IMG/VR virus record: IMGVR_UViG_3300017770_000219
Location: 1 to 21,125 of that record
Length of the DNA: 21,125 nucleotides
DNA from: a virus
Reading direction: 5' to 3' (one strand)
In this document: positions 1 through 21,125 of the stretch, one piece after another
Layout: every line of letters starts with the position of its first letter
Numbering within the stretch: position 1 is the stretch's first letter
Position numbers and translations under genes: made by a program
Notes under the pieces: model-generated
The model's database searches: none
What the model was told of the DNA's origin: nothing
What the model saw: only the letters and a program-made list of their open reading frames with translations

Positions 1-82
1 CCGTGTACCGGACCATGATTTCCTCTTGTGATACTCGTTCAAGTATCCATTCCTTGTTAATCGTGGGTAAAATACTATACAT
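1..82 (-). CDS. Partial gene, N-terminus only; possibly DNA primase
   Basis: The ATG lies at 82 and the frame stays open to the window edge, giving 27 residues that begin MYSILPTINKEW and continue with VSQEEIMVRYT. The phrase ILERVSQEEI followed by an aromatic residue resembles the start of CHC2-type primases, but the zinc-finger residues lie outside the window, so this is a guess supported mainly by position directly after a replication module. The start codon is only 7 bases beyond a strong UUCG hairpin (90-113), so the gene may have its own promoter beyond the hairpin or be expressed by read-through. No Shine-Dalgarno sequence is visible. Confidence 0.5.
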   Translation of the reverse strand, partial: MYSILPTINKEWILERVSQEEIMVRYT

Positions 83-89
83 AAATATA

Positions 90-113
90 GGGGGACGCCC
101 GAAGACGCCCCCC
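90..113 (-). terminator. UUCG-capped hairpin, terminator-like
   Basis: Read on the minus strand this is a 10-bp stem GGGGGGCGTC / GGCGTCCCCC closed by a TTCG tetraloop. It includes G-U pairs that become A-C or C-A mismatches on the plus strand, so the structure favours minus-strand RNA. It ends the operon that finishes with the 44-residue gene. The following bases are AT-rich (TATATTTATG) but there is no long U tract. Confidence 0.7.
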
Positions 114-119
114 AATATA

Positions 120-254
120 TCAGTTTAGAAGCCTGTATAAACAGAAGATGAGCATGGCCCATCCAGCACTAATCAGTACCATCGTGGCCCAATCCGTATG
201 ACCGGGCAGGCGGTGCCTAATGTACCACCGCTTGAACAAGCTAAACTTTTCCAT
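120..254 (-). CDS. Small single-span membrane protein (44 aa)
   Basis: The start codon overlaps the stop of the SSB-like gene (TGATG at 256-252), the same coupling used by its neighbours, which makes it a convincing gene despite its size. The protein has a basic N-terminus (KRWYIRHR) followed by a hydrophobic stretch of about 20 residues (ATMVLISAGWAMLIFCLY) and a short basic tail, as expected for one membrane span. It is the last gene before the hairpin at 90-113. No family was recognised. One of several tiny membrane proteins in this window; a role in lysis or host membrane modification is possible but not shown. Confidence 0.7.
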   Translation of the reverse strand: MEKFSLFKRWYIRHRLPGHTDWATMVLISAGWAMLIFCLYRLLN

Positions 255-1030
255 CAGAATACGAGGTCCTCGTCGCTGCTGTCAAAGCCAGCCTTGCTTG
301 CCGCATCAGGCCCACTGAGCGGATGCCCAACTTGTGGGTTAGCTGCAATGTCATCCCATGGAGCGGGCTCGCTAACCGGAGTGCTTACGCTAGCTGCAGC
401 AATAGCAGCATCGAGGTCACCGGTAGCAGGGCCTGCAGGGGTCGGGTCGTCGAGCAGTGCGTCCAGTCCGCTGGCACTAGTGCCGGCTGCAGACTTAGGA
501 GCAACGCGCTCATACTTCTCTTCAATGGCCAACGTGTCAGGCGTATCCATGCGCTGAATGAAGGGGCGGAATGCCTGCTTCGGGAACATGGTGTAGTCCT
601 TGTTGTTGAGGATGAGCTTGACTCGAACGTCTACACCTTTGAACGCGTCACCGAGAAGAGACACGACGTTGCCGCCGAACTCGTCCCATGTGTTGCCAGT
701 GATAACGACCTTGTCCTTAGGAATATAGCAGGACAAGATGTGCTTGACACGTCCGCTCAGACCCATCAGTGCATTACGCACCTGCTTGTCTGGGTCCTTG
801 CCCCACTGTTTAGCCATCTGCTTCTGGCGTTCTACATCCACCTCGAACTCGGTGTGTCGGAACTTACGACCGGACTCGTCCTCAAAGTTAAACTTAAGCA
901 CGTTGCCACCCGTACCGTCTTGACGCAGCGCCTCAAAGAAGACACCGAGGAGACGGACGTTCTGGTTGATACCAGCAGGCATCGGGGCGTTGGACTTGGG
1001 GGATTCGACAGAGTTATCAATATTGTACAT
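254..1030 (-). CDS. Probable single-stranded DNA-binding protein
   Basis: A 258-residue protein whose first ~170 residues form a mixed domain (FEALRQDGTGGNVLKFNF, later KGVDVRVKLILNNKDYTMF), followed by a low-complexity Ala/Pro/Asp-rich linker and a strongly acidic tail ending DSSDEDLVF. A disordered linker plus an acidic tail with a terminal aromatic residue is the architecture of bacterial SSB and of T7 gp2.5, where the tail recruits replication partners. The gene is translationally coupled to the Sak4-like ATPase (TGATG, 1032-1028), and SSB genes commonly sit beside Sak4 genes in phages. I infer that it coats single-stranded DNA during replication and recombination. An OB fold cannot be confirmed by eye, so a more general replication accessory protein remains possible. 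Confidence 0.65.
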   Translation of the reverse strand: MYNIDNSVESPKSNAPMPAGINQNVRLLGVFFEALRQDGTGGNVLKFNFEDESGRKFRHTEFEVDVERQKQMAKQWGKDPDKQVRNALMGLSGRVKHILSCYIPKDKVVITGNTWDEFGGNVVSLLGDAFKGVDVRVKLILNNKDYTMFPKQAFRPFIQRMDTPDTLAIEEKYERVAPKSAAGTSASGLDALLDDPTPAGPATGDLDAAIAAASVSTPVSEPAPWDDIAANPQVGHPLSGPDAASKAGFDSSDEDLVF

Positions 1031-1698
1031 CAGTCAATGTAGATTTGGGACATGGTGAAATCGAGCACTTGACCTCGCAAGTGTTCGCAACGAGCACCGG
1101 CTTCGGTCTCGTCATCGGCCATAAAGCTGACCTTGAGCACGCCTTCCGAGTCACGGAATACGTAGCCAATGGCGTCGCTGTCGGCCATGATAAAGTTCTT
1201 GAGCTTACCGCTCAGGTCAAGGCTGCTGGTGTTAACCTTGATGTCCGTATCATTGGCAATCAAAGTCTTCTTGCGATGACCGATGAGGATGACACCCTTA
1301 GCAGCCAAAGGCTTAAGCTGAGAGATAATCTTCATCACGTTATCACGTACCATAGCGTAGCCCTTACCGAACTCGAGGTCGCCGATGGTCTTGACACCTT
1401 CGGATTTGCAGACAAACTCCTCCATCCAGTGCACGATATTGTCAATCGTGTCGACGGCGATGTAGTCATACTTGTGCTCACCTTCGCGCAATGCCTTGAG
1501 GGTAGCCATCACTTCTTGCAAAGTGTTGCATTGTACCTTCATGGCATCAATCATATCGGTACCTTGCTCGGTATCGATAATGAGGCAGTTGTCAAGTTGT
1601 GCAAGAGTTGTGGTTTTACCCACCTTGCTCTGACCAAACAAGGTCAGCAGTCGTGGCGATTTACGGCTCGCCGGGGTCCGTTCAGTTGGTAATTGCAT
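1030..1698 (-). CDS. Sak4-like / RecA-fold ATPase (phage recombinase)
   Basis: A 222-residue P-loop ATPase. Walker A is GQSKVGKTT at about residues 22-30, and Walker B is YDYIAVDTID at about 78-87. The compact RecA core without the N- and C-terminal RecA domains, together with the position next to an SSB-like gene, fits the Sak4 group (AAA_24-like phage proteins), which promote single-strand annealing or recombination together with SSB. The phrase VILIGHRKKT about 60 residues after Walker B is typical of this group. The start is set by a 3-base gap after the stop of the DnaB-like helicase gene. The family call is good; the biochemical role comes from the family rather than from evidence in this sequence. 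Confidence 0.8.
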   Translation of the reverse strand: MQLPTERTPASRKSPRLLTLFGQSKVGKTTTLAQLDNCLIIDTEQGTDMIDAMKVQCNTLQEVMATLKALREGEHKYDYIAVDTIDNIVHWMEEFVCKSEGVKTIGDLEFGKGYAMVRDNVMKIISQLKPLAAKGVILIGHRKKTLIANDTDIKVNTSSLDLSGKLKNFIMADSDAIGYVFRDSEGVLKVSFMADDETEAGARCEHLRGQVLDFTMSQIYID

Positions 1699-1701
1699 GC
1701 G

Positions 1702-2733
1702 TTACTGAATTGAAAAAAGTGGTCCGTCCAAGGGCACGTCTGCCTTGTAGTTGTCGGACCACGGGTCTATCCTACCATTCTCTAGGTTGGCAATCATACG
1801 GGTATAACCTTGTGTACCATGACGATTCTTGAGGACGTGCAAGCTAATTAAGTTCTTGCCATCTTCAGTCATTGTCGGGACACGGTCTGGCCCGTAGACT
1901 TCCAACCCGAGTAGGGCAGGTTGGTGCATCACTAGGCAAACGTCGGCTGCATGGTACAGCTGTTTGCTACCGTGAATGTCGGTCTTTGTAGGGAAATGGA
2001 GCGAAGGAACACTAGGGTCACGCCGAGAGCTAGACTCAATCTTGTCGTTAAGCTGTGACAGTAGGATGTTAAGTGTACCGAACTCCTTACGAATATCGAT
2101 AAACATCTTGCCAAGCTCAGCCAACGTCTGAATCTCGTTCTCTCCCGGCATAGACTGCGCGAGCAGAGTGTGGTCTAAGGTAACAACAAGGTTGTCATCT
2201 GGGAACCTCTGCTTCATGCGGTCAATAGTGTCGCGTATTTGCTGACGATTACCCGGTGTCTCTACGAAGTAGATGGGCTCGTCTTTCAATCGCTCCGCTG
2301 CAGACGATACTATCCCGTGCTCTTCCGCTGTCAACGGCCTGTCAGCAGACATAAGCTTACGATAGCTAATGCCTGTGAGGGTAGAGATGCGACGTGTCAT
2401 TTCCGCAGCAGCTGACATCTCGAATGAGAAGTGCAGGATGCGGGTTTTGGTTACGTCTCTCTGAAGAGTTGGGTTTGTAAAGTCACGCAGTAGCATGTTG
2501 AGCATGTAGGACTTACCGTGACCGGAAGCCCCGCACAACATATAGGTCTGACCAAATTGGAAACCGCCGAGCAACATGTAGTTCAGCTTATCCCAACGAC
2601 TGGCCATTACAAGTCGGTTACCAGACCTAGCTTCAGATATCTCACTTGCTGCGTTAACAGCAGCAAACTTGCTGGTCTGGATGTCCAACTTAGAGGAGCC
2701 TCGCTCCGGGTAGTTTCTGTCCTGTGGTGTCAT
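1702..2733 (-). CDS. DnaB-like replicative DNA helicase
   Basis: A 343-residue protein consisting essentially of the RecA-like C-terminal domain of DnaB helicases, without the usual N-terminal primase-interacting domain. Visible motifs are Walker A GASGHGKS (68-75), the H1a motif FSFEM with the catalytic Glu at about 105, Walker B NLVVTLDH with Asp at about 187, the H3 motif LLSQLN near 224-229, and a C-terminal KNRHGTQG that fits the H4/arginine-finger region. It would unwind the replication fork as a ring hexamer. The first 43 bases overlap the end of the preceding gene (2690-3019), suggesting coupled expression. Function is confidently assigned from the motifs; hexamer formation is family knowledge. 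Confidence 0.88.
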   Translation of the reverse strand: MTPQDRNYPERGSSKLDIQTSKFAAVNAASEISEARSGNRLVMASRWDKLNYMLLGGFQFGQTYMLCGASGHGKSYMLNMLLRDFTNPTLQRDVTKTRILHFSFEMSAAAEMTRRISTLTGISYRKLMSADRPLTAEEHGIVSSAAERLKDEPIYFVETPGNRQQIRDTIDRMKQRFPDDNLVVTLDHTLLAQSMPGENEIQTLAELGKMFIDIRKEFGTLNILLSQLNDKIESSSRRDPSVPSLHFPTKTDIHGSKQLYHAADVCLVMHQPALLGLEVYGPDRVPTMTEDGKNLISLHVLKNRHGTQGYTRMIANLENGRIDPWSDNYKADVPLDGPLFSIQ

Positions 2734-3019
2734 TCATAATCTCTTCTACGGCTACCCACTGGCGGGATGCAAACCACTTCTGAATACCCATGTGAATCTC
2801 GTGGTTGCTGGCAGCCCATGTAAGAGCTTTCATAACACGTTCGTGCAGCTTTCGTTTGACTACCTTTTCGATGTACCGGGTTTCCAGTTCATCCATGTCA
2901 GCATTCAAAGCAGGTACACGCTTACCCTCAATCCACAAGAACTTTGGGTACGCATCTACAAACTCTTCAAACATATCCATCGCCTCGTGCTTCTTAGCAA
3001 GTTCGTCTTCGTAACTCAT
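2690..3019 (-). CDS. Hypothetical protein between two helicase genes
   Basis: A 109-residue charged, largely helical protein (DELETRYIEKVVKRKLHERV in the middle). Its start overlaps the stop of the SF2 helicase gene as ATGA, and its last 44 bases overlap the DnaB-like helicase start, an unusually long overlap. No known motif was recognised. Placement directly before a replicative helicase is where phages sometimes encode a helicase loader or regulator, so that is a reasonable hypothesis, but no sequence feature demonstrates it. Confidence 0.75.
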   Translation of the reverse strand: MSYEDELAKKHEAMDMFEEFVDAYPKFLWIEGKRVPALNADMDELETRYIEKVVKRKLHERVMKALTWAASNHEIHMGIQKWFASRQWVAVEEIMNDTTGQKLPGARLL

Positions 3020-4230
3020 GATGTGGTGTTAGTTATGCCACCCATTAACTGGACAGCGTGGTCTAGGGATTGCACGTGTTCGATGTTGGTGGAGTTCTTC
3101 TGTCGCTTACGCATCCACTTCTCATCTTGCGTGTCGGGCATGTACAAGTTGACGATGTAGCCAACCTTTCCTTCGACGAATCGAATAGCACGTCCCGTAC
3201 GCTGCACGTCTTGCCTTGGAGAACTACTGCCACTTGAGATAATGGCAAGCTCGACACCCGGAACGTCAAACCCCTCGTCCAATGCACGCGCCGTGTTAAT
3301 GATGCGTGCCGTGCCTGAGTTGAATTGTTCGAGTGCTTCGCGCCTCTTCTTGGCTGGCATCTTACTAGAATACGCAACCGACTCGAGTGGTAGTTCAGCA
3401 GTTATCGCGTTAGCAAAATCCACTGATTCGCTAAATGTGATGGTTCTTAGCTCCCTCATCTCGGTGCACAAGCGGTACACGCTGTCAAGTTTCGACTGGT
3501 TCATGTAGAGCATCTTCTTCCGTTTCGCCATATTGCGATTGAAATTAATTGCCCACACTCTAACCTTGTCTCCATCAGCAGCAGTCCTACGTGCAAAGTT
3601 CTCGCACGCTTGTTCCGATTTGAGGCAGTTCATAGCCTGTCCGAAATCATTACCGAACTTAGAGAAATAGTAGTTAAAGTTGCGTGACAACTCTTTGTAC
3701 TCATCCCTATCTTGGTCGTTCAAGTAAACCGGTACGTTCAATACCCTGAACGGGCTGACGTACCCTTCACGCAGCGCTTCTTCCAGCTTGACAGTCGCCA
3801 CGATAGGCGCCTTCTGCCGAAGAAGATAATCATTCCCGTCTTGTCGGGAGATAGTCGCTGTCAGACCCAATATCTTCTTGTACTGTACTCGTTCAAAGAT
3901 GTAACCAAAAGAGCTGGTTGCATAGTTATGAATCTCGTCCAGTATCAATAGATTGACATTGTGTTCGTACTTGATTGCGGAGTTAATTACCAACACCGTA
4001 ACATGCTGCAAGTCAGACACTTGGTCTTCCCACTGCTTCTTAAGGTGTATGGTAGGTACAATCACGAGGGTCTTAGCCCCTGATTGCTGTTCGTTAAGTG
4101 CCTTGATTGCGAGGACGGCAGTGTATGTCTTGCCGAAACCCGTGCATGCCTCCAGAGTACCCCTGCAGCCGTTACTAGCCCAGCTGCGGAGGATACTCTT
4201 TTGGCGTGCAAGACGTTTCTCGTCAATCAT
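3016..4230 (-). CDS. SF2 DEAD/DEAH-type helicase
   Basis: A 404-residue superfamily 2 helicase. Domain 1 carries Walker A ACTGFGKT (28-35), motif Ia (LVIVPTIHLKKQW), motif II DEIH (98-101) and motif III TAT (124-126). Domain 2 carries the Gly-rich (ALDEGFDVPGVE) and motif VI (QRTGRAIR, 343-350) signatures. The arrangement resembles phage UvsW/SSL2-like helicases, which remodel recombination intermediates and branched DNA at replication forks. The stop overlaps the following gene by ATGA, placing it in the replication operon. The assignment to SF2 is secure; a specific role in fork reversal, R-loop removal or repair is inference. Confidence 0.9.
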   Translation of the reverse strand: MIDEKRLARQKSILRSWASNGCRGTLEACTGFGKTYTAVLAIKALNEQQSGAKTLVIVPTIHLKKQWEDQVSDLQHVTVLVINSAIKYEHNVNLLILDEIHNYATSSFGYIFERVQYKKILGLTATISRQDGNDYLLRQKAPIVATVKLEEALREGYVSPFRVLNVPVYLNDQDRDEYKELSRNFNYYFSKFGNDFGQAMNCLKSEQACENFARRTAADGDKVRVWAINFNRNMAKRKKMLYMNQSKLDSVYRLCTEMRELRTITFSESVDFANAITAELPLESVAYSSKMPAKKRREALEQFNSGTARIINTARALDEGFDVPGVELAIISSGSSSPRQDVQRTGRAIRFVEGKVGYIVNLYMPDTQDEKWMRKRQKNSTNIEHVQSLDHAVQLMGGITNTTS

Positions 4231-4456
4231 CTAAGCTGCTGATGGGGTCGTAGCAACCCTCTTCCTCTACAACACACTCGATAAGCTGGTCTTCCGATAC
4301 GCTATTAGCAATCTCGGAACGCAGCTCTTCGAATTGTGCCTTCGCACTCTCGTCGCTAGTCGCCATGACCCTTACTTCTACTTCGTAGACCTTGGTCACG
4401 GTTGCGGTCAGGGAGAACTCGCGTTCTTCCATTTCCCATCGTTCACGTTGTGTCAT
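4223..4456 (-). CDS. Hypothetical small acidic protein (77 aa)
   Basis: A 77-residue protein that overlaps the helicase start by 8 bases and is itself started within the stop of the 51-residue gene (ATGA at 4456-4453). The sequence alternates beta-prone and charged segments (FSLTATVTKVYEVEVRVMATS) and ends in an acidic tail PISSLDD. The pattern of a beta hairpin followed by a DESAKAQFEEL helix resembles small DpnD/PcfM-like folds found in phages, but I cannot confirm a family. It shares the theme of beta strand then Ala/Glu-rich helix with the 56-residue protein at 4598-4768. Confidence 0.72.
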   Translation of the reverse strand: MTQRERWEMEEREFSLTATVTKVYEVEVRVMATSDESAKAQFEELRSEIANSVSEDQLIECVVEEEGCYDPISSLDD

Positions 4457-4608
4457 GATTTCAATTCGTCTTTGTGAAACAAGTTCTCTACGTCCTCGTT
4501 GAGCACGTAAAGCTCGCTCATTGTAACAGACAAATGTTGCGTTCGACTAGCATTGCGTTTCATAATACCATGAAAGCGCTTTACAATTTTGATTGCATCA
4601 TTCTCCAT
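4453..4608 (-). CDS. Hypothetical small protein (51 aa)
   Basis: An overlooked short frame: starts at ATG 4608 (MENDAIKIVKRFHGIMKRN) and ends LFHKDELKS. Its TGA overlaps the ATG of the next gene (ATGA), and its start lies 11 bases inside the end of the 56-residue gene. Without it the interval 4457-4597 would be empty in an otherwise gap-free operon. Internal ATGs at 4563 and 4521 are alternatives; the shortest would give 22 residues. The N-terminal half is basic and the C-terminal half acidic. Function unknown. Confidence 0.6.
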   Translation of the reverse strand: MENDAIKIVKRFHGIMKRNASRTQHLSVTMSELYVLNEDVENLFHKDELKS

Positions 4609-4768
4609 CACAAGTCATCTCGACCTTGCAGTTCTCATGTAGGTCCTTGTTTTCAGTGTTAAACATAAAAAGAGCCTGCTGCATAGCAGCCTCTTCTGTC
4701 TCGGCGTTTACTGTGTGAGCTTGCTCATGCGTCTCAACTACAGTAAAGTTAATCTTGAACTTAGGCAT
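4598..4768 (-). CDS. Hypothetical small protein (56 aa)
   Basis: Starts at ATG 4768, 8 bases inside the end of the upstream gene, and ends at 4598. The sequence begins MPKFKINFTVVETHEQAHTV, reads EEAAMQQALFMFN in the middle and ends KVEMTCDGE. A beta strand, then an Ala/Glu-rich helix, then a final strand is the same order seen in the 77-residue protein at 4223-4456, so the two may be distant relatives. No catalytic motif is visible. Overlaps on both sides make it a probable real gene. Confidence 0.65.
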   Translation of the reverse strand: MPKFKINFTVVETHEQAHTVNAETEEAAMQQALFMFNTENKDLHENCKVEMTCDGE

Positions 4769-5117
4769 CGAGTCCTTTATCAGTAAGGACGTAGTCGTCC
4801 TCGGTTAGGCCTTCCATAACGAAGAACTCGCCCCAAGACACAGAGCCAGAGGCAACTGCTTTTGGTTCGTTGCCTGCAATGTCGATGATGCTAACCACCC
4901 AAAAACGGTGCTCACCATTACCATCATCATTGTCAGGGCCTTCAGTTATGTGCGGTGTCAAGGTAATGTGAAAGTCATTCACATTCCATCCGGCTTCCAA
5001 GTCTATCTTGTGGAGGTTTTTGGGGATGTCAAGCGAGTAGCTCTTGTCTCCACGATTCCACGTCAACATAAATGGGCGGGTGTCGTTAAGTCCTTGCATT
5101 TCTACAGCAACTGTCAT
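4761..5117 (-). CDS. Hypothetical protein, beta-rich (118 aa)
   Basis: A 118-residue acidic protein with no recognised domain. The start overlaps the dUTPase stop by ATGA (5117-5114). The composition (YSLDIPKN, FHITLTPHITEG, HRFWVVSIIDI) suggests a small beta sandwich or barrel. A Gly/Asp-rich loop (EGPDNDDGNGEH) near the middle may be flexible. Its place between dUTPase and tiny genes in the replication operon suggests an early accessory protein, but its role is unknown. Confidence 0.75.
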   Translation of the reverse strand: MTVAVEMQGLNDTRPFMLTWNRGDKSYSLDIPKNLHKIDLEAGWNVNDFHITLTPHITEGPDNDDGNGEHRFWVVSIIDIAGNEPKAVASGSVSWGEFFVMEGLTEDDYVLTDKGLDA

Positions 5118-5554
5118 ACTCCACTGGACCCATGGCCTCCGTCTCCACGCTCGGTATCATCGAGCTCTTCGAACACCTCGTCAAGGACAGGCATGAATGC
5201 TGCCTGTACAAAAGGCAACAGCACAAGCTGTGCGATACGCATGCCGGGTTCTACTATAAAGTCTTTCTTGCCTGTGTTAAGCAAGTTGACCATGATTTCA
5301 CCACGGTATCCGCTGTCGATAATGCCCGGCGCGTTAGCCACGATGAGCCCGTTCTTGTGTGCGAGTCCGCTACGTGAGCAGACCATGGCAACAGCGTCAT
5401 CCGGCAAAGCAAGACGGAGTCCAGTACGGACAAGCTCACGCTCGCCGTACCGGATTGTCACCGTCTCATTTGCTGTGATGTCAGCACCAGCGTCTCCCTG
5501 ATGGGCGTACGTTGGCGTGTTACCATTGCAAAAGATGCCCTTACGCATCGACAT
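5114..5554 (-). CDS. dut: Deoxyuridine 5'-triphosphate nucleotidohydrolase (dUTPase)
   Basis: All five motifs of the trimeric dUTPase family are present in order: I DAGADI, II CSRSGLAHKNGL, III NAPGIIDSGYRGEI (with the catalytic Asp of IIDSGY), IV RIAQLVLLP, and V at the C-terminus GDGGHGSSG. The enzyme converts dUTP to dUMP and pyrophosphate, keeping uracil out of DNA and feeding thymidylate synthesis. I placed the start at ATG 5554 (MSMRKG) because it precedes motif I by the usual ~20 residues; a second ATG at 5548 overlaps the upstream stop, and an extension to 5614 would add 20 residues overlapping the upstream gene by 74 bases. Length is about 146 residues, normal for the family. Motif II has Cys where Pro is common. 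Confidence 0.93.
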   Translation of the reverse strand: MSMRKGIFCNGNTPTYAHQGDAGADITANETVTIRYGERELVRTGLRLALPDDAVAMVCSRSGLAHKNGLIVANAPGIIDSGYRGEIMVNLLNTGKKDFIVEPGMRIAQLVLLPFVQAAFMPVLDEVFEELDDTERGDGGHGSSGV

Positions 5555-5798
5555 CTGCGTCTGAACCGTTAGCCTCAGCTTCTTGTGCAGCTGCTGCCGC
5601 TTTAGCTTGAGCATTCAAGCCACCGAGAATCTCGAGGGCAGTACCAGCGAGTACAAGGCACTGAGTCATGCGAGCCCGCAAGACTTGGTCATTGCTGTCT
5701 GCTGTAGCTGCTTGAGCAAACTGGTCCAACTGATTGGTTGCAGCTTGCAAGTCGGCGACAATGCCGTCAAGTGTGATTTCTTTGCTCATTTCTCCCAT
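5541..5798 (-). CDS. Hypothetical Ala-rich small protein (85 aa)
   Basis: An 85-residue protein with a helical body (IVADLQAATNQLDQFAQAA) and an Ala/Glu/Asp-rich C-terminus. It overlaps the end of the polymerase gene. Two starts are possible: 5798, or 5789 (MSKEIT), which forms an ATGA overlap with the polymerase stop and is preceded by GGGAGA at short spacing. The helical, low-complexity composition suggests a coiled coil or structural adaptor. No family recognised; its position just after the polymerase may indicate a replication accessory role. Confidence 0.72.
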   Translation of the reverse strand: MGEMSKEITLDGIVADLQAATNQLDQFAQAATADSNDQVLRARMTQCLVLAGTALEILGGLNAQAKAAAAAQEAEANGSDADVDA

Positions 5799-7681
5799 GA
5801 TTTAGAGGATGTAGTGTCGGACTTGAGCAGTCCTGAGGTCACGATAGTCTTACCCGCGAGCTCCATTTGTTCTGTGATAATAGGCTTGTACTTGTCCAAC
5901 AGGTCATCGCGAACGATAAAGTCAAGCTGGTCGTGTACGGCCATAACCATCTGTATCTCGTCACGCTTGTCGTGAATGAGTTGACGGATACGGCACATAG
6001 CCTCTTTAGTCATGTCACCCGCAGCACCCTGAATAGGAGTGTTACGTGACATGCGGTCGATTGCACCGAGGTCTTTCATCTCAGTGGCAGGGCCAGCCCA
6101 CAAGGGAAACTTGCGGATGCGACCGTAAGGCGCCATAGTGCGGATGTAACCATTCTTCTTACCGAAGCGGCCATTCTTGTCAAGGAATGACTTGATAGAA
6201 GGGAACACCTTGAAGTACTTGTCAATTAGCTCTTGCGCTTGCTCGACAGGAATGTCAAGTGTATCAGACAGTTTGTGCGGACCCATACCATAGGCCAGTC
6301 CAAAGTTGATACCCTTGACTGCATTACGTAGCTTCTTGTGCCCTTTGCAGTCGCACTTGGCCCTGTGAGCCATGTACGCACAGCCTTCTTCCGCTGCGTC
6401 TACCCATTCCTGTCCGTAGACGAGGTCTGCGCAGACAGAGTGAAGGTCTTGTCCATCCTCGAGCGCACGGAGCCACACAGGGTCTTGTGAACCATGTGCG
6501 ATAATGCACAGCTCTTGGGATGAGAAGTCGGATGAGACATACGACCAACCTTTAGGAGCAATAAAGCAGTTTCTGTAATCATTGTCAGCAGGTATCTGTT
6601 GCATATTCGGGCGGGACGAACTTACTCGACCTGTCCTAATAATCTGCGTGAAACTAGTGTGTACTTTTCCATCAGAATCGATGTACTTATCACACCATTC
6701 AGGACCAAACGCCGTAGCCTTCTTGTACTTTTCTTTAAACTGCACGAAGGCAGCGATAAGAGGGTGTACGTCCATATGCTTGGCTACCAGTATCTTAGTG
6801 TCTGAAGACTCCAATTTAGGTAGTAGCTTTTGAAGGATGGGGGTTGTCTGATGAGGTGACGACCAGTTAATACTTACCGAAGAAATGCGTGCCACGTCCT
6901 CGGACGCGAAAAGGTCCGTTTGAAACGCGGACGGTTTGAATTGCGAAAACGTATCGTCATTAAGAATAAACTCGTTAAGTTGTTGTTCTAGGTTTTGGGC
7001 CTCAGCGAGTTTGGTGGCGGCTAGGTTTAGCCACTTGTCTTTATCCACGAGCATGCCATTGTACTCGATGTCCGAGAACGCAAGCACTGCGGAGTTTTCT
7101 AAGGAAACGCAGGTCTCAAGGTTTTGCTTACGTGCGTCTGCTAGCTGGAAGTCTCGAACTTGTTGTAAGTACTCAACGTCCTTGGCGGCGTACAGAATTT
7201 GAGCTTTGGTAAACTCACCTTCGTGTCCGATAAAGCTAGTCTGCTCTTCCTTAGACATGTACACGTTAAGGTACCTGTCCAAGAGAGATGCCAAGCCATA
7301 GAAGCCACGCTGCGCATCTTTACCATTAGTAAGCACCTTCTCTACTACCATCGTGTCGTGCACGTTGGCCATTGTAAAGCCGTAAGACTTAAGAAACTTG
7401 TAGTCAAAGCTTACGTTGTGCAGAATCTTCTTCTGTGCACGCGACTCTAGGAGCAGCTTGACTAGCGGAAGTTTCGGTTTGTGCCGTACGTCGAATACAA
7501 ACTGGTGCTCACTGGTACCGAGCTGAATGGTGAGGAGCGTGTCGTCCACAAAGGAGAGGCCTGTGGTCTCCGTGTCGACTTGGAACACACGCGACTGCTT
7601 AAGGTAGTCGTATGCGTTCTGCTCGGTGCAGGTTTGGATGTCATCAAAGTTAGATGTCTGGGGTGAGATGTAGTAAACCAT
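5786..7681 (-). CDS. polA: Family A DNA polymerase with 3'-5' exonuclease domain
   Basis: A 631-residue replicative polymerase without the 5' nuclease domain of cellular Pol I. The DnaQ-like proofreading domain shows Exo I DTETTGL (D36, E38), Exo II HNVSFDYKF, and Exo III YAAKDVEYL. The polymerase domain shows motif A SSDFSSQEL, motif B RNAVKGINFGLAYG (the O-helix with Arg, Lys, Phe and Tyr in place) and motif C AVHDQLDF near residues 581-588. Motif C has Gln where many family A enzymes have Glu (HDE). The start at 7681 (MVYYIS) overlaps the upstream stop as TGATG; a longer frame upstream has no family-like sequence. Along with two helicases and the SSB-like protein it would form the phage replisome. 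Confidence 0.95.
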   Translation of the reverse strand: MVYYISPQTSNFDDIQTCTEQNAYDYLKQSRVFQVDTETTGLSFVDDTLLTIQLGTSEHQFVFDVRHKPKLPLVKLLLESRAQKKILHNVSFDYKFLKSYGFTMANVHDTMVVEKVLTNGKDAQRGFYGLASLLDRYLNVYMSKEEQTSFIGHEGEFTKAQILYAAKDVEYLQQVRDFQLADARKQNLETCVSLENSAVLAFSDIEYNGMLVDKDKWLNLAATKLAEAQNLEQQLNEFILNDDTFSQFKPSAFQTDLFASEDVARISSVSINWSSPHQTTPILQKLLPKLESSDTKILVAKHMDVHPLIAAFVQFKEKYKKATAFGPEWCDKYIDSDGKVHTSFTQIIRTGRVSSSRPNMQQIPADNDYRNCFIAPKGWSYVSSDFSSQELCIIAHGSQDPVWLRALEDGQDLHSVCADLVYGQEWVDAAEEGCAYMAHRAKCDCKGHKKLRNAVKGINFGLAYGMGPHKLSDTLDIPVEQAQELIDKYFKVFPSIKSFLDKNGRFGKKNGYIRTMAPYGRIRKFPLWAGPATEMKDLGAIDRMSRNTPIQGAAGDMTKEAMCRIRQLIHDKRDEIQMVMAVHDQLDFIVRDDLLDKYKPIITEQMELAGKTIVTSGLLKSDTTSSKSWEK

Positions 7682-7947
7682 CAGAGAAAGGTGATGAGTT
7701 CGAGACCCTTGTACACTTTGTTCAACCTTCCGGCAGCTTTGACTGCCCGCTCTTGGTATCGCTGGTACATTGGGTAATTCGTTGTCTGTGCAAACCTTTC
7801 CATCAAACGGTGGTTTACCTCGACAACATGTTGGTAGTAGCTCTGCAATGAAAGTAAGAAGCATGCAATAGCTAACCAGCTCGCAACCACGATGATTGCA
7901 ACGGCCGCTGTGACAGCAACCACGTCAGTAATCCAAAGAATAGTCAT
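7681..7947 (-). CDS. Single-span membrane protein (88 aa)
   Basis: The start at 7947 (MTILWITDVV) overlaps the stop of the photoproduct-lyase-like gene (TAATG). An upstream alternative at 7974 would add nine residues. Residues 4-34 are strongly hydrophobic (VVAVTAAVAIIVVASWLAIACFLL in part) and form one long membrane span. The remaining ~50 residues are basic and helical (RLMERFAQTTNYPMYQRYQERAV) and probably face the cytoplasm. Coupled to the polymerase gene by TGATG. No family recognised; possible roles include tethering replication to the membrane, but this is speculation. Confidence 0.75.
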   Translation of the reverse strand: MTILWITDVVAVTAAVAIIVVASWLAIACFLLSLQSYYQHVVEVNHRLMERFAQTTNYPMYQRYQERAVKAAGRLNKVYKGLELITFL

Positions 7948-8816
7948 TAGAATATGTATCTGATTGTGTTCCAAGAAATTACACGGTCGTGTATTTCAGT
8001 GAAACGGTTAATAGCTTGACGCTTGATGTCGCGTTTGTAGCGTACATTCTTACCACCATACTGGCTGGTCTTGGGTTCCTGTATTGCAGGATTCCACAAG
8101 AGATGCTCAGCGGGTAGCTGGTCTTTAAGGTTACGCATGTGCTTCTTCTCTTCATGTGTGAGCATGATGCACTCGGACAATACAATGTCCTTGTTGCAGT
8201 GTGCGATACCATCATTGAGCTTCCAAAACAGCTCTTCGTAATCCTCTTCCCATCCATTGTATAAGATGATTGGGCTAAAGTTTACATGGATGTCGTAGCC
8301 TGAATCGATGAATTCGTCGATAGCTGCGATGCGCTCTGCAATAGGCGCGGTGTTGGGCTCTACCATGTCAGCGATACGCTGGGGCATGAGCGAAAAGCGA
8401 ATCCTTACCTTGCCCTCGGGGTTGAACTCGAGGAAGTGGCGTGGGATTGTCTTAGTAGCCATGCTTGCCATAGCAAGGTCGTGGTCACGGAAGAACGAGA
8501 ATATCTTCTCCCAATCGTGGAACTTCGCGTGTAGCGCAAAGTCCTCGTTACAAGAGATATCGTAAGAGATGAAATGAGGATGTGTCTGGTTGGGCTTCTT
8601 GACATCGGCATAGAAATGCACGTGTCTGTCGATAGCCTGTAGTATAGTGTCGGGGTTGCCCGCTACCGTGAGTCCCTCGGGCAGGTGTCGCTTCATGTAG
8701 CAGTAGCTACAGTTAAACAGACAGCCATAGCCGAATGAGGGTGAGATGTAATCAGTGGAGCGCCCGCTGTAGCGAATCTCCATTGACTTACGTTCAACCT
8801 GTTTTACGAGTGACAT
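7947..8816 (-). CDS. Spore-photoproduct-lyase-family radical SAM enzyme
   Basis: The radical SAM motif is GCLFNCSYCY (Cys32, Cys36, Cys39; CxxxCxxC), which binds the 4Fe-4S cluster and S-adenosylmethionine. Downstream segments match SPL proteins: ISYDISCNED, with a Cys (C89) where SPL has its hydrogen-donor Cys; VRIRFSLMP; EPNTAPIAERIAA; and SPIILYNGWEEDY, comparable to the SPL block ending in HEGWEEGY. SPL repairs thymine photoproducts in DNA without light. I chose ATG 8816; 8843 and 8783 are alternatives. At 289 residues it is a little shorter than B. subtilis SPL. The family is confident; activity on spore photoproduct in a non-sporulating host is not established, and other thymine lesions or RNA substrates are conceivable. 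Confidence 0.85.
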   Translation of the reverse strand: MSLVKQVERKSMEIRYSGRSTDYISPSFGYGCLFNCSYCYMKRHLPEGLTVAGNPDTILQAIDRHVHFYADVKKPNQTHPHFISYDISCNEDFALHAKFHDWEKIFSFFRDHDLAMASMATKTIPRHFLEFNPEGKVRIRFSLMPQRIADMVEPNTAPIAERIAAIDEFIDSGYDIHVNFSPIILYNGWEEDYEELFWKLNDGIAHCNKDIVLSECIMLTHEEKKHMRNLKDQLPAEHLLWNPAIQEPKTSQYGGKNVRYKRDIKRQAINRFTEIHDRVISWNTIRYIF

Positions 8817-9069
8817 AAATAGCAACAGCTGGAATACCGACACCGAGCATCATAGCCAGTACGAGTGCAAACGGGACAATCTCGAATCCGGGTACGTAAA
8901 GGGCAAGCCCTACCGATAAGGTAGCGCCAACGACCATCTTTATCATGAAGCCGCCTGCTACATAAGACATGCCCTGCTTGGGGTCTACCTGCATACCGAG
9001 GTAGCAAATAATAAAAGACACACCGCAGAGCAGGGCGCCTACGATTAGTCCTGTTAATGCTGAAATCAT
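8794..9069 (-). CDS. Small membrane protein with three predicted spans (91 aa)
   Basis: A 91-residue hydrophobic protein coupled to the sigma factor gene by ATGA (9069-9066). Three hydrophobic segments are visible at about residues 4-25 (LTGLIVGALLCGVSFIICYL), 38-60 (AGGFMIKMVVGATLSVGLAL) and 63-87 (IVPFALVLAMMLGVGIPAVAI), with a basic C-terminus (YVTRKTG). The topology has some resemblance to AtpI-like or holin-like small membrane proteins, but no diagnostic motif is present. Function unknown. Confidence 0.72.
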   Translation of the reverse strand: MISALTGLIVGALLCGVSFIICYLGMQVDPKQGMSYVAGGFMIKMVVGATLSVGLALYVPGFEIVPFALVLAMMLGVGIPAVAIYVTRKTG

Positions 9070-9530
9070 TGTGTTAAGAGTTGTTTGAGGTCTTGTCTGG
9101 CACGCATAATGGTTACCTTGACGTTCGAAAGACTTGTCCCTACGGACTCGGCGATAGTTTGCATCTCCATATTCTTAAAGTAATGCAGGACCATCAGCTC
9201 CCGTTTTCTCGGAGAGAGTGAATCAATAGCTTTGTGCAAAGCACTGTAGTCTCTATCTTCTTCAGGCTGCTCATCGTGTACGTGTATAAACTCTGTAGAG
9301 TCGTAGTCAGCGTCACGTCTGCGCAACTTAGAAAGGTCTATTGCCTTGTTACGGGCAATACGGTTAGCCCAAGCTTCAATAGGTCTGCCGTCCCAATCAT
9401 CCATTTTACTTATGATGGTGCGCAGTGTATGCGCTACGGCTTCTTGTTGGTCTTGAGTGTGTTTGGTTATGGACTTGGCTACCCGTGTAGCAACGGGTAC
9501 AACCAACTCCTCGATTTGGTGGTGAGTCAT
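9066..9530 (-). CDS. ECF-like RNA polymerase sigma factor
   Basis: A 154-residue sigma-70 family protein with only regions 2 and 4. Region 2 includes WANRIARNKAIDLSKLRRRDAD (about residues 54-75), which forms the RNA polymerase clamp contact and -10 recognition helix. Region 4 is a helix-turn-helix around SLSPRKRELMVLHYFKNMEM and SVGTSLSNVKVTIMRARQDL. An acidic linker (HDEQPEEDRD) joins them. This is the ECF (group IV) arrangement. It would direct host RNA polymerase to phage promoters. It is the first gene of the leftward replication operon, preceded by the hairpin 9548-9569, so it could switch on late or early gene sets. No anti-sigma gene was recognised, although the next gene encodes a small membrane protein. 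Confidence 0.9.
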   Translation of the reverse strand: MTHHQIEELVVPVATRVAKSITKHTQDQQEAVAHTLRTIISKMDDWDGRPIEAWANRIARNKAIDLSKLRRRDADYDSTEFIHVHDEQPEEDRDYSALHKAIDSLSPRKRELMVLHYFKNMEMQTIAESVGTSLSNVKVTIMRARQDLKQLLTQ

Positions 9531-9547
9531 CGTGAGGAGAAAAGAAA

Positions 9548-9569
9548 GGGGATGACCGTAGCCACCCCC
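9548..9569 (-). terminator. UACG-capped hairpin with T-rich tail
   Basis: On the minus strand the stem is GGGGGTGGC / GTCATCCCC (9 bp, two G-U pairs) with a TACG (UNCG-type) loop, followed by TTTCTTTTCT. It separates the phosphoesterase gene from the sigma factor gene and is the most terminator-like of the series. Confidence 0.8.
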
Positions 9570-9575
9570 TCTCGA

Positions 9576-10838
9576 TTAAACTAGGGTAAAGTCGAAGACG
9601 TTTGGTCTACCGTCTCCGTTGTTTTCAATGATTGTAATACCGGAGGTACTAGACCATCCGTTACTTTCACTGTACCAATTACCCGTAAAGATTGGCGCCA
9701 CTGAGATTGCGCGATAGTTCGCTTGGTCCCAATGGATAGTGTCAATCTTCTTGTACTGTGCTTTGCCGCGTCGACTGTGGTAGTGGCCGCCCAAGAGGAC
9801 GTTGTATGTGCCTTGCTCACCGTACTCCCAGAATGTCTGAACCATATCGTTCTTAGACAAACCGAGGTGGTTGTGAGTGAAAAGGTACCGAATACCATCG
9901 ATATTCTCGCTGACTATTGAGTGTGAGAAGTTGACGTTCAGTCCTGATTGCTCAAGCATGAACCCCAAAATCTGTGCAACACCGCCCTGACTGTCAATGT
10001 CTGCCTTGATAGTAGTTCTATCATGGTTACCAGACACAACTGTTACTCGTTCCAAGTTGTTAATTTGGGACAAAAAGTCACGGATGATGTTGTAGGCGAT
10101 AATCGTGACGTTAGCACCGTAGCCACCATACTCTAGCTGTTGCCAGCTGTTCATGTGGTTGAGGCCGGTGAAGGTCTCGATGAAATCGCCAAGCAAGGCA
10201 ACCTCGACCTTCTTGTAGTGAAAGCGGTTGATTTGCTCTGCTGCTTGATTTAGTCGGTTAACGACTACATCGTAACTGAAGTCATCAGTTTGCAACATGT
10301 CGGTTACCTTTGCACCGATGTGAAAGTCCGAAAGGACAGCCACTCCGGTACCGGCACCTTTAACCTTCTTAGTCTTGACCGTACGGACAGACTCAGTGTA
10401 GGCTTCCTGCACCTTAGTCAGGTCAACGTCAGCCGGGCCAACCGGCGCCAGTTTAACTTTGACTTGATAGTTTGTCTTGTCACCGGCATCCCAAGAGTTA
10501 CAAGTCCACGATGTGACTTGCCACTTATTGGTGTCGACTTCAAAGAAGTCAACAGCCTCATCGAGACTGGTGATAGACCTGCTGCCCTTGTAAGAGAACT
10601 CTTTTGAGCCATCCTCATTAGACGAGACAGAGGTGAGGTTGTCAGCGGCAACAGAAGATTTACTGTTGTCGACGACGTTGTGGACCGAAGCAGTTCCTGA
10701 CTTCACCGAAGCAGCCATCTTACGAAGGTTACGTTCGGATTTATCGGAGCCTGCTTCAATCGCGAGGCGGGCAATCTCAGCGTTTGAGGCACTAGGATTG
10801 TCCTTGACTAGCTTAGTCACTAGTTTGCGTGTACTCAT
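9576..10838 (-). CDS. Calcineurin-like metallophosphoesterase with N-terminal HTH-like region
   Basis: The 420-residue protein has the full set of metallophosphoesterase motifs: SDFHIG (D171, H173), LLGDFIE (D218), SGNHD (271-273), FTHNH (near 322) and GGHYH (H352, H354), which together bind two metal ions. The first ~45 residues (MSTRKLVTKLV, SNAEIARLAIEAG, SERNLRKMAA) look like a helix-turn-helix DNA-binding region, and a Ser/Thr-rich linker follows. Such proteins are found in many phages and may act as nucleases related to SbcD/Mre11 or as phosphatases. I chose ATG 10838 over a GTG at 10865 because it is preceded by GGAA and removes non-conserved residues. Nuclease rather than phosphatase activity is inference. 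Confidence 0.85.
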   Translation of the reverse strand: MSTRKLVTKLVKDNPSASNAEIARLAIEAGSDKSERNLRKMAASVKSGTASVHNVVDNSKSSVAADNLTSVSSNEDGSKEFSYKGSRSITSLDEAVDFFEVDTNKWQVTSWTCNSWDAGDKTNYQVKVKLAPVGPADVDLTKVQEAYTESVRTVKTKKVKGAGTGVAVLSDFHIGAKVTDMLQTDDFSYDVVVNRLNQAAEQINRFHYKKVEVALLGDFIETFTGLNHMNSWQQLEYGGYGANVTIIAYNIIRDFLSQINNLERVTVVSGNHDRTTIKADIDSQGGVAQILGFMLEQSGLNVNFSHSIVSENIDGIRYLFTHNHLGLSKNDMVQTFWEYGEQGTYNVLLGGHYHSRRGKAQYKKIDTIHWDQANYRAISVAPIFTGNWYSESNGWSSTSGITIIENNGDGRPNVFDFTLV

Positions 10839-10862
10839 GTTTCCAGTGTTAAGTACATATGT

Positions 10863-10881
10863 CACGAGGCCGTTGCCCGTG
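10863..10881 (-). other. Short hairpin between tiny gene and phosphoesterase gene
   Basis: Inverted repeat CACG-GGC / GCC-CGTG with one bulged base and a four-base loop. It lies just downstream of the 28-residue gene and upstream of the phosphoesterase start. No U tract follows, so a terminator role is uncertain. Confidence 0.4.
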
Positions 10882-10887
10882 ATAGGA

Positions 10888-10974
10888 TTAGTCGTCTAAT
10901 CTATTGCCAAAGTACAACATCAGCATAAAAAAGCCCAGACCAGTTATAAACAGTAGCCAATCAGGAATCGACAT
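10888..10974 (-). CDS. Tiny single-span membrane protein (28 aa)
   Basis: ATG 10974 lies one base after the stop of the exported-protein gene and the frame ends at 10888. The sequence is MSIPDWLLFITGLGFFML followed by MLYFGNRLDD: nearly all of it is one hydrophobic helix with an acidic tail. The tight spacing supports expression from the upstream message. Function unknown; small hydrophobic phage proteins of this kind often affect lysis or host membrane proteins. Confidence 0.6.
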   Translation of the reverse strand: MSIPDWLLFITGLGFFMLMLYFGNRLDD

Positions 10975-10975
10975 G

Positions 10976-11362
10976 TCAAAATTCGTCAACTAACATATAC
11001 AGCTTTACTCGGTGGTAACCGATAGCGCGGTACACATGAAACTTGGTTTTATTCTCATCCCATGTAGTGTATAGGTACTCGTACTGCGAAGGCCACTCGT
11101 CTGCGCAGTCAAACCCAAGCGAGATGTACTCGCTGTTCTGGTCAGCCCAAAGACCACGGCATACGACGTCTTTGTCTGCGAAGACAGCGCCGCTATCCGT
11201 AAGCAAGATTGAGGCTCGATGCGTGCCATGCTTGGTAAGCATGCCAGCCGCTTTGATGTTGATGTTTTGCCAGTCGTCAACGCCGGTTTGGTCGACTCGT
11301 TGTCCAAAGACAGTGGATGCGCAAAGCATCAGAGCAAAGAGGAGGGTGGGAATCTTGTTCAT
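10976..11362 (-). CDS. Exported protein of unknown function (128 aa)
   Basis: Begins with a signal peptide MNKIPTLLFALMLCASTVFG followed by Gln-Arg, consistent with signal peptidase I cleavage before Gln, a pattern common in Bacteroidota. The mature part (~108 residues) has several aromatic residues and Cys at two positions (VVCRGLW, FDCADEW) that could form a disulfide in the periplasm. The start overlaps the stop of the preceding gene (ATGA, 11362-11359). No family recognised. Periplasmic action such as host modification or superinfection exclusion is possible. Confidence 0.78.
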   Translation of the reverse strand: MNKIPTLLFALMLCASTVFGQRVDQTGVDDWQNINIKAAGMLTKHGTHRASILLTDSGAVFADKDVVCRGLWADQNSEYISLGFDCADEWPSQYEYLYTTWDENKTKFHVYRAIGYHRVKLYMLVDEF

Positions 11363-11787
11363 GTCCAGTAAAGATGGTCGTTTTGGTTATAGGCGCCGTA
11401 GTCCTTGTAACTACGGTCTTGGTCGTCTTTGGATGGAGCAGGCGTAAGCGTGCCTTCTCCGGTTTTCATGCGAGCATTGCTGTCAAGCTGTTCTACGCGT
11501 GGCATAACTAACTCAACATCAAAGAAGAGCGTGTCCGGAAGGGGACGCCCGTCAAGTTTGCTGCTGTCAATCATGTCTTGGACGCTTCCGTCAATAAACC
11601 TGACGTTGACGTCTCGGAATCCACGAGCAATGTATCCGTCACGGACAATCTTGCGAATCTCGAGAACCTTTTGAACGCGGTTAAGCGCCTCGACTCTAAG
11701 AATATCTGGGTAATCTTGTGCCGGAGACACAGAAATGCGTTCCACCCTACTAATAACGGGGTGGTCTTTGTAATCAAATCTAGACAT
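11359..11787 (-). CDS. Hypothetical protein (142 aa)
   Basis: Start placed at ATG 11787 (MSRFDYKDHPVIS), 45 bases after a UUCG hairpin, because upstream codons read through that hairpin and lack protein character. The protein has a central helical and basic region (ALNRVQKVLEIRKIVRDGYI) and an acidic, Asn/Asp-rich C-terminus (SKDDQDRSYKDYG). No conserved motif is recognised. It begins the small operon with the exported protein, the 28-residue membrane protein and the phosphoesterase. The sequence before the ATG is AT-rich (TTATTATTCTTTTTACC) with no Shine-Dalgarno element. Confidence 0.75.
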   Translation of the reverse strand: MSRFDYKDHPVISRVERISVSPAQDYPDILRVEALNRVQKVLEIRKIVRDGYIARGFRDVNVRFIDGSVQDMIDSSKLDGRPLPDTLFFDVELVMPRVEQLDSNARMKTGEGTLTPAPSKDDQDRSYKDYGAYNQNDHLYWT

Positions 11788-11831
11788 GGTAAAAAGAATA
11801 ATAAGTTGTAGTGGACGATGGCGCAGTACTT

Positions 11832-11851
11832 GGGGGACCCGAAGGCCCCCC
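11832..11851 (-). terminator. UUCG-capped hairpin
   Basis: Minus-strand stem GGGGGGCC / GGTCCCCC (8 bp with one G-U) and a TTCG loop. It lies between the structured gap 11852-12129 and the gene starting at 11787. No U tract follows, so it could be a terminator, processing site or 3'-end stabiliser. Confidence 0.65.
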
Positions 11852-12129
11852 GTTCCTGTCTTTCTCTCATACCTATCTTCCACAATAAGTGCCGGCGCAA
11901 ACACACGATACGACATGCAGACGATGCAACTGTGTTTACTTCTACTTTCTCGATGTAGCGTCGCCCCGTGTGCTTAATCAGTGCAAGGGGAAAACCTCTC
12001 TATCTTGTGGTCACAGAGATACCACCACGTATATCGGAACGTGGAACGGAAGCGCGCGTGCTTCAAACGGCTCGGGGATTGCGGTGCCGAGCTTCACCAC
12101 CAAGCCGGACCCTTGCGGGTTACTTGGAT
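11852..12129. other. Non-coding stretch with consecutive hairpins (ncRNA candidate)
   Basis: No convincing gene was found on either strand. The stretch contains three adjacent perfect inverted repeats: 12025-12044 (CCACGT, 8-base loop, ACGTGG), 12049-12064 (GAAGC, 6-base loop, GCTTC) and 12070-12092 (GCTCGG, 11-base loop, CCGAGC). A shorter ACCC/GGGT hairpin lies near 12109-12120. The series could be a structured RNA, a leader of the downstream gene, or part of a 3' untranslated region. Strand is not determined. Confidence 0.4.
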
Positions 12130-12282
12130 TTAGTTCTTCAGGTACACGGCGAGGACGCCGAGTGGACCAAAGAGAGCACCAATCCAAAAGGCTTGGATGC
12201 TGTTACCCCCATTACTGAGGGCAATCTCGGAAGCTGCGTAGCCCATGGCTGCACAGAAAACAACGTAAAAAGCAGCAATCAT
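12130..12282 (-). CDS. Small membrane protein with two predicted spans (50 aa)
   Basis: Starts at ATG 12282, overlapping the stop of the previous gene as ATGA, and ends at 12130. Two hydrophobic segments are visible: residues 1-17 (MIAAFYVVFCAAMGYAA) and 30-48 (QAFWIGALFGPLGVLAVYL), separated by a Gly/Asn/Ser turn, and the protein ends in Lys-Asn. The GALFGPLG motif resembles that of small inner membrane proteins of the superinfection-immunity or PLDc-N type, but the match is weak. Function unknown. Confidence 0.65.
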   Translation of the reverse strand: MIAAFYVVFCAAMGYAASEIALSNGGNSIQAFWIGALFGPLGVLAVYLKN

Positions 12283-12587
12283 GACTTCTTGGATTTAGAG
12301 AGTTTGATTTTTGCAGCTGTAGGCTTCTTAGCCATGAGCTTCTTGTATGCCTTGCCATCGCAAACAGACTCAGCCAAGAAGTGCGAGGGCACTTGGATTG
12401 GAGAGAACTTGCGTCCGGTGACAACACACGTCATCATCCACGCACCTTCGCTGTCATAGACAGGAGTGTTGGGGATGACTTGAACCCCGTATTTACCTTC
12501 AGGCTTCTGTCCGAGGACTGCTGTGGTGTTACGGGACAACTTGGGTAGCTCAGAGAGCTTGTGGAACTTCTTCATTTGAGGTGCCAT
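12279..12587 (-). CDS. Hypothetical basic protein (102 aa)
   Basis: Start at ATG 12587 (MAPQMKKFHKLSEL); an upstream TTG at 12629 is less likely because it falls close to the tRNA-like sequence. The protein is basic, with a beta-rich middle (YGVQVIPNTPVYDSEGAWMMTCVVTGRKF) and a Lys-rich tail (AAKIKLSKSKKS). A Lys-rich tail may indicate nucleic acid binding. No family recognised. ATGA coupling links it to the 50-residue membrane protein. Confidence 0.72.
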   Translation of the reverse strand: MAPQMKKFHKLSELPKLSRNTTAVLGQKPEGKYGVQVIPNTPVYDSEGAWMMTCVVTGRKFSPIQVPSHFLAESVCDGKAYKKLMAKKPTAAKIKLSKSKKS

Positions 12588-12641
12588 TGGTGCTAGTATT
12601 AGCGTGTGCCCGTCAGAGGTGGTGCACAATACCTATTAATA

Positions 12642-12689
12642 GAAGCGCTGCAGGAGTCGAACCTGCACGTAGACCGTCGCGCTTTCCAA
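12642..12689 (-). other. tRNA-like T-arm and acceptor fragment (degenerate tRNA, attP or tRNA mimic)
   Basis: On the minus strand a perfect T-arm is present: GCAGG, loop TTCGACT, CCTGC (12666-12650), followed by AGCGCTT. Upstream, AAGCGC (12684-12679) is complementary to GCGCTT, so the fragment can fold as an acceptor stem plus T-arm with only ~12 bases in place of the D and anticodon arms; those bases contain a possible ACG/CGT mini-stem. Alternatively, TTGGAAA at 12689-12683 could be an anticodon loop (GGA, Ser), making this the 3' half of a class II tRNA, as in attachment sites. No CCA is encoded. It begins directly after the stop codon of the lipoprotein gene. No complete tRNA can be drawn. 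Confidence 0.55.
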
Positions 12690-13028
12690 TCAGTATTTCC
12701 TGATTATGATTGTAAGTTCTTCTGTCTTGTTACAGACAAGCTTGTCAAAGCTAGCGTTGTAGATGAACTTAAAGTCTTCGTTCTCGTATTGGAGAAGAAC
12801 GCCAAGTTCGTTCCATGTAGAAGTAAACGTAGCGCCATCACCAATGGCAACGGAGTCGTTGACGAAGACGATAGACTCTTGGTAGGGGTCATTGTCTTCT
12901 TCGTAGATGTCGACCGTATAGGTCTCACCGTAAGAGAAGCCAAAGTTGGTAACCTGTGGCTCGTTCTCGATGGGAGTACAAGCGAAAAGCGTTGCGCTGA
13001 TAAGCGCAAAGATGAACATGTTTTTCAT
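12690..13028 (-). CDS. Lipoprotein of unknown function (112 aa)
   Basis: The N-terminus MKNMFIFALISATLFAC has a charged start, a hydrophobic core and a lipobox LFAC with Cys17, predicting lipid attachment after signal peptidase II cleavage. The residues after Cys (TPIENEP) are typical of Bacteroidota lipoproteins. The mature part is acidic and beta-rich (YGETYTVDIYEEDNDPY). It is preceded by the hairpin at 13058-13081, indicating a separate transcript. Phage lipoproteins can serve as outer spanins or superinfection-exclusion factors; nothing here distinguishes these. Confidence 0.78.
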   Translation of the reverse strand: MKNMFIFALISATLFACTPIENEPQVTNFGFSYGETYTVDIYEEDNDPYQESIVFVNDSVAIGDGATFTSTWNELGVLLQYENEDFKFIYNASFDKLVCNKTEELTIIIRKY

Positions 13029-13057
13029 GGGGAAGGGGGTTTCAAAGTAAGAAGTAC

Positions 13058-13081
13058 CCCCACCTCACTAGGAGGCAGGGG
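13058..13081 (-). terminator. Hairpin between lipoprotein gene and preceding gene
   Basis: Minus-strand stem CCCC-(T)-GCCTC / GAGGT-GGGG, with one bulged base and one G-U pair, and a 5-base loop, followed by TACTTCTTACTTT. It lies just after the stop of the 13102-13524 gene. Confidence 0.65.
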
Positions 13082-13101
13082 CACATTTGTCAGCTCTGCA
13101 A

Positions 13102-13524
13102 TCAGGCAGTCACCGTATCGGCAACTGGGTGTCCGTTCCAACGGAAAGCATTGCGAACGCTGCTTTCGAAGTTGGCATCGTCCTCGCTGGCAGGGACGAA
13201 ACAGGTGTACGTGTTGACATCACGCAGCAACGTGTTGCCGGAGACTTCGTCCTCAATCTGGTACGTCTCGACATCGCGTGTAGCGAGTGAGCCCACGACC
13301 GCAGTACCAACAGGGGCATTGAAGAGGTGGTTGTACGGAGAGTCCACGCCTTCTTGCCACGCGTTAAGCGTCTGGGTGGTGCTGTTGCCAAGCGCGTTGA
13401 CAGTAGCGCCTGTAACAGGGTGTACCATCGTGTTGAACGTGGTGCAGGTGAGGTTGATGGTCTTGAAATTGCGACCAGACTTGTCGATGCCCTCGCGGAC
13501 GGAAGTGATTTCGTTAAACGTCAT
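13102..13524 (-). CDS. Hypothetical protein (140 aa)
   Basis: A 140-residue protein flanked by hairpins on both sides, so probably a single-gene transcript. It is rich in Thr/Asn and beta-prone (NFKTINLTCTTFNTMVHPV), with no charge clusters. The N-terminal phrase ITSVREGIDKSGRNF recalls ITKVFGATKSEKNGKF at the start of the 16322-16648 protein, and both later contain an RDV motif, so the two could be distant paralogs. No known fold recognised. Monocistronic layout with strong hairpins suggests a stable, possibly abundant transcript. Confidence 0.78.
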   Translation of the reverse strand: MTFNEITSVREGIDKSGRNFKTINLTCTTFNTMVHPVTGATVNALGNSTTQTLNAWQEGVDSPYNHLFNAPVGTAVVGSLATRDVETYQIEDEVSGNTLLRDVNTYTCFVPASEDDANFESSVRNAFRWNGHPVADTVTA

Positions 13525-13564
13525 TGTGTTGTAAATAAAAAGTGTTTGTGATACTAGAGAGTTG

Positions 13565-13598
13565 CTAGCCCCCCACTCGTATCAAGGTGAGGGGCTAG
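13565..13598 (-). terminator. Strong 12-bp hairpin
   Basis: On the minus strand, CTAGCCCCTCAC pairs with GTGGGGGGCTAG over 12 bp with one G-U and a 10-base loop. It separates the 62-residue gene from the 140-residue gene. The tail CAACTCTCTAGT is only moderately T-rich. Confidence 0.75.
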
Positions 13599-13604
13599 GG
13601 AAAC

Positions 13605-13793
13605 TTAGAGGTAGGAAGCAACGAGCGCGTCCATCATGGCCTCATCTTGGAAGAAGAGAAAGGCCTCGCGGACATGTTGTTGCTCTGACTTGGGCGCGTG
13701 TTGCTTGAGTTGAATGTACTCGTTGCGACGTACGCTGGACAGGTTGCGGACTGAGGCTTTGATACCGTCAATCCTTGTTTTGCTTGTTGGCAT
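13605..13793 (-). CDS. Hypothetical small protein (62 aa)
   Basis: A 62-residue basic helical protein (RIDGIKASVRNLSSVRRNEYIQL, then EQQHVREAFLFFQDEAMMDAL). It overlaps the upstream gene by 26 bases, in keeping with the coupled cluster 13605-14834. Two predicted amphipathic helices could form a small DNA- or protein-binding module. No family recognised. Confidence 0.68.
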   Translation of the reverse strand: MPTSKTRIDGIKASVRNLSSVRRNEYIQLKQHAPKSEQQHVREAFLFFQDEAMMDALVASYL

Positions 13794-14094
13794 GGTCAGA
13801 GATTTGTCTGATTATTTGGTCAACAGTTGGCTCTGCTTCAAGTGTTTTGATACACTTTTGGCATCGCGCGCATTCCTCGTAGTACTCGGATTCTTCAAAG
13901 AAACCAAGTGCTGCTTGCAGCTCCTGCTTCCACTGTACGCGGGGCAGGGTAATGTAATTGCCCGAAGGTTCTTCTATTTCGATAGAGCCTTCGTTAAACT
14001 GGATACCGTACTCGATACTCGTGATGATGCGTTGGACAGCTTCGACTACTGTGTGAAACAGTGGGTCGTTGTCCGGGTCAAAAGTCTGGCTCAT
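13768..14094 (-). CDS. Hypothetical acidic protein, tandem paralog A (108 aa)
   Basis: Start at ATG 14094 (MSQTFDPDNDPLF); an upstream TTG is less likely. The central part WKQELQAALGFFEESEYYEECARCQKCIKTLE resembles the neighbour at 14078-14455, which has LEELKHYLTVLEDFEEYEQCAKVFACMREI. The shared order is a hydrophobic helix, an E-E-x-E-Y motif, Cys-Ala, then a Cys four to five residues later. This suggests tandem duplication of a helical hairpin protein. Overlap of 17 bases with its neighbour supports co-translation. Function unknown; the Cys residues might bind a metal or form disulfides. Confidence 0.7.
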   Translation of the reverse strand: MSQTFDPDNDPLFHTVVEAVQRIITSIEYGIQFNEGSIEIEEPSGNYITLPRVQWKQELQAALGFFEESEYYEECARCQKCIKTLEAEPTVDQIIRQISDHANKQNKD

Positions 14095-14455
14095 CAGTAT
14101 CGGGTTCGACTTCGTGTACGATGTCAATGTTAAGGTCAGCTAAGTGCTTGTTGAGTGTCATGTTGGAAGATACTTCACGAATCTCACGCATACACGCAAA
14201 TACCTTAGCACATTGTTCATACTCTTCGAAGTCCTCGAGTACTGTCAAGTAGTGTTTGAGTTCCTCGAGCCAAGAGCCGAGCATTTCACGCCATCCTTTG
14301 GTGCGAGTTTCACAGGCCTCGTAAAAGGCAGTCATGTGTAGCTCGGTGGCAGTCATAGCCTCGACACGAAGCTCCTCAGGGGTAGGCTCAGGCAATGGGC
14401 CCGAGTTACCCGAGAGAAACTCGTTGAAGAGGTCGTTCAAGTCATCATCAGACAT
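14078..14455 (-). CDS. Hypothetical acidic protein, tandem paralog B (125 aa)
   Basis: A 125-residue acidic protein starting MSDDDLNDLFNEFL. The helical core (GWREMLGSWLEELKHYL, then EDFEEYEQCAKVFACM) matches the neighbouring paralog at 13768-14094, while the N- and C-terminal ends are unrelated, ending DTDEPDF. It overlaps both neighbours (8 bases with the 128-residue gene). The acidic, helical character would suit a DNA mimic or a protein-binding inhibitor, but no known anti-defence family was recognised. Confidence 0.7.
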   Translation of the reverse strand: MSDDDLNDLFNEFLSGNSGPLPEPTPEELRVEAMTATELHMTAFYEACETRTKGWREMLGSWLEELKHYLTVLEDFEEYEQCAKVFACMREIREVSSNMTLNKHLADLNIDIVHEVEPDTDEPDF

Positions 14456-14834
14456 CGCTATCGTCGGATTCAGAGTAAGTCACGCCTTCTTGGGGAGTCC
14501 AATCAAGCTGGTCAATCAAGGGATTGCCGTCGGCATCGTAGTAGATGCCCGCACACGCAACTTTGTCATTGATAGCCTCGACAACAGCGTCAGTCACGGT
14601 GTCAGCCTTGTCGAAGTGTCCATACTTGTGCAGGTACTCTTCGTAACGGTCAATAACATGGTACGCTTTTTCCAATTCTTTGCTGGATGCGAGGCAAGAT
14701 TCGTTGGAATCGTCGAGCCAAACTTTGTAGTTACGCAGGCGAAGCTCGAGGTCACGGGCGCTGCGCGCAAACTTGTTGACGTAGTAACAGGCGATAGCCA
14801 CGGTTAGCACGTAACCAATAATCATGATAGTCAT
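14448..14834 (-). CDS. Membrane-anchored coiled-coil protein (128 aa)
   Basis: N-terminal membrane span (MTIMIIGYVLTVAIACYYV) followed by a basic juxtamembrane region (NKFARSARDLELRLRNYK), a likely coiled coil, and an acidic C-terminus (SESDDSDV). An N-in, C-out or C-in arrangement cannot be decided; anchored coiled-coil proteins of this size include inner spanins (Rz-like), and the lipoproteins encoded nearby would be candidate partners. The leader carries the inverted repeat 14869-14887 and a copy of the GGGAGCT element at 14911-14920, so it probably heads the 14834-13605 operon. Confidence 0.7.
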   Translation of the reverse strand: MTIMIIGYVLTVAIACYYVNKFARSARDLELRLRNYKVWLDDSNESCLASSKELEKAYHVIDRYEEYLHKYGHFDKADTVTDAVVEAINDKVACAGIYYDADGNPLIDQLDWTPQEGVTYSESDDSDV

Positions 14835-14868
14835 GGGTTGTAAGTATTTGAGAATGAAACAGATAAAC

Positions 14869-14887
14869 GTGACATATACTTTGTCAC
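14869..14887. promoter_or_regulatory. TGACA inverted repeat (operator candidate)
   Basis: GTGACA, 7 bases, TGTCAC. It lies 35 bases upstream of the 14834 start. Similar repeats occur at 18796-18810 and 19718-19732, suggesting a common binding protein. Confidence 0.45.
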
Positions 14888-14910
14888 TACTGATAGCAAA
14901 TAGAGAACCT

Positions 14911-14920
14911 TAGCTCCCTC
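14911..14920 (-). promoter_or_regulatory. GGGAGCT element, copy 1
   Basis: Minus-strand GAGGGAGCTA, lying within a possible hairpin GAACCT...AGGTTC and 77 bases upstream of the 14834 start. One of seven copies of the element in this region. Confidence 0.45.
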
Positions 14921-14927
14921 AATAGGT

Positions 14928-15293
14928 TCAGCAGGACGTCAAGTCCTTCTTGGGTAACTGGTAGTCCTCGCAGAGGAACGTTGTGCTAAACAACTCATCG
15001 GCAAGCTCGCGGTGTACGGACTCGATTATTAGCAACGCTTGTTTGTCTCGGTCCGACGGGGAGCGCGATAGCTCCGTGTAAAAAGTCGGCGCGCCGTCAT
15101 CGTAGAAGATGAATGCGACTCCACCGTTGGTCTCGAACCGAGATATGGACACGATTAGTGTCTCGCCTGCACAGAGGTCGTTGTAGGCTTCGTCGGCCAT
15201 GCGACTGAACGCACCCGCGTGAACATATTGCGCAAGGCTCTGCTCGTCAGAGCATTGCAACGTAAAGAAGGGGTGATGCGAGGGCATAAACAT
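14928..15293 (-). CDS. Hypothetical protein (121 aa)
   Basis: Start at ATG 15293 (MFMPSHHPFFTLQC), with 15287 as an alternative; codons further upstream run through two hairpins and look non-coding. The protein has a mixed alpha/beta composition, including SISRFETNGGVAFIFYDDGAPTFYTEL and a C-terminal SVHRELADELFSTTFLCEDY. No known domain recognised. It is preceded by a CGGTTG/CAACCG hairpin (15316-15330) and the UUCG hairpin 15344-15369, so it likely starts a separate message. Confidence 0.74.
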   Translation of the reverse strand: MFMPSHHPFFTLQCSDEQSLAQYVHAGAFSRMADEAYNDLCAGETLIVSISRFETNGGVAFIFYDDGAPTFYTELSRSPSDRDKQALLIIESVHRELADELFSTTFLCEDYQLPKKDLTSC

Positions 15294-15315
15294 GTTACCA
15301 ATATACAATAGAAAT

Positions 15316-15330
15316 CGGTTGGAACAACCG
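15316..15330 (-). other. Small perfect hairpin in leader
   Basis: CGGTTG, 3-base loop, CAACCG; it lies 23 bases upstream of the start at 15293. It could affect translation or transcription initiation of that gene. Confidence 0.4.
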
Positions 15331-15343
15331 AACCCCAAAGGGT

Positions 15344-15369
15344 AGTACCCCCGCCGAAGCGAGGGTACT
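15344..15369 (-). terminator. UUCG-capped 11-bp hairpin
   Basis: Minus-strand AGTACCCTCGC / GCGGGGGTACT, one G-U pair, TTCG loop. It lies 6 bases after the stop of the 15376-15714 gene. No U tract follows. Confidence 0.7.
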
Positions 15370-15375
15370 GGTAGG

Positions 15376-15714
15376 TTAGAAAGGAAGGGGTGCTTCCATG
15401 TTGCTGTGATACATGACTGCATCGTAGGAGTCACGGGCAGTATCAGCAGCATTTGCGTAGACTTGCTTCTCGTAGCTGTCGATGTATGGACGTTCGGCAG
15501 CTTGTGAGCACAACTCACTGACGGTGGCTACACGGTGGTGGTGAGGTACGTCACTGGGCGTGAACAAGTGCTTGGCAACCATACGGTTGACGAGCATGAT
15601 AGCAGAGCGAGCGTGTACTGCCTTGGATTCTGGCATGTTAGCTACGAGCTCGATGATGTTGGACAAGATAGCTTCTGCAGCTGTCTTGCCGTCGATGGTG
15701 TCACGGCGGCTCAT
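15376..15714 (-). CDS. Hypothetical protein (112 aa)
   Basis: A helical 112-residue protein (TAAEAILSNIIELVANMPE, HARSAIMLVNRMVAKHL) with a His cluster (PHHHRV) and an aromatic, Tyr-rich second half (ERPYIDSYEKQVYANAA). The start overlaps the stop of the 36-residue gene by ATGA. Followed by a strong UUCG hairpin. No family recognised. Confidence 0.75.
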   Translation of the reverse strand: MSRRDTIDGKTAAEAILSNIIELVANMPESKAVHARSAIMLVNRMVAKHLFTPSDVPHHHRVATVSELCSQAAERPYIDSYEKQVYANAADTARDSYDAVMYHSNMEAPLPF

Positions 15715-15821
15715 TTGGCAACAACGATTACGCCGTTGATGGCAGAGAACATGCGAGGACGGGGCTGCACCGTGGTGGTAGCAGTAGTGGTTGGCTTGTT
15801 GCCGGGAATGTTGAGATACAT
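15711..15821 (-). CDS. Tiny protein (36 aa)
   Basis: ATG at 15821 opens a 36-residue frame MYLNIPGNKPTTTATTTVQP then RPRMFSAINGVIVVAK, with its stop overlapping the next start (ATGA). Thr-rich first half and a short hydrophobic C-terminal segment. The overlap, rather than composition, is the main support. Function unknown. Confidence 0.55.
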   Translation of the reverse strand: MYLNIPGNKPTTTATTTVQPRPRMFSAINGVIVVAK

Positions 15822-15833
15822 GATGTTGTGGAA

Positions 15834-15905
15834 TTAACGTTGAAAGAAAAAAGAGTAGATGAACAGCAGAGTGCCGAACACGGGAAACAAAAGGAAAGGG
15901 TGCAT
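15834..15905 (-). CDS. Possible tiny hydrophobic protein (23 aa)
   Basis: ATG 15905 to TAA at 15834 encodes MHPFLLFPVFGTLLFIYSFF followed by FQR, essentially one membrane helix, ending 12 bases before the 15821 start. Composition matches the other tiny membrane proteins in the window, but at this length chance cannot be excluded. Confidence 0.35.
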   Translation of the reverse strand: MHPFLLFPVFGTLLFIYSFFFQR

Positions 15906-16276
15906 TTATGCTTTGTGAAAGAATGTGTAAGAGTAGAAAGCACGCAGGTGCGCTAGATGTCTTAGTAGGGTATTACCATACCTGACGTGCTTAGCAGTTT
16001 GTCATCTTGCTGGATTACGTCGTCGCCCATCACCGGACTATGTGTACGACCTTTCTATAACTAAGGGGAGTCGCGGTACTAAACCGGCTGTGGCCGCAGT
16101 TCCCAACGACTTCCCCTTCCTGCCACAGCAGGAGATGAGTAAGTCAGTGCTCCAAAGGCTGAGCCAAGGGATGAGGGAATGTCCCGACACTGAACTTACG
16201 AATGAGTGCACCCCACAGTGGGAGTGTCTGACTCCGGCTCCATTTGCCGGTTATTTTGGTAAGGGCCCGAACCCTG
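15906..16276. other. Structured stretch without a convincing gene (ncRNA candidate)
   Basis: A plus-strand frame of 89 codons (16042-16311) has poor protein character. A 22-codon minus frame (15962-16030, MGDDVIQQDDKLL) cannot be excluded. More notable is folding: 16063-16073 AAGGGGAGTCG pairs with 16107-16118 CGACTTCCCCTT (11 bp, one bulge), immediately followed by CCTGC/GCAGG (16119-16132), and later CCGGC/GCCGG (16234-16250). A short inverted repeat GGTAT/ATACC is near 15966-15980. This may be a non-coding RNA on the plus strand or a regulatory leader. Confidence 0.4.
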
Positions 16277-16302
16277 CACAGCCACCCCGAAGGGTGACTG
16301 TG
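16277..16302 (-). terminator. UUCG-capped 11-bp hairpin
   Basis: Minus-strand CACAGTCACCC / GGGTGGCTGTG with a TTCG loop and one G-U pair (C-A mismatch on plus). Located 20 bases after the stop of the 16322-16648 gene. Confidence 0.7.
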
Positions 16303-16321
16303 AGAGCGTGATTGCAGAGAA

Positions 16322-16648
16322 TCAAACGGTGGCCCAATAGACACCCTCCTTCTCGTCGTGTGCACGCACGTCGCGGAGTGTGACTTGGAGACCCTCGCCA
16401 TCCGTACCGAGCTGCTGGGACTCAATGTCCTTGGCATCGAAGCGGTTGGGGTTGGCAGGGTTGGGCGTCAGCAAAGCCGCAATGGTCTCGGAGAGCTCAT
16501 TGAGTGCGATGTTGACAAGTGCATTGGATTCAACGCCCGTGCCCAAGACAGATGTGCCGGTGGACATGGTAGCCGAAGTTGCGAGGTAAAACTTGCCGTT
16601 CTTTTCGGACTTAGTGGCGCCGAAGACCTTTGTGATTTTAGCGTTCAT
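16322..16648 (-). CDS. Hypothetical protein (108 aa)
   Basis: Start at ATG 16648 (MNAKITKVFGATKSEKNG); upstream in-frame codons cross the leader with the GGGGAGCT element and look non-coding. The protein has a beta-prone N-terminus, a Thr/Ser/Gly-rich middle (ATSATMSTGTSVLGTGVES), a helix (LNELSETIAALL) and an acidic C-terminal half (RDVRAHDEKEGVYWATV). Weak similarity to the 13102-13524 protein at the N-terminus. Flanked by a GGGGAGCT element upstream and a UUCG hairpin downstream, so it appears to be a single-gene unit. Function unknown. Confidence 0.78.
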   Translation of the reverse strand: MNAKITKVFGATKSEKNGKFYLATSATMSTGTSVLGTGVESNALVNIALNELSETIAALLTPNPANPNRFDAKDIESQQLGTDGEGLQVTLRDVRAHDEKEGVYWATV

Positions 16649-16714
16649 GCTATTGTGTATTGAGGGTAAAAGAGAAATGAGTGACTGTATGTCCACAAGT
16701 AAAATGAGACAATA

Positions 16715-16724
16715 AGCTCCCCTT
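16715..16724 (-). promoter_or_regulatory. GGGGAGCT element, copy 2
   Basis: Minus-strand AAGGGGAGCT, 67 bases upstream of the 16648 start. A short GGCGC/GCGCT inverted repeat lies just before it. Confidence 0.5.
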
Positions 16725-16774
16725 CTCGGCATACAAGTCAGCGCGTTAAGCGCCAACCTGTATACGGAGTGGGG

Positions 16775-17134
16775 TTAGTCGAGAATCTCGAACGTGATTT
16801 CGTCAGCGTACAGCTTGCCGTGAACCAAGTAGAGAACCTCGTACGTGTACCCGGCTATGTGGGTGAACAGGAGCGGGAACCGCTCATTGTCAATCATGAA
16901 CCCATCGGTACCGACGACTGTCGGGTATGTGCCGGTGGTGCTGAAGGTCCAATCGTGCACTGTAGCAATATCGTTGACAGGGTCAACAAATATTGTGGCG
17001 TCGAGGAAACCATTCTCAGTTTTGAGATGGCCACGGTACGTGGTTTGTGCGCATGATTGCAGAGCGCAGAAGCAAAGCACCCCCGCTACGATTGACGTAG
17101 CGAGGTGCCGGAAGAAGGAAGAAACGTTGTTCAT
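16775..17134 (-). CDS. Exported protein or lipoprotein (119 aa)
   Basis: N-terminus MNNVSSFFRHLATSIVAGVL then CFCALQSCAQ: a basic start, hydrophobic core, and either signal peptidase I cleavage SCA|Q or a lipobox LQSC. The mature ~85 residues are beta-rich (YRGHLKTENGFLDATIFVDP, YTYEVLYLVHGKLYADEITFE). The gene starts inside the stop of the 40-residue membrane protein (ATGA), so at least one tiny membrane protein and an exported protein are made together, an arrangement reminiscent of lysis gene sets. Function not recognised. Confidence 0.78.
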   Translation of the reverse strand: MNNVSSFFRHLATSIVAGVLCFCALQSCAQTTYRGHLKTENGFLDATIFVDPVNDIATVHDWTFSTTGTYPTVVGTDGFMIDNERFPLLFTHIAGYTYEVLYLVHGKLYADEITFEILD

Positions 17135-17253
17135 TTTGTGATGGATTGAATGAGAATTGCGCCAAGAGTGACGATGAGAAACATGCCAACGATGATGGCG
17201 AGAGAGCCGACGGCGTTACCGACGTCGAGCAGGAGAGCTTCTTGTTCGTTCAT
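17131..17253 (-). CDS. Tiny single-span membrane protein (40 aa)
   Basis: MNEQEALLLDVGNAVGSLAI followed by IVGMFLIVTLGAILIQSITK: an acidic N-terminus and a ~25-residue hydrophobic helix ending in Lys. ATGA overlap with the exported-protein gene, and only 26 bases from the preceding small gene. Holin-like size and topology would be unusual at 40 residues but not impossible. Function unknown. Confidence 0.68.
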   Translation of the reverse strand: MNEQEALLLDVGNAVGSLAIIVGMFLIVTLGAILIQSITK

Positions 17254-17279
17254 TTGTTGATTTTGTTGAAGTGTTGTAC

Positions 17280-17381
17280 TTACCCGAGCAATGAGCGCAG
17301 GTAAGCAACGAGTGATGGGATGAGCATGAGGGCAGTGAGGACTGAACCCGCGATGATTTGTTGTTGGATGACGGTGTACAT
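17280..17381 (-). CDS. Tiny single-span membrane protein (33 aa)
   Basis: MYTVIQQQIIAGSVLTALML followed by IPSLVAYLRSLLG: a single hydrophobic helix with a basic residue near the end. It lies 15 bases beyond the hairpin 17397-17422, so it is the first gene of the 17381-16775 cluster. Support is compositional and positional; no homolog recognised. Confidence 0.55.
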   Translation of the reverse strand: MYTVIQQQIIAGSVLTALMLIPSLVAYLRSLLG

Positions 17382-17396
17382 GAGAGTAAGGGGTTT

Positions 17397-17422
17397 ACCC
17401 CGCAGCGATTATGCTGCAGGGT
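17397..17422 (-). terminator. 10-bp hairpin overlapping a stop codon
   Basis: Minus-strand ACCCTGCAGC / GCTGCGGGGT with one G-U and a 6-base loop. The last codons and the stop of the 17409-17708 gene are part of the stem and loop. Confidence 0.65.
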
Positions 17423-17708
17423 TTTGGATGAGAGAATCTTGCACTGTGTGCAGGAGTGGCAGGCATTGGCGAAGTGTGATGCCGATTGAGTGGAGGCGCT
17501 TAATGTCCTCGGGGCAGAAGTCGTCTGCAGTTGCTTCCGAGAGGTAGTCTGCTACGGTGTCTGCGATGTCCACGTAGTCTACTGAGCTGAACGCGCTTGC
17601 AGACTTGAGCTGTGATGCGAGGTAGAACGCGACCTGCTCGTTCTGCATTGCTGCGATGTGCTGTGTGACGATTGCGAGCTTGCGGAGGAGTGTGCTGAGT
17701 GTGTGCAT
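17409..17708 (-). CDS. Hypothetical helical protein (99 aa)
   Basis: Start at ATG 17708 (MHTLSTLLRKLAIVTQ); an upstream extension runs through the GGGGAGCT element and the UUCG hairpin and is unlikely. The protein is helical throughout (NEQVAFYLASQLKSASAF, DIADTVADYLSEATADDF). A copy of the GGGGAGCT element lies 39 bases upstream and a hairpin at its end, making a clean single-gene unit. No family recognised. Confidence 0.75.
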   Translation of the reverse strand: MHTLSTLLRKLAIVTQHIAAMQNEQVAFYLASQLKSASAFSSVDYVDIADTVADYLSEATADDFCPEDIKRLHSIGITLRQCLPLLHTVQDSLIQNPAA

Positions 17709-17746
17709 TGTGTTTGCTTTTAGGCATTGCGTTAGCCGAGATACAT

Positions 17747-17757
17747 AGCTCCCCTTA
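17747..17757 (-). promoter_or_regulatory. GGGGAGCT element, copy 3
   Basis: Minus-strand TAAGGGGAGCT, 39 bases upstream of the 17708 start and 12 bases after the 17769-17790 hairpin. TATATTCT precedes it, which could act as a Bacteroidota-like -10 (TAnnTTTG). Confidence 0.5.
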
Positions 17758-17768
17758 GAGAATATAGT

Positions 17769-17790
17769 GGCAGGGGCCGAAGCCCCCGCC
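17769..17790 (-). terminator. UUCG-capped 9-bp hairpin
   Basis: Minus-strand GGCGGGGGC / GCCCCTGCC with TTCG loop and one G-U pair. It follows the stop of the 17798-18034 gene by 8 bases. Confidence 0.72.
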
Positions 17791-17797
17791 CTATACA

Positions 17798-18034
17798 TTA
17801 GTCTGTCATAAGGGTACAGCTGATGCCATAACCTCTTACATAACCATAAACAAACATGGCATCGGTAAGTGTGTGCAGTCTGTGCTGGACATCATCGTCG
17901 TAGACGACATTATACATGGTGCTGCCCTCATAGGGACACACTTCTGATGCGATGAGAACGTGCTGAGGAGCCCGGTTGCGGATAGCAGCAGTGACTTGTT
18001 CAGCACGGATGCCGAGAGAAATATTGGTAATCAT
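17798..18034 (-). CDS. Hypothetical protein (78 aa)
   Basis: Start at ATG 18034 (MITNISLGIRAEQVTAAIRN). The protein is alpha/beta with APQHVLIASEVCPYEGS and ends MFVYGYVRGYGISCTLMTD, with three aromatic-Gly repeats near the C-terminus. A GGGAGCT copy at 18055 sits 21 bases upstream, and hairpins flank the unit. No family recognised. Confidence 0.72.
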   Translation of the reverse strand: MITNISLGIRAEQVTAAIRNRAPQHVLIASEVCPYEGSTMYNVVYDDDVQHRLHTLTDAMFVYGYVRGYGISCTLMTD

Positions 18035-18054
18035 GGAATGTGGTTTGTGACAGG

Positions 18055-18061
18055 AGCTCCC
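18055..18061 (-). promoter_or_regulatory. GGGAGCT element, copy 4
   Basis: Minus-strand CGGGAGCTCC, 21 bases upstream of the 18034 start; here the element also pairs with CTCCC just upstream. Confidence 0.4.
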
Positions 18062-18102
18062 GAGGGAGACACCGTCGAAAAAAACGAAAAGAGAGAGTGT
18101 AT

Positions 18103-18126
18103 ATAGCCCCACTCCGTATGGAGCAG
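18103..18126 (-). terminator. 10-bp hairpin with pyrimidine-rich tail
   Basis: Minus-strand GCCCTGCTCC / GGAGTGGGGC, loop ATAC, two G-U pairs. Followed after some bases by CTCTCTCTTTTCGTTTTTTTC, the most T-rich tail of the set. Confidence 0.75.
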
Positions 18127-18147
18127 GGCATATACGTCAGAAATTGT

Positions 18148-18351
18148 TTAGTCGAACATAGCACGGGGCATGTCAGACTTGAGAGAATCGAGTTCACAGT
18201 CGGCAATGTGTGCATCGCAGATGTATGAGCCCGTGTCATCGAAGACAGTGACAGCAGCGGAAGTGCCGTCGAAAGAGTGGTCGATGATGACGATGAGGCC
18301 TGCACCCTTTGTAGAGGTGGCCTCGTTGGTGACGAGTGTGTTGAAATCCAT
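18148..18351 (-). CDS. Hypothetical protein (67 aa)
   Basis: Start at ATG 18351 (MDFNTLVTNEATST), 22 bases after a GGGGGGAGCT element. The middle is beta-rich with IVIIDHSFDGTSAAVTVFDD, an Asp/Thr-rich edge and two Cys (YICDAHIADCELD) that could bind metal or form a disulfide. The unit ends with the hairpin at 18103-18126. No family recognised. Confidence 0.7.
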   Translation of the reverse strand: MDFNTLVTNEATSTKGAGLIVIIDHSFDGTSAAVTVFDDTGSYICDAHIADCELDSLKSDMPRAMFD

Positions 18352-18372
18352 AGACAGCAAGAAGAGAAGCGA

Positions 18373-18402
18373 AGCTCCCCCCGCAGGGCATATGCCCACC
18401 CG
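18373..18402 (-). promoter_or_regulatory. GGGGAGCT element, copy 5, with adjacent palindrome
   Basis: Minus-strand GGGGGGAGCT (18382-18373), directly preceded by the perfect palindrome GGGCATATGCCC (18386-18397). Located between the stop of the 29-residue gene and the 18351 start. Confidence 0.45.
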
Positions 18403-18492
18403 TCAGAGACAGATGAGCACAGCGATGAGTAAAGGCAGGCCACAGGCAAAGAGCACTGGCCAAACGGATGCGTTGTTATCTTCGTGATACAT
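18403..18492 (-). CDS. Tiny single-span membrane protein (29 aa)
   Basis: MYHEDNNASVWPVLFACGLP followed by LLIAVLICL: an acidic N-terminus and one hydrophobic helix to the end of the protein. It begins 16 bases after the hairpin 18508-18533. Two Cys residues lie in the span. Expression is not proven, but the same composition recurs in six other tiny genes of this window. Confidence 0.55.
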   Translation of the reverse strand: MYHEDNNASVWPVLFACGLPLLIAVLICL

Positions 18493-18507
18493 GAGAGAAA
18501 GGGTTGT

Positions 18508-18533
18508 GGGGCCACAGCGTATGCCATGACCCC
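18508..18533 (-). terminator. 11-bp G-U-rich hairpin
   Basis: Minus-strand GGGGTCATGGC / GCTGTGGCCCC, loop ATAC, three G-U pairs. It lies 8 bases after the stop of the 18541-18771 gene; the tail is ACAACCCTTTCTCTC. Confidence 0.68.
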
Positions 18534-18540
18534 GATGAAA

Positions 18541-18771
18541 TTAGATGGACTTGTAGCCGAGCTTGATTAGGTCGGTGATGACCATGTAGGCACAAGCGTA
18601 GTGTGGACCGATAGTCAGTTCACAAGTGGACTTGTTGTCATTGTTCTGACAGTACACGATGTACTGACCCATGTTTTTGTCGTAAGACACTTCGAACTTG
18701 GTAGAGACGGATGCGTAGTGTACGTGTGAGACGACAGTATTTGCAGTTTTGCGGAAGGTAGAGAGGGACAT
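18541..18771 (-). CDS. Hypothetical protein (76 aa)
   Basis: Start at ATG 18771 (MSLSTFRKTANTVVSHVHY). A small alpha/beta protein with two Cys (YIVYCQNNDNKSTCELTIG) that could pair, and a C-terminal helix with YMVITDLIKLGYKS. Upstream are the inverted repeat 18796-18810 and, further away, GGGGGAGCT copy 6. Unknown function. Confidence 0.7.
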   Translation of the reverse strand: MSLSTFRKTANTVVSHVHYASVSTKFEVSYDKNMGQYIVYCQNNDNKSTCELTIGPHYACAYMVITDLIKLGYKSI

Positions 18772-18795
18772 TTGTATAGGTGTTTGAGAGATGAC

Positions 18796-18810
18796 GTGAC
18801 AACTTGTCAC
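18796..18810. promoter_or_regulatory. TGACA inverted repeat (operator candidate)
   Basis: GTGACA, 3 bases, TGTCAC, located 25 bases upstream of the 18771 start; same half-sites as the repeats at 14869-14887 and 19718-19732. Confidence 0.45.
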
Positions 18811-18913
18811 ATAGTGGTGGAATGTATGTCAGTATGTCATACAGGGGAAAGGGGTAGAATACAGTGCAGGTGACTTGGACCGCACGTAGCTATCCTCATC
18901 ACCCCCCTCATAC

Positions 18914-18943
18914 GTGAATACGGATGTTTAAGCTCCCCCTTAG
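18914..18943 (-). repeat. 30-bp direct repeat, right partner of 19193-19222, with GGGGAGCT copy 6
   Basis: Matches 19193-19222 at about 27 of 30 positions. Plus-strand order is GTGAAT, one variable base, CGGATGTTT, one variable base, AGCTCCCC, one variable base, TTAG. It lies about 145 bases upstream of the 18771 start; the 24-codon frame that follows is not convincing. Confidence 0.7.
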
Positions 18944-18953
18944 TGGTAACAGC

Positions 18954-18972
18954 AGGACCCATACAGGGCCCT
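18954..18972 (-). terminator. 7-bp hairpin after the 65-codon gene
   Basis: Minus-strand AGGGCCC / GGGTCCT, 5-base loop, one G-U pair. It lies 17 bases beyond the TAA at 18990. Confidence 0.55.
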
Positions 18973-18989
18973 ACCTTACCTTACTTACC

Positions 18990-19187
18990 TTACATACGGA
19001 CACATACACGTGTACCCTCGGGGTACTTGTCCATATACGTGTCCATCTCATCCCTTGCTACAAGGGACATGTCAATATCAGTCACGCCTGTAGTATTACA
19101 GGTGTACACACTGGTAACTGCCAACATGCTGGCAGGTACATCCATGCATTCCTCCACGATTACGTGGTCAAGAGTATAGCTATCCAT
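18990..19187 (-). CDS. Small acidic protein (65 aa) encoded in hairpin-rich DNA
   Basis: The frame from ATG 19187 reads MDSYTLDHVIVEECMDVPAS, continues MLAVTSVYTCNTTGVTDIDM, and ends TRVCVRM. It is bracketed like the neighbouring units: element GGGGAGCT copy 7 lies 23 bases upstream and a G-U hairpin lies downstream. The unusual feature is that the coding DNA contains six perfect inverted repeats (19013-19193), and the start codon lies in the loop of the last one (GATAG/CTATC around TATG). Several Cys residues are present. If not a gene, the stretch would be a structured non-coding or origin sequence. Confidence 0.58.
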   Translation of the reverse strand: MDSYTLDHVIVEECMDVPASMLAVTSVYTCNTTGVTDIDMSLVARDEMDTYMDKYPEGTRVCVRM

Positions 19188-19192
19188 AGATA

Positions 19193-19222
19193 GTGAATCC
19201 GGATGTTTTAGCTCCCCTTTAG
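19193..19222 (-). repeat. 30-bp direct repeat, left partner, with GGGGAGCT copy 7
   Basis: Minus-strand CTAAAGGGGAGCT then AAAACATCCGGATTCAC; about 27 of 30 bases match 18914-18943. It lies just upstream of the 65-codon gene. Confidence 0.7.
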
Positions 19223-19391
19223 AATCAGGTGGGGGGTACTTGCTTTGACTTTTTGTTGGGGGGCCTTGGCCTAATGTGGTCCCCACTTACGCTTCCCCAG
19301 ACAATTTCCCCATGTCCTAGTAAAGGGGGGGGTTCATATATGGGAGCTGAGGGGTAGGGGGCCTTATATAGGAGGTAGCCTATGCAGTGCG

Positions 19392-19491
19392 CGAATCCCG
19401 TTAGGATTCTTGGCCACTCGTATTGGACGGGGTTCCACCCAGAGGCACTAGACGGCAGACATGCCTAATGTACAGTATGGGCAGGGATTCG
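19392..19491. other. Alternative-pairing RNA/DNA structure (switch candidate)
   Basis: CGAATCCC at 19392-19399 is complementary to GGGATTCG at 19484-19491, closing a ~100-base domain. The same 5' strand also pairs with GGATTC at 19404-19409, forming a small local hairpin; the two pairings exclude one another. Inside are GGG/CCC (19430-19440) and GGCA/TGCC (19454-19465) hairpins. This resembles an attenuator or riboswitch-like arrangement, but no known class was recognised. Confidence 0.4.
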
Positions 19492-19506
19492 TGTTACCTC
19501 CTCGCT

Positions 19507-19609
19507 GATGGCTGCGCCATCGCTTTTAGCTCTCTACTGCCGTAGCAGTTAGTTGGTCAGGCTGCGCCTGTCGCTCTTAGCTGCTTGGCAGCGTCGCTAA
19601 CACTTTAGC
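19507..19609. repeat. Array of five small hairpins with CGCTnTTAGCT repeats
   Basis: Hairpins: 19507-19521 (GATGGC/GCCATC), 19536-19549 (ACTGC/GCAGT), 19558-19570 (CAGGC/GCCTG), 19580-19592 (GCTGC/GCAGC) and 19596-19609 (GCTAA/TTAGC). The first and third share GGCTGCGCC and are followed by CGCTTTTAGCT and CGCTCTTAGCT. The arrangement could be a replication origin (iterons plus structures), a set of terminators, or a packaging signal. Confidence 0.55.
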
Positions 19610-19717
19610 AAAGCTACATGAAATTCTGACATACGCAAGTATTCGACACACTATCTCACGGGAGTGGACACATTGTCAGGTGTGTCAGGTATATGACTGA
19701 CAGTATGGCAGTATTGC

Positions 19718-19732
19718 ATGACAGCGTGTCAT
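19718..19732. promoter_or_regulatory. TGACA inverted repeat overlapping a possible start
   Basis: ATGACA, 3 bases, TGTCAT. The alternative ATG at 19731 lies in its right half, so a bound protein could control the first rightward gene. Confidence 0.45.
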
Positions 19733-19748
19733 GTTGTATATTGTGCTC

Positions 19749-20000
19749 ATGGAAGAAGTGTTTGGCGTGTACAATGTGATTATTGGTGCAGAGACCATGG
19801 CCTTGTTAGGCATGGGGCTTATGCAGTATAGGTGGTGGAGAGAGCGCAAGGACGAGGGGCTGCGCAAGCAACTCGACGACCAAGCGCGGCTAGTGAGCCA
19901 GCGTAACACATGGCGCAATAGAGCTATTGAAGGCAACAAGAAGTGGGAGGCGTACAAATATGACGGTACTCCTGACAAGCGCTTTTCTTCAAAGGCATAA
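19749..20000 (+). CDS. Membrane-anchored protein (83 aa), first rightward gene
   Basis: Start placed at ATG 19749 (MEEVFGVYNVIIGAETMALL); ATG 19731 would add six residues and overlaps the inverted repeat. One hydrophobic segment in the first ~25 residues, then a basic and aromatic region (MQYRWWRERKDEGLRKQLDDQ) that is probably cytoplasmic and helical. The C-terminus is Lys/Tyr-rich (KKWEAYKYDG). No family recognised; placement at the transcription switch suggests an early or structural accessory gene. Confidence 0.7.
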   Translation: MEEVFGVYNVIIGAETMALLGMGLMQYRWWRERKDEGLRKQLDDQARLVSQRNTWRNRAIEGNKKWEAYKYDGTPDKRFSSKA

Positions 20001-20033
20001 AGTCTGCTGGTATATTCTGGATTTTTTTGGAGT

Positions 20034-20060
20034 CCCCCAAGGGGGTCAGAGAGTTCTGAC
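20034..20060. other. Two adjacent inverted repeats in a 168-base gap
   Basis: CCCCC-AA-GGGGG (20034-20045) directly followed by GTCAGA/TCTGAC (20045-20060). ATTTTTTT precedes the first, so neither strand has a classical terminator. Further right the gap holds TTATA-ACG-TATAA and two GGTTTAG copies, possibly promoter elements for the 20169 gene. Confidence 0.4.
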
Positions 20061-20168
20061 AACTATCGACGAAACTAGCGTATTTACTACACTTACCAAA
20101 GGTTTAGTAGGTGACTTATAACGTATAACACGTTTGCTTTTCGACAGGTTTAGCGCGACCTTAGTAGT

Positions 20169-20696
20169 ATGAAGCGCGTTATCTCTCTTCTCCTTACGCT
20201 CTTTTGGTTCAGCCTCGCAATGTCCTTGGCTGGTCAGGAGTGCGCAGATGGTACGAATGTAATCCGGCATCGTACCAGTGTTTCATTGGCCAGAGTCAGC
20301 AGTCACCCCGGTGGCCGTTGGTCTTCGACCAAAGCGCGATTGCCTAAGGGCATGGTAGTTTCTACCAAGTCCCGGGGCTCTGTATGGGCTAACCCCTTTC
20401 AGGGGAGTAGCCGCCGGTCCAAGTCGCCCGACTTTCCTTTGGAAAGGTGCGCAGTGCTAGCCATGACAGGCGTAGGCATTGGGTTTCTGGCGCAGGACCA
20501 AAACATGGCTTGGAAAGTGGGGGCACCTGCGGTAGTAGTTGCTACCGTCCTCCCCTTCCCGGGTCAGGCCAGAAATGGCCAGTTCAAAAGTAAGCGCAGG
20601 CTTGGACAAAAGGCCCTTGGGTTTTTTGCCATGACTGTAAGCTACGCGATTGGTATGGGTGTGGGTCAGAATCTCCACATGGAGTCTCCCAACTAA
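20169..20696 (+). CDS. Exported multi-membrane-segment protein (175 aa)
   Basis: Signal peptide MKRVISLLLTLFWFSLAMSL followed by AGQE, consistent with cleavage before Gln. The region 35-90 is Ser/Arg/Lys-rich (VSSHPGGRWSSTKARLPKG). Three further hydrophobic segments follow: CAVLAMTGVGIGFLAQ, APAVVVATVLPFPG and FFAMTVSYAIGMGVG. The combination suggests an envelope protein with a soluble periplasmic part and membrane insertion near the C-terminus. It is followed by a strong terminator. No homolog recognised. Confidence 0.75.
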   Translation: MKRVISLLLTLFWFSLAMSLAGQECADGTNVIRHRTSVSLARVSSHPGGRWSSTKARLPKGMVVSTKSRGSVWANPFQGSSRRSKSPDFPLERCAVLAMTGVGIGFLAQDQNMAWKVGAPAVVVATVLPFPGQARNGQFKSKRRLGQKALGFFAMTVSYAIGMGVGQNLHMESPN

Positions 20697-20736
20697 CACG
20701 AATCTTGTAGTAAAGTTTGCTTACGTGTGAATAAAG

Positions 20737-20768
20737 TCCCCGTTCGGTTTTGCCGTTCGGGGATTTTT
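20737..20768 (+). terminator. Rho-independent terminator (plus strand)
   Basis: TCCCCG / CGGGGA outer stem with symmetric TT internal loops and an inner CGG/CCG, followed by TTTTTGCTTT. This is the most canonical terminator in the window, ending the 20169-20696 transcript. Confidence 0.85.
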
Positions 20769-20785
20769 GCTTTAGTTTGGTACTT

Positions 20786-20998
20786 ATGCCAACTAAGCGT
20801 CGGAATAAAGGTCTCTTCACGTGGGATGATGCCCAATGCTTCATCGGAATGGATGGAGTCATTGCAACCTCCTACACAAACGACCACATTACTATTACGT
20901 TTGTGCAAGACGGAGAGGGAACCCTCACGGACTTTGCGTACGAGACTGACGAGACAGACGGCGAAGTTAGAATCAGCCTTACGGAAACTATAGCATGA
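20786..20998 (+). CDS. Hypothetical protein (70 aa)
   Basis: Start at ATG 20786 (MPTKRRNKGLFTWDDAQC), because upstream codons read through the terminator. The basic start and acidic second half (DFAYETDETDGEVRISLTE) with a beta-rich middle (ATSYTNDHITITFVQDG) suggest a small soluble protein. The stop overlaps the next start as ATGA. No family recognised. Confidence 0.7.
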   Translation: MPTKRRNKGLFTWDDAQCFIGMDGVIATSYTNDHITITFVQDGEGTLTDFAYETDETDGEVRISLTETIA

Positions 20999-21125
20999 CC
21001 GTTGAGATTATCAAAGCCCGCGCAGAAGCGGCACAGACAGAGTTGCAAGCTCGGACTACTGAGTTGCAGAATCTTGAGAAGCGTTCTCAAGAACTTAGCG
21101 TAGTAATCCATAACATTAAAGTTCA
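20995..21125 (+). CDS. Coiled-coil protein, 3' end outside window
   Basis: ATG 20995 overlaps the preceding stop. The 43 visible residues are Glu/Gln/Ala-rich and heptad-like (ARAEAAQTELQARTTELQNL, EKRSQELS), predicting a coiled coil. The frame is open at the window end, so length and function cannot be judged. Sequence of this kind occurs in scaffolding, tail and lysis proteins. Confidence 0.7.
   Translation, partial: MTVEIIKARAEAAQTELQARTTELQNLEKRSQELSVVIHNIKV

Follow-up and report, generated by a model that had tools for sequence, protein, structure and literature searches.

Six gaps in the early region of a 21,125-nucleotide viral DNA (called the window here; it is the whole virus contig record) carry an eight-base core on the minus strand, GGGGAGCT (AGGGAGCT in one copy). 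From sequence comparison we propose, with a probability of just under one half (about 0.48), that this element is the clade-specific early-promoter core of a crAss-like phage and is read by the virion polymerase. In the human gut, few phages are as abundant as the crAss-like ones, which inject a giant RNA polymerase. In the literature examined, no start signal for this polymerase was described. A compact and conserved candidate, together with a matched but different motif in a relative, would offer a directly testable promoter and a means of recognising early genes in members of the group that have not been cultured.

Copies of the element in the window

The element copies were compared with two related contigs: G010 (58,325 b), a relative at ~83% identity that aligns with parts of the early block of the window (68-87%), and L030, which extends over just the first two element sites. 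The following copies were considered:

19193..19217, minus strand: element A, core GGGGAGCT at 19217-19210 plus downstream block, before the first leftward gene (ATG 19187)
18914..18938, minus strand: element B, core 18938-18931, before gene 18771; orthologous in G010, with a similar copy in L030
18357..18380, minus strand: element E, core 18380-18373, before gene 18351
17731..17754, minus strand: element C, core 17754-17747, before gene 17714
16699..16722, minus strand: element D, core 16722-16715, before gene 16648
14896..14919, minus strand: element G, core AGGGAGCT at 14919-14912 (GGGGAGCT in G010), before gene 14834
13557..13580, minus strand: possible variant GGGGGGCTAGCAACTCTC of the element, which overlaps one arm of a hairpin ahead of gene 13524; nearly identical in G010
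18055..18061, minus strand: copy F, rejected

A preliminary description had listed seven plus-strand occurrences of AGCTCCC, always in gaps and 20-80 bases before a minus-strand start, with one copy farther away. All seven exist, the first at 14912 rather than 14911. Copy F (18055) sits within CTCCCTCGGGAGCTCC, has no counterpart in G010 and looks like a chance match, and therefore six copies are supported as elements, not seven. For these six the described placement holds: all are intergenic, five lie 21-77 nt from the ATG and one lies at 159 nt (A 22, B 159, E 21, C 32, D 66 and G 77 nt).

Plus-strand AGCTCCC occurs 10 times in the window against 2.0 expected, a count reached by 0 of 100 shuffles; the matches that had been missed are at 3449 and 9196, inside minus-strand genes (as GGGAGCT), and at 19342, a conserved plus-strand copy. 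The strict 8-mer GGGGAGCT is found five times, always on the minus strand and in noncoding sequence, and nowhere else in the window. With the divergent gap left out, the early gaps hold four copies versus a shuffle mean of 0.037 (max 2). Equal frequencies in coding sequence and gaps had been named as a result that would speak against the element. The check did not refute it: in G010, seven of the nine GGGGAGCT occurrences are in early gaps and two in late genes. When tested, the restriction of the element to early-gene starts held. Several hairpin-bounded units (genes 18033, 15292 and 13028) have no core. The possible variant GGGGGGCTAGCAACTCTC, merged with a hairpin arm (window 13557-13598), precedes the early gene that is best conserved (97% identity at the protein level).

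Conservation of the motif and the upstream hairpins

Alignment of 13 copies from the window and G010 gave the full motif GGGGAGCT-N5-WYYC-N3-TTRC, in which a second block follows the core at near-fixed spacing, with ~12 nt between the blocks. The search of relatives that had been recommended recovered all six window elements in register in G010, plus a seventh at 4912, and two (both A and B) in L030. The seven G010 elements are all intergenic, on the minus strand and in the early block. Element C is present in the window and in G010 although both of its flanks are unrelated between the two phages, and AGGGGAGCTAAAACATCC around A is invariant in the window, G010 and L030, while the L030 gene after A has diverged. 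Unguided de novo expectation-maximization (EM) searches recovered the element both from the window gaps (LL 92.8 versus 63-69 for shuffled sequence) and from the G010 gaps (LL 92.4 versus about 68). Across all viral contigs, a pattern scan with the long motif returned only G010 and three unrelated contigs sharing one common, coding-looking sequence. Rfam gave no match at the gathering score and a single weak istR match under the cutoff.

A hairpin directly before the element had been reported for four or more copies, and strong hairpins are indeed present at B, E, C and D:

18945..18980, minus strand: hairpin before B, 15 pairs, none of them broken in G010 (compensatory changes 1, one-sided changes 3)
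18388..18423, minus strand: hairpin before E, strong fold
17762..17796, minus strand: hairpin before C, UUCG loop; in G010 an unrelated hairpin at the same place
16729..16765, minus strand: hairpin before D, 16 pairs, none of them broken in G010 (compensatory changes 1, one-sided changes 2)

Their energies in the window are -24.0 (B), -22.6 (E), -25.6 (C) and -28.2 kcal/mol (D), among the strongest 0.2-2.3% of 50-nt stretches; the hairpins before B, C, D, E and H span -21 to -30 kcal/mol, within the strongest 2.4% of the region. The hairpin at G is weak (-8.7 kcal/mol), and neither the window nor G010 nor L030 shows a strong hairpin at A, which precedes the first leftward gene. This is expected for A if the hairpin belongs to the end of the unit before it and the element does not include it. 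The C hairpins of the window and G010 are of unrelated sequence and the same design. The hairpins are strong and two of them (B and D) show compensatory changes, but none is followed by a U-run; they are candidate terminators or 3'-end structures. In the proposed layout, most early units close with such a hairpin, after which come the putative promoter core GGGGAGCT-N5-WYYC-N3-TTRC, a leader that mostly measures 20-80 nt, and then the following gene.

The arrangement recalls phage N4, in which an injected polymerase reads the early genes and a hairpin stands beside conserved bases (PMC4496689). The N4 hairpin, however, is short, centred at -11 and required, whereas the stems in the window are long and variably spaced and A has none. 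A hairpin at a fixed distance in every promoter, as in N4, was thus not found, A and G being without a strong one.

The phage, its relatives and the virion RNA polymerase gene

The minus-strand replication genes of the window encode Sak4-like and DnaB-like proteins, a helicase, a dUTPase, a family A DNA polymerase, a sigma factor and a metallophosphoesterase. Small genes with no known family form a block ahead of them that begins at the divergent gap 19190-19730. The window represents an early/middle piece of a crAss-like phage genome. Terminase, portal and major capsid genes, which are absent from the window itself, were found on G010, where the sequence continues into them (PHROGs matches 6681/6547/11589). 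The G010 TerL is 39% identical to that of FpV4 (Flavobacterium phage type), with further matches to crAss-like phages, crAssphage and Bacteroides, Flavobacterium and Cellulophaga phages; for the more distant relative G013, TerL identity is 75%. No DNA similarity of the window to the phage collection was found. A further contig, G002, overlaps G010 at 99.8% and adds a gene of 4981 aa, which holds GSDFDVDKLF (DFDxD), the DxDxD signature of giant Crassvirales virion RNA polymerases. This loop is kept in G013, G012, G015 and FpV4. Searched against 50,697 phage records, the giant gene had, among the matches listed, only crAss-like phages, including phi14:2 and annotated RNA polymerase catalytic subunits. 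From the terminase matches and the giant DxDxD gene with its crAss-like relatives it follows that the window comes from a marine phage of the crAss-like group, with a virion RNA polymerase encoded by its relatives. As an observation apart, a minus-strand gene at 7947-8843 matches spore photoproduct lyase / radical SAM.

In Crassvirales early genes are read by the virion polymerase (PMC10136315, PMC8375218), as has been described for phi14:2 (PMC10136315). The giant polymerase, injected with the DNA, would be the most likely reader of the element, and the first phage genes would be switched on by the phage's own enzyme at these sites. The early block of G013, whose giant polymerase has ~one third identity, lacks the GGGGAGCT series and has instead an A-rich bipartite element at sites comparable to those of the window, TWAAAAGAWGRCTTT-N-GGGGNTAGC. 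It is present in 7-10 copies, and several of these precede an ATG by 25-70 nt:

L110 9254-13920, minus strand: repeated early element of G013, TWAAAAGAWGRCTTT...GGGGNTAGC, different from the window element

More tentatively, GGGGAGCT-N5-WYYC-N3-TTRC could be the first promoter to be recognised for a virion RNA polymerase of crAss-like phages, changing by clade (TWAAAAGAWGRCTTT-GGGGNTAGC in G013) along with the polymerase; if so, comparison of the two could map the region of the polymerase that sets its specificity. Phage phi14:2 resembles the window phage in belonging to Crassvirales, in its giant virion polymerase gene with DxDxD and in an early block divergent from the structural genes, but a motif search upstream of its early genes, based on crude gene calling, found no comparable repeated element; its virion polymerase is the one that has been tested. 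In a dozen other relatives a crude search with crude gene calling gave no clear repeated element. Thermus phage P23-45 offers a further parallel: its virion and non-virion polymerases are phage two-barrel enzymes that use promoter motifs of their own ahead of early units (PMC10770324). Those motifs differ from the window element, and the starts were mapped in that phage.

Candidate readers of the element and other roles

Two further features of the window bear on how the early block could be transcribed:

19609..19638, minus strand: host-type (Bacteroidetes) promoter TTG-N19-TAGCTTTG, kept in the window, G010 and L030, pointing into the early block
9066..9530, minus strand: gene of a phage sigma-70-type factor (region 2/4), a candidate alternative reader

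The preliminary description had offered a promoter part, a transcription start region or a translation control element. A promoter part or transcription-start element is best supported: the intergenic position, the strict orientation, the restriction to the early block, the independence from flanking sequence, the placement of most copies behind terminator-like hairpins, the bipartite spacing and the substitute element in G013 favour a promoter. The virion polymerase is its preferred reader because the element is confined to the early block, does not fit the host -7 and -33 boxes, and is replaced by a different element in G013, where the polymerase has diverged as well. Against this count the upstream host-type promoter, the hairpins without U-runs, the units without a core and the lack of a comparable element in phi14:2. 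Host RNA polymerase, redirected by the phage sigma factor or by an activator binding GGGGAGCT, is an improbable reader, even though a protein with sigma-70 regions 2/4 is encoded in the window and the paired blocks, with their near-fixed spacing, look like a bipartite promoter of bacteria. The ~12 nt between the blocks are short for a -35/-10 pair, and the sigma gene belongs to the middle genes and so comes after those that it would have to start. It was found only in the window and G003, with no homolog recognised in G013, G012, G015 or FpV4, yet G013 has analogous elements. The sigma-A -7 consensus of Flavobacteria is TAnnTTTG (PMC9723704); a perfect TTG/TAnnTTTG copy, the only intergenic one, lies at 19638-19609, ~390 nt upstream of the first element, whereas the GGGGAGCT element does not match this -7 box with its -33 TTG, and no TAnnTTTG was found in the element-bearing gaps. 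Both the missing host consensus at the elements and the lack of a recognisable sigma homolog in G013 make host polymerase and sigma factor less favoured readers. A sigma-54 promoter was also considered and dropped after a spacing check.

The host-type promoter could drive a long transcript through the block, with the elements then lying inside transcripts, and for this reason we keep an RNA-level role, though as an unlikely one: a site at which a polycistronic early mRNA, made from the host-type promoter at 19616, would be processed or stabilised, cleavage near GGAG leaving the upstream messages with a protective 3' hairpin. The conservation of that promoter in three phages agrees with such a role, as do the hairpins that closely precede the core (at B and C by 6-7 nt; two with compensatory changes), and the targets of T4 RegB in early intergenic regions have GGAG at their core (PMC3014915). 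All copies read GGAGCT, however, with C after GGAG, and so depart from the strong-site consensus GG*AGRAYARAA (PMC3014915); the eight-base identity plus TTRC exceeds the length that RegB needs, no regB-like gene was found among the proteins scanned, and the G013 counterpart is A-rich and bipartite. A DNA-level site outside expression (replication, packaging or repressor binding) would account for short repeated sites and for the palindromic AGCT, but is very unlikely given the strict orientation relative to genes and the placement at gene-unit starts. Translation control, by a Shine-Dalgarno-like or standby site, is weakened to the point of being hardly credible: GGGGAG is purine-rich and stands ahead of start codons, but its distance from the ATG ranges over 21-159 nt, and Bacteroidetes lack Shine-Dalgarno sequences (PMC6847099).

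Several noncoding stretches of the window are recorded here in their own right. At 12640-12685 on the minus strand, where ARAGORN called no tRNA, there is a tRNA T-arm and 3' acceptor-like sequence, GTGCAGGTTCGACTCCTGCAGCGCTTC, with a matching short 5' strand; it corresponds to a gap in G010. The noncoding stretch 19230-19620 is very highly conserved with G010; a structured RNA at 19240-19620 was considered and rejected, folding being only slightly better than in shuffles (z only -1.2 and -1.8). The stretch 15960-16210 is likewise highly conserved with G010 and has no clear minus-strand ORF, so that a noncoding RNA or a plus-strand ORF is possible; in G010 the extra element (4912) lies upstream.
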